Shown here: positions 1 through 64,000 of the stretch, in pieces
Layout: every line of letters starts with the position of its first letter
Numbering within the stretch: position 1 is the stretch's first letter
From: Tengunoibacter tsumagoiensis
GTDB lineage: Bacteria > Chloroflexota > Ktedonobacteria > Ktedonobacterales > Ktedonobacteraceae
NCBI RefSeq assembly: GCF_003967535.1
Contig: NZ_BIFR01000001.1
Span: 3,967,001-4,031,000, forward strand
Reading direction: 5' to 3'
DNA length: 64,000 bases
The notes under the pieces: generated by a model
The model's input: the letters and a program-made list of their open reading frames with translations, nothing else
Told to the model about the DNA's origin: nothing
Databases searched by the model: none
Program-made: the position numbers and the translations under genes

Positions 1-159
1 CCAAAGGATGATATCCCTACGGTTGATGTCAAAGGCGATCCAATTCTTGAGACAATTATGCGCCAGGCACAGATTGGGCTCTATGCACTCCCTGATCGGC
101 CCGCAACAGAGAGTGACATTACAGGGACTCATACCAAATACCAGGATAGCCAATCATAA
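1..159 (+). CDS. C-terminal end of an unidentified protein (cut by window edge)
   Basis: Frame 1 is open from the first base to a TAA at 157-159 and encodes the last 52 residues of a protein that starts outside the window. The peptide reads like real protein: mixed polar composition, a DIPTVDVKGDP stretch, then ETIMRQAQIGLYALPDRP and a polar tail TKYQDSQS. No domain can be recognised from so short a piece. A long hairpin follows about 35 bases later, as expected at the end of a transcription unit. The overlapping frame starting at base 8 is best treated as a shadow. Confidence 0.6.
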   Translation, partial: PKDDIPTVDVKGDPILETIMRQAQIGLYALPDRPATESDITGTHTKYQDSQS

Positions 160-193
160 CCAGTTTGTGCCGTCATATCTATGCTGGCAATTA

Positions 194-253
194 AATAGGA
201 CCAGTTGTACTACCCGTTCTCTCCGCAGGAATAACAGTACAACTGGTCCTATT
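194..253. terminator. Perfect 18-bp inverted repeat, probable terminator
   Basis: Bases 194-211 (AATAGGACCAGTTGTACT) are the exact reverse complement of 236-253, separated by a 24-base loop. The hairpin lies just downstream of the gene ending at 159 and upstream of the promoter at 272. There is no T-run on either side, so it is a stem-loop terminator or processing site rather than a textbook intrinsic terminator. Confidence 0.5.
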
Positions 254-271
254 CAATTGCTACATCTCTAT

Positions 272-300
272 TTGGGAATTAAAATTTCGTGCGCTATAAT
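272..300 (+). promoter_or_regulatory. Probable sigma-70-type promoter
   Basis: TTGGGA at 272-277 and a perfect TATAAT at 295-300 are separated by 17 bases. The pair points at the gene starting at 444, giving an untranslated leader of about 135 bases. Confidence 0.5.
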
Positions 301-443
301 ACCTCTGTAAGCAATATTTTTCCAGGGTAAACCTTCATGATAAGGATTTTCTGCCTTGCATGAAATTTTCTTTTTTCAGGGTAGATAACGCTACTCTATT
401 GCTCCTAAGCTTACTTTAAGAATAGATGAGGTCAGACTTTCTG

Positions 444-1418
444 ATGATTGTGCGAATCCACGGATTTGATTGGGGTGCTTATACTGAGCGTGTGATGCCA
501 GCCTTCGCTCGCTGGCTCGTTGATGGGGATTCATCGTTCGTCTCTGAGCTCTATCAACAGACACAGAACGCACGCGAAGAAAGTTTTCTTCCCGCTCCAC
601 TACGACCAGTCTGTTCCTGGCCGCGCGCTCAAACTTTCGTCAAACAGTTACCACGCGGCACCCATACGCTCCCAGAATATCAGGCTCTCTGCACTCCTAC
701 TCTCTATACTCCCTTGAGCGATAGCTATATTCATCGCCATCCTCCTCAGCTCTATCAACAATCAGAGGCCCTGCGTGTCATCTGGGGAGCTCTGGTCACC
801 GAATATTGTCAATCCTGGTTTACCCTTCCATCTCCTCAACAAGAGGTCTCTCAACCCGCACACGCTTCATCGACTCCTGCCTTAAGTCGACATGAAATGA
901 TCTCTTTTTTACACGCCGCTGGCCTTAAGGATCTGGCCCAGGAGATTAAAGAACGCGCAACTGAACCCCTTTTGCTAGAGGATGAGGACGCCGAAGAGAT
1001 CGAAGAGGTTATGAAAGATGAACGCTCGCTCGGGGTTAATATTGGCAATCAACCAGGAATTCTCCACCTTCGTGGCTGGTTAGCGAGCACCTCTATAAGA
1101 AGCATGGCACTTTTTGAGCTCCTGGCCTGTGGCCGTCGTCGTATGCCTTTTGGCTATCGGGCCAATGAGCCTTATGAAAATATTATTGGCTACCTTACAC
1201 CTGAAGAGTTATGGCAACTCTCTGATTCCCTCAAACTGGCTATTCCGCCAACAGCTGCACAGGCGGAAGAAGACTATGCTCTCTTCCGCCTGCAGCAACA
1301 CATTCCTGCTGAGTTCCGTTTGCTTGACGAGGTTCTTCCTACACACGCAGAAACCTTCTTAATGGCATTACGACTGGCTGCTCAGTATGGTCTGGGGCTC
1401 CTCTGCACCGTTGGCTAA
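444..1418 (+). CDS. Hypothetical protein, 324 aa
   Basis: A soluble protein with no signal peptide or membrane segment. I do not recognise its family. The N-terminal half is rich in Trp, Pro and aromatic residues. The middle (about residues 155-195) contains a charged, Glu-rich helix (LLLEDEDAEEIEEVMKDE). The C-terminal part, with FELLACGRRRMPFGYR and YENIIGYLTPEELWQL, is compact and helical; its mixed cytosolic composition suggests a conserved clade-specific family. I place the start at ATG 444 because GAGGT at 428-432 lies 11 bases upstream; an in-frame ATG at 426 would add six residues and has no ribosome binding site. It is probably transcribed alone from the promoter at 272-300. Confidence 0.7.
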   Translation: MIVRIHGFDWGAYTERVMPAFARWLVDGDSSFVSELYQQTQNAREESFLPAPLRPVCSWPRAQTFVKQLPRGTHTLPEYQALCTPTLYTPLSDSYIHRHPPQLYQQSEALRVIWGALVTEYCQSWFTLPSPQQEVSQPAHASSTPALSRHEMISFLHAAGLKDLAQEIKERATEPLLLEDEDAEEIEEVMKDERSLGVNIGNQPGILHLRGWLASTSIRSMALFELLACGRRRMPFGYRANEPYENIIGYLTPEELWQLSDSLKLAIPPTAAQAEEDYALFRLQQHIPAEFRLLDEVLPTHAETFLMALRLAAQYGLGLLCTVG

Positions 1419-1432
1419 ACCAGCCACAGATC

Positions 1433-1816
1433 TTACCTCATCCGCCGGAGTTGAAGGCGAAGATGGCTCCCTCCCGGCACAAGCCCCACTGGCAGCACCT
1501 CAATGATCTCATATTTTGCTGAGGCGGCCACCGCACTGGCGTTGGCCGTTGCAGTATCAGCAATATACACTGCACCGGTGAAATTTGTACCCAGGGGGGC
1601 AAGTAACCACGTATCTGTACTTTGTGGAAGCGGCTGACCTGTCGCACTCAAGATCTGAGGCTCTCTATTCTGCTCAGCTCGCATAATGACCTGAAGCAGG
1701 CTATAGCTGTAGGCCACACCCGTTCGATACACGACAACAACTGGACGCTGGCGACCAGCAAAGCTTCGATTGATCAATTGGAGGATCCGTTGCGCTTTTC
1801 GATCATCTAGTGGCAT
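1433..1816 (-). CDS. Small protein coupled to the phage portal gene, unknown function
   Basis: A 127-residue soluble protein with no recognised domain. It has a predicted beta-rich middle (RPVVVVYRTG, DTWLLAPLGTNFTGAVYIADT) and a basic C-terminus (LRLQLRRMR). Its reading frame overlaps the end of the portal gene: an ATG at 1822-1820 forms an ATGA overlap with the portal stop, and another ATG at 1816 lies 6 bases after GGAG, which is why I chose it. The overlap implies translational coupling, so the protein probably acts with the portal protein. By position it could be a head-tail or neck component, but nothing in the sequence proves that. Confidence 0.6.
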   Translation of the reverse strand: MPLDDRKAQRILQLINRSFAGRQRPVVVVYRTGVAYSYSLLQVIMRAEQNREPQILSATGQPLPQSTDTWLLAPLGTNFTGAVYIADTATANASAVAASAKYEIIEVLPVGLVPGGSHLRLQLRRMR

Positions 1817-1818
1817 GC

Positions 1819-3195
1819 TCATCTCCGTTTCTGATCGCCAAGCCATACTCGCTCTCGCTCATCATGCAGGTCAATCTCTTCATCAAGACACTGAAACAAA
1901 AGCCGCATCGCAGTCTCATCACTAATCCAACCCTGCTGCTTTGCCTGAGTCAGACCACCCATCAGAAGTTGTGTTGCACTGGCAAGCGTCTGATGGTCAG
2001 CCGTGTCGATCTGCGGAAAGAGAATCTCATAGTCTGTTGCAAGTGTATTTGATAGACGGTGAGCCTTCTGCGCCTCTAGAATAACCCGATCAAGAATGGT
2101 CCTCAAGAGGGCGCGCAGGATATGCTGACGACGCTGAAATTTAAGAAGGGTTGGTAGCCCCATCTCTGCCGCCGTCGCCCGATTCCCATAATTTCCATCT
2201 GAGAGATAATGCTCCGGAAGTTGTGCACCAACGGCCAGCATCAATTTTAACGCACGTCCGTCGGCTTCAGCCTCGTTCGCATTGATCTCTGGGCGGACCG
2301 CAGACCATTTCTCTGCCTCGTTATGAATGATAATGCTGCCTGGTTCTGGTGGATAGGCGTATTCCATCTTCTTGCGATCAATCGCTTTCTTATCTGCCCC
2401 CTGCAACTGAACATCCCACAAGAAGGCGGACTTGTATTTATTAATGCGGACCCGATCCGTCAACCAGTCCTTATACCGTCTCAACCAGGGGAGAAGCGTC
2501 GCCAGATCGCTTTTTCCTCGTTTTGCATTCGAGACCTTGTTGATGCAGAACTGTACCACGTCACTGCCAGCGAGCAACCATTCACCCTCAGTATTCAGGC
2601 TCCTCTGTACATCTGTGGCTGTTGGCAGGACCACTGCCGGGCCAATCGGCCTCAGATGAAAGCGCATCGGGGTCTCGATATCTTCTGGATCTGTCTCAAT
2701 CTGGTCAATAATTGAAGGATCAATCTGACGTATTTTGACCTTCCCATTCAAACGATTGATATAAAAACGGACAAACTGCTCTCCATAGAGGGAAAGTTCA
2801 GTACACAATGAATACACTCGTGTATCCATATGATTATCGGGATCGTTCCAAAAATCCTGCAAAATCTGCTGAACGACTGGTTCGCTGGCTGTAATACTGA
2901 CCCCTTTCCCAAGCACAAAACTGGTGGTGATCTCAATAATGGCAAAAGCAATAGGGTTCGCATTGTAAGCTTCGTAACAGGCATTATGAATCTCGAGATA
3001 GGTCGAAGGCATCACATCTTTCATCGACCAATTATCCGACAGACGACGCCAATAATAGTCCTCTTCCCCACCAGTTGCCAAACGGCCCCAATACTGATCT
3101 TCCTGGGTACAGCCTGTTGGAGAAGAAAGCTGTTCTTGAATCGATGAAAACACCCCACGTGTGCCGTGATGGCGCCAGAATGAGAGAAATGACAT
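1819..3195 (-). CDS. Phage-type portal protein, solitary
   Basis: A 458-residue protein with the layout of tailed-phage portal proteins. Residues about 75-95 contain YNANPIAFAIIEITTSFVLG, followed by the LSLYGEQFVRFY and IRQIDPSIIDQIETDPED segments typical of the portal clip and stem core. Then come GKSDLATLLPWLRRYKDW, a PPEPGSIIIHNEAEKW strand, and PEHYLSDGNYGNRATAAEMG. In phages this protein forms the dodecameric DNA channel at one capsid vertex. The start at 3195 is set by AGGAG 8 bases upstream and by a promoter at 3279-3307, which excludes the upstream ATG at 3276. No terminase, capsid, protease or tail gene is nearby, and the flanking genes are ordinary chromosomal ones. It is a prophage remnant or a domesticated gene; the frame is undamaged. 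Confidence 0.85.
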   Translation of the reverse strand: MSFLSFWRHHGTRGVFSSIQEQLSSPTGCTQEDQYWGRLATGGEEDYYWRRLSDNWSMKDVMPSTYLEIHNACYEAYNANPIAFAIIEITTSFVLGKGVSITASEPVVQQILQDFWNDPDNHMDTRVYSLCTELSLYGEQFVRFYINRLNGKVKIRQIDPSIIDQIETDPEDIETPMRFHLRPIGPAVVLPTATDVQRSLNTEGEWLLAGSDVVQFCINKVSNAKRGKSDLATLLPWLRRYKDWLTDRVRINKYKSAFLWDVQLQGADKKAIDRKKMEYAYPPEPGSIIIHNEAEKWSAVRPEINANEAEADGRALKLMLAVGAQLPEHYLSDGNYGNRATAAEMGLPTLLKFQRRQHILRALLRTILDRVILEAQKAHRLSNTLATDYEILFPQIDTADHQTLASATQLLMGGLTQAKQQGWISDETAMRLLFQCLDEEIDLHDERERVWLGDQKRR

Positions 3196-3278
3196 AGGAT
3201 AGACTCCTGAAAAAAGGGGGGAACGGAGCTCCGAGAAATGTAGAGGAGGGAAGTTCTCAAACAAGAGGATATACAATC

Positions 3279-3307
3279 ATATTACACTTTTTTACGTACA
3301 TTGTCAA
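3279..3307 (-). promoter_or_regulatory. Strong sigma-70-type promoter of the portal gene
   Basis: On the minus strand a perfect TTGACA (complement of 3302-3307) and TAATAT (complement of 3279-3284) are separated by exactly 17 bases. Transcription would begin near 3272, about 77 bases before the portal start codon. Confidence 0.65.
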
Positions 3308-3601
3308 GTTTTCGCCCACTAGACCGCTAAAATGATCACCATGAATGCTTTTTCAGAGGATTTGACAAATTGCTAAAATCTGATATATATTTTATTTTAC
3401 AGTAAATACTTTCATTTCATTTTTTTGTTAAGTAACATCGCTGGCTCCTATCGTGAAATAGTTCTCTACCATTCACTTTTTCAGTGATGTCAACGTCTTT
3501 AATTGTTGTAATAGAGATTTGAATACTATCCTACCTATGTAAAGCTCTTCATTACTGCTTATTCCTATCGCTCTGGCCCGTACAATGAAGGGAAAATCTC
3601 T
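3308..3601. other. AT-rich intergenic region
   Basis: Between the divergent portal and DUF3311 genes. It is AT-rich and has no open frame, clear hairpin or repeat. It must hold the promoter of the DUF3311-symporter operon, but no convincing pair of boxes stands out. Confidence 0.4.
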
Positions 3602-3796
3602 ATGGCTCTAAAACCTGATCGTCGTCGCTGGCTCTCCCTTCTTTTTCTTATTCCGTTCATTGCTCTGCTCTGTACACCCCTCTATAATAGATACAATCCC
3701 ACCCTCATTGGAATCCCTTTTTTCTACTGGTATCAATTCTTCTGTGTCCTCCTTGTTATGCTCATTAGCGCGATTGTGTACTGGTATGAAAAATAG
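3602..3796 (+). CDS. DUF3311 family small membrane protein
   Basis: A 64-residue protein with two membrane segments (about residues 12-30 and 40-60). The short connection carries NRYNPTLIGIPFFYWYQFF, matching the DUF3311 family signature of a Pro-rich turn followed by a G-PFF-aromatic stretch. In other bacteria such proteins sit directly upstream of sodium:solute symporters, as here, and are thought to assist them or form part of the same transporter; this is known from gene neighbourhood, not from this sequence. The start has a GAAGGG-like ribosome binding site 9-10 bases upstream. A gap of 86 bases separates it from the symporter. Confidence 0.85.
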   Translation: MALKPDRRRWLSLLFLIPFIALLCTPLYNRYNPTLIGIPFFYWYQFFCVLLVMLISAIVYWYEK

Positions 3797-3882
3797 CCTG
3801 CTCTCTTATCAACTTAGATGTAAAGCATTTTTAGATACCTTACCGACACACCTCTCCAGAGAAGCATAAAGGGACTAAAAAC

Positions 3883-5460
3883 ATGATGAAACTTCGACTT
3901 GATGCTCTGGCCATCTTTCTCTTCTTTTTTATTATTGTGACAATAATTGGCTTCTTTGCCGCACGCTGGCAAAAGGGGAATCTCACGCTCCTACCAGAAT
4001 GGGGGCTGGCAGGCAGGCGCTTTACATCAACGATTAGCTGGTTCTTACTGGGGGGTGATATCTATACGGCCAGTACGGTGATTGCTATTCCAGGAGCAAT
4101 GTTTAGTATTGGGGTCGTCAGTGGTTTTTTTGCGATACCCTATACAGCTCTGGTCTATCCTCTTGTGTTTGTGGTACTCTCCCGTTTATGGCTAGTCTGC
4201 AAACGGCATAACTATATTACTGTTGCCGATTTCGTACAGGCTCGCTTTGGGAGTGCCTGGCTGGCACGCGCAGTTGCCTTTACGGGTCTGCTGGCAGCGA
4301 TGCCTTATATTGCACTCCAGATGTATGGTATTCAATTAGCTATCGCTGGCCTGGGCCTCCCTCTGACCTTTACCATCGCTGGTCAGACTGTAGATCTTCC
4401 ACTACTCCTTGCTTTCTTGGTTCTCGCTAGCTATACCTATACCAGCGGACTACGTGCGCCTGTGCTGATGGCATTTTTAAAGGATGCCATGCTATTCGTT
4501 GTGGTTCTCGCGCTCCTTCTCCTGATACCATCTCATTTCCATGGTATCGCTCCCATCTTTGCCGCCGCACATATGAAGGCAGCGACAACGTACACGTTCT
4601 CTGATCTTATTCCAGCGAAGCAGCAAGTTACCTACATCTCATTGACAATAGGCTCCACTCTGGCGCTTTTTCTGTATCCTCATACGATCACTGGCATACT
4701 CAGTTGCCATAGCCAGCAGGTTATAAAACGCATCTCCATCTTTCTTCCCATCTACACGCTTTTACTGGGAGTCATTGCGATTGCTGGCTATATGGCTATT
4801 GCTTCCAATATTCATTTTATAGCTGACTTTGGCACCAATAGCGCTTTTCCGGCTTTGATGATTCAACTTTTCCCTTCCTGGTTTGCTGGCTTTACGATGG
4901 CAACGCTGGTTATTATCGCTCTCGTGCCAGCTTCGATCATGTCTATCGCAACAGCAACGCTCTTTAGCCGTAACATTTATAAGGGGTTTATCCGTAAGCA
5001 GGTTGATGCCTATGAGGAGACGCGCGTGGCTAAATTTGCCTCACTTCTGATCAAATTTGGGGCGCTTCTCTTTCTTCTTCTTGGTAGAACTACACAGATT
5101 GTCTATCTTCAGTTCCTTGGTGGGATCTGGATTCTCCAGACCTTGCCTGCGGTCTTTCTCGGTCTCTATACCCATTGGTTCAATCGCTGGGCTTTACTGA
5201 TCGGCTGGGGGGTCTCTATGCTCCTCGGTACGCTGCTGACGCTTCTCAATAATCGAGCCTCTACCTATACCCTGTTTGGTCTTCCCATCTATATCGCGCT
5301 CCTGGCGTTGCTTATCAATCTTTTGCTGACTGTTTTACTGACGCCTTTGTTCAATATGCTCGATCCAGGTCAACGCTATGATCTCACACTCCCCTCCGAC
5401 TATGAAGAGGAGCATGCTCCACCCATTCCAGCCGAAACTGGTATTCAACCATTTATCTAA
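3883..5460 (+). CDS. Sodium:solute symporter (SSS family)
   Basis: A 525-residue polytopic membrane protein with about 13 hydrophobic helices. It has the SSS-family N-terminal features: the EWGLAGRRF loop after helix 1, then ISWFLLGGDIYTASTVIAIP in helix 2 and RLWLVCKRHNYITVADFVQARFG after helix 3. The RNIYKGFIRKQVDAYEETRVAK loop about two-thirds along is also typical. Members couple sodium or proton entry to uptake of small organic solutes such as carboxylates. The substrate cannot be told from sequence, but pairing with a DUF3311 protein is common in a monocarboxylate-like subgroup. The start ATG is preceded by AAAGGG; a second ATG follows immediately. The C-terminal tail is short and polar. 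Confidence 0.9.
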   Translation: MMKLRLDALAIFLFFFIIVTIIGFFAARWQKGNLTLLPEWGLAGRRFTSTISWFLLGGDIYTASTVIAIPGAMFSIGVVSGFFAIPYTALVYPLVFVVLSRLWLVCKRHNYITVADFVQARFGSAWLARAVAFTGLLAAMPYIALQMYGIQLAIAGLGLPLTFTIAGQTVDLPLLLAFLVLASYTYTSGLRAPVLMAFLKDAMLFVVVLALLLLIPSHFHGIAPIFAAAHMKAATTYTFSDLIPAKQQVTYISLTIGSTLALFLYPHTITGILSCHSQQVIKRISIFLPIYTLLLGVIAIAGYMAIASNIHFIADFGTNSAFPALMIQLFPSWFAGFTMATLVIIALVPASIMSIATATLFSRNIYKGFIRKQVDAYEETRVAKFASLLIKFGALLFLLLGRTTQIVYLQFLGGIWILQTLPAVFLGLYTHWFNRWALLIGWGVSMLLGTLLTLLNNRASTYTLFGLPIYIALLALLINLLLTVLLTPLFNMLDPGQRYDLTLPSDYEEEHAPPIPAETGIQPFI

Positions 5461-5676
5461 ACAGGCACCGCTTATCCTGGTAGCAATACGCTTCACGATC
5501 TCTGACGGTGCACAACCATGCTCTACAAGTCCTTCAAAGGATATGAAGGCCAAAAGGGTGGTACCAGATCATGTTCGCCAAAGGTTCTAATACATACTAA
5601 CCCTTGCCCTGTTATGCTACGATAAAACCATATGCTGACCTATCGTTACAACATGTATTCATGAAGGATCTGACTA

Positions 5677-6183
5677 ATGAGTATGCATGAGGAATTTTCG
5701 GATGAAACGGCTGAGACTGGAAGCGATGAGCTTCTCTCGGATGATCATCTTCGCTTACCTGAGAATGCGAGCCCACTGGTCCGCCTTCACGCCATCCGCT
5801 CCTGGCTGAAACGCCGGCAGCGCGAGACGGTGATTGAGATTGGTGAAGCAGCGCTGCAATTGCAACACGTACAACTGTCCTATGAACAGGAGGGACGTCT
5901 ACGGCGCAGAGAGCTCCAACAACAGTCTGATCGCCTTACCCATATACAACAAACCTTCACAGAAGCACAGGAACGTTTGCAGGCCTATGAAGAAGCTGAA
6001 GCTATCCTGGAGGACTGCGTTAACCATACCACTGTTGGCGATCGCCTGCTCGTTGAATATTATCTCCAATTAGAAGATCTTGTCATGACTTACCAGACTG
6101 AATATAAGACCCCACGCATACAGGCTCTGGCCGATGTTCAGCAGCGCGTTGAACACGTTGGCATCGCTAATGAAGACGAGTGA
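5677..6183 (+). CDS. Coiled-coil protein, unknown function
   Basis: A 168-residue soluble protein. The first 35 residues are acidic and probably disordered (DETAETGSDELLSDDH). Residues about 40-130 are Gln, Glu, Arg and Leu rich with a heptad-like pattern, suggesting a long amphipathic coiled coil (EAALQLQHVQLSYEQEGRLR, LQAYEEAEAILEDC). The C-terminus is short and acidic. There is no signal peptide or membrane segment and no family I recognise. The ATG at 5677 is used, with GAAGGATC about 14 bases upstream; an ATG two codons later is also possible. It stands alone and is followed by a long hairpin at 6223-6293. Confidence 0.6.
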   Translation: MSMHEEFSDETAETGSDELLSDDHLRLPENASPLVRLHAIRSWLKRRQRETVIEIGEAALQLQHVQLSYEQEGRLRRRELQQQSDRLTHIQQTFTEAQERLQAYEEAEAILEDCVNHTTVGDRLLVEYYLQLEDLVMTYQTEYKTPRIQALADVQQRVEHVGIANEDE

Positions 6184-6222
6184 ACATGGCGCTATCTTGT
6201 TTGGTATAAAAGAACCCGCTTC

Positions 6223-6293
6223 GTGAGAGGATGGCGAGCAGGATGCTGGCTGGACAAAGAACCAGACCAGCGTCCTGCTTGCCATCCTCTCAC
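6223..6293. terminator. 27-bp inverted repeat between convergent genes
   Basis: Bases 6223-6249 pair with 6267-6293 over 27 positions with two non-Watson-Crick pairs, leaving a 17-base loop. It lies between the ends of two convergent genes (stops at 6183 and 6295), so it probably works as a bidirectional terminator. Confidence 0.65.
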
Positions 6294-6294
6294 G

Positions 6295-6864
6295 CTATCC
6301 CTCACCCAGTGGGACGATGGTATGCTCATCAAACTGCAATTTGAGATCCGCAAGGGGGACCTGCTCGTTCACGGGAAAATCGAAAAAACCGCTTTGTGGG
6401 CTATCAGGCAATTGAATGGCCTTAATCGAGATATATTTCGATTTGACTTTCGAGCCATCCGGCAAGATAAGGTCGAGTAACTGCGCATAGTCTATTCCTA
6501 CAGCTTGCGATCCATTATTCTTCGTCTGTGCCATGATTCGTACGGTATAGGTTCCCGCCCGCTTACGATCATTGGAAAAATGGGTGGCCAGCATCGCTTG
6601 AGAAAGAGTAATATGCACCCCTTGAAAGTCAACCTCGTGCTTCAGATTGACTTGATCCAGCAAATTAGTCACAGTCACTGTAGGTGTCTCTGGAAGATCG
6701 CCCGTAGTGTTATTCGCTTCTCCTTCTGGTGGAGCATAGCGCACCGCCAGAAAGGTAACCAGTATAATTATTGCCACGCCAAGTGCTGAACCCATCCAGC
6801 GCTTGCGAAAAAAAGGTCTCTTTTGTGCCACATTCTGGGTTTGGGTTGGGTCGACTTCATTCAT
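6295..6864 (-). CDS. Membrane-anchored protein with DUF4352-like domain
   Basis: A 189-residue protein with a short basic cytoplasmic N-terminus (KRPFFRKRW), one membrane helix at about residues 23-42 (LGVAIIILVTFLAVRYAPP), a Thr/Pro-rich linker and a C-terminal beta-sandwich-like domain. That domain has NGSQAVGIDYAQLLDLILPD followed by PDSPQSGFFDFPVNEQVPLA, the pattern of DUF4352/telokin-like extracellular domains that describe a polar, additive property. The domain would face outside. The start at 6864 is chosen because AGGAG lies 11 bases upstream; the longer frame from 6903 lacks a ribosome binding site. It follows the signalling cluster on the same strand but is separated by about 110 bases, so it need not be co-transcribed. 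Confidence 0.7.
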   Translation of the reverse strand: MNEVDPTQTQNVAQKRPFFRKRWMGSALGVAIIILVTFLAVRYAPPEGEANNTTGDLPETPTVTVTNLLDQVNLKHEVDFQGVHITLSQAMLATHFSNDRKRAGTYTVRIMAQTKNNGSQAVGIDYAQLLDLILPDGSKVKSKYISIKAIQLPDSPQSGFFDFPVNEQVPLADLKLQFDEHTIVPLGEG

Positions 6865-6970
6865 GACCGACACTGCTCCTGCTCTTCTGTAGATTGAACA
6901 CAACGTATTATAACAAAGAAAACAACGGAGGAACCATGTGTCATCATGGATGAGAAAGCCTGGTGATGAG

Positions 6971-8887
6971 CTAGCCCAACACTTCTCGCACTTTAGCAGC
7001 TAGCTCATCCAGGTCGAAAGGTTTGGGCAAGAAGGCAAAACCTTTATCCAGTACAAAGTTCTGGCTGATCTGATTGGCCTGATAGCCACTGACAAAGAGG
7101 AAACGCGTCTCTGGTCTCCGCTCTGAGATGGCATTGTAGAGCTCTTTACCTTTCATTTTAGGCGTCATCAGGTCGGAAACGACAAGAGCAATCTCCTGTT
7201 CACGCTCCTGGAAAAGTTGCCAGCCCTCAAATCCATCCGAAGCGCTCACTACGGTATATCCATATTCCCCTAAAGCCTCTTCCATTAAACACCGCAGATC
7301 TGGATCATCTTCAACGACCAGAATGACTTCGTTTCCACCCTGTAATGTCTCAATATCTCGACGCTCTGCTACTATAGGGGTGATCTGCTGCGCAGAGGCT
7401 TCAACAGTAGGTAGATAGAGTGTAAAAGTGGTTCCTTCCCCTGGAACGCTTTCAACATCAATAAATCCATTATGCTGGCCAATAATACCATGCACCATTG
7501 AGAGGCCTAAACCTGTCCCTTTGCCAATCTCTTTCGTAGTAAAAAATGGTTCGAAGATCTGCGCCTTTGTAGCCTCATCCATGCCAATCCCGGTATCCTG
7601 TACCGAGATCTGCACATAGTAAGGTGCCTCTAAAGGCGTCCGACTTTTCTGCTGAATCATCTCTCGTGCCACGTTTGCGGTTCGAATAATCAGTTTGCCG
7701 CCTTCAGGCATGGCATCATGTGCATTCACACACAGGTTCATTAAGACCTGTTCCATCTGGCCAGGATCAACATAGACTGTTTTTAGATCTGACTCAGGTT
7801 CAAAGGTGAAGTCAATATGGTCTTCAAGGATCTTACTTAAAAAGCTTAATAAGTTATCAACAACGACGTTTAGATTAACATTCGTTGGCTCTAACATCTG
7901 GCGACGCGAAAAGGCAAGCAATTGCTGCGTCATTCGCGCGGCGCGACCGCCAATCTCGTAAATACGCGATAGATCATTATAGAGCGGATGGCTGGTCGTG
8001 ATACGAGCCAGGCCACGGCTTGAATAACCGAGGATTCCCCCCAGCATGTTATTAAAATCATGCGCAATTCCACTTACAAGCAGACCCACACTCTCCAGAC
8101 GTTGCGCCTGTTGAAGCTGATTGGCAAGCTTTCTGCGCTCGGTGATGTCAAAGATATAGCCTTTGATCTCGCTTAATCTTCCTTGCTCATCAAAAGTACC
8201 TACGACGTTCTCAACCACATAGAGGAGATGCCCATCTCTGCGCTTCATCTCTATCTCATGATAGTTCAATCTCTTCTCACGCATCAATTTATCCAGGAAA
8301 AGCTGGTAGTGATCATGATGGCAATAGAGCTCGCGCATGTTGGCCCCCAGGGCCTCTTCCTCGGTGGTAAAACCAAAGATACGCAAAAAGGCTGCATTAC
8401 AGGTGCGCAATTCGCCCTCAGGAGTGGCAGCAAAAATTGCGGTCAGCCCTTGCTCGAAGATCTCTCGATACCGCTCTTCAGAGGCTCGCAGTTGCTCAAT
8501 AGCCTGCTCATACTGCCTCTGTAGACGTGCTCGTTCCAGACTTTCGTGGACCGCCTGCGGCAAGCGATCAAGATGGCTTTTCAAGATATAGTTGCTAAGG
8601 CCTGAACGCAGACCCTCCACCGCGACTTCTTCACTTCCTGTTCCTGTTACCATGAGGACAGGCACTTCTGGATAGCGCAATTTCACCTGGCTGAGCACGT
8701 GCAATCCATTGGTCCAGTTTAACTGATAGTCTGTGAGTACAATGTCAAAATATTCCTCGGTTAAGCTCTCATCCAGCCGCTCTGCCCGATCCACTTGCAC
8801 AAATTCTGCCTCCGGAAACTCTCTACGTAACCGAAGTACAACCAGCTCACGATCAGCCGGACTATCATCAATAATTAAGAATCTCAC
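6971..8887 (-). CDS. Hybrid histidine kinase: receiver-PAS-kinase-receiver
   Basis: About 638 residues in four parts. An N-terminal receiver has FLIIDDSPADRE and a phospho-acceptor Asp in IVLTDYQLN. A PAS domain follows (about 135-255, from RYREIFEQGLTAIF). The kinase core has H-box GIAHDFNNMLGG, N-box LMNLCVNAHDAMPEGG, G1 DTGIGM and G2 GKGTGLGLSMVHG. The C-terminal receiver has VVEDDPDLR, Asp in VVSDLMTPKMKG and Lys in LPKPFD. The HDFNNML box marks the cytosolic kinase type of phosphorelay proteins. No membrane segment is present. I favour a GTG start at 8887 because GGAGAG lies 5 bases upstream; an ATG at 8932 adds 15 poorly conserved residues. It lies 138 bases downstream of the phytochrome signalling genes and may be part of that operon. 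Confidence 0.88.
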   Translation of the reverse strand: MRFLIIDDSPADRELVVLRLRREFPEAEFVQVDRAERLDESLTEEYFDIVLTDYQLNWTNGLHVLSQVKLRYPEVPVLMVTGTGSEEVAVEGLRSGLSNYILKSHLDRLPQAVHESLERARLQRQYEQAIEQLRASEERYREIFEQGLTAIFAATPEGELRTCNAAFLRIFGFTTEEEALGANMRELYCHHDHYQLFLDKLMREKRLNYHEIEMKRRDGHLLYVVENVVGTFDEQGRLSEIKGYIFDITERRKLANQLQQAQRLESVGLLVSGIAHDFNNMLGGILGYSSRGLARITTSHPLYNDLSRIYEIGGRAARMTQQLLAFSRRQMLEPTNVNLNVVVDNLLSFLSKILEDHIDFTFEPESDLKTVYVDPGQMEQVLMNLCVNAHDAMPEGGKLIIRTANVAREMIQQKSRTPLEAPYYVQISVQDTGIGMDEATKAQIFEPFFTTKEIGKGTGLGLSMVHGIIGQHNGFIDVESVPGEGTTFTLYLPTVEASAQQITPIVAERRDIETLQGGNEVILVVEDDPDLRCLMEEALGEYGYTVVSASDGFEGWQLFQEREQEIALVVSDLMTPKMKGKELYNAISERRPETRFLFVSGYQANQISQNFVLDKGFAFLPKPFDLDELAAKVREVLG

Positions 8888-9025
8888 AGGCTCTCTCCAG
8901 CATTCTGTATCTTTACATAGACCATTGGTCAATGAACGTTCTCTAATCTCAGCCTTTAGAGTTAATACTCTTCAAGACATTGTTCAGTTTCGCTCTGCTC
9001 CTTTCAGAGTCACAACAAGCTCTCT

Positions 9026-10144
9026 TTAGCCCGTCCCTGGCAGCCTGACAAAGAAGCGACTTCCTTGCTCTGGTCCGGGCTCAACCCAGACCTGCCCTCC
9101 CAGCAGTTCTGTTGCTTTCTTGACAATAGCCAGTCCAATGCCTGTTCCCGGATAAAGATCATCTCCATGCAAGCGTTGAAAGATGGCAAAGATACGCTCA
9201 TACTGCTTCGGCGGAATGCCAATTCCATTGTCCTCCACGCAGATTGTGACAAAGCTTTTCTCTTCTCGCGCACTGATCTTGATCTCTGCTATTACTCCAG
9301 GTGGCACGTATGTCAGTGCGTTATCAATCAAGTTCATAAAGATCTGGTTGATGAGTGTCGGATCTCCGTAAACCATTGGCATTCGTTCATCAAGGGTGAT
9401 GCTGGCATCCTCACCATTCGCTTGTCTACGACAGTTCTCAATGACCTGAAGTAAGCTATAGCGCAACATAACTGGCTTGAGGCGCACTGCCCGATGCTCA
9501 ATCCGTGTGTAACTCAATAGATCATCGATGATACGATCCATCTGCAAACAGGCTCGAACGATATTGCTGACATAATGCTTACCAGTCTCATCAAGATCTG
9601 TGCTGTAGTCGTTTGCAACAATCTGTGAAAAACCTGTAATTGCACGCAAAGGAGCCCGAAGATCATGAGCCAATGCATAAGCAAAGGCCTGAATCTCCTG
9701 GTTCTTTTTCTCTAACTCACGGCGATGCTGCTCCAGATCTCGCCTCATCGCTGTCCGCTCAATGGCATTGTGAATTGCTCGCAGGAGATTGCCCGGTGTC
9801 ATCTCGGCTTTGACAAGATAGTCTTGCGCTCCACTCTTTATCGCCTGGAGTGCTGTTCCTTCGTCCTGTAAGCCTGTTAGCATGACGACGGCATAAGGGA
9901 CCAGGCCATTACTCTCGTCCGCAAGCTCGGTCAGAAACTCTAAACCGTCGATATCTGGGAGATTATAGTCCAGTAGAATACAGTCTGGCTGTACGGTACG
10001 ACACAGGATAAGCCCTTTCTCTCCCGTTTCTTCTTCATAGAATTGATACTGATAGTCTGTATCCTGGAGGAGATAGCGCCGAAACACTTCTCGATCTTCT
10101 GGATTGTCTTCAATAAGACAGATAGTTGGATTCTTCTCTGTCAT
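9026..10144 (-). CDS. Receiver-histidine kinase hybrid
   Basis: A cytosolic protein of 372 residues. The N-terminal receiver (about 1-125) has CLIEDNPEDRE, Asp in CILLDYNLPDIDG and Lys in DYLVKAEM. A coiled-coil linker (LEQHRRELEKKNQEIQAF) leads to HisKA with H-box ALAHDLRAPLRAITG. The ATPase domain has NLIDNALTYVPPG, DNGIGIP and GTGIGLAIVKKATELLGG. The gene begins in a TGATG overlap with the receiver gene upstream, with a GGGG Shine-Dalgarno-like stretch, so the two are translationally coupled. The receiver-kinase order suggests it takes phosphate from the phytochrome branch and relays or tunes it. The extra 14 residues of a longer frame from 10186 would run into the neighbouring gene. Confidence 0.88.
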   Translation of the reverse strand: MTEKNPTICLIEDNPEDREVFRRYLLQDTDYQYQFYEEETGEKGLILCRTVQPDCILLDYNLPDIDGLEFLTELADESNGLVPYAVVMLTGLQDEGTALQAIKSGAQDYLVKAEMTPGNLLRAIHNAIERTAMRRDLEQHRRELEKKNQEIQAFAYALAHDLRAPLRAITGFSQIVANDYSTDLDETGKHYVSNIVRACLQMDRIIDDLLSYTRIEHRAVRLKPVMLRYSLLQVIENCRRQANGEDASITLDERMPMVYGDPTLINQIFMNLIDNALTYVPPGVIAEIKISAREEKSFVTICVEDNGIGIPPKQYERIFAIFQRLHGDDLYPGTGIGLAIVKKATELLGGQVWVEPGPEQGSRFFVRLPGTG

Positions 10145-10599
10145 CACGTCCCCGCATTGTCTGGTAACATGACTACCCCAAACCAATAATGGTTTAACAT
10201 CTCTACTGCCTCTAACAATTTTTCTACCGTCATTGGCTTCAAAATATAGCTATTGGCTCCTTCCTGGAAACAAATCTCAATATCCTTGGGATCTGATGAG
10301 GTAGTCCATACTATGACTGGAATCATTTTCAATGTGTCATCTCGCTTGATATGACTTAACACTTCATGCCCATCCATTAAGGTAAGGTTCAGGTCAAGCA
10401 AAATGATTGCCGGGCGCGGATACTGCTGCACATCACTATATTTTCCACGTTGATACAGGAGGTCCAATGCTTCGTCGCCATCTTTACAGCGAAGCGTTGG
10501 AGTGTTGATAGATAATTTTTGTAGTGCCCACTCCAGTATCTCAAAATCTTCGTCATTATCCTCGACAATTAAAAGTGGATATGCAGAACTTCTTCTCAT
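10144..10599 (-). CDS. Single-domain response regulator (Rcp1-like)
   Basis: A 151-residue stand-alone receiver with no output domain. It has the acidic pocket LLIVEDNDED, phospho-acceptor Asp in IILLDLNLTLMDG, a switch Thr in VIVWTTSSD and the conserved Lys in YILKPM. The long insert LLYQRGKYSDVQQYPRP between the third helix and strand is characteristic of Rcp1-type partners of phytochrome kinases. It lies 7 bases downstream of the phytochrome gene and is the likely first phospho-acceptor. The start at 10599 has AAAGGT 9 bases upstream; the longer frame to 10704 only overlaps the phytochrome gene. Confidence 0.88.
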   Translation of the reverse strand: MRRSSAYPLLIVEDNDEDFEILEWALQKLSINTPTLRCKDGDEALDLLYQRGKYSDVQQYPRPAIILLDLNLTLMDGHEVLSHIKRDDTLKMIPVIVWTTSSDPKDIEICFQEGANSYILKPMTVEKLLEAVEMLNHYWFGVVMLPDNAGT

Positions 10600-10606
10600 T
10601 GTGTTT

Positions 10607-12919
10607 TTACCTTTCAACAAGGGTGAAGTAGAAGGTGCTCCCTCTGCCCGGCTCTGATTCCACCCATATGTTTCCACTGTGGCGCTCCACAATGCGCTTG
10701 ACAATGGTTAAGCCTGCACCCGTCCCCCCTCCGAATGTATCACGACCATGCAAGCGTTTAAAAATGCGAAAGATCGAATCAAAATATTTCTCTCGTATGC
10801 CAATTCCGTTGTCCCGCACGTATAAGGTCACACGTCGCATCCCATCCTGCTCTTCCTCTGGCAGAGCCCCTATTTCAATCTCTTTCGCTGGTTTGTCGTT
10901 GTATTTGATGGCATTTGAGATCAGGTTGCTAAATATCTCACCAACCCGGATACGATCGCACCGTATGGTTGGTAAAGGCTCAATTAGATGCACCTGTACG
11001 CTGTCCTCTTCGATTCTTCCTCTTACCATCTCCAGGCTTCTCTGCACAACCTCGTTAAGATCCGTTTGAACAAACGCTAGTTCAACCCTCCCAACCCGTG
11101 AATAATGCAATAATGCATCGATCAGCTCTCCCATTCTGGCACTGAGTCGGGTTAATGTGGTTAATCTGGCTATGCCTGTTTCATCAAGCTGATCATGATA
11201 GTCTTCCTCTAATATAGAGACGTAGTTACTTATTCCGCGCAAAGGCTCTTTAAGATCATGTGAGACAATATATGCAAATGAATCAAGCTCTTGATTACTC
11301 TCCTCCAGACGCTCGTTCAGGCTGGCGAGTTCTTCGTTGCGATGCAAAAGGAGGCTCCGCAATACACGATCCACGATCGCACTGCGTAAACTTAGGGCCG
11401 CCTCTATTTCACACCTTTTCCAGGCGGTTGCTGTTCTCTGAACAGTCTGACTCCAGGCTGCAAATGAGGTCCGTGGATGCAAGATGATCCCCTGCTGGTC
11501 GCTCTGCATAGGCTTCTCTGGATCACCTCCCCATGTCACCTGCTGAATGATCTCTGGACGAAACCAGAGCAGGTAGCTATTCTGTAATGCTGAGATGGAG
11601 ATTACCAGTACACCACTGGCAATCTCTTTAATGCTCTCCCCTTCTTCCCATAGGGTCGCGAGGGCATTGGTTGCAAAGAACTCTTCAGCATGTAACTGTG
11701 GCCTTACCCACTCTAATAGACGTAGTCCCGTCGCTTGATCAGGTACTTTTCCTGATGCCAAATAACGGTCCGCTAGATAAATGGCCACTCCCTGGGCCTC
11801 TACAAGTTGAAGAATCCGTTCGGACTGTGCTTGCAATACATCTTCAACCCGTTCCGTTTGCAGCAAGAGATCCAATAAGATCGACTGCTTTGTTTTGACC
11901 TCCATCTCATACATGTTATCAGCAAGCTCTTCTCTGGCTGCTATCTGTAGAGAGAGGATCTGGCCCAGAAATTCACAGGCTGCACGTGTGATATAAGGTA
12001 CATAGCGCTCGGTGGCATGATGGCAGGAGATTAATCCCCACAACTGCTGGTTTTTCAAAATAGAGATAGACATCGAGGCTCCTACACCCATGTTCTTCAG
12101 GTATTGAATATGCATGGGTGAGACGCTCCGTAACACTGATCCGCTAAGATCCAGTGGGCCTGGGTTATCGACTGAAAGTAATGCCGCCGGTTGATAGGCA
12201 ACGTTGGCAATCAGTCGTAACCAGTTATGCCGATACAGTTCGCGAGCCTGTTGGGGTATATCGGAAGCTGGATAGTGCAGACCAAGAAATGGCTCTAAGC
12301 CCTCTCTTTTCGCTTCTGCAATGACTTCTCCATGCCAGTCAGGATGAAATTTATAGATCATAACGCGATCAAAGCCCGTCAATTCACGGACTAAATCAGC
12401 TGCTGCCTGACTTAAGATAGGAAGATCTCTGGCCCGCTGAAGCACTGCTGTGGAGGATCGCATGAGATGATAAAAATTAGAAAAAGGATTCTCTATTTGG
12501 GGGTTGAAAGGTTCCAGTTCGAGGATAAGCCGCGTACCTATACGATGAATGATCCCATCAAATATCTCTGGTTGAGGTGTACTGTGTACGGTGATCTGTA
12601 ATGGATTGAGCGCCTCAAGATCCGGCTGCAGTCTTCTCTCTTGCAATAACTGGACCTGTTGAGGGTCAAGACAGCTCTCCAATGGTTGATTGAGCAGCTC
12701 CTCAGGTTCTCGCGCCAGGAATGCCCTGGCATTATTGCTAATCTGTACAATGCGCAGATCCGGCTCTGCCAGGACGAGCAAAACTCCATGAGGTTGAATC
12801 GCGCCAGGGATATGAATCAATTCTCGATCGCAATTTGTCAGGTCAATCTTTTCACTACTAAATTCACTTTCCGCTATTCTATTCTCATTTTGCCCGTACA
12901 CGCGAACACTCCTACTCAT
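10607..12919 (-). CDS. bphP: Bacteriophytochrome histidine kinase
   Basis: A 770-residue red/far-red light sensor kinase of PAS-GAF-PHY-HisKA-ATPase design. Cys30 in LTNCDRELIHIPGAIQPHG sits where bacteriophytochromes attach biliverdin. The GAF domain carries the conserved PASDIP motif near residue 220 and GFDRVMIYKF. The PHY tongue has the WGG-P element and PRTSF. The kinase part has H-box VSHDLKEPLRG, NLISNAIKY, DNGIGI and GAGLTIVKRIVERHSG. All chromophore-pocket signatures are present, so it should be functional if biliverdin is made; no heme oxygenase gene is in the window. It heads an operon with a receiver and a receiver-kinase hybrid. A promoter at 12960-12988 lies about 40 bases upstream. 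Confidence 0.95.
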   Translation of the reverse strand: MSRSVRVYGQNENRIAESEFSSEKIDLTNCDRELIHIPGAIQPHGVLLVLAEPDLRIVQISNNARAFLAREPEELLNQPLESCLDPQQVQLLQERRLQPDLEALNPLQITVHSTPQPEIFDGIIHRIGTRLILELEPFNPQIENPFSNFYHLMRSSTAVLQRARDLPILSQAAADLVRELTGFDRVMIYKFHPDWHGEVIAEAKREGLEPFLGLHYPASDIPQQARELYRHNWLRLIANVAYQPAALLSVDNPGPLDLSGSVLRSVSPMHIQYLKNMGVGASMSISILKNQQLWGLISCHHATERYVPYITRAACEFLGQILSLQIAAREELADNMYEMEVKTKQSILLDLLLQTERVEDVLQAQSERILQLVEAQGVAIYLADRYLASGKVPDQATGLRLLEWVRPQLHAEEFFATNALATLWEEGESIKEIASGVLVISISALQNSYLLWFRPEIIQQVTWGGDPEKPMQSDQQGIILHPRTSFAAWSQTVQRTATAWKRCEIEAALSLRSAIVDRVLRSLLLHRNEELASLNERLEESNQELDSFAYIVSHDLKEPLRGISNYVSILEEDYHDQLDETGIARLTTLTRLSARMGELIDALLHYSRVGRVELAFVQTDLNEVVQRSLEMVRGRIEEDSVQVHLIEPLPTIRCDRIRVGEIFSNLISNAIKYNDKPAKEIEIGALPEEEQDGMRRVTLYVRDNGIGIREKYFDSIFRIFKRLHGRDTFGGGTGAGLTIVKRIVERHSGNIWVESEPGRGSTFYFTLVER

Positions 12920-12959
12920 GATGCTCTTTGTCTATCTCGATACGCACTCTCTTTCCTTC

Positions 12960-12988
12960 ATTATCTCAACTATCGATTAACAAGGCAA
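12960..12988 (-). promoter_or_regulatory. Probable promoter of the phytochrome operon
   Basis: On the minus strand TTGCCT (complement of 12983-12988) and GATAAT (complement of 12960-12965) are 17 bases apart. The phytochrome start codon lies about 40 bases downstream. Confidence 0.5.
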
Positions 12989-13088
12989 GCACAGCAGTAA
13001 ATCTACTAATCTGGGCATATCCAGAGCCCTCTCCACCCTGTTGCACCACACTAACCATCATAAGGGCTCTCTCAGGCAATGGTATATC

Positions 13089-13114
13089 GGATTGCCTCCT
13101 GAAGGAAGCAATCC
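13089..13114. terminator. Hairpin after the DUF1501 gene
   Basis: GGATTGC at 13089-13095 pairs with GCAATCC at 13108-13114, with an inner TCCT/AGGA pairing. It sits 9 bases beyond the DUF1501 stop codon and is the likely terminator of the DUF1800-DUF1501 unit. No T-run follows. Confidence 0.45.
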
Positions 13115-13122
13115 CGTTACTA

Positions 13123-14385
13123 TTATGAGGGCAGGATAAATTTTTGTGTATCATAGGTTGCCCCCAGCACATCCTTCGATGAAGCTCCCATCCAGTTATC
13201 AAGTACAGTGGCATAGACCGAACGGAAATCAGTGGTGTACTTGAGGTTTCCATTATGGTCTAAGTTCTGTAGATCAGGTGGCTCTCCGTAAATGCCTTTG
13301 CTAATCCCTTTACCCAACATAAACATTGGAGCTGCCGTCCCATGATCTGTTCCCTGACTCCCATTCTCTTCAACCCTCCGGCCAAATTCAGACCAGGTCA
13401 TAATCATTACATTATCACCTTTGCCATGCTGATTGAGATCCTGATAGAAGGCAGCCAAACCATCAGCCAGGGTGGTCATGAGCATATCATGCTCCGGCTG
13501 CTCGTTTGCATGGGTATCAAATCCACCGAGGGTCACATACCCGACCCTTAACCCTAACCCCTGCACAATGGCCTCCGCCAGAACTTGCAGGCCAGCTGCA
13601 AACGAATTTTTTGGATAGGTTACACTCGGCTGGTAGGCTGAGTCGGCCTGACTTAACTGGAGCGCTCCATCGTGAGCACCAAGGGCGGTGGCATCCAGGA
13701 GTGCCGCATAGGGCGAAGATTTTGGATAGGTATTATACAATTTCATCAATGCCTGCATGCGGGCATTACCACCATCTAGATCGACGGGGTCGGGCTGAAC
13801 ACGATAATTTTTCGTATTCGTCAATGTAGGCACAGGGGCGCTAATCGATGCCAACGCCTGAGCCGTCTGCGATCCAATATCCATTGCGCGAAAGGGATGC
13901 CCATCTTTGTCGACCCAGCCCGAGACCATTTTCCCCAACCAGCCTTCTGTTCCGGTACCATTCAGGTCCAGTGTCTGCCAGATATCCATGGTCTGAAAGT
14001 GCGACAGGCTCTGGTTGGGATAGCCTACCCCTTCAATAATCGCCATGTGTCCCTGATCCCACAGATTTTTCAGCGGCGCAAGGTTCTGATGCAATCCTAA
14101 TCGACCATCTAATTGCAACACTTTTTCGCCTGGTATCGCAAGCGTTGGGCGCATCTTACGATAGGTTGCGTCGGTATAGGGGACCACGGTATTAAGCCCA
14201 TCATTTCCACCTGCCATCTGCACGACAATCAAGACACGATCTGTGGCTGCTAATGAGAGACGTGCCCCTTCTCCCGCCAACGATTGAGCGGAGGCAACTC
14301 CACGGCTAAAGATGGCTGGCATGACCATTCCAGCCGAGACGACCATCATCCCATCTTTTAACAGTGCTCTACGCGAAAGTCTCAT
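13123..14385 (-). CDS. DUF1501 protein with twin-arginine signal
   Basis: A 420-residue exported protein. The N-terminus has a twin-arginine signal (RLSRRALLKDG followed by a hydrophobic segment and AxA-like cleavage near VASAQS). The mature part has DUF1501 features: VVQMAGGNDGLNTVVPY, the YPNQSLSHFQTMDIWQT region, and a C-terminal TWSEFGRRVEENGSQGTDHG motif that resembles the metal-site region of the alkaline phosphatase/sulfatase fold. The physiological role of the family is unknown. It is nearly always encoded beside a DUF1800 protein, which here lies 18 bases upstream, so the two form an operon and probably an extracytoplasmic complex. Folding before export fits a cofactor or metal. Confidence 0.9.
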   Translation of the reverse strand: MRLSRRALLKDGMMVVSAGMVMPAIFSRGVASAQSLAGEGARLSLAATDRVLIVVQMAGGNDGLNTVVPYTDATYRKMRPTLAIPGEKVLQLDGRLGLHQNLAPLKNLWDQGHMAIIEGVGYPNQSLSHFQTMDIWQTLDLNGTGTEGWLGKMVSGWVDKDGHPFRAMDIGSQTAQALASISAPVPTLTNTKNYRVQPDPVDLDGGNARMQALMKLYNTYPKSSPYAALLDATALGAHDGALQLSQADSAYQPSVTYPKNSFAAGLQVLAEAIVQGLGLRVGYVTLGGFDTHANEQPEHDMLMTTLADGLAAFYQDLNQHGKGDNVMIMTWSEFGRRVEENGSQGTDHGTAAPMFMLGKGISKGIYGEPPDLQNLDHNGNLKYTTDFRSVYATVLDNWMGASSKDVLGATYDTQKFILPS

Positions 14386-14403
14386 GACCTCTCTGCTCCT
14401 CTC

Positions 14404-16077
14404 TTAGTTCAACTGATATTCTGGCAATGATAATAACAAGTAGAGAGCTCCACGGACATTGCTGATCGGATAGCTCTTCCCATTTCCCAATGTGATCTGT
14501 GGCTCAGTCTTCCCTTTTTTTCCGGCCTTTGTCGAGACGGCTGTTGTTGCCTGAGTACCTGACTGCAATGACGTTGTAAAGTAGCTGACCAGTTCGCTCT
14601 TGCGCCCGGCATCTAAACGTCCATCCAGCAGAAACGAACTAAAGTAGTCCACAAACTGCTCCGGTGTGCTGATATGCTGATCGTTCACCAGTTTCTGAAG
14701 GTCAAGCCCGGGATATGAGACGTTTTTGGCTTTTGTTCCCATGAGCACCAGATTAATATAGTTGAGCCGCGCCATCCAGGTCCCACTATTTAACCAGTAA
14801 GCGCTCACTTTGTCCGCAGGCCAGCCCGCAACATTCGGTGGATTGAAGAGCTCTTGACCCATGGACATGACCTCTGCTGGCAGCCCATTGCCATTTCCCT
14901 GGATACCTAACGCTCGCTGGATGCCAACAACAAATTCGGTTGGCGATTTGATACGACTGCGATAGGCTTTGTCAGATTGAAATTGTGGCGAGAGTAGAAG
15001 CGTCTTCATGACTGCTCCCATGTTATGATTGCTCTGATTATAGCTATCCACCAGGGGCTTTAGATCGTTCTGGCTCGGATTCTCATAACAAAAGAAGGTG
15101 AAAAGATGCTTACAGACAAACCATGGGGTATCTGGGTGATTCGTAAGAATACGAATGACATCTTTATAATCAAAATTACCTTTTTGCCCTAAGTATGTTT
15201 TTTCAGCAGTGTTGTGATCAGCAGCGACAAATTGCGAACCGGTCTGGTCCTTTGACACATGCCAGCCAGTTAAGGCCGATGCCGCTTCATAGACATCTTG
15301 CTGCGTATATTTTCCCAGGCCAAGCGTAAATAGCTCCATCAATTCGCGTGCGTAGTTCTCATTGGGAGCATTCTTCCGACTCTTTGTGAGGTCAAGATAG
15401 ACAAGCATGGCTGGATCAGCGGTGATGCCTAAAAGAAGGGTATCAAAGCTATCAAAAGCATGGCTTCGCAGGAAATTATTCTGCGTAATCATGCGCGTGT
15501 AATACTGTTTTCCACCTACTTTAGTATAGCTACTGGTGAGAAAACCATGCCAGAAAAGTGTCATTTTTTCTACTAATGGTCGATTGGTATAGATCATACG
15601 CAGGAGCCACCAGCGCTGCTGCTCACGAGGTTGATTAAGATCGATATTCAACCCTTTGAGGCGATTCTCAAGCTCGGCGTCCGAGTCCTGCGAAGAATTC
15701 AGTAGCCGATCAACTGCTCCTTGATAGCCCAGAGCACTGTACTCTTTTACTTCTTGCGGAGAGGCTCCAAAGCCTGCTCGTCGCAGGAGGTGTCCAACCT
15801 GAACGCTGGTCTCCGGTCGCGTTGGGAAGACGCCTGAAATTCCCAGGTTCTGTGCTAATTGTGGCAATGGTCCCCCACCTTGTTCGCCCCAGGCTACCAG
15901 ACCAGCACCACCGACTGCTACAGCGCCTGCTCCCGCTATACTCGTAAACAGTGCCCGGCGCGATAGACCACGTCGCCGAGGCTCTCTCTGTACGCGATGC
16001 GCCTCTGTCGGGGCATCATGTGCCACCAACGGGTCTTCTCCCATAATTGGGAGAGTTGGCTGCTCATGCATCTCCAT
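14404..16077 (-). CDS. DUF1800 protein with twin-arginine signal
   Basis: A 557-residue exported protein. A 37-residue polar leader precedes the twin-arginine motif GLSRRALFTS and a Gly/Ala-rich hydrophobic stretch. The mature protein shows DUF1800 marks: HLLRRAGFGASPQEV, the EKMTLFWHGFLTSS motif, NENYARELMELFTLGLGKYT, EAASALTGW and a late FNPPNVAGWP. The function is unknown; the family travels with DUF1501 proteins, as here. The upstream intergenic region (16078-16307) is shared with a divergent glycosyltransferase gene. The start at ATG 16077 has GGAG 10 bases upstream; a second ATG two codons later is also possible. Confidence 0.9.
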   Translation of the reverse strand: MEMHEQPTLPIMGEDPLVAHDAPTEAHRVQREPRRRGLSRRALFTSIAGAGAVAVGGAGLVAWGEQGGGPLPQLAQNLGISGVFPTRPETSVQVGHLLRRAGFGASPQEVKEYSALGYQGAVDRLLNSSQDSDAELENRLKGLNIDLNQPREQQRWWLLRMIYTNRPLVEKMTLFWHGFLTSSYTKVGGKQYYTRMITQNNFLRSHAFDSFDTLLLGITADPAMLVYLDLTKSRKNAPNENYARELMELFTLGLGKYTQQDVYEAASALTGWHVSKDQTGSQFVAADHNTAEKTYLGQKGNFDYKDVIRILTNHPDTPWFVCKHLFTFFCYENPSQNDLKPLVDSYNQSNHNMGAVMKTLLLSPQFQSDKAYRSRIKSPTEFVVGIQRALGIQGNGNGLPAEVMSMGQELFNPPNVAGWPADKVSAYWLNSGTWMARLNYINLVLMGTKAKNVSYPGLDLQKLVNDQHISTPEQFVDYFSSFLLDGRLDAGRKSELVSYFTTSLQSGTQATTAVSTKAGKKGKTEPQITLGNGKSYPISNVRGALYLLLSLPEYQLN

Positions 16078-16233
16078 GCCAACGTCGCTCCATTCTCTTT
16101 GCTTTCACTGTCAATCCAGACAGAAAATTGTTTTGTTCAATGGTTGTCCCCCTCCTCCCACACCTCACGTTCACTGTTCTCATTGTAACGGGTAAATCTC
16201 AAGAAATCTTCAAAATGCGATTAGGATTTCGTC

Positions 16234-16263
16234 TTGCTTCGCTGATGAAACGTGTTGTATAGT
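16234..16263 (+). promoter_or_regulatory. Possible promoter of the glycosyltransferase gene
   Basis: TTGCTT at 16234-16239 and TATAGT at 16258-16263 are separated by 18 bases, about 45 bases before the start codon at 16308. Confidence 0.4.
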
Positions 16264-16307
16264 AAGCGCTGATAAGAGGCTCTAACCCTAGTATTGCGAG
16301 GAGACGA

Positions 16308-18005
16308 TTGAAAACACTAATCCCTCAGAGTAAGCCCTCATTCTTCCGGAGATTGTTGACGTTTCGCTTTCTACCGACCTTCCTACTGTTCTCTGTACTC
16401 TGCACTTTTCTTTTATTCTACGCTCTTCTACCACTTCACGGTCTCTTTTTTCATACATCTTTACTTAATACATTGAGTCACCGCGTTCTGCTCCCCGCCC
16501 AATGGCTTTTTCCTGGTCGCGCTTTAACACCATCACTTTTTGGGCTTGATAATTTCTCTCCTGCCCCTTCTGTTAGTTGGAAGGAGACAGGGATTATGCT
16601 CGGCATCTGTCTGCTGCTCCTTTTCTTTTATCTCCTGGCGATCTTTACCCTACCCGAACGCATTCATCGACGCTTCCTCTTTACCTCAACGTTTCTCTTT
16701 GGCATCATCTGTGTTCTGACTCCCGTTGTGACTTCGCAAGATATCTTCTCTTATGTTATCTATGCACGCATGGCGATAATCTATCATCTCAATCCCTTAA
16801 CTGCTACGCCTCTGGCAATCCCTAACGATCCAGCCTATCCACATCTCTACTGGATTGATCAACCCTCGGCCTATGGTCCAACCTGGATCTTGCTAACTTG
16901 CGCTCTCCAATGGCTGGTCAATCTATCTGGCTATACTGATATTCGCAATGTTGCTCTTATGATTGTTTTCCTTCGGCTCCTTGGACTGGCCGCTCATCTG
17001 GGTTCAGTCTGGCTCGTCTGGACTATTGGTGGTGAGCTCCAACAGAAGCAAGGCCGAATCTCATCTCGCACACGTATGCAAGCCGCGCTGGCCTTTGCAT
17101 GGAATCCGCTTCTCCTCTTTGAGGCCTGTGTGAATGTCCATAACGATACGATTATGCTCTTCTTTATCCTGCTCGCCATCTGGTCCCTGGTTCGCCAGAC
17201 GCCTCGCCGCAGTGTCACATATGCTCTGACAACGATTATGCTGGCTCTGGCAACGGCCCTCAAAGTGAATATCGTTCTGCTTGTTCCTGGCTTCTTTCTC
17301 TTCTTATGGACTCAACCACAACGTTGGCGTCTCCTCTCAGGAATGCTTGCAGTCTATATGCTTAGCCTCCTGACCCTGTATCTTCCGTTCTGGCAGGGGG
17401 GCGCTATTCTCAAGCTCCTCTCGGTGAATCCTGGGACGTATCGCAATATCAATTCAATCGCTGAGTTTCTTAGCCGCTTGATCAATAGTCTGGCTCATTT
17501 TGTGGGTGCTCCCGTCGCTGAGGAGATTGGCTCGCCTGCGGAAAATATTCTTCACACGCTCAGTCTGGTCTTCTTCCTGGGAAGTTATGGCCTTCTCTGC
17601 TGGTTAGCTCTCTTTTCATCGTTACGCCTCACTACCCCCATCCGTATGATCCGCTGGATGACGCTGGCCTGGTTCCTGTATTGTGTTCTGGGCACGCCCT
17701 GGTTCTGGCCCTGGTATGCTATCACCTTCTTTGGCCTGTTTGCTCTCCTTGCAATGGTCGATCGCGATCTCTGGCAAAAACAGCCTTTTTTACACTCTTT
17801 CTCTCTCTCGGTCAGTGTTCCCATCTTTGCTTTTAGCTTGCTCAGTCTTTACTGCTTCTATACATGGGTTCCATATAGTACAATGATTCCTGGAATTGAT
17901 GGGTTCCGTTGGGCCTATCTGCGCGGCCTCTGGACCTGGGGAGTACTTCTTATCCCTCTTGGCTCTCTGGCTCTCCAACGTCGTTCAGCGCGGCTAGAAG
18001 CCTGA
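16308..18005 (+). CDS. Polytopic glycosyltransferase, mannosyltransferase-like (GT-C fold)
   Basis: A 565-residue membrane protein with about 12-13 hydrophobic helices. The early loop TSQDIFSYVIYARMAIIY contains the acidic residue typical of the first extracellular loop of GT-C enzymes. It is followed by NPLTATPLAIPNDPAYPHLY and QPSAYGPTW, a pattern seen in polyprenol-phosphate-mannose-dependent alpha-1,6-mannosyltransferases (MptA/MptB-like). It would transfer a sugar from a lipid carrier outside the membrane, probably onto a cell-envelope glycan. The start is TTG at 16308 with GAGGAG 4 bases upstream. Near its stop codon an 18-bp stretch (17982-17999) recurs at 18026-18043. The second window gene of this broad type is at 51098, but the two are not close paralogues. 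Confidence 0.75.
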   Translation: MKTLIPQSKPSFFRRLLTFRFLPTFLLFSVLCTFLLFYALLPLHGLFFHTSLLNTLSHRVLLPAQWLFPGRALTPSLFGLDNFSPAPSVSWKETGIMLGICLLLLFFYLLAIFTLPERIHRRFLFTSTFLFGIICVLTPVVTSQDIFSYVIYARMAIIYHLNPLTATPLAIPNDPAYPHLYWIDQPSAYGPTWILLTCALQWLVNLSGYTDIRNVALMIVFLRLLGLAAHLGSVWLVWTIGGELQQKQGRISSRTRMQAALAFAWNPLLLFEACVNVHNDTIMLFFILLAIWSLVRQTPRRSVTYALTTIMLALATALKVNIVLLVPGFFLFLWTQPQRWRLLSGMLAVYMLSLLTLYLPFWQGGAILKLLSVNPGTYRNINSIAEFLSRLINSLAHFVGAPVAEEIGSPAENILHTLSLVFFLGSYGLLCWLALFSSLRLTTPIRMIRWMTLAWFLYCVLGTPWFWPWYAITFFGLFALLAMVDRDLWQKQPFLHSFSLSVSVPIFAFSLLSLYCFYTWVPYSTMIPGIDGFRWAYLRGLWTWGVLLIPLGSLALQRRSARLEA

Positions 18006-18136
18006 GCATCCGTTGTCGACAGCACCGTTCAGCCCGGCTAGAACGCTAAGAAACAGGACACATCACTTTTGTGAATACAGAAGTACAATCTTCTCTTTAT
18101 GAGAGGAACATATCAGTACTACCGTTCACCTTTTCA

Positions 18137-18166
18137 TTGACAGAGATATAACGCAATTGCTATGAT
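18137..18166 (+). promoter_or_regulatory. Promoter of the pseudokinase gene
   Basis: A perfect TTGACA at 18137-18142 and TATGAT at 18161-18166 are separated by 18 bases. About 85 bases of leader precede the start codon at 18254. Confidence 0.55.
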
Positions 18167-18253
18167 TCGGCCACATATATTTTATTTTATAGTTGGAGAA
18201 TACGGGCCCGAACTTTTATTCTGGACGGCAGTTTCTCTTTAAGGAATATCCAT

Positions 18254-20005
18254 ATGCCCATAAATGCTGATGAGACGCCTGCTCAACTTGGCGATTATCG
18301 ATTAGTTATGGAATTGCCCGCAACCGATGCCATTCGAACCTTTATTGGAGCTCATGTCTCTCCTCTGCATACGAAGCCTTTAGTCTCTGTCCAATGGTTT
18401 TTTACGGCTCCTCTGGTAACGCTCGAAGCAAAAAAACAGTTTCTTCGACATGCTCTCTTACTCAAGCAATTACGTCATCCATATCTGGTCTCGTTCTTAT
18501 CAGCAGGAATCGAAACGGCATCACACACTCCTTTTATTGTGACTGAACAGATACGCGCTAATTCTCTCTATGCTCTTCTTCAACAGAATGCCTATCGCCC
18601 ACTTACTGAGATGAAAGCTTTGATGTTTATCTCACAGATAGGGCTTGCTCTTACGTATATGCATATGCATCAGGTAACACATGGCAATCTGTCTCCCCAG
18701 ACTACGTTCCTGCGCACACGGTACGATATTCAGATAGGAGGGTTCCAATTACCTATCTCATCAGCGACCCCATCTCCATATACACAAGGCAGCAGTCAGA
18801 GTGGGGATCTTTATGCCCTGGCATGCCTGGCCTACACGCTCTTGACTGGTCATGAGCCCTTCACGACCACCACTGCTTTCGCAGACGATCACCCATCAGC
18901 AGATCTCTTACGCAGGCCTCGCGAACTAAATCCTCTTCTTTCCACACAGATTGAGGAGGTCCTTCTCACTGCTCTGCATGACGATCCAGCTCTCCGCTAT
19001 CCCTCTATCCGCGCCTTTCTCAATGCCCTGGGAACAACTATTAGCACAAGCGGCAAGCAGCAGGTTCTCGCTGTACAGGCGATGGCACAGCCAGTCATGC
19101 CAACCTCTTTACCATCCACGCCGGGTGCAGGTGAAGTTCCAGAACCACAAGAATCGATAGATCCTGATACGATCAACGAACGGTCAGCGGAAAATCCACC
19201 GGCAGGCGCGCTTCCTGATGAGCCTGCGGAGGCTATCGTAGAAGAGGTGTCTTCATCTACGCTCGTAGCCGGTGTTCATACAGATCGTTTTCCATCATCT
19301 CAGGTTTTTACGCACAGATCACAACCATCACGCAATACAACCGCCGAAAAAAAACGCTCACGATCGCGCTTGCTTGCGCTTGCGCTGCTGCTTATTATGA
19401 TCCTGGGCATCGTTCTGGCGGGAGTATTCTTTGCACTCATCCCCTCGTTGCCAGATCATACAGGAGTCATCAGACCAACTGTTACGACTCCCAGCCAACC
19501 ACTCATCCTTACGGCCCTTCCAACCCGCGCAGAAGGTACGGTCCAGCCAACGCCCACTAATACTCTTTCTGCAACCAATCCACCTGTAGAGCCGTCGCCA
19601 ACGGCCACGCCAACATCTGCCCCCAGTCCCACGGCGGCCCCTACGATAGCACCAACATCAGAACCGACACCTACTGCAACGGCAGCGCCAACTGCAACAG
19701 CCACGCCAACATCGACCATCTTTGCAGTAACCCCGGCGCAACTTCAGTCCAATAGCTGTGACGCTGGACAAAATTTCTATACCTGTACCTTGACGATCTC
19801 CCTGTCGTCATCAGCTCCAAAATCACAAAGCTGGTATGGTTTTGGGATGGGAGGATCAGCGCAATTCCAACCTTCTGGTGGCCGGCTCAGTCCAGGAGAG
19901 ACACAGCAAATTAAAGTAACGTTGTTTACAACGTGCCCATCTAATGGCTATACGTTGTTCGTTGGAAATTCAACAAACAACATCATTATTCCCTGGAATT
20001 GTTAA
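18254..20005 (+). CDS. Membrane pseudokinase with extracellular Pro/Thr-rich stalk
   Basis: A 583-residue protein built like a bacterial PknB-type receptor kinase. The N-terminal kinase fold (about 1-265) has clear helices, including LLKQLRHPYLVSFLSAG and GDLYALACLAYTLLTGHEPF. The catalytic residues are gone: the lysine strand reads VSVQWF, the HRDxKxxN loop reads HGNLSPQTTF, and DFG reads GGF. It should not phosphorylate but may bind ligands or kinases. A charged segment and one membrane helix (about residues 376-398) follow, then a long Pro/Thr/Ala-rich stalk (TPTATAAPTATATPTST) and a C-terminal domain of about 90 residues with Cys residues (SNSCDAGQNFYTC, PWNC) that resembles Ig-like extracellular domains. 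It ends 3 bases from a convergent receiver gene. Confidence 0.85.
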   Translation: MPINADETPAQLGDYRLVMELPATDAIRTFIGAHVSPLHTKPLVSVQWFFTAPLVTLEAKKQFLRHALLLKQLRHPYLVSFLSAGIETASHTPFIVTEQIRANSLYALLQQNAYRPLTEMKALMFISQIGLALTYMHMHQVTHGNLSPQTTFLRTRYDIQIGGFQLPISSATPSPYTQGSSQSGDLYALACLAYTLLTGHEPFTTTTAFADDHPSADLLRRPRELNPLLSTQIEEVLLTALHDDPALRYPSIRAFLNALGTTISTSGKQQVLAVQAMAQPVMPTSLPSTPGAGEVPEPQESIDPDTINERSAENPPAGALPDEPAEAIVEEVSSSTLVAGVHTDRFPSSQVFTHRSQPSRNTTAEKKRSRSRLLALALLLIMILGIVLAGVFFALIPSLPDHTGVIRPTVTTPSQPLILTALPTRAEGTVQPTPTNTLSATNPPVEPSPTATPTSAPSPTAAPTIAPTSEPTPTATAAPTATATPTSTIFAVTPAQLQSNSCDAGQNFYTCTLTISLSSSAPKSQSWYGFGMGGSAQFQPSGGRLSPGETQQIKVTLFTTCPSNGYTLFVGNSTNNIIIPWNC

Positions 20006-20008
20006 GCA

Positions 20009-20473
20009 CTATTCATCAATTCGCTCAACGATGGGGGTAGAAGTATGGTATGAGCTTAGAGGTGGGATAAAGGAGTGGACAATATCGAGGAGGTCACGAA
20101 CGTGAAACGGTTTGACGATAACACGTTCAACACCAAGACTATCCGCATCCGGGCTCGTATTGGCAGCAGTGATAACCACAATGGCTGGTCGAGGGGAGGG
20201 CATATGATGTTCTTCCCATTGTCTATGCAAGTGCTCCAAAAATGTACGGCCACTCATGCCTGGCATCGCAAGGTCTAACAAGATAACAGCGGGATAGCAG
20301 CCTTCACTGGCTGCATTCTTGATCCAATCCAGTGCCTCCTGTCCTTCCGCCGCCTCTGCTGGCTCAAAACCATCTAACTCAAGGGCCCAGGAGACCATAT
20401 CGCGGATAGCTGGATTATCGTCCACTACCAGTACAACTGGCGATCGCCCCTCTTCATACTGCGGATACTTCAT
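20009..20473 (-). CDS. Single-domain response regulator
   Basis: A 154-residue receiver without an output domain. It has VVDDNPAIRD, phospho-acceptor Asp in VILLDLAMPGMSG, VITAAN for the switch residue and the conserved Lys in RVIVKPFHV. The C-terminal 20 residues are a flexible tail. No histidine kinase is adjacent, so it is an orphan that may serve the kinases of the 7-13 kb cluster. I chose ATG 20473, which has a GAGAG stretch just upstream; a TTG four codons earlier is the alternative. It converges with the pseudokinase gene with almost no gap. Confidence 0.85.
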   Translation of the reverse strand: MKYPQYEEGRSPVVLVVDDNPAIRDMVSWALELDGFEPAEAAEGQEALDWIKNAASEGCYPAVILLDLAMPGMSGRTFLEHLHRQWEEHHMPSPRPAIVVITAANTSPDADSLGVERVIVKPFHVRDLLDIVHSFIPPLSSYHTSTPIVERIDE

Positions 20474-20587
20474 GCACTCTCTCAAATCTCTTCATCTTAT
20501 GAGCAACCAGTGAGAATAACAACATACTCTTCTTCTCGAAGCACTGTTATCTCTGCTACTAGCAGTGACAGTAAAATGAGATCTTTC

Positions 20588-21385
20588 TTAAAAATTTTGT
20601 TGAAGAAAAGCTCGTACCTGAGCCAGAAATGCTTCTGGCTGCTCTAAACATGTGAGATGTCCAGACTGAGCAAGCACAACACATTGCGCTTTGGGGATAT
20701 GCTCCACATAGCGCTGCACCAGATCTGGAGGCGTGACCAGATCCTGCTCGCCAACGATGACCAGGGTTGGACAAACAATCTGTGCCAGGAGATCAGATGC
20801 ATCCTCTCGCTCGGCCATCCCTCGCGAAGCTGCGGCAATCGCCTGGACAGTATTCGCAGCAATCAGTTGCCGCACTCGTACTTCAACTTCTGGCTGCTGT
20901 CTCCTGGTCCGTTCAGCAAGCAACCTGGGAATTTGTAGATCGGCAACAGCCTGGGTGCCTCTGGTGAGGGCCAGTTCAGCCAGCCTCTCTCGATTGATCT
21001 TCCCCTCTTCAGTATCGGCAGCTGGCTTCGTATCTGCAAAGATGAGTCCTGCAATGCGTTGGGGGTATTTTCGGAGCATCGCAAAGGCAACATAACCCCC
21101 CATTGAGAGGCCACAGAGGACGGCCTGCTTCATTCCAAGCGCGTCCATCAATGCTACAATATCATCTGCCACTGTCTCCATGGTGAGAATACCGTTGCTT
21201 AAGCTACTTTCGCCAAAGCCACGATAATCACACGCCACCAACCGATAACGCTGCTCGCTAAGAAGCGCTGTCATCAGCTCGGTCCACATGCTTCGGTTGA
21301 GAGGGAAAGCATGAAGAAAGAGAACGGGCAACCCTATCCCATGATCATCATAGGAGATATCAACCCCATTGATGCTTATTTTCAC
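20588..21385 (-). CDS. Alpha/beta hydrolase in the 2-oxoacid dehydrogenase operon
   Basis: A 265-residue soluble hydrolase. It has the HAFPLN oxyanion-loop region, the nucleophile elbow GLSMGG near residue 95, an acid residue in GEQDLVTPPD and the catalytic His in SGHLTCLEQPE. It is close in style to 3-oxoadipate enol-lactonase-type esterases. It is the last gene of the operon, with 2 bases between lipA and its start, so it is surely co-transcribed. Hydrolases are found with, or fused to, E2 subunits of acetoin dehydrogenase systems in some bacteria; whether this one acts on a related acyl substrate is inference. Confidence 0.88.
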   Translation of the reverse strand: MKISINGVDISYDDHGIGLPVLFLHAFPLNRSMWTELMTALLSEQRYRLVACDYRGFGESSLSNGILTMETVADDIVALMDALGMKQAVLCGLSMGGYVAFAMLRKYPQRIAGLIFADTKPAADTEEGKINRERLAELALTRGTQAVADLQIPRLLAERTRRQQPEVEVRVRQLIAANTVQAIAAASRGMAEREDASDLLAQIVCPTLVIVGEQDLVTPPDLVQRYVEHIPKAQCVVLAQSGHLTCLEQPEAFLAQVRAFLQQNF

Positions 21386-21387
21386 TG

Positions 21388-22269
21388 CTATGCCTGCTCT
21401 CTGGTGGCATCATCTGCCTGCTCGTGGGCATGATACGAGCTACGCACAAACGGCCCGGATGCGACATGGCGAAAACCCATCTTCTGTCCCTCGATCTTCA
21501 GAGCCTCGAACTCTTCTCTGGGCACGTAACGCTGGATCGGCAGGTGCTTGAACGATGGGCGCAGGTACTGTCCAATGGTGAGTATATCAACATCATGCTC
21601 GCGCATATCACGCATAACCTGCAAAACTTCGTCTGTCGTCTCGCCTAATCCCAGCATAAAGCCTGATTTGGTCGCGATAGCCGGGTTCATCTCTTTGGAC
21701 CATTTCAACACCTGGAGCGAGCGCTCATACACGGCCTGCGGTCGCACTGTTCGATACAGCCGTGGAATGGTCTCAACATTATGATTAAACACGGCTGGCT
21801 TCGCGTCAATAACGACCTGGAGCGCTTCACGCACACCTTTAAAGTCTGGCGTGAGGACTTCGACTTTACACTCTGGATTGAGCCGCTTGATCCAGCGAAT
21901 TGTGGAAGCAAAGACACCAGCTCCACCATCTTTGAGCTCATCGCGGTTCACTGAGGTCACAACCGCATAGCGCAATCCCATCTGTTGTACGGCCTCGGCC
22001 ACACGTTTGGGCTCCTCCCAATCTAAGCCCAATGGACGGCCTGTATCGACGGCGCAGAAGCCACAACTGCGCGTACAGACGCTTCCTAAGATCATAAAGG
22101 TCGCCGTTTTATGGCTCCAACATTCGCCAATATTTGGGCAACGAGCCTCCTCACAGACGGTATGGAGAGATTGTCCACGCATCAGAGTCTTGAGATTCTG
22201 GTAGTTCTCTCCTTTAGGAGCTTTGATCCTGAGCCATTCAGGACGACGCTCCGGGATGATGGTCGTCAT
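21388..22269 (-). CDS. lipA: Lipoyl synthase
   Basis: A 293-residue radical-SAM enzyme that inserts two sulfurs into octanoyl groups on E2 and H-protein lipoyl domains. Both iron-sulfur clusters are visible: the auxiliary-cluster motif [12 protein letters not shown] and the radical-SAM motif [10 protein letters not shown]. The C-terminal RSSYHA carries the conserved serine that ligates the auxiliary cluster. The length is normal for the family. It lies 106 bases downstream of the E2 gene whose lipoyl lysine it would modify, an arrangement that keeps cofactor supply tied to the complex. The start ATG 22269 gives [12 protein letters not shown], matching the usual start of the family core. Confidence 0.95.
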
Positions 22270-22375
22270 GCTACTTTTCCCTTGTTCTAGCGTTGCTACC
22301 TTGAACCTGCTTGCTTCTGCCTTTGACGACGAAGGAAACAGGTCCGATCAGTAGAGAGTATCTGTTCCATATTGT

Positions 22376-23719
22376 CTAATAGACGTCGATCTCGCGACCA
22401 TAACTCTGCAATTTTGTGCGTATGGCCTGCAAGAAACCACCCGCTCCTGCACCATCGAGGATACGATGATCAAAGGAGAGACTGATGTACATCATCGAGC
22501 GGACTGCAATTGCGTCGTCTTCGATGACTACAGGACGTTTTACCACCGCATCCATGCTTAAAATTCCGGCATGGGGTTGGTTGATGATGGGCATCGATAT
22601 AATTGTACCAAATACACCAGGATTATTCACTACAAACGTGCTATTTTGCAGATCCTGAACGGTCAGTTTATTGGCCCGCGCTCGCTGTGCCAGCTGGTTG
22701 ACCTGCCGCGCTAATCCAGCTACGGTAAGCTGATCGGCGTCATAGATGGTCGGAACGACCAGACCGGTCTCGGTTGCAACGGCCATTCCAAGGTTGATCC
22801 GCTTTTTGATGATAATCTTATTATCTTCTGTCCAGGTGGAGTTCATCAATGGGATCTTGCGCAATCCTTCACAGACGGCCTTCATGACAAAGGGCACAAA
22901 GCTAATTCCATACCCCTCGCGCTGCTTGAAATCTTCTTTGTTCTTTGCCAGCCACTTCGCAATGTTGGTCATATCCACTTCTACGACAGTGGTGGCATGT
23001 GGGGATGTCCGCTTGCTACGCACCATATGCTCGGCGATAGCCAGCCGCATCCGGCTGGGGACCAGGATCTCTTCGTCTACCCCTGCTACTGTTTCGCTTT
23101 TCAGCGCTGGCACTTCAGTAGTGGCTTTCTGGCCGTTTTGATGCAGGCTGTTTGTGGCAACAACCTGTGGTGCTATGGTCGGAGCCGTCCTGCGCTGCTC
23201 TACGTAACTGAGAATATCTTCTTTGCGCACACGGCCACCGGCTCCGGTTCCATGAATGATGTTGAGATCAATGCCATGTTCATACGCCAGACGTCTGGCA
23301 AGAGGCGAGATCCGCTGCCTCTCTTCTTCTGTTCGTCTTCCAGCTGAGGTGGCTCCTGCTTCCAGATTGCCATTGAGCCCTCCCCCAGAGATGCGCTCAG
23401 ACTCGTGAAGCGGTGTCGCCGCCTCCTGTAAAGAGTCCACTGGTGAGGCGTCAGGCCCGCTATGACTCTGCGCTTCCTCGGCACTTTCTTCAATCAGGGC
23501 GATCGCAGCTCCCACTGACACCGTTTCATCAACGTTGACCAGGATTTTGGCCAGGCGGCCCGCTACTGGCGAGGGGAGCTCTGCGTTGATCTTATCAGTG
23601 ATCACCTCTGCAAGCGCTTCGTCTCGCTCGACATAATCACCTTCGTTTTTCAACCAGGCTCCAATCGTCCCCTCTGCTACCGATTCCCCTAAGCGAGGCA
23701 TCGTTACCGACGTTGGCAT
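22376..23719 (-). CDS. Dihydrolipoamide acyltransferase (E2) of a 2-oxoacid dehydrogenase complex
   Basis: A 447-residue E2 core subunit. Residues 1-77 form one lipoyl domain with the modified lysine in ITDKINAELPSP. A Ser/Glu/Gly-rich linker follows, then the peripheral subunit-binding domain (about 135-175, ISPLARRLAYEHGIDL and GTGAGGRVRKEDI), a second linker and the catalytic domain. The catalytic His-Asp motif is intact in SFDHRILDGAGAGGF. It takes acyl groups from the E1 pair encoded just upstream and passes them to CoA. Sequence does not decide between pyruvate, branched-chain and acetoin substrates; the DHRILDGA type with a single lipoyl domain fits the branched-chain or acetoin group. 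No E3 gene is adjacent. Confidence 0.92.
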   Translation of the reverse strand: MPTSVTMPRLGESVAEGTIGAWLKNEGDYVERDEALAEVITDKINAELPSPVAGRLAKILVNVDETVSVGAAIALIEESAEEAQSHSGPDASPVDSLQEAATPLHESERISGGGLNGNLEAGATSAGRRTEEERQRISPLARRLAYEHGIDLNIIHGTGAGGRVRKEDILSYVEQRRTAPTIAPQVVATNSLHQNGQKATTEVPALKSETVAGVDEEILVPSRMRLAIAEHMVRSKRTSPHATTVVEVDMTNIAKWLAKNKEDFKQREGYGISFVPFVMKAVCEGLRKIPLMNSTWTEDNKIIIKKRINLGMAVATETGLVVPTIYDADQLTVAGLARQVNQLAQRARANKLTVQDLQNSTFVVNNPGVFGTIISMPIINQPHAGILSMDAVVKRPVVIEDDAIAVRSMMYISLSFDHRILDGAGAGGFLQAIRTKLQSYGREIDVY

Positions 23720-23808
23720 AAGTAGCCTCCCTCTTCACATACTAGGCATAGACAACTGACATCCTCTAAGACAGCATACATATAGTTTACCTCAAGTCCT
23801 GTTCTGGT

Positions 23809-24810
23809 CTAATACGCAGCAAGTTGCCTGGCCGCCGATAGGATCTTGTCGGCATTCGGCAGGTATGCTTGCTCCAGGGGTGGTGCATAGGGAAAAGGCA
23901 CATCTGGCGCTGCCACACGGGTAATGGGGCCATCCAGATATTCAAACAGATCCTGGGCTAAGATAGCGGACAGCTCTGCACCAATACCGCCCGTCAGGGT
24001 ATCTTCATGAACAATTAACACTTTATTGGTCCGCTTCACCGATTCCATGATTGTCTCACGATCCAGGGGCGAGAGCGAACGAAGGTCCAGCACTTCAACC
24101 TCAAGATCGTCGTTCTCTTCCAGAACCTGCGCGGCTCGCAGACACTGATGAACCATCGCCCCATAGGTGAGGATGGTCATGTCTTCTCCCTCGCGCCGCA
24201 CAATGGCCTTGCCCAGAGGGACGACATAATCGTCTAAGGGCAGCTCCTCACGCAACTCCGGCAACCGGTAAAGCAACTTGTGCTCCAGATAGAGCACAGG
24301 GTTATTATCCCGAATCGCCGCTTTGAGCAGGCCTTTGGCATCATACGCTGTCGAAGGGACAACCACTTTGATCCCTGGTGTATGGAAAAACCAGGCCTCA
24401 GGACTGGCTGAATGGAATGGGCCACCCTTTGTCCCTCCCCCGGAAGGACCCCGAATAACGATAGGCACAGGCATACCTACACGCCAGTACATCTTGGCTG
24501 ACATGTTAATAATCTGGTCAAAGCCGCAGGTAATGAAATCGATAAATTGCATCTCAGCTATTGGACGCATGCCCATGAGCGCAGCACCAACCGCCGACCC
24601 AATAATCGCCGCTTCAGACATCGGAGTATCAATCACACGCCCGGCACCAAACTCTTCAAGGAGTCCTGCGCTGACCTTGAAAGCTCCTCCGTATGCCCCT
24701 ACGTCTTCCCCTAACAAAAAGACGGCTTCGTCGCGCTGCATCTCTTCCCGAATCGCCTGGCTAATGGCCTCTAAATAGGTTACTTTGGTGGCTTTCTGAG
24801 GTTCTCTCAT
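23809..24810 (-). CDS. 2-oxoacid dehydrogenase E1 component, beta subunit
   Basis: A 333-residue transketolase-like subunit that completes the thiamine diphosphate site of E1. Features include FLLGEDVGAYGGAFKVSAGL at the N-terminus, DTPMSEAAIIGSAVG, the GGGTKGGPFHSASPEAWFFH loop, and the C-terminal domain with EVLDLRSLSPLDRETI and VLIVHEDTLTGGIGAEL. Its start overlaps the stop of the alpha subunit gene by four bases (ATGA), which couples translation and favours equal amounts of both subunits. The last residues (LSAARQLAAY) are typical of the family. Confidence 0.93.
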   Translation of the reverse strand: MREPQKATKVTYLEAISQAIREEMQRDEAVFLLGEDVGAYGGAFKVSAGLLEEFGAGRVIDTPMSEAAIIGSAVGAALMGMRPIAEMQFIDFITCGFDQIINMSAKMYWRVGMPVPIVIRGPSGGGTKGGPFHSASPEAWFFHTPGIKVVVPSTAYDAKGLLKAAIRDNNPVLYLEHKLLYRLPELREELPLDDYVVPLGKAIVRREGEDMTILTYGAMVHQCLRAAQVLEENDDLEVEVLDLRSLSPLDRETIMESVKRTNKVLIVHEDTLTGGIGAELSAILAQDLFEYLDGPITRVAAPDVPFPYAPPLEQAYLPNADKILSAARQLAAY

Positions 24811-25892
24811 CGTCCTATGGCCTCCTCTGCCTTCCGCACGATGTTAAAGGGCTGACCTGTTCGACAATCTATTGCATTGATATAAGAGGGAGCAGTTGCC
24901 CCTGGCTCGCCAATGATGGCAATTGGTCCATCAGGAGCGAATACATAGTCAGCCACTGTCTCGCTAGCGGGGAGCGGGCTCTGCTCCGCAAAGGCTACAG
25001 CATCCTGAACTTCTCGTTGAATGCTCGCTTCTATCTCGGCCTTTGTCTCCATGGTCAGGATTTCCTTCTGCATAAGATAGGCTTCAAAGCTGTGAATTGG
25101 ATCACGTGCTAACCAGCTGGCTCTCTCTTCTTCAGGAACATAATCGGCCTTGTCAGCCTCAGAATGCCCACGCACGCGAAAAGTTCGACACTCAATAATG
25201 CTCGCTCCATCTCCTTTTCTCGCTCGCTCAACCGCTTGCTGAACGGTGGTGAAGACGGTCAAAACATCGTTTCCATCAATGCTTTCGCCTGGGAGTCCAT
25301 ACGCTTTGGCTCGCTCTGATAGGTGTTGCAATGCGCTCTGTCTGGATGATGGGGTGGAGTAGGCATAGCCGTTGTTTTCAATGATCAGAACCAGTGGCAG
25401 ACGCTGGACAGCCGCAAAGTTCATGGCTTCATGAAAAGCTCCTGTGCTGGTCGCTCCATCCCCACAGGTGGCCAGGACGACTCCTGGACGCTTACGCATC
25501 TTCATTGTAAGCGCAACACCGCTCGCTACTGGCAGTGATTCGCCCAAAATACTAATCATTGGTACGATTCCTGCATGCATATCCCCAATATGAAGCTGCC
25601 CGTCCCGCCCTAACGTCGCTGAGTTTCCTCGCGCCAACCATTGACACATCACTGCTCGCGGAGAAACTCCACGCACAAGATGCAGACCCAGATCTCGATG
25701 CTGCGGAACAATGCAGTCACCATCGCGCAACGCCATTGCTGCACCGACGGTTGTGGCCTCATGTCCTTGCGCTGTATATACTCCACCCACAATACGCCCT
25801 TGCAGGAAAAGCGTCCGTGTGCGGTCCTCTAGCGCTCGTGTGAGGCGCATAAAATAATAGATCTGTAGCAGGAAGGCCCGCCCCAGTTCCAT
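24807..25892 (-). CDS. 2-oxoacid dehydrogenase E1 component, alpha subunit
   Basis: A 361-residue thiamine diphosphate-dependent decarboxylase subunit. The cofactor-binding motif starts at GDGATSTGAFHEAMNFAA and ends with ENNGYAYSTPS. The loop RVRGHSEADKADYVPEEE occupies the position of the phosphorylation loop of PDH and BCKDH enzymes. GQEAT-like QGHEATTVGAAMAL is near the N-terminus. It opens a five-gene minus-strand operon (alpha, beta, E2, lipA, hydrolase). The ATG at 25892 is used because AAAGGA lies 8 bases upstream; an in-frame start three codons earlier is possible. Substrate specificity is undecided between branched-chain, acetoin-like and pyruvate. Confidence 0.93.
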   Translation of the reverse strand: MELGRAFLLQIYYFMRLTRALEDRTRTLFLQGRIVGGVYTAQGHEATTVGAAMALRDGDCIVPQHRDLGLHLVRGVSPRAVMCQWLARGNSATLGRDGQLHIGDMHAGIVPMISILGESLPVASGVALTMKMRKRPGVVLATCGDGATSTGAFHEAMNFAAVQRLPLVLIIENNGYAYSTPSSRQSALQHLSERAKAYGLPGESIDGNDVLTVFTTVQQAVERARKGDGASIIECRTFRVRGHSEADKADYVPEEERASWLARDPIHSFEAYLMQKEILTMETKAEIEASIQREVQDAVAFAEQSPLPASETVADYVFAPDGPIAIIGEPGATAPSYINAIDCRTGQPFNIVRKAEEAIGR

Positions 25893-25956
25893 AATACACA
25901 TCCTTTGCTATTTCAGATGCACCTGTGCTCATGCTAACATGCGATTTGAAGAGGTG

Positions 25957-27765
25957 TCAAGGTGATGATTCCTCTCCTTTTTTGGCCTGTTCACACACTA
26001 CAATCTCTTGTCTCAAACGCTTGATACGCTGACGATAGGCATCTTCGGGTTGGATATAGCCGAATTTTGGCTTGTCTCCCATGCTCACATGCCACTTCCG
26101 AAAAGCTAATCCAATCTCAGTCTGATAGAGCTCTTTGACACGCAACCATTGCTTCCAACCATACCGCCTGAGAACTCTTCGCTCTTCTTGTGTACGAACA
26201 AAGGAATGTTGTAGAAGGGCATACTCATCAACGGTAATAATACCGCGGCTCACTTCCGAAGCCAAAAATTCACGCAGGATATATACTTCATGACTCAATG
26301 ATTTGAGGAGAAAATAGAGGATCACAATCTGAGTACAAAAAGGGGGAATATAATTGGCAATGACTGCAATCGTTGATATCAGCATGATGGTTGCATTGTC
26401 TGGCGATGCAGTAGCCAGGTCGTTGGCAAACTGGTTGATAAAATCAAAGATGGTATGCAGCCCTATTGCCGCAAGAAAACCTACTAGTGGAATAGCTATA
26501 TGCTTCCATCTCAGACGCGTATGACGCACATATCCCAGGGCAATACCAAAACAAACGGTAAATGTAGAATGACACAGCCAGCCCAATACTATTCTGCCAA
26601 CAAAAAGGAAGAGGATTAATTTTGGACTCTGCACAAAATAATAAAAGTTTTCCACCATGGCAAAGCCTGCGCCGATTAATGCTCCGTAGACAATGCCATC
26701 AGTTATGTTATCAAATTCATCTCGTATCAAGAAGAAGAGGAGCAGAAGCCCAAAGCCTTTTACGCTCTCTTCAGTTACGCCTGCCCGCAAACCTTGAAAT
26801 AATGCATGCGCCAGTGCTCCTGAGTCCGGACCAGCAATCCCTACAAAGGCAGTATCCAATTGCTGCTCAATAAATAATGCTGGAGGAATAATAATTGCTC
26901 CCCAGATAAAAGCTCCTAAACGCAGAAACCAGGGCTCACGCTCAAAACGATCGATACAATTGACGAGCAAGCCAATGCCAATGGCCGGGATCAGGGGGAT
27001 TGTAAGAGCCGATAAGATGCTCACTGGACCATCCTGGGTTAACGCCATAAGATCGGTCATATTATGCAGGATAATCGCAATTACCGCGCCAACAATCAAA
27101 AAAGCCACTACCACCCCAAATACCCACCAGCGTACCTTCCCACGCAATAGTCTCGGTAATGCAAACTGCATGGTGATGCCCGCGCTCAAAAAGCCTTCCG
27201 GCACTCCTCCACTGTCCTCCTCTTCAGAGATGATGTCTGTGTCAATCCCTGCAAGGACGGTTGCTTCATTGGGAAGCACGCTAATTGAACTCTCCTGGTC
27301 CTGCCACTGCTTCAGCTTTATCAGGTGATCTTCTACTGGCGATCCATCAGTTTGAGGAGGACAGGCAAGGGAGGATACATCGTCAAGATCTCCCTGTGAA
27401 GGTGCAATTAATTGTAAGGTTGTGCCACCTAGCACAAAACAGTCCTGAGGCTGGAGAGGGAGCGATTCCCCCATCGGGACGGTGCGCCCATTCACGCGAA
27501 CAATATTCTGTGAGGTCAAATTATAGACACGCCAACCCAGCTCATCTAAGACTAAACGAGCATGTTCACGCGAGACGGTCGGGTCTAATAAGACCAGGTC
27601 GCTACTTAAGGCGCGACCAATAATCGTCTCACGCTGTGTAAGCAAGTGCACCAATCGTTCTTCTGGCAGCCATTCTACCGTCTGTTTCTCAGAGGTCTTT
27701 CTGGCCGTGTTCGCCGCTCTCACTCGCACAATACGCAGGACCCCAAAATTATCGCTTACGCTCAT
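25957..27765 (-). CDS. FHA domain fused to PrsW-type membrane protease
   Basis: A 602-residue protein. The N-terminal FHA domain (about residues 35-125) shows IIGRALSSDLVL, the SREHARL motif and LTSQNIVRVNG; such domains bind phosphothreonine. After a linker come about eight membrane helices of the PrsW (M82) glutamate protease family, with the paired glutamates in GVTEESVKGFG, then DNITDGIVYGALIGAGFAMV-EN and two conserved His positions (LCHSTF, IGLHTIFDF). The C-terminal 100 residues are basic and cytosolic. PrsW itself cleaves anti-sigma factors in Bacillus; coupling to FHA suggests control by Ser/Thr phosphorylation. ATG 27765 is chosen, with GGGA 10 bases upstream. Confidence 0.88.
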   Translation of the reverse strand: MSVSDNFGVLRIVRVRAANTARKTSEKQTVEWLPEERLVHLLTQRETIIGRALSSDLVLLDPTVSREHARLVLDELGWRVYNLTSQNIVRVNGRTVPMGESLPLQPQDCFVLGGTTLQLIAPSQGDLDDVSSLACPPQTDGSPVEDHLIKLKQWQDQESSISVLPNEATVLAGIDTDIISEEEDSGGVPEGFLSAGITMQFALPRLLRGKVRWWVFGVVVAFLIVGAVIAIILHNMTDLMALTQDGPVSILSALTIPLIPAIGIGLLVNCIDRFEREPWFLRLGAFIWGAIIIPPALFIEQQLDTAFVGIAGPDSGALAHALFQGLRAGVTEESVKGFGLLLLFFLIRDEFDNITDGIVYGALIGAGFAMVENFYYFVQSPKLILFLFVGRIVLGWLCHSTFTVCFGIALGYVRHTRLRWKHIAIPLVGFLAAIGLHTIFDFINQFANDLATASPDNATIMLISTIAVIANYIPPFCTQIVILYFLLKSLSHEVYILREFLASEVSRGIITVDEYALLQHSFVRTQEERRVLRRYGWKQWLRVKELYQTEIGLAFRKWHVSMGDKPKFGYIQPEDAYRQRIKRLRQEIVVCEQAKKGEESSP

Positions 27766-28113
27766 GCACACGTATTCCCAGTCAGCAAAGACTTATTTGC
27801 CACTTGCTGCACACATCTTTCTTTTCTTTCTCGGCATCTCTGACTGTCATTTTTATCTTTCGCTAATTTTAGTATACGACAACTGACCACAAAAAATTAA
27901 CCCTTTTCCCTACCATTTTTATCTCTCAGTTGGTCTTTTGTCTCTCTATCGTAGAACAATTCGCTTCTCTATCTGGATGGACCGCTCTCTCTTCCATCCT
28001 TCATCTATAACATGAAGTAATCTGGCTCTATCGCCAGACGATCCAAAGATATAGACAATGATGCTATTATTACAAGGATATCCATTCTATTCTTAACGAT
28101 TTGAGATTGTGCG
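27766..28113. other. Intergenic region between divergent genes
   Basis: A 348-base AT-rich stretch between the FHA-PrsW and CCA-enzyme genes. It must carry both promoters. TATACT on the minus strand near 27875 could be a -10 box, but no matching -35 box is convincing. No open frame or long repeat is present. Confidence 0.4.
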
Positions 28114-29634
28114 ATGGCAATAGAAGATCAACAAACGAGCAAGATACTGCCCCTTTTAGAACAGATTGCTCATTATCTTCACTCTCAGCAGAGTGAAGCC
28201 TATTTAGTTGGTGGGTCGGTTCGTAATCTCCTCTTCCATGAACCTTGCACTGATTGGGATATTGTCCTGAGTGGCGATGTATCCAGACAGGCGCGTGATA
28301 TTGCGAATCTTCTCGGGGGCTTTTATGCACATATGCATGATAAAGCCAGACGAGTGGTACTTAAACGTGATCAGTCTGAGCTTGTGTTTGATTTCGCTCC
28401 CCTTCATGGCTCAACACTTGAGGAGGATCTTCGTCAACGCGATTTTACGCTCAATGCGATGGCTATTTCCCTCGATAATCTGCTCCTCTCGCTTCAACAG
28501 CAGGCTCCTCTCGCCCTGATTGATCCATTATCAGGAGCAGAGGATCTTCAATCTCGCACGCTCCGTGTGGTGAATGACACGGTCTTCCGACAGGATGCTC
28601 TACGCATGCTACGGGCTATTCGTTTTCGTATGCGCTATCAGCTTACCATTGAACCACACACGGCCAGTCTTATTCAGCGCGATGCTCACCTCCTGCCCAG
28701 GGCTGCCGTAGAACGCATTCATGAAGAGCTCTTTATGATTTTACGGCCACCGCAGGCCATTGAGCGTCTCCGCTTTCTCGATCAACAGGGACTTCTTCTT
28801 ACACTTATCCCTGAACTTCAACCGGCACTGGGAATGCCCCAGCCTTCTCTCCATTACTGGGATGTCTTTGATCATTCGCTGGAGACGGTGGCCGCGCTGG
28901 AATATCTGGCCGATCATCTGCTCCAACCAGCCTCAGAGCTCGCACAATCTCCCCTGGATCTTCAACAGACAGGAACAATAGTTGAGCTTCAACGACTGCT
29001 CTTTTTAGCAGAAGAACAGGGTATCTTCTCATTCGAACACATCACAAGCCCAACGATGAAGCTCGGAGCGCTCCTCCATGATATTGGGAAAACATCAACC
29101 TATGCCGTCGACGATCAGGGCACGATCACGTTCTATCATCATCCTCAAACAGGTGCCTCGCTGGTGGCTCAGATTATGACACGCCTGGGAGCCAGTACTC
29201 AGGAACGGAGGCTGGCTCAACAGATTGCTGCGCATCATATGCGGCCCGGCCAACTCAGCCAGGCGGAGATCACTCAGCGTGCCATCCGCCGCTACTTTGT
29301 AGACCTGGGACCAGCAGGCATCTCTGTTGCCATCGTAGCGCTGGCAGACCATCTGGCCATGCGCGGACCCCAGCCTTTAACCGAACATTGGCAGCGCCAT
29401 CTCAATGCGGTCCTGACCCTCTTAACGCGCTATATCTGCGAACGTGATACCATTCTCCCTCCTCGCTTACTACAGGCTGATGAGCTTATCCATCGCATGA
29501 ACCTTCAACCAGGCCCGATCGTTGGTCAGCTTCTGGAAGCTATCTCCGAAGCTCAGTCTGAAGGCCAGATTCGCTCAAAGGAAGAGGCTCTCTGGTTCGC
29601 CGAAGAGTTTCTCCAACACAACAACTCCTGGTAA
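28114..29634 (+). CDS. CCA tRNA nucleotidyltransferase / poly(A) polymerase family with HD domain
   Basis: A 506-residue class II nucleotidyltransferase. Motif A reads AYLVGGSVRNLL followed by the metal-binding TDWDIVLSG. Motif C region is EDLRQRDFTLNAMA, and DALRMLRAIRFRMRYQLTIE is the conserved neck motif. A C-terminal HD domain carries LGALLHDIGKT and IAAHHMRPGQ, so the enzyme may also have phosphohydrolase activity. It would add or repair the 3' CCA of tRNAs; poly(A) polymerase activity cannot be excluded from sequence. The ATG at 28114 is the first good start before the domain. It is transcribed divergently from FHA-PrsW and stands upstream of nadK. Confidence 0.92.
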   Translation: MAIEDQQTSKILPLLEQIAHYLHSQQSEAYLVGGSVRNLLFHEPCTDWDIVLSGDVSRQARDIANLLGGFYAHMHDKARRVVLKRDQSELVFDFAPLHGSTLEEDLRQRDFTLNAMAISLDNLLLSLQQQAPLALIDPLSGAEDLQSRTLRVVNDTVFRQDALRMLRAIRFRMRYQLTIEPHTASLIQRDAHLLPRAAVERIHEELFMILRPPQAIERLRFLDQQGLLLTLIPELQPALGMPQPSLHYWDVFDHSLETVAALEYLADHLLQPASELAQSPLDLQQTGTIVELQRLLFLAEEQGIFSFEHITSPTMKLGALLHDIGKTSTYAVDDQGTITFYHHPQTGASLVAQIMTRLGASTQERRLAQQIAAHHMRPGQLSQAEITQRAIRRYFVDLGPAGISVAIVALADHLAMRGPQPLTEHWQRHLNAVLTLLTRYICERDTILPPRLLQADELIHRMNLQPGPIVGQLLEAISEAQSEGQIRSKEEALWFAEEFLQHNNSW

Positions 29635-29793
29635 CGACCCCTAACAAACGGCATTCCTATCACTCGGCAATAAGAACGTTCTTTCCAGAAAAAACGGTTG
29701 ACAAGTCGGCTACCATGGCGTACCATTACAGAGGCTCAACATGTAAAGGCAGCACATGGGATCGGAGTCCTCGCTTGCCAACGGGAGTATTTA

Positions 29794-30666
29794 GTGAAGA
29801 CAATTGCGATTTTCTACCAGGGACGCAAGCAAGAGGCTGCAACAATGGCGTCCCAGCTTGTACCAACCTTAGAACACAAAGGCCATACTGTCCGTTCTAT
29901 TGATCTTCACGAGGAAGGTCAGGAGTGCGCAACCTCATCCATTGAAGGCTGCGATCTTGTTCTCGTCCTCGGTGGCGATGGGACAATCGTCCATGCTTCT
30001 CGCGTCTGCGCTTGCCTTGGCGTTCCAATCGTTGGTATAAATTTTGGTCGCGTAGGCTTTCTTACGGAATTAGAGCCAGCTGAGTTGGAGACAAAACTCG
30101 ATTACTATATTCATGAAGACGCTTCGGTCTGGACGGATGAACGCTCGATGCTCCATGCGGTTCTCACACAAGACGGAACCAGCGAGGAGTTTTTAGCGCT
30201 CAATGACATCGTGATTGCACGCGGTACCTGGCCACGTGTGATTCAGGTTCGCGTGACAGTGGATGACTATTATTATAATACAAGTTATGCTGATGGTATG
30301 ATCCTCTCAACAGCGACCGGCTCAACGGCATACAATATGGCTGTTGGCGGCCCTTTGCTCCATCCACAGGTGAAAAGCAGTGTCCTGACTCCTATTGCAG
30401 CCCATCTGGCATCCGATCGCTCTCTTGTTCTCCAGCCCGAAGCCCGGGTTGAGCTTCAGATCTTTACAGGCTCTCAGAATGGGGTCTTTTCCGCCGACGG
30501 CCAGCTTAACCGCGAGCTAAAGGATGGGGCCATTATTACTGTTCATAAAAGCCAATACGAGACCAAATTTCTCCGGCGACGACCGCCAACCTATTTTTAT
30601 CAGATCATTAATGCGAAGTTACGAAACGATAGCACACCTGAGACCGAAAGTCATCATGCTAACTGA
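29794..30666 (+). CDS. nadK: NAD kinase
   Basis: A 290-residue ATP-NAD kinase making NADP. It has the LVLGGDGTIVHASR motif (GGDG) near residue 60, GINFGRVGFLTE, the LNDIVIARG element and TSYADGMILSTATGSTAYNM, the NAD-binding core, then AVGGPLLHP. I place the start at GTG 29794, giving VKTIAIFYQGRK, because GGGAG lies 6 bases upstream and the preceding 32 residues of the longer frame do not resemble the family. Its last 11 bases overlap the start of recN, so translation is coupled. The nadK-recN pairing is also found in Firmicutes. Confidence 0.95.
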   Translation: MKTIAIFYQGRKQEAATMASQLVPTLEHKGHTVRSIDLHEEGQECATSSIEGCDLVLVLGGDGTIVHASRVCACLGVPIVGINFGRVGFLTELEPAELETKLDYYIHEDASVWTDERSMLHAVLTQDGTSEEFLALNDIVIARGTWPRVIQVRVTVDDYYYNTSYADGMILSTATGSTAYNMAVGGPLLHPQVKSSVLTPIAAHLASDRSLVLQPEARVELQIFTGSQNGVFSADGQLNRELKDGAIITVHKSQYETKFLRRRPPTYFYQIINAKLRNDSTPETESHHAN

Positions 30667-32587
30667 GTTAACGATTAAAGATTTCGCTATTATCGATCAC
30701 CTGCACTTACGTCTGAACCATAAGTTTAATGTCTTTACTGGCGAAACTGGTGCAGGTAAGTCGATTATTATTGACGCTGTAAACGCTCTGCTCGGCGGGA
30801 AGATTGGCGCGGAATTCGTGCGCGCCGGCTGCGAACGCGCTTCCGTTGAGGGGGTCTTTACTCTGGCTCCCCTCCCAACTATGGCCGAGGATTGGCAGCC
30901 CTATGATGCGTCAACCGATCCCGCAACCAATGGCGCGACCACGCTCCTGGCTGTGATGGAACAGGCTGAAACCTATCAGGCTCAGCGCGCTACCGACGCC
31001 GAACACAGCGCCGATGCACGCGTGGCCCTCGCTGCTCTTCTCGCTCAATACGCCATTGAACCCGATGAGGGCCAGATTATTCTGACCCGCGATATTTTTC
31101 GTTCCGGTCGTACGGTCGCTCGCATCAATGGCCGCGCCTTCTCCCAGCAGATTCTACAACAGGTTGCTAGCTGGCTGATCGATATCCATGGACAGAGCGA
31201 GAATATGAGTCTGCTGCGACCCGATCAACATGTCAACTTTCTTGACCGCTATGCCGAGACGCTTCCTCTCCGCGATGCTCTTACCAATAAAGTGACTGAC
31301 TGGCGCAATGCACGCAAAACGTTGCAGTCGTTACAACAGAATGTTCGTGATCAAGAGCGACGCGCCGAGTTCCTCCGCTTTGAGATTGAGGAGATCGAGA
31401 AGGCCAATTTGAAGGTCGGTGAGGTTGAGGAGCTCGAGGAGGAGCAGAAGGTTCTGAGCAATGCCGAACGCTTGCGTGAGCTCTGCTCGCTGATCTATGG
31501 TCCCATCAAGGGGTCCGAGGTTGGGGGCGAGGATTTTCAACCGGCCCTCGATCAGTTACGTGTGGCTCAACGCAGTCTCAATGAGCTCGTCCGGCTCGAT
31601 AAGAGTATGGAGGAGTATGAGGAGACGCTCTCCGAAGCCATCTATCAGCTTGAGGATATCGCAACCTCGATTGGCACCTATGAGACCGATATTGAGGATG
31701 ATCCCAATCGACTGGCCGATATCGAGGAACGGCTCGATCTCATTGCCAAGCTGAAACGCAAATATGGCGCGACAATTGAGGAGATCCTCAAACGCATGGC
31801 CGAGGATCAGGCGGAGTTGGAGACGATTGATAATCGTGATGAGTTGATCGCTCGTCTGCAAAAACAGGATGGCCAGTTCCGCAACGAGATCGGTGAGATT
31901 GCTCAGCAACTCTCGGCACGCCGCTATGAAGCCGCTAAACATCTGGCGACGGCGATGGAGGCGCAGCTCAATGATCTCAATATGCGCCGCGCTCGCTTCC
32001 AGGTCGAAATTATTCAGTCTCTCGATGAGTCTGGCGTACCGGCGAGTATTCAGGGCGAACCTGTACAACATTATGCCTGTGATCTCTCTGGCATCGATCA
32101 GATTCAGTTCTTGATTGCGCCCAATCCTGGCGAACCTTTCAAGCCCCTGACAAAGATCGCCTCCGGTGGTGAGACTTCACGTCTGATGCTCGCTCTGAAA
32201 ACGATTCTGGCCGACGCCGATGCAACTCCAACGTTGATCTTCGATGAGATCGATGCAGGTATCAGTGGTCGCAGCGGTCAGGTGGTTGGCGAGAAGCTCT
32301 GGCAGCTCACACGCAGCCATCAGGTTATTTGTGTGACGCACCTGCCACAGATTGCTGCGTTTGCCGATACCCATTACAATGTGAATAAGCAGATACTCGA
32401 GAATCGTACGGTCACAATTGTGAATGAGCTACGTCCTGAGCAGCGCTCACGCGAGATTGCTCATATCATGGGTGGAAGCGTCACGGATTTCTCGATGAAG
32501 AGTGCCGAGGAGATGCTCGATCGCTCCTATCTCTGGAAAGAGAACTGGCTGCGCAATCATCAATCCGATCGATCTGGCCTCTCCTGA
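30656..32587 (+). CDS. recN: DNA repair ATPase RecN
   Basis: A 643-residue SMC-like protein for double-strand break repair. The N-terminal head has FNVFTGETGAGKSIIIDAV (Walker A). Two long charged coiled coils flank the middle (about residues 210-300 and 340-430). The C-terminal head has the ABC signature ASGGETSRLMLALK, Walker B in TLIFDEIDAGISG and VTHLPQIAAFADTHY. The length is slightly above the family norm because of an insert after the first head strand (LLAVMEQAETYQAQ region). The start at ATG 30656 yields MLTELTIKDFAIID, the standard RecN opening, and overlaps the nadK end by 11 bases. Confidence 0.96.
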   Translation: MLTELTIKDFAIIDHLHLRLNHKFNVFTGETGAGKSIIIDAVNALLGGKIGAEFVRAGCERASVEGVFTLAPLPTMAEDWQPYDASTDPATNGATTLLAVMEQAETYQAQRATDAEHSADARVALAALLAQYAIEPDEGQIILTRDIFRSGRTVARINGRAFSQQILQQVASWLIDIHGQSENMSLLRPDQHVNFLDRYAETLPLRDALTNKVTDWRNARKTLQSLQQNVRDQERRAEFLRFEIEEIEKANLKVGEVEELEEEQKVLSNAERLRELCSLIYGPIKGSEVGGEDFQPALDQLRVAQRSLNELVRLDKSMEEYEETLSEAIYQLEDIATSIGTYETDIEDDPNRLADIEERLDLIAKLKRKYGATIEEILKRMAEDQAELETIDNRDELIARLQKQDGQFRNEIGEIAQQLSARRYEAAKHLATAMEAQLNDLNMRRARFQVEIIQSLDESGVPASIQGEPVQHYACDLSGIDQIQFLIAPNPGEPFKPLTKIASGGETSRLMLALKTILADADATPTLIFDEIDAGISGRSGQVVGEKLWQLTRSHQVICVTHLPQIAAFADTHYNVNKQILENRTVTIVNELRPEQRSREIAHIMGGSVTDFSMKSAEEMLDRSYLWKENWLRNHQSDRSGLS

Positions 32588-32638
32588 TTCCAATCCTATT
32601 TATTTGCGTGTTGCAGAAAGTTGGCGAGGGAAGATACC

Positions 32639-33661
32639 ATGAGCATCGCAATTATTGGCGCGGGTATGAGCGGACTTGCCGCCGCTCATACCCTGCGCGA
32701 TGCTGGTTTATCAGTGCACCTCTTTGAGAAAAGCCGTGGCCCTGGCGGTCGAGCAACGACCCGCCAGCGCGACGGCTTTATCTATGATGGCGGGGCACAA
32801 TACTTTAAAGAGGGCAACCCTGCTATTACTTCTCTGATCACCGATCGCTTTGCGACGCCGGATCTGCTCAATATTGGTAAACCAGTCTGGATCTTCAATG
32901 AACAGGGAGAGATTCAGCCGGGCGATCCCACATTGACGGAAGAGCACAAGTGGAGCTACCGCAATGGGCTCTCTTCGCTTGCCAACCGCATGGCTGAAGG
33001 CCTCCCTATCACGACCCATACACGCATCGATACAATTGAGCAGCATGCAGATGGCTGGACGCTAGCCGATAATCATGGTCAGCTCTACGGCCCCTTTGAA
33101 AAAATTCTACTGGCTATCCCTGCCGAACAATCCTCTACTATCATCGCTAATAGTCAGCTCGACCAAACGTTACAAGCACACTGCCTGAAGCACTTGAAGA
33201 TGGCCCACTATAATCGTCAGCTCTCGATCGCCCTCGGCTATCAGTCCAGACCTCAGGAACGTCCCTATTATGCGATCGTCAATACCGATAAAAAACATGC
33301 GATCTCCTGGCTGGCCTGGGAACACGAAAAAGCCCCTGAACGCGTCCCCGCTGGCGCTGGCCTCTTGCTTGCTCAGATGTCTCCCAGCTATAGCCTTACC
33401 CACTGGGATGATGAAGATCCGGATCTGATCCAGGATGCCGCTCGACAGGTTGAGAAGCTCCTACAAGAAGAGTTAGGGGAGCCCATCGTCAGTGACGTCC
33501 AGCGCTGGCTCTACGCCCTTCCCTCTGCCAGAGCAGATGCCGAAACTCTTAACGCCCTCAGTCTGCCTGAAGGTCTGGCCTTCTGTGGCGATTCTTTTGT
33601 CGGGGGCCGATTACATCTGGCTTTAGAACATGGCATCACAATTGCGAGTAAACTAACATAA
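32639..33661 (+). CDS. FAD-dependent oxidoreductase, renalase-like
   Basis: A 340-residue flavoprotein. The N-terminus is a classic dinucleotide-binding motif, IAIIGAGMSGLAAAHTL, followed by FEKSRGPGGRATTRQRDGF and YDGGAQYF, the FAD-contact pattern of renalase and amine-oxidase-like proteins. The C-terminal LPEGLAFCGDSFVGGRLHLA contains the second FAD-binding GD motif. Bacterial renalase relatives oxidise dihydronicotinamide isomers, but the substrate here is not determined. ATG 32639 has GAGGG 9 bases upstream and begins directly at the nucleotide-binding strand. It follows recN with a 51-base gap and may be co-transcribed. Confidence 0.85.
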   Translation: MSIAIIGAGMSGLAAAHTLRDAGLSVHLFEKSRGPGGRATTRQRDGFIYDGGAQYFKEGNPAITSLITDRFATPDLLNIGKPVWIFNEQGEIQPGDPTLTEEHKWSYRNGLSSLANRMAEGLPITTHTRIDTIEQHADGWTLADNHGQLYGPFEKILLAIPAEQSSTIIANSQLDQTLQAHCLKHLKMAHYNRQLSIALGYQSRPQERPYYAIVNTDKKHAISWLAWEHEKAPERVPAGAGLLLAQMSPSYSLTHWDDEDPDLIQDAARQVEKLLQEELGEPIVSDVQRWLYALPSARADAETLNALSLPEGLAFCGDSFVGGRLHLALEHGITIASKLT

Positions 33662-34322
33662 ACTAGACTAATTACTATGAATAGTAGAAAAGATTACCGT
33701 TTCTCCTGACAGCCTCATAGGGATAATCTCTCCACATAAAAAAATAAATGCCCTCTCTTGCTGCTTGTTAGTCTTCCTGAAGAGTGATTCCTCACATAGT
33801 TATGGATGAGTTAATACCTAACATTACTATGGATGAGGTAATACTATCTTATCCAAAAGACTTTGAGCTCAGAGCGAAATTTACCCTTAGAAAATGATTA
33901 GAAATCACTAAGAGCCAGATAAGAAAGATTAGAAATTATTGTATTCCACCTGAAATACTTGCATAATTGCTCTAGCATTAGTTACACTATTCATGGTTAG
34001 AGATGCAAGAACGGAATAGCCTGTGCTGGTCAACTCTACCGCCAAATTTCTTGTCAGCTACATGGTGCGCAGTAGCTATCCTGCATGATGTGAGGATCTT
34101 CCTCACTCTTCTCGCATATGAGAGAGCAGGATCGAACAGAAAACGGCTTCGACGAATGACCATATCAGGCACGTATCTTTTTTCTTAAGAAGCGAGAAGC
34201 GTCCTCTGGGCACTTCTCTACACTGTTGTAACGAGATCTTTTGTGATGCTCTCGCGTATGACGAGATGTCCATCTGTCCAGAGGACAGCAATCTCTCGTG
34301 CTTTCTCAGAAGAGAAGTGGCC
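33662..34322. other. Long intergenic region upstream of rhs
   Basis: A 661-base AT-rich stretch without a credible gene. It holds a near-identical 17-base direct repeat (33801-33817 and 33828-33844). A weak promoter candidate is TTGCAT at 33959-33964 with TACACT at 33983-33988 (18-base spacing), which would give a leader of about 330 bases for the rhs gene. The segment 34190-34310 has short complementary stretches around GTCCTCTGG and CCAGAGGAC that could fold. Confidence 0.35.
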
Positions 34323-37300
34323 ATGGATGTTCGCCTTCTCTTTGTATCCGCAACCACATGGAATGTTGATTGCTTTATTGACATACGGAAATGGATTTCT
34401 TCTTTTATGAATGACACAGTGAATCAGCAGATTTCCACGCAAAATTCTCCTTCCCTTGTTTCATCACTCTTTACATTCTTTTTACAGCTTTTCTCTCTTT
34501 ATTGGGTTCGCCGTTTTTGGAGTCAGATCGCCAGATTGTCCCTGCTCTTGACACTCGTCAGTGGAAGTGTTCTGACCAGCTTTCTGATTCAAGTCCCGCA
34601 GGTGCAGGCGGCCAGTCAGCAACGTGAGGCAATCGCGCTTCAGCAGAGCTCGACTCCACCACGTCAGGTGCAGCCAGCCTTTCAGACGCCTCCTCCCGCT
34701 AACTTTCAAAAGAGTCTGGCCATCAAAACCGCAACCACTGCATTGAGTGCACAGACACCCTTTGATGGTCTGGGAGATCTTCCTTTCTATACCTATGCCG
34801 CCAGTCGCAACCTCACCGATCAATTATCGATGAAGGTCAATGTTGCGAGTGGAAACCTGCTCTTGCACCAGGATGCGGTCAACATCAAAGGAACTGGTCT
34901 GGACCTCAATCTGGGTGATTACTTTAATAGTCTCAATAATGAACTGATTGTGGATGCAGGCTGGAACTGGAACTGGTCCTTTGGCCGAGGCATCGCTCTT
35001 GATGTCAGTAATCCCAATGCGGGCGTTACGTTGGCCGGACCCAGCGGCTTCCATGCCTACTATCCAGCCGATGGGAATGGAGAATTTACGGATGCTCCTG
35101 GCCTCAATGCTACGCTCTATCATTTCCATGATGCCTCAAATAACTACGTGCTTCATTTCCACCAATCGGGCCTCACCTGGAACTTTAATGGCACCTATGG
35201 CAATCTGTTCAGTATCCAGGACAAGAATGGCAATCTGATCAATGCAGACTATGATGCTGATGGATACAGCACGCAGGCGGTTGATAGTCAGGGACGAACG
35301 GTTCTGTTTGAGAAAGGAACCACGAACCTGAACGCCAATCAATTGACGAAGATCACTGATAGCACCGGTCGAACTGCCATCTACACCTATGTCTGGGGAG
35401 ACCTCACCTCCATTCAGAACACCAATGGCAAAACGACCAGCTTTACCTATGACAACTCCACAGATGATCGCGTGGCAACCATCACCGATCCCCTGAACCA
35501 TCAGACATCCTTTATCTATGCCCCGGATGGGAAAGTCACCAAAATCACCGATGCGAACAATAAAACCATCACCTTTACCTATAACACCGGCAACACCGTC
35601 GTCACCGATCAGAACAATCACAGCACCACATACTATTACAACAGCAACCTTCAGGTGACGAAGACGACCAATGCGCTGGGATACAGCACCACCAACACCT
35701 ATGATGCGACCAACTATAACGTCACTCAGTATGGAGATGCATTGAGCGACCTCTCCGATTTCCAATTCTCAACCGATGGCAAGAATAATCTCACCCAGGT
35801 CTCTATCGGTGATACCAACACGGGCGGCTCCAATCCTACCGTTGGTCCCACGACGCACTTTGGCTATGGCGGAACGGGCAACAACACCTACAACCCGTTC
35901 ACCCAGACCGATCCGCAGGGCCATAGCACGAACTATGCGTATGACACCAATGGCAACCTGCTCTCGGCCATCGATCAGCAGACCAACAAAGGGCTGACCT
36001 ACACCTATAACGGCAATGGCACCGTCGCCACCCAGCAAGATGCCAATGGGAATACCACCACCTATGGCTATGACGCGCTGGGCAACCTGAAGACGATTAC
36101 CCAGCCCAGCCCATTGGGGCAGACAAGCCTTACCGTTGATGCCCTCAGCCGTGTCAGCACCCTGACCGATGGCAACACCCACAAAACAACCTACACCTAC
36201 GATAAGCAGGATCGGGTAACGGACATCAATTACAATAGTCAAAGTGACGTGAAATATACCTACGATGATGCTGGTAATGTCCTGACCGAGCAGGATAGCA
36301 CAGGCACCACTACCTTTCAATATGATGTCCTCAACCGTCTCACGCAGAAGAAACTGCCAGGGGGGACCCTGATCAAGACTACGTATGACAACGTCGGCAA
36401 CCTGACCATTTATGACGATAGCACCGGGGATATCACCTACAGCTATGACACGATCAATCGCGTCACGACCGTTCAGGAGCCTGATGGGGCTCAGACCACG
36501 TATGGCTACGACCATGCCAACCACAAGACCAGCATCCGCTATCCCAACGGCACTGGTATGCTGATGGCCTTCAACACAGCTGGTCAGGAGACTGCAAGCC
36601 AGAGCGGGATTTTCACTTCATCTACATCCAATACCTTCAGTACCGCGTATACCAATTATCAGTACACCTATCAGAGCGGGCCCAATCCGACCTCTCTGCT
36701 GCAGAGCGTGCAGTATCTGGACCCGATCACACACAGTGGCACCTTGACAACCAGCTATAGCTATAGCGGCAATGGTCTTAACTTCCTGCTGGAGGCCTCC
36801 ACAAAGAATGCCAGTAACAGCGTGGTAGAAGACAACAAATATGGCTATGACAATAACGGCAACATCACCAGCAAGCAGGTCCAGAGCACTGGCCTCAATG
36901 AGAGCTATAGCTACAACGCCGCCAGCGAGCTGATCACCAGAACCAACGGCAGCGGAAGCACCACCTATAGCTATGACGGCATCGGCAACCTGATCGGTTC
37001 AACCGCAGGAGGCACCCTGAGCTACAACGTCCTGAACCAGACCACAAAGAATGGTTCCACTAACTACACCTATAGCGGAACCACCCAGAGCGAGCGGGTT
37101 CAGGTCAATAGCGATACCTTCGTCTATGGTGGCCTGGGACTGACCACTGCGAAGACCACCGCAGGCACGACCGAATATGTCCGTTGTAGCTGCGGCCTTC
37201 TCAACAACGAACGAACACCAGACGGCAAGAAATATTACTATCTCTTCGATGGTCTGGGCTCCGTCGTCGGCATGACCAACAGCACCGGCCAGGAAGTCAA

Positions 37301-37856
37301 TGCCTACAAGTACGATCCCTACGGAAACATCGTCAGCCAGCAAGAACAGAGCGGCCTCAACAACCCCTGGAAGTATGCGGGCGGCTACTACGATAGCAGC
37401 ACCGGCCTGACCAAGTTCGGCATTCGCTACTACGATCCGACCGTGGGACGTTGGACGCAGAGGACGCCAGTGGGTGGGAGTTTACAGGAGACGCTGAAGG
37501 GGAATCCGTATATGTATGCGGATAATAATCCTGTGAATGAGATGGATCCGAGTGGTGCACTTCCGGATCCGACTGAAATTTTTGCAGGCATAGGCGTTGG
37601 GGCAGCAGTTGGAGCATTTTTTGGACTTTTGGATGGATTATTTCAACGTCATGGAGGATGGGAGCTTGGCAAAGATGTACTTTGTGGTGCTATATCTGGT
37701 GGGATAGAAGGTGGATTAACCGCAGCATTGGGACCACTATTCGATGTAGAGGCACTGGCAAAAGTAGCAGGAAAAGCATTAGCTGAGCAAATAGTGAGCT
37801 TCGAGCCTCATTTAATAGAATCTCTTAGTGGTGGACTTTGTAGTGTTATATTCTAG
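34323..37856 (+). CDS. Exported Rhs/YD-repeat protein with variable C-terminal tip 0
   Basis: About 1177 residues. A basic N-terminal region and hydrophobic helix (about residues 57-85) end at QVQAAS, an apparent Sec signal. From about residue 300 onward come many YD repeats (for example TYDKQDRVTDI, SYDTINRVTTV), then the Rhs-associated core [44 protein letters not shown]. After the DPSG boundary (base 37556) a unique 99-residue tip follows: hydrophobic, Gly/Ala-rich (GIGVGAAVGAFFGLL, CGAISGGIEGGL), with just two Cys. Such proteins form shells that deliver C-terminal toxins. No type VI genes or outer-membrane partners are near, so export resembles WapA of Bacillus. The start at 34323 has GAAG upstream; ATG 34407 is an alternative. 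The tip's toxin role is inference. Confidence 0.9.
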   Translation: MDVRLLFVSATTWNVDCFIDIRKWISSFMNDTVNQQISTQNSPSLVSSLFTFFLQLFSLYWVRRFWSQIARLSLLLTLVSGSVLTSFLIQVPQVQAASQQREAIALQQSSTPPRQVQPAFQTPPPANFQKSLAIKTATTALSAQTPFDGLGDLPFYTYAASRNLTDQLSMKVNVASGNLLLHQDAVNIKGTGLDLNLGDYFNSLNNELIVDAGWNWNWSFGRGIALDVSNPNAGVTLAGPSGFHAYYPADGNGEFTDAPGLNATLYHFHDASNNYVLHFHQSGLTWNFNGTYGNLFSIQDKNGNLINADYDADGYSTQAVDSQGRTVLFEKGTTNLNANQLTKITDSTGRTAIYTYVWGDLTSIQNTNGKTTSFTYDNSTDDRVATITDPLNHQTSFIYAPDGKVTKITDANNKTITFTYNTGNTVVTDQNNHSTTYYYNSNLQVTKTTNALGYSTTNTYDATNYNVTQYGDALSDLSDFQFSTDGKNNLTQVSIGDTNTGGSNPTVGPTTHFGYGGTGNNTYNPFTQTDPQGHSTNYAYDTNGNLLSAIDQQTNKGLTYTYNGNGTVATQQDANGNTTTYGYDALGNLKTITQPSPLGQTSLTVDALSRVSTLTDGNTHKTTYTYDKQDRVTDINYNSQSDVKYTYDDAGNVLTEQDSTGTTTFQYDVLNRLTQKKLPGGTLIKTTYDNVGNLTIYDDSTGDITYSYDTINRVTTVQEPDGAQTTYGYDHANHKTSIRYPNGTGMLMAFNTAGQETASQSGIFTSSTSNTFSTAYTNYQYTYQSGPNPTSLLQSVQYLDPITHSGTLTTSYSYSGNGLNFLLEASTKNASNSVVEDNKYGYDNNGNITSKQVQSTGLNESYSYNAASELITRTNGSGSTTYSYDGIGNLIGSTAGGTLSYNVLNQTTKNGSTNYTYSGTTQSERVQVNSDTFVYGGLGLTTAKTTAGTTEYVRCSCGLLNNERTPDGKKYYYLFDGLGSVVGMTNSTGQEVNAYKYDPYGNIVSQQEQSGLNNPWKYAGGYYDSSTGLTKFGIRYYDPTVGRWTQRTPVGGSLQETLKGNPYMYADNNPVNEMDPSGALPDPTEIFAGIGVGAAVGAFFGLLDGLFQRHGGWELGKDVLCGAISGGIEGGLTAALGPLFDVEALAKVAGKALAEQIVSFEPHLIESLSGGLCSVIF

Positions 37857-37921
37857 TATATCGTAGCTATTTTTCTGCTTTGAAAAATTTAGCAGATATG
37901 CGATTTGAGTCTTTTAGATGG

Positions 37922-37962
37922 CAATTTCAGTGCAAGTCGTTCAGTAACTTGCACTGGAATTG
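37922..37962. terminator. Hairpin after tip 0
   Basis: Sixteen bases (37922-37937) pair with 37947-37962, one of them a G-T pair, around a 9-base loop. It lies between the rhs stop codon and the small membrane gene at 38080. Confidence 0.55.
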
Positions 37963-38079
37963 TCAGACGACAAAGGACAGCAGCTATCTTAAAAGGTACT
38001 ATTGTTTACCACAGGTATATCTTCTCAAATAAGCTGTAAAAATTTTACAGCTTCAAATTTTAAATAGGAAAGAGATACA

Positions 38080-38286
38080 ATGAAGAAACAAGCAAAGACA
38101 TGGACATCACTTATTGTTGCTCTATTTGTAGTTATTTTTGTTATCATTGGGCTTGTAGAAAATTGGTCAGGAGATCCGAATATTAGGCAATATTGGATTG
38201 ACAGTATGCTTGGTATCATTTTTGTCGCTGTTTTGCTAATAATTTTGAATTATCTTTACAATGCAAGGAGAAAAAAAGGTAATTAG
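38080..38286 (+). CDS. Small two-helix membrane protein, candidate immunity protein for tip 0
   Basis: A 68-residue protein with a basic start (MKKQAKTW), a first membrane helix (about 8-27), a polar loop with NWSGDPNIRQYW, a second helix (about 42-60) and a strongly basic end RRKKGN. GGAAAGAG lies 5 bases before the ATG. It has no family I recognise. Position directly after the toxin-like tip, beyond a hairpin, and its resemblance in size and layout to the proteins after the other tips make it the likely immunity partner. The composition is AT-rich compared with the rhs core. Confidence 0.65.
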   Translation: MKKQAKTWTSLIVALFVVIFVIIGLVENWSGDPNIRQYWIDSMLGIIFVAVLLIILNYLYNARRKKGN

Positions 38287-38400
38287 GTATATTAGCAATT
38301 AAATTAAAGTATATCAGCTTTTTCGTAAAGAAACTTTCTTGAGATTGCTAGAATAGTAGACTCTTTTACTGATATTTCTTGATTGAAGAAAGCATCTAGA

Positions 38401-38748
38401 ATGAGCATACAACCTCTCACCATCAAGCAACTCTGGCTACTGGCCCTGGCCATTTGTCTGGGCTTGCTCATCGTCATACTTATCCTCGAAATGGCCATTG
38501 ATCAACCCATAGTACTGGCTGATCTATTGCCCACGCGGCCTTTTGAGTTGATTATTCTGCTCTTGTCGCTCCTGACACTTTTTGTAGGCATCGTCATTCT
38601 CTGTGGTGAGAAGGTGATGGAGCGGTTTTTTCATATGGGGAGCTTTTGTGCTGCTGCTTCTGATGGTCGGTATACTCGATCTGGTGTATCCACAGGGGAA
38701 GGATGCATGGGATGTGTTGGTGTAAATAAGTATGTAAGGCTGATGTAG
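38401..38748 (+). pseudogene. Repeated membrane element, copy 1 (frameshifted)
   Basis: This is the first of five copies of a gene for a membrane protein beginning with LTIKQLWLLAL and containing DLLPTRPFELI and LCGEKVME. The intact form would have about 110 residues and three hydrophobic helices. Here a one-base change in the T-run near 38625 shifts the frame: the expected continuation GAFVLLLLMVGILDLVYPQG is present in the next frame and ends at TAA 38723-38725, whereas the actual frame runs on to 38748. It lies between candidate immunity gene 0 and the next Rhs core copy, so it may serve as the right-hand homology arm of each cassette. Confidence 0.65.
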
Positions 38749-39233
38749 ATGAGTGGTGCTGACCAGAGCCAGCGTGTCACGGTCAATAGCAACAGCTTTG
38801 TCTAGGGCGGCCTGGGACTCACACGAACTAACACCGCAGCTGGAACGACCGAATCTGTGCGCTGTTGCTGTGGCCTGCTTAACCACGAACGCACCCCGAA
38901 CGGCAAGAAGTATGACTCCCTCTTCGACGGACTGGGTTCGATCGTGGGCATGACCAACAGCGCTGGGCAGGAAGTCAACGCCTACAAATACGATCCCTAC
39001 GGCAACATCGTCAGCCAGCAGGAACAGAGTGGCCTCAACAACCCCTGGAAATATGCGGGCGGCTACTATGATAGCAGCACCGGCCTGACCAAGTTCGGCA
39101 TTCGCTACTACGATCCGACCGTGGGACGTTGGACGCAGAGGACGCCAGTGGGTGGGAGTTTACAGGAGACGCTGAAGGGGAATCCGTATATGTATGCGGA
39201 TAATAATCCTGTGAATGAGGTGGATCCGAGTGG
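38749..39233 (+). repeat. Rhs core repeat R1
   Basis: A diverged copy of the 3' part of the rhs core (main gene about 37075-37555), starting at GACCAGAGCCAGCG and ending at the DPSG boundary. An in-frame TAG at 38803-38805 replaces the Tyr codon of FVYGG, and the same TAG is found in R2. The upstream part therefore cannot be translated through to tip 1. Confidence 0.75.
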
Positions 39234-39501
39234 ACGATTTTCTTTAACTTATAAATGTATTCAAGATGTAATAACTATTGGAGGCGGAGTAATTACGCTT
39301 TCAGGGTTGATTTCTTTCTTTACACCTGGCAATGCAACCGGTGCAGTAGCATTAGCGCTTGCTGCTGCTACAGGTCCAGGAGATATTGCCATTGCAGGTT
39401 TAGCAGCTAGCTTGTTTATTGGGGTATTTGTGACTATTTCTATCCTTCTTATCCTGCAGGGAGTTGATAGCGCTCGAAGTCTTAAATCTGATTGCTCTTA
39501 G
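38857..39501 (+). CDS. Orphan Rhs C-terminal cassette 1 (core plus tip 1)
   Basis: An open frame of 214 codons: about 126 residues of Rhs core ([13 protein letters not shown] to [10 protein letters not shown]) followed by an 88-residue tip. It starts at GTG without a ribosome binding site and the frame is blocked upstream by TAG, so it is probably silent unless recombined into the main gene. The tip is hydrophobic and Gly/Ala-rich ([30 protein letters not shown]) and has exactly two Cys, in TYKCIQD near its start and SDCS at its end. It is clearly related to tip 3. The role as a stored toxin is inference. Confidence 0.7.
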
Positions 39502-39505
39502 AACT

Positions 39506-39553
39506 GTATGCTAGATGTATAGATAGCAGATCATATCTATACATCTAGCATAC
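39506..39553. terminator. Perfect 19-bp hairpin after tip 1
   Basis: Bases 39506-39524 are the exact reverse complement of 39535-39553 with a 10-base loop. The stem starts 4 bases after the tip 1 stop codon. Confidence 0.6.
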
Positions 39554-39567
39554 GTGTTAAGCACGAC

Positions 39568-39613
39568 TAGGCAGCATCGTTTGACTCGAGAGATTCTTTA
39601 ACAATGCTGCCTA
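39568..39613. repeat. Second hairpin after tip 1
   Basis: TAGGCAGCAT at 39568-39577 pairs with ATGCTGCCTA at 39604-39613. A hairpin with nearly the same stem (AGGCAGCGTAAA) follows tip 3 at 43540-43580, in keeping with the kinship of the two cassettes. Confidence 0.5.
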
Positions 39614-39666
39614 TTCTGCACTTTTTCAAATAATTAACACCACTTTCATTTTAAAGAGGAGGACAT

Positions 39667-39870
39667 ATGGAAAAAAAAAGGAAAAATAAGTTTTACAACG
39701 TTTATTATTTGACGACTCTTACAGGCATGCTTCTTTGTGGAGCAGTTATGGTAATGAGGTCAATAAATGGCGAAAAGAGAGTTGCTAGTCTATTTGCACT
39801 AGCAGGTTGTATTCTGGTGTTTCTCTTTGCCTTAGCAAACTATTTAGAACATCGGAAACAGAGGAAATAA
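39667..39870 (+). CDS. Small two-helix membrane protein, candidate immunity protein for tip 1
   Basis: A 67-residue protein: basic start MEKKRKNKFYNVYY, membrane helix (about 12-30), short loop SINGEKRVAS, second helix (about 38-57) and basic end EHRKQRK. AGGAGG lies 5 bases before the ATG, one of the best ribosome binding sites in the window. It appears homologous to the protein at 43638 after tip 3: both share an FY..Y start, a basic residue in the loop, a G...VF second helix and a YL.xR..K end. Co-inheritance with related tips supports an immunity role. Confidence 0.7.
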   Translation: MEKKRKNKFYNVYYLTTLTGMLLCGAVMVMRSINGEKRVASLFALAGCILVFLFALANYLEHRKQRK

Positions 39871-40227
39871 TTTTCTTGAGGCTCAAATCTCCACCCAAAA
39901 GAGTTAGCCCTGCTTTCTCTTTTGGAGTTATTCGGGTCATAATTTTTTCATACTTGTTATTGAAAGCCCACATTCTGCACTCGAGAAAATAGCTTTTTGA
40001 ATATGAACAAAAGATTCTTTTGCATGGCAATAGAGAGGCAAGATATGAGAACTTTTGATCCAAATCAGACTCTTCTGCGCTTTGTTCTATTTTGCAAAAA
40101 GATCTTAATAAATAATAAAAGCATAAAAATATTTTTATTTTTTATTCAAAATGCCATCCTGAACCGCGGAATGTAGGGAGAGAAGTTTGCATGATATTGG
40201 CCAAAATGAATAAGGAGAAGCATATCT

Positions 40228-40389
40228 ATGGGTTCTCAGAAATCAAAAGTAACGCTACTCTCAATCGGAGTTGTTATATTTATTATCGGCATCGTACTTT
40301 ATATTGCTTCATTATTGCTACACCTAAATAGAAACCTTGCATTTCCACTCTCTTTTTTTATTGCTTCTGGAGTATTTTTATTATTTTAG
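40228..40389 (+). pseudogene. Frameshifted small membrane protein gene (cassette remnant)
   Basis: A 53-codon frame with AAGGAG 10 bases upstream of its ATG encodes two hydrophobic helices. It stops at TAG 40387-40389, but the next frame continues as LGYLINIIKRDS to a TAA near 40425, giving the expected length of about 66 residues and basic end of the other candidate immunity proteins. It is therefore probably a broken member of that group whose toxin tip has been lost. Confidence 0.5.
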
Positions 40390-40496
40390 GTTATCTTATA
40401 AATATAATTAAAAGAGATAGTTAAATACGCAGAATATGTTTACCAATTTTATTCCAGAAGTAGATGAAGCTATAGGAAGCTTTACATGGGTCTCTG

Positions 40497-40541
40497 TCCT
40501 GGCGAGCGAAACGATAGCTCATCGATGATTGCCCGCCAGGA
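40497..40541. repeat. Hairpin in a cassette remnant
   Basis: TCCTGGCG at 40497-40504 pairs with CGCCAGGA at 40534-40541. It is another hairpin of the kind found between tips and small membrane genes. Confidence 0.4.
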
Positions 40542-40615
40542 TAGAAATGCAACATTTGTTCATTGTATATGTTCTAATCCAATTTTTGCTTTAATAAAGC
40601 TTAGCTTGTATATAA

Positions 40616-40747
40616 GATTTATTAAAGTTATTTCCTTTTATAGGAATAGCTGCTAGTTTAATATTGGCTGCATTCATCTCTTATTCGGTTTACGAGATTA
40701 CACAGGCTATTGGCGATGCAGTTAGCCAAGATGAGCAGTATCGCTAG
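40616..40747 (+). pseudogene. Fragment resembling the end of a tip
   Basis: Forty-three codons with no start codon, between a stop at 40613 and TAG 40745-40747. The peptide is hydrophobic (FPFIGIAASLILAAFIS) with a polar tail ending in SQDEQYR. It is followed by a hairpin and then a small membrane gene, the same order as after intact tips, so it is probably the 3' end of a lost cassette. Confidence 0.35.
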
Positions 40748-40780
40748 GCTTTTACCCACGTACTCCATTTCTTGAAATAC

Positions 40781-40818
40781 GCTGTTAGACTAAAGTATTT
40801 TTATTATGGTCTAACAGC
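40781..40818. terminator. Hairpin before the small membrane gene at 40951
   Basis: GCTGTTAGAC at 40781-40790 is the exact reverse complement of 40809-40818, with an 18-base loop. Confidence 0.5.
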
Positions 40819-40950
40819 ATAAATACCTTGAAAATTCTAAAAAGATATAAGAATTTGAGGTAAGCATAAAAACTTATCATTTGATATTGCCTGAATGTTT
40901 CAAAGATAAAGAAGTATCGATGGATACTGCAAAAAAGAGAGGTTGTAAGA

Positions 40951-41154
40951 ATGAACATACTCATCATATCGTTTATTTTGTTTTGTGTTTTAGCTGTTGC
41001 GCTTTTAGCACTTTTGTTAGGTATGAGATATCAAGCAAAAACTGATGTAAGCATGAGAGGGAGAGATTTGCTTAATGGATATAGGTTAGCAATAGCAGTT
41101 ATTATTTTTACTATGCTGTTTATTATCTACATAATTATTATTAACGCTCATTAA
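40951..41154 (+). CDS. Small membrane protein, candidate immunity protein of a lost tip
   Basis: A 67-residue protein with a hydrophobic N-terminal helix (about 2-24), a basic loop RYQAKTDVSMRGRDLLNGYR and a second helix (about 46-65). AGAGG lies 8 bases before the ATG. Unlike most of its neighbours it ends with INAH rather than a Lys/Arg cluster. It follows a tip fragment and hairpin and precedes copy 2 of the repeated membrane element, so it is an orphan immunity candidate. Confidence 0.6.
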   Translation: MNILIISFILFCVLAVALLALLLGMRYQAKTDVSMRGRDLLNGYRLAIAVIIFTMLFIIYIIIINAH

Positions 41155-41180
41155 AAAGTACCTGTCTTTTGGGATTTAAA

Positions 41181-41528
41181 ATGAGGACACGACCCTTCAC
41201 CATCAAACAACTGTGGCTGATGACTCTCGAAATCTGTCTGGGTCTCATAGTGATCGCCCTCATTCTCGGAATAACGATTGATCATCCTAAGATGCTGGCT
41301 GATCTGTTTCCCACGCGACCTTTTGAGCTGATCACTCTGATTTTGTCACTGATGGCGCTCTTTGTGGATAGCATTATTCTCTGCGGCGAGAAGGTGATGG
41401 AGTGTTTTTTTTATGCGGGGGGCTTTTGTGTTGCTGCTTCTGACGGTCGGTATACTCGATCTGGTGTATCCACAGGGGAAGGATGCATGGGATGTGTTGG
41501 TGTAAATAAGTATGCAAGGCTGATGTAG
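41181..41528 (+). pseudogene. Repeated membrane element, copy 2 (frameshifted)
   Basis: Second copy of the LTIKQLW element, here starting FTIKQLWLMTLEICLGL. As in copy 1, an extra base in the homopolymer runs near 41405-41425 shifts the frame before GAFVLLLL, and the ancestral stop TAA is at 41503-41505. The last 100 or so bases are almost identical to copy 1, indicating recent duplication or gene conversion. Confidence 0.65.
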
Positions 41529-42015
41529 ATGAGTGGTGCTGACCAGAGCCAGCCGGTGTCACGGTCAATAGCAACAGCTTTGTCTAGGGCGGCCTGGGCC
41601 TCACGGGAGCCAATACCGCCGCAGGCACAACCGAATATGTCCGTTGTAGCTGCGGCCTGCTCAACAATGAGCGAACGCCAGACGGCAAGAAGTATTACTA
41701 CTTGTTCGATGGCCTGGGTTCTGTCGTTGGCATGACCAACAGCGCCGGCCAGGAGGTCAACGCCTACAAATACGATCCCTACGGCAACATCATCAGCCAG
41801 CAGGAACAGAGCAGCCTCAACAACCCCTGGAAGTATGCAGGCGGCTACTACGATAGCAGCACCGGTCTGACCAAGTTTGGCATCAGGTACTACGATCCCG
41901 CAGTGGGACGTTGGACCCGGCGAACGCCTGTTGGAGGGAGCTTACAGGAGACGCTGAAGGGGAATCCGTATGTGTATGCGGATAATAATCCTGTGAACGA
42001 GGTGGATCCGCGTGG
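41529..42015 (+). repeat. Rhs core repeat R2
   Basis: Copy of the rhs core 3' part, like R1. It carries the same TAG (41585-41587) in place of the FVYGG Tyr codon and a two-base difference near AGCCGGTGTC that also disturbs the frame further upstream. It ends at the junction DPRG, a variant of DPSG. Confidence 0.75.
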
Positions 42016-42301
42016 GAGAGATGGTGTATCTCCAGGATGCAGTGCAGGATTGCTACTTGCGGGGATAATAGGTGCAGTTGTGCAATTTGGATTTACACTT
42101 GGGGGGATTGCTTTTGCGGGAACTGGAATTGGGCTCTTTTTCGCTGCTGGAGCTTCCGCTGGAGCTGTAATAAGTGCAATAAGATATTTAGTGACTTTTG
42201 AATATGCTTACGAATTTTCGTGCGTTAATAGTGATAAAGCTACTATTAATAGCAGCATTACAACGGTTGCTATTAAAGTATTCAATTTCTTAGGATTTTA
42301 G
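41702..42301 (+). CDS. Orphan Rhs C-terminal cassette 2 (core plus tip 2)
   Basis: The frame is open from 41588 to 42301; the first possible start is a TTG at 41702 without a ribosome binding site, so it is probably silent. About 105 residues of Rhs core are followed by a 94-residue tip that is hydrophobic and Gly/Ala-rich ([33 protein letters not shown]) with exactly two Cys (SPGCSAG, EFSCVN) and a more polar C-terminal 25 residues. No relation to the other tips is obvious apart from composition and Cys count. Confidence 0.7.
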
Positions 42302-42302
42302 G

Positions 42303-42359
42303 AAACGATCGTAGTGGTTTTTTTTCTTGCTTCATTGGTGAACATCACTACGATCGTTT
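42303..42359. terminator. Perfect 14-bp hairpin after tip 2
   Basis: AAACGATCGTAGTG at 42303-42316 is the exact reverse complement of 42346-42359. It begins one base after the tip 2 stop and has a T-rich loop. Confidence 0.6.
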
Positions 42360-42380
42360 GAGCCTTTTTAGGAGTGTTGC

Positions 42381-42605
42381 ATGGAAAAAACAATAAAGAA
42401 GATCCTTTTTCTTTTATGCCTCATAATAGGCCCGTTGTTTTTTGGAGTTGGCTTCCTTTTTGTTTACCTTGTGTTTTTTCTCCTGAGATCGTCCATTTCA
42501 GACACAACTGTTACTATCTATTCATTTGGAATACTCAGTATTTTTTTGACTGCAGCCCTTTTTATTGCGTTAGCGTTTGGTGTTTTTAAAGAGGGAAGAC
42601 GATAG
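42381..42605 (+). CDS. Small two-helix membrane protein, candidate immunity protein for tip 2
   Basis: A 74-residue protein: MEKTIKK start, a long hydrophobic first helix pair region (about 8-35), a polar segment SSISDTTVT and a second hydrophobic region (about 46-68) ending KEGRR. AGGAG lies 6 bases before the ATG. It comes directly after the tip 2 hairpin. Confidence 0.65.
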   Translation: MEKTIKKILFLLCLIIGPLFFGVGFLFVYLVFFLLRSSISDTTVTIYSFGILSIFLTAALFIALAFGVFKEGRR

Positions 42606-42653
42606 ATTACCCATTTTTTATCATGAAGCAGACGAGATTCGAAAGGTAAGAAT

Positions 42654-42854
42654 GTGAAAAAGGTATCTAAAAGTATACAATTGAGAATTGGCCTTCTTGT
42701 TGCAGGGGCTCTTCTTGCAGTTTTACTCTGGAGTCTTCCTACTGAGAATGAAGGCTATAAAATTGTGATATTTTGTATTATTATTCTCGCTCTTTTGCTG
42801 ACGGGCATTATTTCTTTTCGTCTGCGTAAAAGATTTAATAAGAAGCAGCCTTGA
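42654..42854 (+). CDS. Second small membrane protein after tip 2
   Basis: A 66-residue protein starting at GTG 42654 with AAAGGT 6 bases upstream. It has basic N-terminal residues, a helix (about 10-27), a polar loop PTENEGYK, a second helix (about 36-54) and a very basic end RLRKRFNKKQP. It may be a second immunity protein or the partner of a tip that was deleted when the truncated cassette 3 joined here. Confidence 0.6.
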   Translation: MKKVSKSIQLRIGLLVAGALLAVLLWSLPTENEGYKIVIFCIIILALLLTGIISFRLRKRFNKKQP

Positions 42855-42901
42855 GTAATTTTGTATTTACCAACGAGCAGATAAGCTATAAAAGAGTGTA
42901 A

Positions 42902-43163
42902 GAAGTCAACGCCTACACATATGATCCCTATGGCAACATCGTCAGCCAGCAGGAACAGAACGGCCTCAACAACCCTGGAAGTATGCTGGCGGCTACTACA
43001 ATAGCAGCCCCGGCCTGACCAAGTTCGGCATTCGCTATTACGATCCCACCGTCGGGAGATGGACCCGGCGAACGCCTGTTGGAGGGAGTTTGCAGGAGAC
43101 GCTGAAAGGGAATCCGTATGGGTATGCGGATAATAATCCTGTGAATGAGGTGGATCCGAGTGG
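42902..43163 (+). repeat. Rhs core repeat R3 (5'-truncated, frameshifted)
   Basis: A shortened copy of the rhs core beginning at the EVNAY codons. One C is missing in the run at about 42972 (AACAACCCTGG instead of AACAACCCCTGG), so the frame is broken. The repeat starts soon after the preceding small gene with no LTIKQLW element between them, suggesting a deletion joined two units. Confidence 0.7.
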
Positions 43164-43449
43164 AAGATTTTCTTTAACATACTCTTGCATCCAAGATTTT
43201 GTTTCAATCGGTGGAGGTGCAACTGCCATTTCAGGACTCACAGCTTTTTTTGCAGCTAGTTTGTTTACACCCGCGAATCCCACTGGGGCTGTAGCATTAG
43301 GGCTAACAGCCGCTGCAGCGCCGGGAGGTGCAGCAATTATAGGTATAGAAGCTAGCCTGTTTATTGGGCTGAGTGTTACTGTGTCTATCTTTGGTATCCT
43401 TCAAGGAATCAATGGTATTCAGAATATCAAAAAGGACTGCAAGTTCTAA
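43090..43449 (+). CDS. Orphan Rhs C-terminal cassette 3 (truncated core plus tip 3)
   Basis: An open frame of 119 codons from a TTG at 43090, without a ribosome binding site: 25 residues of Rhs core ending DPSG and a 94-residue tip. The tip is a paralogue of tip 1: both start FSLTY.CIQD, share IGGG and SGL motifs, TGAVAL, SLFIG and an end with a single Cys (KKDCKF). It again has exactly two Cys and a Gly/Ala-rich hydrophobic middle. Probably silent. Confidence 0.7.
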
Positions 43450-43539
43450 TAGGAAGACCTGCTTGATTTCTAATCAATTAGTCTATGATCAGAAGAAAGT
43501 GGATTAAATAAAAATAGAAAGCGAGCATGGTGAAATTCA

Positions 43540-43580
43540 AGGCAGCGTAAAAGATATCTGACTTATCGTTTATGCTGCCT
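43540..43580. terminator. Hairpin after tip 3
   Basis: AGGCAGCGTAAA at 43540-43551 pairs with TTTATGCTGCCT at 43569-43580 with one G-T pair. The stem resembles the one at 39568-39613 after tip 1. Confidence 0.5.
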
Positions 43581-43637
43581 ACAATTGGATTATAAAGTTT
43601 AAGTCAGCTATGATTTTCCGAGGTAAAGGTGAGATTG

Positions 43638-43844
43638 ATGCGAAAAGAAAAGAGAAGTTCCTCGTCTTTTTATATTTTTTACTGTGTTTTGTGCGTACTC
43701 TTTTTTCTTAGTTTTACTGCAAGTGTGGCGAGATTTTTCTATGGTTATAGATCTATCGTGGATATAAGTGCAGCAATAGGATATTTTGTATTTTTTATTG
43801 TTTTTCTTTCTATATACTTGAATAATAGAGCAAAAAAGGTATGA
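43638..43844 (+). CDS. Small two-helix membrane protein, candidate immunity protein for tip 3
   Basis: A 68-residue protein: MRKEKRSSSSFYIFY start, helix (about 12-30), loop YGYRSIVDIS, second helix (about 42-60) and NNRAKKV end. AAGGTGA lies 5 bases before ATG 43638. It resembles the protein at 39667 that follows the related tip 1 (FY..Y start, loop with basic residue, YL.xR..K end), the clearest sign in this window that tips and small membrane genes are inherited as pairs. Confidence 0.7.
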   Translation: MRKEKRSSSSFYIFYCVLCVLFFLSFTASVARFFYGYRSIVDISAAIGYFVFFIVFLSIYLNNRAKKV

Positions 43845-44066
43845 AGATGTAATATAGATGTTTGAAATTCAAGCGTACAAGTATTTCTGATACACCAGAT
43901 AATTCAAGAGATTATTCTCTTGGTTTAAGCTCACAAAACCAATTTGTTATTAACATTATTAACTGGGAATAGCGCACATTGTAAGCCTATTGTTTCATTT
44001 TTTGGAACTATTTGCTACTTAGTGGCCCTCCTAAGTACTTGAAAAAGCAGAGAAATGATATACAAG

Positions 44067-44402
44067 ATGAATACACAACCCCTCACCATCAAGCAGCTGT
44101 GACTGCTGGCCCTTGAGATCTGTCTGGGACTGTTGATCGTTACTCTCATCTTGGAAGTGATTATCGACCATCCGATGATGTTGGCTGATCTGCTGCCAAC
44201 GCGGCCTTTTGAGTTGATCATCCTGACCCTGTCGCTCCTGACACTTTTTGCAGGCATTATCGTTCTCTGTGGTGAGAAGATGATGGAGAAGGTTTTTTAT
44301 AGGGGAGCCTTTGTGCTATTGTTCTTGACGGTCGGTGTACTCAAGTTGGTCTATCGACGAGGCAAGGAGGTATCGGGGAGGGCGTCGCATGTGCTGGTGT
44401 GA
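44067..44402 (+). pseudogene. Repeated membrane element, copy 3 (nonsense mutation)
   Basis: Third copy, starting MNTQPLTIKQL. The Trp codon of KQLW is TGA (44100-44102). Downstream the frame stays open to 44402 and shows the full ancestral C-terminus GAFVLLFLTVGVLKLVYRRG, ending SHVLV. It precedes Rhs core repeat R4. Confidence 0.65.
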
Positions 44403-44429
44403 GTAAGGAGGTAAAGCTGATGCAGACGA

Positions 44430-45149
44430 GTGAGGCCGACCAGAGCCAGCGTGTCACAGTCAAGAGCGACAGCTTTGTCTATGGCGGCCTGGGACTCACA
44501 CGAGCCAACCTCAGTTGGTACGACGGAGTATGTGCGCTGTAGCTGCAGCCTGCTCAACAACGAACGGACCCCAGACGGCAAGAAATATTATTACCTCTTC
44601 GATGGTCTGGGCTCCGTCGTCGGCATGACCAACAGCACCGGCCAGGAGGTCAATGCCTACAAATATGATCCCTACGGCACCATCGTCAGCCAGCAAGAAC
44701 AGAGCGGCCTCAACAACCCCTGGAAATATGCAGGCGGCTATTATGATAGCAGCACCGGCCTGACCGGGTTCGGCATTCGCTACTACGATCCGACAGTGGG
44801 ATGTTGGACGCAAAGGACGCCGGTTGGGGGGAGTTTGCAGGAGACGCTGAAAGGGAATCCGTATGTGTATGCGGATAATAATCCGGGGAATGAGGTGGAT
44901 CCGAGTGGTGATACTCCGGTTGCTGCTTGTTTGTTCATTGGTGTAGGTGCTGCTGGTGGAGCCCTTATTGGTTTAATAAAACCAGCTCTTGTCGCTGCAC
45001 AATCGGTACCAAAGGTTGTTACACTCCTTGCTACATATGGTATTGCCGTAAGTCCAGCAGTGATAGTAGGTATTATTGGCGGTGCACTTGTATTGGCACT
45101 TATAGGTGCTGGTGTGGGTGCCGCACTAGCCGCTAAGTGTTTCGGATGA
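44430..45149 (+). CDS. Orphan Rhs C-terminal cassette 4 (core plus tip 4)
   Basis: The Rhs core copy R4 covers 44420-44908. In the rhs frame FVYGG is intact, but a frameshift at about 44508-44525 disrupts the following residues, so the frame that reaches the tip opens at 44430 out of register and becomes Rhs-like from [10 protein letters not shown]. The 79-residue tip is the most extreme in composition: [37 protein letters not shown], nearly no charge, with two Cys (VAACLF near the start, AAKCFG at the end). It looks like a helical-hairpin pore peptide. Probably silent as it stands. Confidence 0.7.
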
Positions 45150-45194
45150 GTTGTGTTTCATCATAAATTAGGTAGAAATACTTTCTTTACAAAT

Positions 45195-45236
45195 TTGGGG
45201 AATGCTTTTGCATTATTAGTGAAAAAGCATCCCCAA
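45195..45236. terminator. Hairpin after tip 4
   Basis: TTGGGGAATGCTTTT at 45195-45209 pairs with AAAAAGCATCCCCAA at 45222-45236 with a single bulge. It lies between the tip 4 stop and the small membrane gene at 45257. Confidence 0.55.
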
Positions 45237-45256
45237 GAAAATGAAAGATAAAGAGA

Positions 45257-45451
45257 ATGAAATCATCAAAAAGCAAGAGCAGCTATACGATCATAAGCCT
45301 TATGATGGCTATTGCTAGTTGCTATTTTTTCTATGTTGCCGCCAATAATCAGTATACGGTTTTCATACGTATACTATTAGGTTTTACAGCAGTAGTTTTT
45401 GTGTTGTGTATTGCATATTACTTGCATCTCATGTTAAAAAAGTCGCATTGA
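45257..45451 (+). CDS. Small two-helix membrane protein, candidate immunity protein for tip 4
   Basis: A 64-residue protein with MKSSKSKSSY start, helix (about 10-28), loop ANNQYTVFIR, second helix (about 38-57) and HLMLKKSH end. AAAGAGA precedes the ATG. In layout it matches the proteins after tips 1 and 3. Confidence 0.65.
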   Translation: MKSSKSKSSYTIISLMMAIASCYFFYVAANNQYTVFIRILLGFTAVVFVLCIAYYLHLMLKKSH

Positions 45452-45548
45452 CAGACACTCCCAGAATGGTTATTGGAAAAGCTATTTTGTTGGTAGAGCC
45501 TCTTTTATTGATATCTGTGACAGAAGAAAGCAAGCAAATATATAAACA

Positions 45549-45876
45549 CACTGACTCTCACCATCAAACACGTGGGATTACTGGCACTTGAGATCTGCCT
45601 GGGCCTGCTCATCGTCGACCTCATCCTCGAAATAGATAGTGATTATCCCCAAGGCTGGCCAATCTGATGTCCACGCGACCTTTTAAGCTGATCACCATGA
45701 TCCTGTTGCCGCTGACTCTTTTTATAGAAATAGTCATTCTCTGTGGAGAGAGGGTGATGGAACGGGTCTTTTATGCGAGGGCTTTGGTGCTGTTGGTGGT
45801 GACCCTCTCCGGGCGCAGGTTGGTCTATCCAAGAGGCAAGAAGGCGTCGCAGAAGACTACACATGTGCTGGTATGA
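45549..45876 (+). pseudogene. Repeated membrane element, copy 4 (degenerate)
   Basis: Fourth copy, now decayed: LTIKQ is followed by a changed sequence, with several frame breaks before MSTRPFKLI at 45667. From there the frame is open and keeps LCGERVMERVFYARALVLLV and a C-terminus ending THVLV. It precedes Rhs core repeat R5. Confidence 0.55.
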
Positions 45877-45945
45877 GGATAGAATGGCAATGATGAAAGA
45901 AGAGACTTCCACCTGCTGAGCACTTTGAAAAACTAGATTCAGCAG

Positions 45946-46524
45946 GTGCAGGCCTTTGTTTACGGCGGCCTGGGTCTCACCCGAGCCAAGACCACCGCAG
46001 GCACAACCGAATATGTCCGCTGTAGCTGCGGCCTGCTCAACAACGAGCGAACGCCAGACGGCAAGAAATATTACTACTTGTTCGATGGCCTGGGCTCCGT
46101 CGTCGGCATGACCAACAGCACCGGCCAGGAGGTCAATGCCTACACATATGATCCCTACGGCAACATCATCAGCCAGCAGGAACAGAGCGGCCTCAACAAC
46201 CCCTGGAAGTATGCTGGCGGCTACTACGATAGCAGCACCGGCCTGACCAAGTTCGGCATTCGCTATTACGATCCGACAGTGGGACATTGGACGCAGCGGA
46301 CGCCAGTGGGTGGGAGCTTGCAGGAGACGCTGAAAGGGAATCCGTATGGGTATGCTGATGATAATCCTGTGAATGAGGTGGATCCGAGTGGACGAGATTG
46401 TTCCGAAGCCATAGTAACATCTTTATTAGGCATTGTCGGAACCGTCAGTACATTAGTGTGGTTAGATTCATCAGTAATTGATGGTATTGAATTAGTAGAT
46501 TTTATATTGTGCATTCTTAGATAA
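45946..46524 (+). CDS. Orphan Rhs C-terminal cassette 5 (core plus tip 5)
   Basis: The best-preserved orphan: 192 codons open in one frame from GTG 45946 ([10 protein letters not shown]) through the complete Rhs core end ([14 protein letters not shown]) to the tip. The core needs no repair to be fused in frame to the main gene. The tip is the shortest, 43 residues ([20 protein letters not shown] to DFILCILR), hydrophobic with several acids and exactly two Cys. No ribosome binding site precedes the frame. Confidence 0.7.
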
Positions 46525-46573
46525 TGACGAATTACTTATGCATAAATATTATGCGAAGATTCAAGAGGGACAT

Positions 46574-46684
46574 ATGAAAGAAAAGAATGATAGTTTAAAG
46601 AGAATATTTGGCCTCGTTTTTATTGTGGTTCTATTCCTTATTGTCGGTCTCTGCTGTCTGGGTTACAGTTTTTATATGTCATAA
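46574..46684 (+). CDS. Very small membrane protein after tip 5
   Basis: Thirty-six residues: MKEKNDSLKRIFG followed by one hydrophobic helix (LVFIVVLFLIVGLCCLG) and YSFYMS. GAGGG lies 3-4 bases before the ATG. It holds the position of an immunity gene for the shortest tip; toxin and partner are both about half the usual size. A weak 6-bp hairpin (46540-46554) separates them. Confidence 0.5.
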   Translation: MKEKNDSLKRIFGLVFIVVLFLIVGLCCLGYSFYMS

Positions 46685-46911
46685 CTGCATAGGGTGGTGT
46701 CCGTCTGCCATCATGGGGGATGAAAAAGTATAGTTTAGAGAAGAGCTACCTGAGTAAAATAGAGTCAGACAAGACCCTTACTTCCCTCAAACAGTCCATT
46801 CTCTAATGGCGAGCTCATCAAGGCTTACTACCAACAGTGATACTGAAAACGTACTAGTATTGAATAGTGAATCTTTTGTGCCATTTTGATACGTATCTTG
46901 AGGAGGGCATC

Positions 46912-47307
46912 ATGGAAAATAAGGACATCAAAATGTCTAAACAAATGCTAATCTTAATAATAGTTATCCTGTTAGGATTAATATGCTTATTCTTTTTAAT
47001 CGTGTATTTTTCTGGGCCGACAAAAAATGTGCTGATTTCATTATGTATATTTTTCATATCATTTGTAGTAATAGTTTTTCATGTTCAAAAGAAGCGTGAA
47101 GGAGGATATATGACGTCCAATATATTTTATGCTCTCTCTTCATTACTATTTTCTCTCGCAGGGATTAGCTATTTTGTTTTCACAAGGGCTAAATTAGAAG
47201 AAATAAGAACAATCTGTCTTTATTTCTTCGGTATAATTGGTTTTCTTTTCTTTTTTGTCGCTATTTTTAGGAACATCGGTTTAAAAATACCTCTACCTGG
47301 AAAGTAG
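46912..47307 (+). CDS. Four-helix membrane protein, unknown
   Basis: A 131-residue protein with four hydrophobic helices (about 9-30, 36-55, 67-87, 98-120) and a short basic loop HVQKKREGGY in the middle. GAGGAGGG lies 4 bases before ATG 46912; a longer frame from 46867 has no ribosome binding site. It is AT-rich like the other genes of the array. It may be a duplicated two-helix immunity protein or part of a lost cassette. Confidence 0.6.
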   Translation: MENKDIKMSKQMLILIIVILLGLICLFFLIVYFSGPTKNVLISLCIFFISFVVIVFHVQKKREGGYMTSNIFYALSSLLFSLAGISYFVFTRAKLEEIRTICLYFFGIIGFLFFFVAIFRNIGLKIPLPGK

Positions 47308-47317
47308 GTATCTGGCG

Positions 47318-47392
47318 TTCCTACTGTCGTCGTGTCAGGATTTGCAGGAGCAGCATACATCCAACTGGCTAAAGCTGCATTCATGCACGCAT
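47318..47392 (+). pseudogene. Possible tip fragment
   Basis: A short frame without a start codon reads GVPTVVVSGFAGAAYIQLAK and ends AAFMHA before TAA. It is Gly/Ala-rich like the tips, but has no Cys and no Rhs core in front. It is listed as a likely remnant only. Confidence 0.25.
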
Positions 47393-47543
47393 AAAGAAGG
47401 TGACCTAAGCGTATTGATCCAAATAGTGTTACATGTATTCTCTCAGGTCGCTTGTACCTCACAATTGATCAAGATCGTTCACCAAACCTAAAGGTTTTGG
47501 TAACAATTCGGGTATACAAGAACCCTGTCAAATTTCAATAAAA

Positions 47544-47599
47544 AGCGTGCAGTATCTGGACCTGATCACGCATAGTGGCACCTTGACAACCAGCTATAG
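47544..47599 (+). repeat. 56-bp internal rhs fragment
   Basis: These 56 bases match main-gene bases 36705-36760 with only about two differences. The segment comes from inside the YD-repeat region, upstream of the part copied in R1-R5. It runs directly into the ribosome binding site of the next gene. Confidence 0.7.
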
Positions 47600-47612
47600 A
47601 AGGAGTCCTAAG

Positions 47613-48095
47613 GTGAAAATATTAAGTGAAGTGTTTCTATTTTTGCTTTTTGCTTTTAATATTTTAAGCATTGTTTGTTTGTATATTATTGCGAACATAA
47701 AAAAAGATGTTGAAAGGAAAATATTATATTTTTATGAAAGCATAATTTTATTGATACTTATTTTTTCAACAATTCTAATCGAACGATTAGAATCTGTTTC
47801 TATTCCTTTATTATTATTTTTAGCTATTGATAGCCTATTGATTTGTCTGAGTTGTTGGCTTGCCTCTTTTTCTAGTGTAAAGCTGAAAGGAGCCAAACAA
47901 ACAAATTACGCGATGATTTTTATTTATTTGTTTGGAATGTTGGCACTTTCCCAAGCTCTAAATAACATTATCATTTTTTTTAAAATTGTGACAAACTTTG
48001 ATCATGGATGGCTTTTGATAATTATTTACTTGGTGGTGTTTAGTGTTAATTTGATACCTATTGCAATTTTCTATAACTTGTATAACAAAAATTAG
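47613..48095 (+). CDS. Polytopic membrane protein, unknown
   Basis: A 160-residue AT-rich gene for a protein with about five hydrophobic helices and a KKDVERK loop after the first. It starts at GTG 47613 with AAGGAG 7 bases upstream; the ribosome binding site is joined directly to an rhs fragment, as if recombination had placed it there. No family is recognised. It could be an immunity protein for a larger tip lost from this end of the array. Confidence 0.6.
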   Translation: MKILSEVFLFLLFAFNILSIVCLYIIANIKKDVERKILYFYESIILLILIFSTILIERLESVSIPLLLFLAIDSLLICLSCWLASFSSVKLKGAKQTNYAMIFIYLFGMLALSQALNNIIIFFKIVTNFDHGWLLIIIYLVVFSVNLIPIAIFYNLYNKN

Positions 48096-48153
48096 AGTTA
48101 TTTTTGATGATGTAAGAGCATTTTACTGCTATGTCGTGCTTAAGGAGACGGAA

Positions 48154-48651
48154 GTGAATACACAAACCCTCACCATCAAACAACTCTGGCTGCTGGCCCT
48201 TGAGATCTGCCTGGGCCTGCTGATTGTCGCACTCATTCTCGAAATGGCTATTGATCATCCTGCGATGCTGACAGATCTGTTGCCGACACGGCCTTTTGAG
48301 CTGATCAATCTGATCCTCGTACTCCTTTCTCTTTTCATAGGTGGAGCAGCTGCCTCAGCGTTAGGTTTTGCTGGAGCTAAAGCAAGAAAGAGTTTATGCC
48401 TTGATAGAATTGTTTCAAATATCGAAGCATGTTTGCTAAGAGGAGTAACATTTGCTATGGTCTTCAAAAAACCGAGAGGTGTAATAAAAAACTTCAATGA
48501 TGAAATAAAAAATAATATCCTTAAAGACTTAGAAAGTGCATTTAATAGGGATATTATACTATCTTTTTTTAAAGTTTTTGTGTATTTATTTGCTCTTTTG
48601 TGTGTTATTTCTATGATAGTAACTTTATTAGTAATACTAATAAAAAGATAG
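48154..48651 (+). CDS. Repeated membrane element, copy 5, fused to a different C-terminus
   Basis: A 165-residue protein starting at GTG 48154, with AAGGAG 6 bases upstream. Its first 60 residues (LTIKQLWLLALEICLGLL to RPFELINLI) are the undamaged N-terminus of the repeated element. After LLSLF the sequence changes to GGAAASALGFAGAKARK and a lysine-rich soluble stretch, ending in another membrane helix pair. It is the only copy with an intact ribosome binding site and reading frame, but it is chimeric. Confidence 0.65.
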   Translation: MNTQTLTIKQLWLLALEICLGLLIVALILEMAIDHPAMLTDLLPTRPFELINLILVLLSLFIGGAAASALGFAGAKARKSLCLDRIVSNIEACLLRGVTFAMVFKKPRGVIKNFNDEIKNNILKDLESAFNRDIILSFFKVFVYLFALLCVISMIVTLLVILIKR

Positions 48652-48845
48652 TTTTTTACAATTAAAATGCGATAATTGTAATTTTAGTTAGTTCAGTTGT
48701 ATTTCTCATAAGGCGATAGGGGAATTGTTGTTTTCGTTCGATTTAAAAGTGAAAGGTTTTTAAGGTATGAATGCTCTCTGAGATGAAAAATAAACTTTTA
48801 GCTCTTTTTTATCTACATTGTTATTTATTTTCCATCGGAGTAATA

Positions 48846-49235
48846 ATGATGCAACAAACGCTCACTATTATTATCACTAGTCTATTTATTGTGCTTATTC
48901 TTTTTGGATTAAGTACAATACGCTTAAAGAGAGGAGCATTAAAAAAGGAGGCTTCAGGATATTCTTATACTATAGGGATAGCACAAGGAAAAGGATTGAC
49001 AATAGGGCTTTACTTTCTTGTGGATGTTATTGTTGTTCTTTTCTGGATAAAGATTTTTTCTGAAGTGGATAATGTTTTGCATCTCATTCTACCTATTTGT
49101 GGTGCGGTCTGTTTCGCTTTTTTTGTGTATACGTTTCAATGGAGACAAGTAAAAAAATTATTCACAGAAACAGAGAGTAAAGATAAAGATGAGTTAGTTC
49201 CTCCAAAAGATTCCTCTTCTTTCAAAGGCATTTAA
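48846..49235 (+). CDS. Membrane protein, unknown, last gene of the rhs array
   Basis: A 129-residue protein with an N-terminal helix (about 4-22), a soluble loop LKRGALKKEASGYSY, two further helices (about 50-68, 77-95) and a charged C-terminus ending DSSSFKGI. ATG 48846 has GGAG 5 bases upstream; a longer frame begins at 48771. AT-rich composition places it with the array rather than with the NUDIX gene that follows. Confidence 0.55.
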   Translation: MMQQTLTIIITSLFIVLILFGLSTIRLKRGALKKEASGYSYTIGIAQGKGLTIGLYFLVDVIVVLFWIKIFSEVDNVLHLILPICGAVCFAFFVYTFQWRQVKKLFTETESKDKDELVPPKDSSSFKGI

Positions 49236-49239
49236 ATAC

Positions 49240-49285
49240 TCCACACGGTCTCATGCTATAATTCCACACAGGCTTATGCTATAAT
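49240..49285 (+). promoter_or_regulatory. Tandem 23-bp repeat, each with an extended -10 box
   Basis: Two head-to-tail units, 49240-49262 and 49263-49285, begin TCCACAC and end TGCTATAAT. The last nine bases form an extended -10 element (TGnTATAAT) in each. They lie 55-100 bases before the NUDIX gene start, so they probably form a duplicated promoter. Confidence 0.55.
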
Positions 49286-49339
49286 AAGGAAATAATTACC
49301 TCTCTCTATTACATATCTCTCTAAGGAGTATCTATATCT

Positions 49340-49948
49340 ATGACCTTACTTTCTACCCTCCCCAATGAGATTCAGGATGAGATAACTCGGCTCTCTGAAC
49401 GTTATGGACAGCCTCTTATCCGTTCGATTGATCTGGGCGAAAATAAATACTTCGATCCACTTGATAAGACCGATCGCTATGGCGAGGTCTGTATGGTTGT
49501 GCGCCGTCGTAATGGTCGTTTGCTAACGATGATCAAGACCTTCTATCCTCAGGGGGCCTATCGCCTGCTCACTGGCGGTATTAACCATGGAGAGTACGTC
49601 TTTGATGCACTGTTACGCGAGACGCAGGAAGAGACCGGGCTTGAAGTCGAGGTTAAACAGTTTCTCGCTATTGCCTCCTATCACCTGGAAAAATCTGACA
49701 CGCCGGTCTTCTATACCTTTGCCTTCCTGCTCGATGAGGTAAGTGGCACGCTTGGTGCTATCGATGAAGACGAACAGGTCGAGGCGTTCCGCGAGATCGA
49801 GATCAGCGAACTTCCAACCCTGGCCCAAAATCTAGAGGCTCTTGGTAGCTCCAAAGAAGAGTTTATTTATTGGCGTTGGAGCGATTGGGGCCAGTTTCGC
49901 GCACCTATCCATCAACTCGTCTGGGAGGCACTCACGACACAAAAATAA
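49340..49948 (+). CDS. NUDIX hydrolase
   Basis: A 202-residue protein with a complete Nudix box: GGINHGEYVFDALLRETQEE followed by TGLEV, fitting G-x5-E-x7-R-E-U-x-E-E-x-G-U with Met/Leu-type positions. It hydrolyses nucleoside diphosphates linked to another group; the exact substrate is unknown. The C-terminal WRWSDWGQFRAPIHQLVWE is unusual for simple MutT-like enzymes and may serve in dimer contacts. AAGGAG lies 11 bases before the ATG. The promoter repeat at 49240 precedes it. Confidence 0.88.
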   Translation: MTLLSTLPNEIQDEITRLSERYGQPLIRSIDLGENKYFDPLDKTDRYGEVCMVVRRRNGRLLTMIKTFYPQGAYRLLTGGINHGEYVFDALLRETQEETGLEVEVKQFLAIASYHLEKSDTPVFYTFAFLLDEVSGTLGAIDEDEQVEAFREIEISELPTLAQNLEALGSSKEEFIYWRWSDWGQFRAPIHQLVWEALTTQK

Positions 49949-50078
49949 GGCTCCGAGAGAGCTACAAGATGGAGACATACCCTGATTGGACAAGGAAGCA
50001 GGAGAGACTGGTCAGACTATGTTATAATCCTAAAAAAGGGGGCCTCTTGCCTTCCAATTTATGCAAAAGGATGCCAAC

Positions 50079-50276
50079 ATGAGTAAGAAACTTACCAGCA
50101 CACTGCTTTTATTTGCTGTCTTTATCGGATTTTTAGCCTGGGGTCTCACCCAGTTAGTCACCAGTATTCAAGCTACGCCAAGAGATGGAGAAACTATTTT
50201 TTATTCTATCCTACTTCTAGGTTGTTCAGGTGTTGCATTAATTGCCATTCTCTCGCTTCCACGCAAAAAAATGTAA
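50079..50276 (+). CDS. Small two-helix membrane protein
   Basis: A 65-residue protein with two membrane helices (about 6-26 and 41-58), a polar loop SIQATPRDGETIFYS and end LPRKKM. AAAGGA lies 7 bases before ATG 50079. The layout is like the candidate immunity proteins in the rhs array, but it lies outside the array among housekeeping genes and no tip is near. Function unknown. Confidence 0.65.
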   Translation: MSKKLTSTLLLFAVFIGFLAWGLTQLVTSIQATPRDGETIFYSILLLGCSGVALIAILSLPRKKM

Positions 50277-50311
50277 TCTTCGTCAGGTTAGCTTAAATCA
50301 GGATTCGAACT

Positions 50312-50779
50312 ATGACAGACAAACATTCGGTCTCCCGCTTGTTTATTCACCTCGCTACGCCTGCCGATATCGCCCAAATTGAATACCTCGACAGCTTCAG
50401 TGCCTCGCCCACACGCGATATTCATCGTGATATGCAGAAATACTTTGGCTCCGTCGATCCTTCAACCCATGAACGTACACTGATCTTCCTTGCCGAAAGC
50501 GATGGCAAAGCAGTGGCGAAGGCAGAACTCATGCTCCCTCCCAATGATTCGTTAAATGCTGTTGGGTATGTGAAGCGCGTCATTGTCCATCCCGATGCTC
50601 GTGGTCAGGGGCTGGCTCGCCAGCTCCTTGAACATGTCATTACGTTTGCTCGCACTGAGCAACATTTAGAGTCTATCGATCTCCATGTCTGGGATCAAAA
50701 TACATCGGCCATTCAGCTCTATGAGAAATTGGGCTTTGAGCTCAAACATCGCGAGCTCTATTATCGTCTCCCACTCTAA
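50312..50779 (+). CDS. GNAT family N-acetyltransferase
   Basis: A 155-residue enzyme with the GNAT acetyl-CoA site VIVHPDARGQGLARQLLEHV (R-x-x-G-x-A type) after the strand VGYVKRV. The closing motif B is IDLHVWDQNTSAIQLYEKLG followed by FELKHRELYYRL. Substrate unknown. It starts at 50312, 35 bases after the small membrane gene, and ends at a strong hairpin. Confidence 0.9.
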   Translation: MTDKHSVSRLFIHLATPADIAQIEYLDSFSASPTRDIHRDMQKYFGSVDPSTHERTLIFLAESDGKAVAKAELMLPPNDSLNAVGYVKRVIVHPDARGQGLARQLLEHVITFARTEQHLESIDLHVWDQNTSAIQLYEKLGFELKHRELYYRLPL

Positions 50780-50793
50780 TTCGGCAGCATCTC

Positions 50794-50826
50794 TATCCTC
50801 TTCTTCCCTCCATCAAGAAGAGGATA
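50794..50826. terminator. Perfect 12-bp hairpin after the GNAT gene
   Basis: TATCCTCTTCTT at 50794-50805 is the reverse complement of 50815-50826 with a 9-base loop. It starts 14 bases after the stop codon. Confidence 0.6.
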
Positions 50827-51097
50827 CGCACCTCCAGTCTTGCTCATTTCTCAAGATCTCCTCAAGACGTGAAAAAGCGCGGTAATTTGTGACGAAAGGG
50901 TACTCCCCTTCGTTTTAAGACACGGACCGAGAAACTCTACTGATAAAAGTTTCATACTATTCCGCCATTGTTCTCGGTACTTCAATGGGAGGTAAATAGC
51001 GCAGAGTCGCTCGAAGATCCAATGCTCACATCGTTCTCTATTCGTTTCTTACTCTGTGACATGGTGAGCATTTCTTGCGATAGAAGCGCGTGTGTCT
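50827..51097. other. Intergenic region before the membrane glycosyltransferase
   Basis: No gene is seen. A small hairpin (ACGAAAGGG at 50892-50900 with CCCCTTCGT at 50905-50913) is followed by TTT and could act as an attenuator or terminator. The promoter of the next gene must lie here. Confidence 0.35.
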
Positions 51098-52579
51098 ATG
51101 GCTTTGAGATCTGTTACAGCACAGACCGCGTTACCACAACAAGAAAAACAGCTTTTCTCCTATAAATGGATGCGAGCATTCTTTACTGAGGATGTTTCGT
51201 CAGCCAATAGCGCCGTTGTCGAATTACAGGGTCGCGCCGTCTGGATCGCCCTGGCGCTGATCTTTCAGTCACTGAATGAGATTAGCTATATTACGAATAT
51301 TGCGCAATTAGGCCCATTCCGCTCACTGCTCCCAATGGTCTTCTTTCTGGCAAGCTTCTATGCTGTATGGAAAGCCCTGCGCCCGGCCTCTACGATGAAG
51401 ACTCCCGGACAACCTCAGCTCTGGCAACGAATTGTGCTGATGCTGATGTTAATCCTGACTTTTATCGGAGGCATCCAGCTCGCTCGCTGCGTTATCTTGA
51501 GCTTTGCGCCCGTTCAGTTCACTAATGACGGCACATCTCTGGATACAAATGCAGCAATTCTGTTACTGGAAGGTCGCAATCCATATACCGATTCCAATAT
51601 TCCCGAATTGATGCGCCGCTTCAATATCCAGCCCGACTGGACTACTCCGCTGCGCCAGGGTCAGTTTGCCAATCGTCTGGACTATCCGCAGATGGCAGAG
51701 CTGCAATCTGTGCTAAATACTTCTCTCAAAGCCGATGAAGTACCTGAATTTGAGGCAAAAGTCAGTTATCCCGCTCTCTCGTTCCTTACCCTGGTCCCAT
51801 TCGCTGTGTTTAAACACTATAATGTCTTACCCTTCTATGTCTTGAGCTATCTCCTGTTAGTCTATCTAGCCTGGAAGGCGGCTCGACCTGAATTGCGGCC
51901 ATGGGTACTCCTCCTGGCCATCGCCAATATCCCTATGTGGGCATCAACTGTTGGTGGAAATCTCGATATCTTCTATAGCCTGCTCGTGGTCATGGCCTGG
52001 CTCAAACGTGATAGCCGCTGGATCTCGGCTCTGTTCTTTGGGCTCGCCCTTGCCAGTAAGCAGATCGCATGGTACTTTGCCCCCTTCTATATGATCATGT
52101 TGCTACGCCACTATGGCCTTAAAGCTACCATTTATCGCATGAGCTTTGCAGGCGCTGTGGCCCTTCTGATCAACTTGCCTTTTATTATCTGGGACCCACA
52201 GGCGTGGTTTGCTGGGGTGATGGCTCCCATCGCCGACCCAATGTTCCCAATGGGAGTGGGGATCATCAACCTGAGCGTTACCCATCTCATCCCTTACCTG
52301 CCAACCTCTTTCTATAGCATTCTCGAGTACGGTGGTATGCTCGGTGCAATGATCTGGTACTGGCGCACCTGTCGCGAACGCCCAGAATCGGTCATGTTGC
52401 TCGCTGTCCTGCCACTCTTCCTGGCCTGGCGCAGTCTGGCTTCCTACTTCTACTGTATCGCTTTCCCAATCTTTATCATTCAAGCCGCACGCAACACATC
52501 GCGCACAAAGGCGTCAGAAGAAGAGCTCCATACTCGACAGACTCCAACCATCAGTCTGCCAACACCCATTAACGCCTGA
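51098..52579 (+). CDS. Polytopic membrane glycosyltransferase-like protein (GT87/DUF2029-like)
   Basis: A 493-residue protein with about 10-11 membrane helices. The first long extracellular loop contains FTNDGTSLDTNAAILLLEGR and NPYTDSN, the acidic plus NPY pattern of GT-C enzymes using lipid-linked sugars. A long soluble insert of about 75 residues (MRRFNIQPDW to EVPEFEAKVSYPAL) follows, then GNLDIFYSLLVVMAWLKRDS and ASKQIAWYFAPF, typical for DUF2029 proteins. It is likely to act in envelope polysaccharide assembly. ATG 51098 has only a weak ribosome binding site; GTG 51092 is an alternative. A strong terminator follows. Confidence 0.75.
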   Translation: MALRSVTAQTALPQQEKQLFSYKWMRAFFTEDVSSANSAVVELQGRAVWIALALIFQSLNEISYITNIAQLGPFRSLLPMVFFLASFYAVWKALRPASTMKTPGQPQLWQRIVLMLMLILTFIGGIQLARCVILSFAPVQFTNDGTSLDTNAAILLLEGRNPYTDSNIPELMRRFNIQPDWTTPLRQGQFANRLDYPQMAELQSVLNTSLKADEVPEFEAKVSYPALSFLTLVPFAVFKHYNVLPFYVLSYLLLVYLAWKAARPELRPWVLLLAIANIPMWASTVGGNLDIFYSLLVVMAWLKRDSRWISALFFGLALASKQIAWYFAPFYMIMLLRHYGLKATIYRMSFAGAVALLINLPFIIWDPQAWFAGVMAPIADPMFPMGVGIINLSVTHLIPYLPTSFYSILEYGGMLGAMIWYWRTCRERPESVMLLAVLPLFLAWRSLASYFYCIAFPIFIIQAARNTSRTKASEEELHTRQTPTISLPTPINA

Positions 52580-52591
52580 TCTGGATAGTAA

Positions 52592-52632
52592 ACAGCGGAT
52601 AGAGAGTTATTCTCTATCCGCTGTGTTTTTTT
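52592..52632 (+). terminator. Intrinsic terminator
   Basis: ACAGCGGATAGAGA at 52592-52605 pairs exactly with 52611-52624 around a 5-base loop and is followed by GTTTTTTT. It ends the glycosyltransferase transcript. Confidence 0.9.
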
Positions 52633-52769
52633 CTTCACCTGATGATCTTTCTTCTTTTGTCGAAATAATTACTCAGACATCTATATGCCGATGTGTCTCG
52701 ACTCTTGTCTCACTTCGTGGTACAATCCAACCAATATCTCGCTGGTGTAACAAGGAGTTGACAGGTACT

Positions 52770-54995
52770 ATGTCTCATAAAAACGTTCGCAATACCCAGC
52801 TTTCACAAGAAGAGTTTACGCAGGTACAACATCTGCTTGATCAATATTCTCAGATCGCAGAAAGCTTACATACAAGTACGACACAGGCTGATGCCGAGGG
52901 AGCTCTTGCACCACTTCTCTCTCAATCCGAAGAGGTGCAGATTGCCGTGTTAAAGGCGCTCTCCAAAGAGACAAACACAAAAGCAGCCGATGTACTTACG
53001 GCTATGAATGCACTCTGTCCGATAAAGGAAGTTCGCAAAGAGGCTCGTAGAGCTCTTTTGCAGCTGGAAGCTTCAAAAATTACTTCTCAATGGAAACCAC
53101 CCGTCGTTCAAGCTCCCGCTGTACAGATGTCTATCTCGCAACCTCCTCGCTTCTGGAAAGGATTTGTTTCACAGACGCGTGACGAGGGTGAAGTTCAGCT
53201 CATTCTGATCTGGGAGCAGGGCTATGAATATAGTGAAATTCGCTTTCTCTCTTTCCTCCTGGATTATTGGCAGGCTGGCGTCAAGGATTTCATGGCTGAT
53301 ATAACCAGCAAAACCCAGGTCAACGAACGCATTAGAGATCTACGTAGCCGCATACATCAGGCTGGCAGTGATCTGGTCGAGTGCACTCTGGCTGAGGGGA
53401 GACGCCTGCTCGAAGAAGCATTATCGGTCAATACCTGGCGAGCGAAACAACCTCATGAGGATTATCGCGCGGCGCTTCCTCAGATCAATAAATTGCTTCT
53501 CCAGGTGCCCGAATCCGAGCCAGGTGAAGATCATCAAGCAACTTTTATCAGCCCTGAATTGGAAGAAGCAGAGGTCATTATCAATTTCCTGGGCGGCTGG
53601 TCAATGGGCGATTATGGCCTGGCCTATGATCTACTGGCGAAGGAGAGCCCCGTTCGCGATAACCTTTCCCGTGAGGAATGGATTCAGCTTCACCGCGCCT
53701 GGGCCGATGAGGCAAAACCCGCTCGCTTAGAACTGGGCTTTGTTCATGAGCGTCCCCAACCCCAGAGTGCTCTCTGGGTCCCGACAAATGTCACGAGCCG
53801 CACTCCTAAAACCAAAGAGATTGAGATTGGCTGGTCGCTTGAGCTCAGTGACACGCCGCTAAGCGGTACGATCTCAGAGCTCCCATTAGGCACTTCAGTG
53901 AATAAAGAGACTCACCGCCATTGGTTCTGGACGAGCTATCAAATGACTCGAGAAAATGGTGCATGGCGCATCCAAACAATTACTGATGAAGGGGCTCGCG
54001 TCCAGGCACTATCGGTAGAAACCATCCAGAAGCGCATGAAAGAATATGAGGATGGTATTGAAAAAAGCATCAAAGAGCTACGAGATACCGATCCTCAACG
54101 GTTTGTTGATGAGGTCTCCTGGCAGTTAACGCAGCTCCTTCATCTCTATGATGCTCTCTTGATTCAACTCCCACTGGACGAACAGATATATGAGGAAGCC
54201 TATAGCAGCGCCATTCTTACAGGCAATCCTGAGCGCATCCTGGTCTATCTCGAACGCACCTATCAACGCTTCCAATCCAATCGTGGCGATATCTTACGCC
54301 GCTTAGGCTCGACTCTGGTTGGCCTCGCCTATAAAGAAGGCAACGAACATCTCACTGAACGAAATCAGCATCTCTTACAGCGAGCCGAAGAGTCACTTCA
54401 CGAGGCCATCTCCATTGACGAAAATGGCCTGGGACATATGCTGCTCGCTGAACTATTAATGAGTATGGATCGCGAAGAGGAAGCCGAACAGGAATTTATT
54501 AAAGCGCAACAGCTACATATTGAGGGCGAAGAAGCAGCGGCAGTTGAGGCTGGCCTCGGAAATATTGCGATGCGCCGCGAGGATATGCAAGCAGCTATAC
54601 CACATTATCAACGGGTCGCCGAGATCGATCCTCGCTACCCTGGCGTCTGGTTTAGCCTGGGCTTTGCCAATCGCCTCCTCAATGACCTTGATCAGGCCGA
54701 AGGCTATTATCAGCGCGCCCTTCAGCTAGAACCTGGCGATATTCGCATCTATGCCGAACTTACCGCTATCTATATGAACACCGAGCAGGCACAGAAAGCC
54801 AGAACCATTCTTGAGCAAGGGATACGCACCAATCCCGCTTCCGCTCACCTCTTCGCTTTGCTGGCCTCAGTTCTCTTTGAGATAGGGGATAAACGCGGCG
54901 CACAACGACGCCTTGATGAGGCCGAACGCCTCGATCCAACGTTAGATATAGTGCAGAGCGTACGACAACACATCTACAGTGAAAAGAAAAAGTAG
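52770..54995 (+). CDS. TPR repeat protein, first of two tandem paralogues
   Basis: A 741-residue soluble protein. The N-terminal domain (about 1-100) has EVQIAVLKALSKETNTKAAD and IKEVRKEARRALLQLE, shared with the next gene. Residues about 125-255 are an insert absent from the paralogue (QLILIWEQGYEYSEIRFLSF). Next is a domain with INFLGGWSMGDYGLAYDLLA and REEWIQLHRAW, resembling NTF2-like folds. The C-terminal third consists of TPR repeats (PHYQRVAEIDPRYPGVWFSL, AEGYYQRALQLEPGDIRIYA). It probably acts as a protein-interaction scaffold. The start is ATG 52770; AAGGAG is 12 bases upstream and the longer frame overlaps the terminator. Confidence 0.8.
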   Translation: MSHKNVRNTQLSQEEFTQVQHLLDQYSQIAESLHTSTTQADAEGALAPLLSQSEEVQIAVLKALSKETNTKAADVLTAMNALCPIKEVRKEARRALLQLEASKITSQWKPPVVQAPAVQMSISQPPRFWKGFVSQTRDEGEVQLILIWEQGYEYSEIRFLSFLLDYWQAGVKDFMADITSKTQVNERIRDLRSRIHQAGSDLVECTLAEGRRLLEEALSVNTWRAKQPHEDYRAALPQINKLLLQVPESEPGEDHQATFISPELEEAEVIINFLGGWSMGDYGLAYDLLAKESPVRDNLSREEWIQLHRAWADEAKPARLELGFVHERPQPQSALWVPTNVTSRTPKTKEIEIGWSLELSDTPLSGTISELPLGTSVNKETHRHWFWTSYQMTRENGAWRIQTITDEGARVQALSVETIQKRMKEYEDGIEKSIKELRDTDPQRFVDEVSWQLTQLLHLYDALLIQLPLDEQIYEEAYSSAILTGNPERILVYLERTYQRFQSNRGDILRRLGSTLVGLAYKEGNEHLTERNQHLLQRAEESLHEAISIDENGLGHMLLAELLMSMDREEEAEQEFIKAQQLHIEGEEAAAVEAGLGNIAMRREDMQAAIPHYQRVAEIDPRYPGVWFSLGFANRLLNDLDQAEGYYQRALQLEPGDIRIYAELTAIYMNTEQAQKARTILEQGIRTNPASAHLFALLASVLFEIGDKRGAQRRLDEAERLDPTLDIVQSVRQHIYSEKKK

Positions 54996-55022
54996 TCATG
55001 CGTGGCAGGGAAAGGATCATTT

Positions 55023-57095
55023 ATGCCCAACAAGCACGAGAATCCACAAGTACAGCAACTACTTGCACAGTATCCATCACTGGCTCACGAGTTGCAAGGA
55101 ATGAAGCCAGCAGCCGAAATCTCAGCGCTGCTTGAGCCAATTACTCTTCTTCCAGAAGAAGTACAGACCGCATTCTTAAAGGCCCTTGCACAGGAGAAAA
55201 CGGTTGCCGCTGCCGATGTTGCAATGGCTATGAATACGATGTCATCCCAAAAAGATGTCCGTAAAGAGGCTCGCAAAACCATCATTCGTCTCGAAAGCTC
55301 GGAGATCTATCCACAGTGGACCCCACCCTCTGTGCCAACTCTTAGTCAGGCTTTTGAATTGGCAACTGAAGAGGATAGCGAGCTTCCAGACGATGCTATC
55401 TTCGCAGAATTACAATCAATCCTGGCTGGCGCAGGGAATCTCTTTGGTGGCTCAGATGCCGAAGAGACTGTTGCCACCTTTATTGATGCATGGTCCTCCG
55501 GCACTTTTGATGAAGCCTATCGTCAACTGGCAGAAACAAGCCCTTTACGCGAAGGTCTCTCAGAAGATGAGTGGGTCTCCCGCCGACAGGCCTGGAGCAA
55601 TCAAGCACAGCCCAGTGGATCAAAGGTCGCTTTCATCTATACCCATGATGATGGAGACGAACCAGCGCCATTAGATGCGAAAATCGTGTATCTTCATCCA
55701 ACGTCACCCGAACAAACAGGCCAACCTATCTCTGTTGAAATTGGATGGTCATTAGCTTTTGCAGAGACTCCAATTGCTTCTACGCTCCCAGAGTTACCAG
55801 TGGCTACAGCCATTTTTCAGGAGACTGGACGCCACTGGTTCTGGACGCGTTACACATTGGTTGAAGAGAACGATGAGTGGCTCATTACGACGATGACCGA
55901 TGAAGGCGCAAACACACTACAAACCCCTACGGAGGTCCTTGAAGAACGCTTACAGGCACTTCAAGCACTTGCAGAGAGTCTGGAGGAGGAGGACGACGAC
56001 GAGGACGATGATGACAATGAGGAGGAGGATGAAGAAGAGTTTGATGAGGACGACGAGGATGAAGAGGACGAGGACGATGAGGAGGACGACGATGAAGAGT
56101 TTGGTCAGGCTTTAGCTCAAATGGATGAGGCTATTCGCATGACGACTCAGAGCCTTCATTATTATGATGCTTTGATCTCTCAACATCCTGAAGCGCATCC
56201 AGAGTATCATCAGCAAGCTTATGCTCAAGCCATGCTCATCAACGAGCCCGAACGCGCTGCTGTCTATCTACAGCAGTTGATCGAACATGTGCCAGAGCTC
56301 CGGGGCGAAGCTCTGCGCGAACTGGCGTTTACATACAATACGTTGATTGATGCCGCTGATGATGATGAAGATGATGAGCTTGCCGAGCGCTTCCATACAT
56401 TAACACAGCAAACGCTGCGACAGGCTATTGCTACCGACAACGCACCGGCTGCCTACATTCTCCTTGCAGATCTCCTGCTCGAAGATGATGAGACGCTCGA
56501 TGAAGCTGCCGATCTCCTGGCAAAAGCCCAGAAGCTAACAACTGACGAGAAAGAGACAGCTTTAATTGAGGCTGGCCTGGCTGAAGTGGCTCAGTTGCGC
56601 AATCAACCAGCAGAATCACTGAAACACTATCAGCGTGTGGCTGCTCTGGCACCAGATTTTCCCAATATCTGGTTCCACCTGGGTACTCTCCATCATCAGT
56701 TGGAGCAGGAAGAGGAGGCCATTCCTCATTTATTGCGCAGCATTGAGACAAATCCAACCTTGATTGAGGCTCATGCCGAACTGGCTGCTATCTATACTGA
56801 GCTAGGTGAGCTCAAACTTGCACGTCAGGTGGTCCAGCAAGGATTAGAGGTCGATCCTGAATCGGTCGATCTGACGACGATGCTGGCTTTGACCTATATT
56901 CAGGGGAATGATCTTAAGAGCGCCGAAAAATATCTCCAGCAGGCGGAAGCTTTAGATGATGAAGGAGAAAACGAACTGGTTCAAACGGTGCGTTCTGTGC
57001 TCAATCAACAGAAAATGAAACAGCGGGCACAATCAAAAGGCCCTTCTAAGGGCTCCAGTTCACAGCACCATCATCCAAAGAAAAAGAAGAAATAA
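55023..57095 (+). CDS. TPR repeat protein with long acidic tract, second tandem paralogue
   Basis: A 690-residue relative of the preceding gene, 27 bases downstream. It shares the N-terminal VRKEARKTIIRLESSEI domain and the NTF2-like domain (FIDAWSSGTFDEAYRQLAET, EDEWVSRRQAW), including the RHWFWTRYTLVEENDEWLI strand. It lacks the insert of its partner and instead carries a run of about 40 almost exclusively Asp/Glu residues (bases about 55984-56100). TPR repeats follow (LKHYQRVAALAPDFPNIWFH), and a basic Lys/Ser/His tail (QHHHPKKKKK) ends it. The acidic run and the basic tail could interact. AAAGGA lies 8 bases before ATG 55023. Confidence 0.8.
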   Translation: MPNKHENPQVQQLLAQYPSLAHELQGMKPAAEISALLEPITLLPEEVQTAFLKALAQEKTVAAADVAMAMNTMSSQKDVRKEARKTIIRLESSEIYPQWTPPSVPTLSQAFELATEEDSELPDDAIFAELQSILAGAGNLFGGSDAEETVATFIDAWSSGTFDEAYRQLAETSPLREGLSEDEWVSRRQAWSNQAQPSGSKVAFIYTHDDGDEPAPLDAKIVYLHPTSPEQTGQPISVEIGWSLAFAETPIASTLPELPVATAIFQETGRHWFWTRYTLVEENDEWLITTMTDEGANTLQTPTEVLEERLQALQALAESLEEEDDDEDDDDNEEEDEEEFDEDDEDEEDEDDEEDDDEEFGQALAQMDEAIRMTTQSLHYYDALISQHPEAHPEYHQQAYAQAMLINEPERAAVYLQQLIEHVPELRGEALRELAFTYNTLIDAADDDEDDELAERFHTLTQQTLRQAIATDNAPAAYILLADLLLEDDETLDEAADLLAKAQKLTTDEKETALIEAGLAEVAQLRNQPAESLKHYQRVAALAPDFPNIWFHLGTLHHQLEQEEEAIPHLLRSIETNPTLIEAHAELAAIYTELGELKLARQVVQQGLEVDPESVDLTTMLALTYIQGNDLKSAEKYLQQAEALDDEGENELVQTVRSVLNQQKMKQRAQSKGPSKGSSSQHHHPKKKKK

Positions 57096-57109
57096 TACAG
57101 ATTGCTATC

Positions 57110-58423
57110 ATGACACAGATACCAACCGAACAAACAATTACTTACCATACTGTGACATTGGGAGCGCTCACCCGCGAGGGTGAGGCGCTCGCCGAGGTCC
57201 AGACGCAGAATGAGGCTGGCGAGACAACCTCCGTTATCTATCGCGTTCCTACGGGCCTGCCTGGAGAACGTGTGACGATTGCGGTTGAGGCTCCTCCCAC
57301 ACCGCAACCAGGTCGCAAACGACGACGCTGGAAGCCTCGCCCTCCCAGAGTCTGGATTACAGAGGTACATCAACCTTCTCCACTTCGTGTCACAGCTCCC
57401 TGTCCCGTCTTTGGCACCTGTGGTGGCTGCCAACTTCAACACCTTCGTTATGAGTCTCAGCTAGAATGGAAACGCGAGGTGGTCTTGAAGCTGTTACAAG
57501 AGGTGGGAGGCTTTGATGATCCTCCATTGCTGGCAACGGTTCCTTGCGATGTCCCCTGGCACTATCGGAATCATATGCGCTTCTCGGTTAATCGCACCGG
57601 TCAGCCTGGACTCACGGCAAAGGGCACACATCGCGTCCTCCCACTAGAGGAATGTCCTATCGCTCATGAGCAGATCAATACGGCTTTTCGTATTGTGAAA
57701 CAACATGTCAATCCCAAGCCACAGGTGCTTATTCGCTGCTCAACAACCAATCAGCAAATGCTTATGCAACCCGCGCAGAAACCAGAGGTGAAACAGCAAT
57801 TGGCTGAAGCTGGCATTGAGCTCCATACCGAGACAATGGATGAGGTTCTTGGCGGCGAGACATTTCGGATTCGTCCCAGTTCTTTCTTCCAGACCAATAC
57901 CAAACAGGCAGAGAAGATGGCTGCAATGGTCCAGCAAGGTCTGCTCACCTCGGCACTGGCCGAAACGACGGAACAGGCCAAAAAATTGACTATTGTGGAT
58001 GCCTACTGTGGCGTAGGGACATTTGCGCTCCTGTTGGCGCGCACCGTTGGTAAAGTGATCGCGATTGAGGAGTCAGCTAGCGCCATCAAGGATGCTCAAT
58101 GGAATGTCCGCCATGTCGATAATGTGGAGATCCTGAAAGGGAAGGTGGAAGATCTTCTCCCAGAGCTTTCATCACAGATCGATGGCTTTGTCATCGATCC
58201 ACCACGCGCAGGCTGCATGCCCGCCGTCCTCTATGCTCTGTTGAAGAATCCGGTGGCTCGCATCGTCTATGTCTCTTGCGATCCTTCCACTCTGGCTCGC
58301 GATCTTAATATCCTTTGTAATCAACATACCATCTATCGTCTTCACTCCGTCCAACCACTCGATATGTTTCCACAAACGGCCCATATCGAATGCGTCGCTG
58401 TACTGGAGCGCAATAATTTATGA
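57110..58423 (+). CDS. rlmD: 23S rRNA (uracil-C5)-methyltransferase, RlmD/RumA type
   Basis: A 437-residue enzyme of the TrmA/RumA family. An N-terminal TRAM-like domain (about 1-80) is followed by the iron-sulfur Cys cluster CPVFGTCGGCQLQH. The SAM-binding fold has VDAYCGVGTFALLLAR and IDPPRAGC. The catalytic Cys is in VYVSCDPSTLARDL and the base-binding Glu near the end in HIECVAVLER. It methylates uridine C5 in rRNA; RlmD versus RlmCD specificity (U1939, or U747 as well) cannot be told. Its stop overlaps the maf start by four bases (ATGA). Confidence 0.9.
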   Translation: MTQIPTEQTITYHTVTLGALTREGEALAEVQTQNEAGETTSVIYRVPTGLPGERVTIAVEAPPTPQPGRKRRRWKPRPPRVWITEVHQPSPLRVTAPCPVFGTCGGCQLQHLRYESQLEWKREVVLKLLQEVGGFDDPPLLATVPCDVPWHYRNHMRFSVNRTGQPGLTAKGTHRVLPLEECPIAHEQINTAFRIVKQHVNPKPQVLIRCSTTNQQMLMQPAQKPEVKQQLAEAGIELHTETMDEVLGGETFRIRPSSFFQTNTKQAEKMAAMVQQGLLTSALAETTEQAKKLTIVDAYCGVGTFALLLARTVGKVIAIEESASAIKDAQWNVRHVDNVEILKGKVEDLLPELSSQIDGFVIDPPRAGCMPAVLYALLKNPVARIVYVSCDPSTLARDLNILCNQHTIYRLHSVQPLDMFPQTAHIECVAVLERNNL

Positions 58424-59079
58424 AAGCACAGGATCTCCCTATTCTTCTGGCCTCCGCTTCACCCCGGCGGAGACAGATTATTTCACAGTTGGGTCTCCCT
58501 TTTACGCTTGGTATAGCCCCCGGGGATGAAGATGCAGCTCAACTCTTTTACAAAGGGCCAGCCACCGGCCTGGCACAATGGACAGCTTTGCACAAAGCTG
58601 TGATGACGTTGACGCAGCCTGAAGCTGCCAACCATCTGGTAGTAACCGCAGATACAACGGTTATTCTGGATGATCAGGTTCTGGGCAAACCCCGCCATGA
58701 GGCACACGCTCGTGAGCTTCTGCTCTCGCTACGTGGCCGCTGGCACCATGTGGTAACTGGCGTTGTTGTAAGCACTCTTATCGACGGCGAGTTTCGCTCA
58801 CGTGGAGCCAGTTGCTCTACGCCCGTGTTGATGCGAGATTACACCGAAGAGGAGGTTATGTCCTATATCGCAACTGGCGATCCAATGGATAAAGCTGGTG
58901 CCTATGGGATTCAGAGTGCCTCTTTCCAACCAACCGAACGTATTGATGGCTGCTATCTGAATGTGGTAGGGCTACCACTCTGTACGCTTGTACGCTTACT
59001 TGCAGAGTTCGATGTCCATCCAGCTACCCAGGGGAGACAGGGGCAGCAGTGTCCCTGGTCGGAGCAATGCCAGCGTTAG
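58420..59079 (+). CDS. maf: Maf-like nucleotide pyrophosphatase
   Basis: A 219-residue house-cleaning NTP pyrophosphatase. The N-terminus ILLASASPRRRQIISQLGLP is the family signature; VVTADTTVILDDQVLGKPR carries the catalytic Asp; AGAYGIQS and FQPTERIDGCYLNVVGLP complete the site. Such enzymes hydrolyse dTTP/UTP or modified nucleotides. It overlaps the stop of the methyltransferase gene by 4 bases, and its own C-terminus overlaps the start of the next gene by about 31 bases. Confidence 0.93.
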   Translation: MKAQDLPILLASASPRRRQIISQLGLPFTLGIAPGDEDAAQLFYKGPATGLAQWTALHKAVMTLTQPEAANHLVVTADTTVILDDQVLGKPRHEAHARELLLSLRGRWHHVVTGVVVSTLIDGEFRSRGASCSTPVLMRDYTEEEVMSYIATGDPMDKAGAYGIQSASFQPTERIDGCYLNVVGLPLCTLVRLLAEFDVHPATQGRQGQQCPWSEQCQR

Positions 59080-60023
59080 CGCCACTACGGGGACGCTATG
59101 CGCCAAGTCCCACTGGAGAGCTCCATCTGGGCAATTTACGCACAGCGCTGCTTGCCTGGCTCTTTACCCGCATTCAGGGTGGACGCTTTGTCTTACGCAT
59201 TGAGGATCTCGATCAACCTCGAGTTAACTCTCATGCGACTCAACAGATCATAACCGATCTTCGCTGGCTTGGACTGGATTGGGATGAAGGACCAGATCTG
59301 TCTGGTCCCTTCGCTCCATATACCCAGAGTGAACGCTTCGAGATCTACCAACACTATCTCGAATGTTTACAGGCCAGCAGTCTCGTTTATCCATGTTATT
59401 GCAGTCGGGCAGAGCTTGCCCATGCCGCAACTGCTCCTCAACAGGGGGCAGGCGATGGCTCTCGGTATCCAGGAACCTGTCGCCAGCTCACTTCTGCTCA
59501 ACGCCGCCGCCATGAAGCAGCTGGACGACGCCCCTCACTCAGAATCCATATCCCTGATGAGTATCAAGCCCACTTTATCGATCTGTTGGCAGGGCCCCAG
59601 CAGCAATCTGTTCAACAAGTGGTGGGAGATTTTATTCTTCGTCGTGCTGATGGCATCTTTGCTTATCAGTTTGCAGTTGTTGTTGACGATGGGCTTATGC
59701 GCATCAATCAGGTGGTCCGAGGGATCGATCTCCTTCCCTCGACTGCTCGACAGATCTTCCTCTTTCAACTGTTGCGCTTTCCGATCCCAACATTTGCCCA
59801 TGTCCCACTCATGGTCGACAGCGAGGGCAAACGACTCTCTAAACGCTCTGCAAGCGCTGGTCTGGCACCACTCCGTGAGGCAGGATACTCAGCCGCCGAG
59901 GTGATTGGACAATTAGCCGCAAGCTGCGGGCTAGCCGGGATAGGGGAAATCATGACGCCATCTGAGCTCATTCTTAGATATCCTCAGCCAGAATATGATA
60001 TAATCACAAAGCTGATACAGTAA
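59049..60023 (+). CDS. gluQ: Glutamyl-Q tRNA(Asp) synthetase
   Basis: A 324-residue shortened glutamyl-tRNA synthetase without the anticodon-binding domain. The HIGH motif reads GELHLGNLRTAL and the KMSKS motif KRLSKRSAS. The zinc site CYCSRAEL with a later YPGTC is the GluQ pattern. It attaches glutamate to the queuosine base of tRNA(Asp). The start is uncertain: GTG 59049 with GGGG 5 bases upstream, or ATG 59067; both overlap maf. The end is compact, as usual for the family. Confidence 0.88.
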   Translation: MSLVGAMPALAPLRGRYAPSPTGELHLGNLRTALLAWLFTRIQGGRFVLRIEDLDQPRVNSHATQQIITDLRWLGLDWDEGPDLSGPFAPYTQSERFEIYQHYLECLQASSLVYPCYCSRAELAHAATAPQQGAGDGSRYPGTCRQLTSAQRRRHEAAGRRPSLRIHIPDEYQAHFIDLLAGPQQQSVQQVVGDFILRRADGIFAYQFAVVVDDGLMRINQVVRGIDLLPSTARQIFLFQLLRFPIPTFAHVPLMVDSEGKRLSKRSASAGLAPLREAGYSAAEVIGQLAASCGLAGIGEIMTPSELILRYPQPEYDIITKLIQ

Positions 60024-60051
60024 GCTACCACATTTTGGAAAGGTTGGAAGG

Positions 60052-61143
60052 GTGCTCCTGCTCATGTCGTTGTCTGTTCCTCGTAGTTTCGGGTTTGATA
60101 CAACAGGTGGTGTCGAGATCATCAGTATGATTGGGAATATTGTTCTCAGTGTTGGTGTGATTATAGCGGCCCTCATCATAGGTCTCTATCTCCGCCGCAG
60201 ACTTGTTCAACTCCTCAAAAAAACGGTGTTGGATGAATCGATCAGTCAGATCCTTGGCGGTCTGATAGTTCTCTTGCCACTGGCTTTAGGGAGTGTGATC
60301 GCTCTTGCAGTCTGGCGCAATGATCTCCTTGGCATAGTCGCAGATTTTCTCCATCTCAATCCTAAAGATGTTCCAGGCCTGCTCGGAAATATTGTTGCCA
60401 CTTTCTTGCTCGCTGGTCTGGGCGTTGGCCTGGCTCGTACTGTTAAAAATCTGACGATCCGGGGCCTGAGCGAGAACCGCATCGATATCAATATTCGCAC
60501 CTTCATTGGCCGCCTCTTCTATACCATTACATTAGTGATCGCAGGCTTCTGGATTCTCTCCATCTGGAGTATCTCTTCCAGCAATCTCGTAGCCGCCGCC
60601 AGCGTTATTACGGTCGCTATTACCTTCGCCATTCAGGACATTTTGAAGGATCTGGTGGCAGGCTTCTATATTCTCCTTGAACGACCCTTCTTTATCGGTG
60701 ATCAGATTAGCATTACCATTGCACCAACTGTCATCTATGTTGGTAAAGTCGAAAGCGTTGAGCTACGTGCAACAAAGCTACGCCTGGTTGGTGGTGAAGA
60801 GATTACCATTCCAAACGCTATTCTCTTTGGAAACGCTGTTATTAACAATACATACTATGGCGAGCGGCGCGCTACTATTATTGTGAAGGTGCACAAAGAC
60901 GATTATTCACAGGAACACACGATTCCTTCAATTATTGAAGAACTAAAAAAGGTCGATAATGTCTTAGAAAAGCCTGAACCCATAGCTTTATTGAATAGCT
61001 ATGTTGACAATACATTTGTCCTTGTGGTTCGCTTCTGGATTCCCAGTGGACAGACTCATGACATCTCAGAGATGGTGTATGCTCTCCATACGCTTCTTCC
61101 CAATGCAGATCTGGAAGCCAAAGAGCCAGGTGGCATGATATAA
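60052..61143 (+). CDS. Mechanosensitive ion channel, MscS family
   Basis: A 363-residue membrane protein with about five helices. The last helix pair and the start of the beta domain match MscS: ITFAIQDILKDLVAGFYILL followed by ERPFFIGDQI, then VGKVESVELRATKLRLVGGE and ITIPNAILFGNAVIN. It opens under membrane tension to relieve osmotic stress. The C-terminal alpha/beta domain is shortened. The start is GTG 60052 with AAAGG 8 bases upstream; ATG 60064 is an alternative. It follows gluQ by 28 bases. Confidence 0.9.
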   Translation: MLLLMSLSVPRSFGFDTTGGVEIISMIGNIVLSVGVIIAALIIGLYLRRRLVQLLKKTVLDESISQILGGLIVLLPLALGSVIALAVWRNDLLGIVADFLHLNPKDVPGLLGNIVATFLLAGLGVGLARTVKNLTIRGLSENRIDINIRTFIGRLFYTITLVIAGFWILSIWSISSSNLVAAASVITVAITFAIQDILKDLVAGFYILLERPFFIGDQISITIAPTVIYVGKVESVELRATKLRLVGGEEITIPNAILFGNAVINNTYYGERRATIIVKVHKDDYSQEHTIPSIIEELKKVDNVLEKPEPIALLNSYVDNTFVLVVRFWIPSGQTHDISEMVYALHTLLPNADLEAKEPGGMI

Positions 61144-61175
61144 TCAACCACATCGCATTGAGGAGGGGAGGTCCT

Positions 61176-61823
61176 TTGAGTACAGATCAATCCCAGTCAT
61201 CAACACACACATTGGCCTTAATGGGGGGGACATTTGATCCCATCCATCATGCTCATCTCATTATTGCCGAAGAGGTCAGGACAACGCTTGCGCTCTCACA
61301 AATTGTCTTTGTTCCAGCCGGACATCCACCTCATAAGGCTGAGAGGGGCAGTACGCCCATTGCACATCGTATGGCGATGGTGGAGCTGGCTATCGCCTCG
61401 AATCCACATTTCTCAATTTCTCGCATCGAGGTTGACCGCCCTGGCCCTTCCTACCTGGTAGAGACGCTTCGCCTTTTGCATCAGCAATGGGAGCCACACA
61501 CCAGGATCTCTTTTATTATCGGCTGGGATAGCCTGGAAGATTTCCCTCATTGGTATGATCCCTCAGGGATCCTGTCTCAGTTAGATCAGCTCATTGTCGT
61601 TCGCCGTCCCGGCTATACGACTGACTTAGACTACTTACAACGGCTAGAAGCTCGCCTCCCAGGGCTCCATGAACGGCTCTTGATTGTTGAGATACCCCAA
61701 TTAGATATCTCTTCTACCAATCTTCGCCAACGTGTAGCTTCTGGACGCACGATTAAATATCAGACACCTGAAGCTGTTGAACGCTATATTATAGAGAATG
61801 GTCTTTATCGACCACCTTCATAA
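61176..61823 (+). CDS. nadD: Nicotinate-nucleotide adenylyltransferase
   Basis: A 215-residue enzyme forming nicotinate adenine dinucleotide from NaMN and ATP. The N-terminal LALMGGTFDPIHHAHLIIAE contains the GxFDPxHxGH-type nucleotidyltransferase motif, and the C-terminal ISSTNLRQRVASGR is the ISxTxxR motif. PAGHPPHKAE and SFIIGWDSLEDFPHWYD are family signatures. The start is TTG 61176 with GGAGG 4 bases upstream. The last codons lie in a 64-bp unit that is tandemly repeated, so a second copy of the C-terminus (ENGLYRPHS) follows out of use. With nadK it gives two NAD(P) genes in the window. Confidence 0.93.
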   Translation: MSTDQSQSSTHTLALMGGTFDPIHHAHLIIAEEVRTTLALSQIVFVPAGHPPHKAERGSTPIAHRMAMVELAIASNPHFSISRIEVDRPGPSYLVETLRLLHQQWEPHTRISFIIGWDSLEDFPHWYDPSGILSQLDQLIVVRRPGYTTDLDYLQRLEARLPGLHERLLIVEIPQLDISSTNLRQRVASGRTIKYQTPEAVERYIIENGLYRPPS

Positions 61824-61918
61824 CGTAACAGAAAGTTATCAGTAGTATGCAACCATAGAGAATGGTCTCTATCGACCACATTCATAACGTAACAGAAAGT
61901 TATCAGTAATATGCAACC
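61791..61918 (+). repeat. 64-bp tandem duplication across the nadD-DUF951 junction
   Basis: Bases 61791-61854 and 61855-61918 are head-to-tail copies differing at only about three positions. The unit contains the last codons and stop of nadD plus the spacer up to ATGCAACC. The first unit supplies the real nadD end, and the second supplies the start codon of the DUF951 gene at 61911. Confidence 0.85.
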
Positions 61919-62132
61919 AATGCAATTTCAACTGGGCGATCGGCTTCGCCTCCGCAAACAGCACCCATGCGGCAACTTCGATTGGGAGGTTGTACGTTTA
62001 GGCGCTGATATCGGTCTGCGCTGCGAAAAGTGCGGACGACGCGTGCTCCTTCCTCGCTCTGAGGTCGAGCGCCGCATTAAACAGGTGCTGCCACGCTTGT
62101 CCAAAACAGACGATTTTTTCGATGAGGAGTAG
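61911..62132 (+). CDS. DUF951 family protein
   Basis: A 73-residue protein with the DUF951 pattern: [40 protein letters not shown] and [14 protein letters not shown]. The HPCG and CEKCG motifs suggest a small zinc- or RNA-binding domain; the family is often encoded near ychF or rpsF in Firmicutes and its role is unknown. The ATG lies inside the second unit of the 64-bp duplication; an ATG three codons later is an alternative. A hairpin follows directly. Confidence 0.9.
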
Positions 62133-62153
62133 AAGAGGCGTTATTGCCTCTTC
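62132..62153. terminator. Hairpin after the DUF951 gene
   Basis: GAAGAGGC at 62132-62139 pairs exactly with GCCTCTTC at 62146-62153; the stem starts at the last base of the stop codon. There is no T-run. Confidence 0.5.
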
Positions 62154-62244
62154 GTGGTCTGGCTCACCTGATTGTCTCTCGTGGTTTTTCTTTGTAGGTC
62201 TTTCCGTGGTTTCTCTATCACACTATGCATAAGGATGTATCGCT

Positions 62245-63660
62245 ATGGCCCTAGTGCATTCAGGCGATGGCTTTCTCTCTCTCCTCAAGAAGCGAGATTT
62301 TCTCCGTCTCTGGTTAGCTCAGTTGATCTCTATGACGATTCTCCAGGCCTCCAATTATGCAATGATTATTCTCATTGAACAAAAAACAAATTCTACAACG
62401 CTGATTGGTCTGGCCATTATTAGTTTTAGTCTGCCTGCGGTCCTCTTTGGAGCTCCTGCCGGTGTCTTCGTCGATCGTCTCGATAAGCGGCTGGTTCTCT
62501 GGACCAGTAATTGTCTTCGTGCAATCGCAACGTTTCTTTTTGCTCTTATTTTGCTGACCAATAACACCGGACTTATTCCTATTTATCTGCTTACTTTTCT
62601 TATCTCGACCATTGGTCAGTTTTTTACTCCTGCTGAAGGGGCTTCCATTCCCATGCTGGTGAATGAACAGGAACTTATGCCGGCTCTTTCTCTGTTCAAT
62701 ATCACGTTTATGCTCTCTCAAGCTCTGGGATTTATTTTACTGGCCCCTCTGGCACTCACACTCTTGCCTACGCTCTCTTTTCAAGGGCTGGTCATTAATT
62801 CAACCATCCAACTCTATCTTTTGATCGGTGTGCTCTATCTGATCTGTGCAGCCTTGATTCTGAGTATTCCACACGCTCACTTACAACAACGGTTGGATGC
62901 TCCCGCTGAAAAAACACGGCACGCTTCAACATGGAGTATCTGGGCTACTGTCTGGCAGGAGATGAGCGAGGGATGGCGGTTTGTTCGTCGCGATACGTCT
63001 CTATTCCTCGGGGTGGTTCAGCTCTCTTTTGCTGGTGTCTTAATTCTGGTCATTGGTCAGCTCGCTACGCCTATTGTGACAAAACTTCTCTTGCGGGATG
63101 CTAATACGATGCCTCTGGTCTTTGCACCTGCTGGTATTGGGCTTGTGGCTGGCTCAATCTTTGTCCCCACTCTCTCGCGCAAATTGGGAACATCCCGCAC
63201 GATTCTGTTTGGCACATTGACGCTTACAGTGGCAACTGTCCTTCTCCCTGTGCTAACGCTTTTAGCACGCTTCTTTAATCCTGCTCATTGGAGCACCGAT
63301 CCACTGCTATTTATCCTAGTTGCTTGCTGTATGCTGGTAGCTGGTGTGGCGTTAAATCTGGTGAATATACCCGCTCAGGCCATTATGCAGGAACGATCAC
63401 CAGATTGGATTAAGGGGCGCGTTCTCGCTCTCCAGCTTGCCTTTTATAATGCCTGTTCGATCCCTATTATCCTCTTCATTGGGGCGTTTGCTGATTACTT
63501 TGGCATGGTGAAGGTGCTCTTTATTCTGGCTGCCAGCGAGATTCTGTTTGGCTTCTGGGGTTTCTCCTATGAACGCAGACATTCATCCTCTGGAACTGAG
63601 GATGTGCAACGCGGGCTGTCCGAAGAGGCCGATCAGCTTTCTCAGCCTTCGCGAAATTGA
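62245..63660 (+). CDS. MFS transporter, drug or siderophore efflux type
   Basis: A 471-residue protein with 12 predicted membrane helices. Helix 1 region FLRLWLAQLISM and the loop PAGVFVDRLDKRLVL (the GxxxDRxxR-like motif between helices 2 and 3) identify the major facilitator family, nearest to the MFS_3 enterobactin-exporter-like group. SDWIKGRV-like SPDWIKGRVLALQ near helix 10 is also typical. The substrate is unknown. The C-terminal 30 residues are polar. A long leader of about 110 bases separates it from the DUF951 hairpin. Confidence 0.88.
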   Translation: MALVHSGDGFLSLLKKRDFLRLWLAQLISMTILQASNYAMIILIEQKTNSTTLIGLAIISFSLPAVLFGAPAGVFVDRLDKRLVLWTSNCLRAIATFLFALILLTNNTGLIPIYLLTFLISTIGQFFTPAEGASIPMLVNEQELMPALSLFNITFMLSQALGFILLAPLALTLLPTLSFQGLVINSTIQLYLLIGVLYLICAALILSIPHAHLQQRLDAPAEKTRHASTWSIWATVWQEMSEGWRFVRRDTSLFLGVVQLSFAGVLILVIGQLATPIVTKLLLRDANTMPLVFAPAGIGLVAGSIFVPTLSRKLGTSRTILFGTLTLTVATVLLPVLTLLARFFNPAHWSTDPLLFILVACCMLVAGVALNLVNIPAQAIMQERSPDWIKGRVLALQLAFYNACSIPIILFIGAFADYFGMVKVLFILAASEILFGFWGFSYERRHSSSGTEDVQRGLSEEADQLSQPSRN

Positions 63661-63689
63661 TTGACGGATGAGATTATTGTGTTTACAAT
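63661..63689 (+). promoter_or_regulatory. Promoter of the last gene
   Basis: TTGACG at 63661-63666 and TACAAT at 63684-63689 are 17 bases apart, about 45 bases before the ATG at 63734. Confidence 0.55.
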
Positions 63690-63733
63690 AGAAACAGAAA
63701 TTGTGTTTGTCTTCGTGAGGGAGCACAGAATTT

Positions 63734-64000
63734 ATGCCCAATGCGCAGATCATGACTGAAATCGCCCCCTATCAATCCTGGTTAACAATTGCCGGTGTCT
63801 TTGTGCTCTTTGGTCTCTTGCGCCTGACACGAAAGGGGCTACGCAGGAGGGTTGATGAGTCGGGCTATCGGCTCTTTCGCTCAAAAGGCCCCCTGATCTG
63901 GTTCTGGTTGAATGCCCCCGGAGTGATTATTCATGAGCTCAGTCATGCATTTGTGGTGCTGCTATTCTGGCCCTTTGGCTTTCGTATTACGAGTATTACG
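63734..64000 (+). CDS. Membrane protein with HELSH metal-site motif (cut by window edge)
   Basis: The first 89 residues of a membrane protein. A hydrophobic helix (about 14-30) is followed by a basic loop RLTRKGLRRRVDESGYR and a second helix with APGVIIHELSHAFVVLLFW. HELSH fits the HExxH zinc-binding motif of intramembrane metallopeptidases (M50-like) and their relatives, though the rest of the site is outside the window. GGGAG lies 10 bases before the ATG, and a good promoter precedes it. Confidence 0.7.
   Translation, partial: MPNAQIMTEIAPYQSWLTIAGVFVLFGLLRLTRKGLRRRVDESGYRLFRSKGPLIWFWLNAPGVIIHELSHAFVVLLFWPFGFRITSIT

Follow-up and report, generated by a model that had tools for sequence, protein, structure and literature searches.

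Why does an intact phage portal gene lie among ordinary chromosomal genes of Tengunoibacter tsumagoiensis, and does it stand alone? The window, i.e. the whole stretch of 64,000 nucleotides that was analysed (G000:C1:3967001-4031000 of the 7.7 Mb genome G000), carries this gene near its left edge, and a preliminary description had taken it for a solitary, undamaged and possibly domesticated portal gene with a strong promoter of its own. The features at this place, in window coordinates, are as follows:

1433..1846, minus strand, a 137-codon gene overlapping the end of the portal gene by 28 bases
1819..3195, minus strand, portal gene, likely start ATG 3195 (phrog and Pfam matches, 14-row alignment)
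3279..3307, minus strand, sigma-70-like promoter TTGACA-17-TAATAT before the portal gene (10/12 consensus)

The portal frame is open from 3276 to 1819 on the minus strand (485 codons if counted from TTG 3276), and ATG 3195 is the likelier start because the promoter occupies 3307-3279. Its protein matched the portal family phrog_10963 (E 9.6e-43) and phrog_64 (3.7e-7), as well as Pfam SPP1_portal (4.6e-5, a score slightly below the Pfam cut-off), confirming a real and undamaged frame; the coupled small gene is present as well, and its homologues were found in the same clusters of relatives and in phage contigs. The flanks look as ordinary as had been described, with DUF3311 and sodium:solute symporter genes on one side and, on the other, a gene of 330 codons for which Pfam gave no match, and a tblastn of 15 proteins of the module detailed below against the whole window matched only the portal and the 137-codon gene, in line with the earlier statement that no terminase, capsid or tail gene lies inside it. 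Elsewhere in the window (6971-12919), four adjacent two-component signalling genes were noticed by eye from their translations, one of them a large phytochrome-like histidine kinase.

As for the strong promoter, the consensus-like site exists, but its strength is less certain: the first 6 kb hold 14 promoter-like sites versus 8.1 ± 2.9 in shuffles, and the score of the portal promoter was equalled in 10% of 200 shuffles of the portal upstream sequence, so the promoter alone is suggestive only. A TTGACA-17-TATACT site precedes the portal in G001, G013 and G007 and the capsid operon in G000, and no comparable portal promoter was seen in the six other genomes tried. A search for a common regulatory word found an A/T-rich 9-mer upstream of three of the four G000 loci. 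Directly after the −10 box of the portal promoter in G013 (L006) and G001 (L004), a nearly perfect 12-base inverted repeat was observed by eye that differs between these species by a paired change, as in an operator or a hairpin.

The claim that the portal is solitary did not survive inspection of the region to the left of the window, where the preliminary description had itself located, beforehand, the evidence that would speak against it. The 15.4 kb left of the portal contain, mixed with host genes, a terminase, a protease-capsid fusion, one connector-like and one tube-fold-like gene; at 240 kb from the portal there is also a gene for a tail hub. These genes are listed below by their positions in L002 (G000:C1:3949000-3968900, 20 kb on the left; window coordinate = L002 position − 18001, negative for all module genes there):

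L002:4472-5947, minus strand, large terminase (phrog_5909, 2.8e-10; Terminase_6C, 6e-10, above cut-off)
L002:10393-10830, plus strand, gp145
L002:10830-12842, plus strand, prohead protease-capsid fusion (phrog_29592, 2e-101; Phage_capsid_4, 1e-43)
L002:12862-13440, gp192
L002:13504-13830, gp108
L002:13913-14515, gp200
L002:14538-15674, gp378, connector-like (phrog_8040, 0.0017; phrog_511, 1.5e-7)
L002:15726-16172, gp148, tube-fold-like (weak model, pLDDT 65.8)
G000 C1:3726133-3728172, minus strand, gp700, tail hub, 240 kb from the portal

The hub was first recognised from compact clusters in relatives and then located in G000. Its C-terminal half matched the phage tail family phrog_1887, and its structural model (pLDDT 84.6) matched tail hubs and injection-system spikes (3e-19) and Mu gp44 (1e-14); the N-terminal half appears propeller-like, judging from its strands and from matches to a putative neuraminidase and a designed propeller. 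The gp148 model resembles baseplate and tube proteins, an assignment kept tentative because the model is weak. In the terminase, acidic residues that we take to be of Walker type and of nuclease type are invariant in 18/18 aligned rows. No tape-measure gene was recognised among the module genes, so the tail may be short or absent, and the holin and endolysin of other clusters had no match at the G000 module loci. The GC and GC3 of the G000 module genes resemble those of host genes, with a slightly higher GC3 in gp108.

The genes travel together among relatives, and presence beyond one strain is thereby established. With G000 counted, the portal was matched in 21 of 41 genomes, the terminase and the connector each in 21 of 30, and the capsid and the hub each in 20 of 30; the same 20 related genomes hold all five (portal searched in 41, the others in 30), which rules out chance co-occurrence, and each of the five is single copy in G000. 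The stray matches outside the 20 are a portal in G017, a weak terminase in G025 and a weak connector in G037. The G017 portal (L013, G017:C1:3291346) is intact and followed by gp108-like and gp120-like genes, yet no terminase, capsid, connector or hub was matched in this genome. Across the class, the capsid was found in 24/47 genomes, namely 23/29 of the window's family (the other 6 having no match), 1/1 of family f3 and 0/17 of families f2 and f4 together; in a phylum sample it was found in 60/400, with lower scores outside the order. Among the carriers known by name are Thermogemmatispora, Dictyobacter, Ktedonobacter, Ktedonosporobacter, Ktedonospora and Thermosporothrix.

Eight genomes from five genera (G000, G001, G007, G009, G012, G013, G018 and G022, hereafter the scattered group) have the genes at separate places on the chromosome, the hub being 240 kb away in G000 and ∼2.2 Mb from the capsid in G022. 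The sites are shared: the terminase adjoins the same HEAT-repeat gene in 8/8 of these genomes, and the hub stands beside a hem-type operon and/or folD in 7/7 of those with enough flank (gene names by eye); in addition, the short hub contig of G001 matches that of G013, and the portal of G013 lies near the same symporter as in G000, a site not seen in G009. Portal, capsid, terminase, connector, gp148 and hub are present in all eight genomes and uninterrupted in 45 of the 48 cases, the three interruptions being an insertion in the G022 portal, a group I intron in the G009 capsid and a contig end in the G013 connector.

By concatenating the proteins, the scattered group was recovered as one branch apart from phages and other copies, with a support of 94/93 (just under the tool's star) in a tree of 25 rows, from which rows with <1900 filled columns and two distant contigs were left out, and in 92% of 200 bootstrap trees. 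A quick tree of 35 of the 39 concatenated rows gave the group a support of only 20, without resolving it, and placed a 5.6 kb IMG/VR contig inside. The module distances followed those of rpoB (r 0.97, p 0.0002, 28 pairs), more weakly with one genome per genus (r 0.75, p 0.06, 10 pairs). The dN/dS of nine genes, by Nei-Gojobori for pairs with dS <1 within two genera, was 0.010–0.123; pairs with dS ≥1 are left out of all dN/dS ranges given here. The alignments comprised the portal of 14/21 genomes (7 partial portals dropped), the capsid of 19/20 (G023 dropped), the terminase of 18/21 (G002, G004 and G025 dropped), the connector of 18/20 (G013 and G024 dropped), the hub of 19/20 (G016 dropped) and gp148 of 15/16 (G016 dropped); the capsid tree used 49/70 rows, with viral loci lacking a length label or shorter than 450 residues dropped. 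From sequence comparison, then, come the gene identities, the co-occurrence, the orthologous sites, the single branch and the purifying selection. Domestication of the scattered form is well supported by the low dN/dS, the orthologous chromosomal sites, the own branch and the host-following distances; what was suggested before for the portal alone would apply to a whole head-and-tail-tip module.

The eleven other genomes behave differently: their copies are compact or scattered in another manner, and in the tree they fall among phages. As one domestication, these copies were rejected by the AU test (single clade of eleven, p 0.0004; of ten, p 0.003), and no shared flanking genes were seen between their genera beyond apparent opposite-strand frames of the module itself. 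Their module and rpoB distances correlated at r 0.82 (p 0.0001), or r 0.55 (p 0.14) with one genome per genus, and dN/dS among them reached 0.226 (Nei-Gojobori). By rpoB, G000 is a near relative of genus g9, yet the module sequences of the two are far apart, and the module/rpoB ratio is 9.1 for G000-G008 versus a median of 2.8 within the scattered group, so the two kinds of copies do not simply reflect a single inheritance. The damaged copies, all outside the scattered group, comprise the capsid of G043, the portal and capsid of G023, the portal and hub of G016, a portal piece with five stops in G010, the terminases of G002 and G004, the connector of G024 and the portal of G021, the last cut by an element. 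For the module as a whole, this pattern recalls separate prophage remnants, with frequent integration leaving a slowly decaying defective copy in each genome and rearrangement scattering it; such an origin would suit the eleven copies that mix with phages, the rejection of their single clade and the damage in several of them, as well as the phage contigs that carry the same genes plus an integrase or resolvase. Unlinked genes at the same chromosomal sites in five genera contradict it for the scattered group, as do the one branch with host-like distances, the low dN/dS and the 45/48 uninterrupted frames, and we consider remnants an unlikely account.

Several interruptions recur at precise places. 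The portal of G022 is cut by a ∼41.6 kb element that begins with a large serine integrase (phrog_95) and has TTCTGACGGC at both junctions, whereas the cut in G021 precedes this position by about ten codons and has GGTAGGTGC at each junction; the G026 portal and a portal fragment in G002 are broken at roughly the position of the G021 cut, and a large serine recombinase was seen by eye beside the break in G021 and G026. Serine-recombinase elements thus sit precisely inside the portal at two sites ∼ten codons apart in several lineages (L016/L026, L018/L025, L019/L027, L022). A group II intron or split intein at the break was ruled out, since a large serine recombinase is encoded next to it, and Rfam over 14 loci gave a single sub-threshold group II match, located elsewhere. 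The precise insertions and the short repeated cores at both ends (where both were seen) would fit an excision switch, like the skin-type elements in sporulation genes; that some cells would regain an intact portal by excision and so start to make particles, in an undescribed viriform lineage of spore-forming Chloroflexota, is a decidedly speculative idea to which we give little credence. Near the end of the capsid gene, a group I intron (RF00028, above the gathering score) occupies the same codon in two genera (G009 L088:8477-8675; G004 L079:14615-14871). The terminases of G002 (L051) and G004 (L080 ∼7019), also of two genera, have in common a short insertion at the same codon that makes a stop, with the rest of the frame open, as by frameshifting or shared decay.

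The module in G000 differs from an intact prophage, which is a contiguous genome with an integrase. Host genes stand between the module genes of G000, and neither a Phage_integrase nor a Recombinase domain was found within ∼180 kb of the portal, capsid, terminase or hub; the nearest Phage_integrase domains lie ∼190 kb from the portal and ∼270 kb from the hub, and the G000 search found no Recombinase domain. These domain searches covered six of the eight scattered genomes (all but G001 and G007). By BLAST, four phage integrases or resolvases matched nothing in 26 loci of the scattered group other than the element inside the G022 portal, and nothing in 10 loci of the other group. In the three genomes examined of genus g13 (Thermogemmatispora), an integrase-domain frame lies 12–14 kb from the portal-capsid cluster; it is presumably a host Xer enzyme, since likely counterparts lie elsewhere in other genomes.

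Phage relatives were found in IMG/VR, with matches at 44 capsid and 21 portal loci. The portals of uncultivated phages on contigs of 46, 48, 39 and 30 kb are 62–65% and the capsids 60–64% identical to those of G000. On the 46 kb contig, the gene order is complete from portal to terminase; those of 39 and 30 kb show the same order at least from portal to hub, over the part examined, plus extra genes; the 48 kb contig keeps it to the hub with extra genes and departs thereafter. Unlike the scattered copies, which form their own branch, these phages carry the genes as a single block; a short way upstream of the portal lies a tyrosine integrase (46 and 39 kb) or, on the 48 kb contig, a resolvase-type recombinase. 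Directly before the hub, a small response-regulator-like gene was noticed by eye in phage contigs and one cluster (L171:14012-14485, L197:16682-17098, L193:20700-21197, L079:17187-17597). The closest phage record found, Microcystis phage Mae-JY22 (PP438414), has a portal 27.5% identical over 91% and a capsid 30% identical over 98% of the query, and differs in its annotated DUF3486, Gam and tape measure-like gene. Because related phages occur in metagenomes, resident copies might complement or serve infecting phages of the same family at no gain to the host; long purifying selection at unlinked loci not carried by the phage would, however, give the phage no benefit, and such a service to phages we find very hard to believe in.

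What would the scattered genes do? We favour, with moderate confidence, the view that an ancestor of these Ktedonobacteraceae domesticated a phage module, which works like a gene transfer agent (GTA). An ancestor of at least five genera would have taken a head-and-tail-tip module from a temperate phage, and the module would then have been inherited with the chromosome, its genes becoming spread over two to four separate sites. With the proteins that were kept, a cell could assemble a capsid, fill it with DNA through the portal, seal the head and attach the hub to another cell, and such a set of genes, for head assembly, packaging, head closure and docking, fits a GTA-like particle as the likeliest use: the terminase would package chromosomal DNA, probably in pieces too short to carry the complete gene set, and delivery to neighbour cells would fall to the hub. 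Particle assembly, host-DNA packaging and delivery are thus what we infer from the genes, and ‘working like a GTA’ is a reading that does not claim GTA membership.

The same genes might instead form a domesticated module that transfers no DNA between cells, a short-tailed head that kills or lyses rivals, disturbs infecting phages, or stores or exports DNA during sporulation. The lack of a recognised tape measure suits such a use, the propeller-like half of the modelled hub could bind a surface glycan, and transfer itself is a prediction from the genes. To our knowledge, terminase, portal and capsid protease are dispensable for a particle that kills, and their retention at low dN/dS points to DNA packaging; we leave this use a modest chance. 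Encapsulins, as far as we know, are shells without portal, terminase or prohead protease, whereas the capsid here carries a fused prohead protease and co-occurs with portal and terminase in the same 20 genomes. The likeness, an HK97-type shell protein, is that described in the available text of PMC8346489.

Returning to the GTA-like particle, three of the six features that define a GTA in the available text of PMC9662315 were seen, in the scattered group only. Caudoviricete-derived proteins, of the kind that form caudovirion-like particles, are indicated by sequence similarity of portal, terminase, protease-capsid and hub, which that definition accepts; full endogenisation, often at several loci, corresponds to the separate loci in G000 and G022; and mostly vertical inheritance with co-diversification to the orthologous sites, the single branch and the distances in the eight genomes, at the weaker correlation given above for one genome per genus (PMC9662315). 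Regarding a non-packageable own genome, another feature there, the G000 loci span ∼240 kb, more than a phage-sized head would hold, the head capacity in G000 being only assumed (PMC9662315). The two remaining features of that definition, a mostly random host-DNA content of the particles and delivery of this DNA to other cells, would be predictions for the present module, which has a hub gene that could serve the second (PMC9662315). By the same account, RcGTA (Rhodogtaviriformidae) and the Bartonella and Brachyspira GTAs are alike in being Caudoviricete-derived, endogenised and mostly vertically inherited, and the RcGTA genes are spread over five loci (PMC9662315). Unlike the known GTAs, the present module has its host in Chloroflexota, lacks a recognised tape-measure gene and is represented here by genes alone.

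A 2024 review names the GTAs of alphaproteobacteria, Bartonella, Brachyspira, Desulfovibrio and Methanococcus and regards as open the true prevalence of GTAs and their detection far from alphaproteobacteria; ‘Chloroflex’ does not occur in its main text as available (PMC11841831). Among the open-licence papers listed, none described, by its title or the beginning of its abstract, such a system in Ktedonobacteria or Chloroflexota, and the available text of the 2019 genome survey of the class, which reports large genomes and a complex life cycle, does not contain the words ‘phage’ and ‘capsid’ (PMC6497799). Cultured carriers exist (Thermogemmatispora, Dictyobacter, Ktedonobacter), so the system is directly testable. 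A ‘lone’ phage gene, as at this locus, can be part of a module whose members are hundreds of kilobases apart, and if particles form and carry host DNA, the module would represent a gene-transfer system that was domesticated independently in Chloroflexota.
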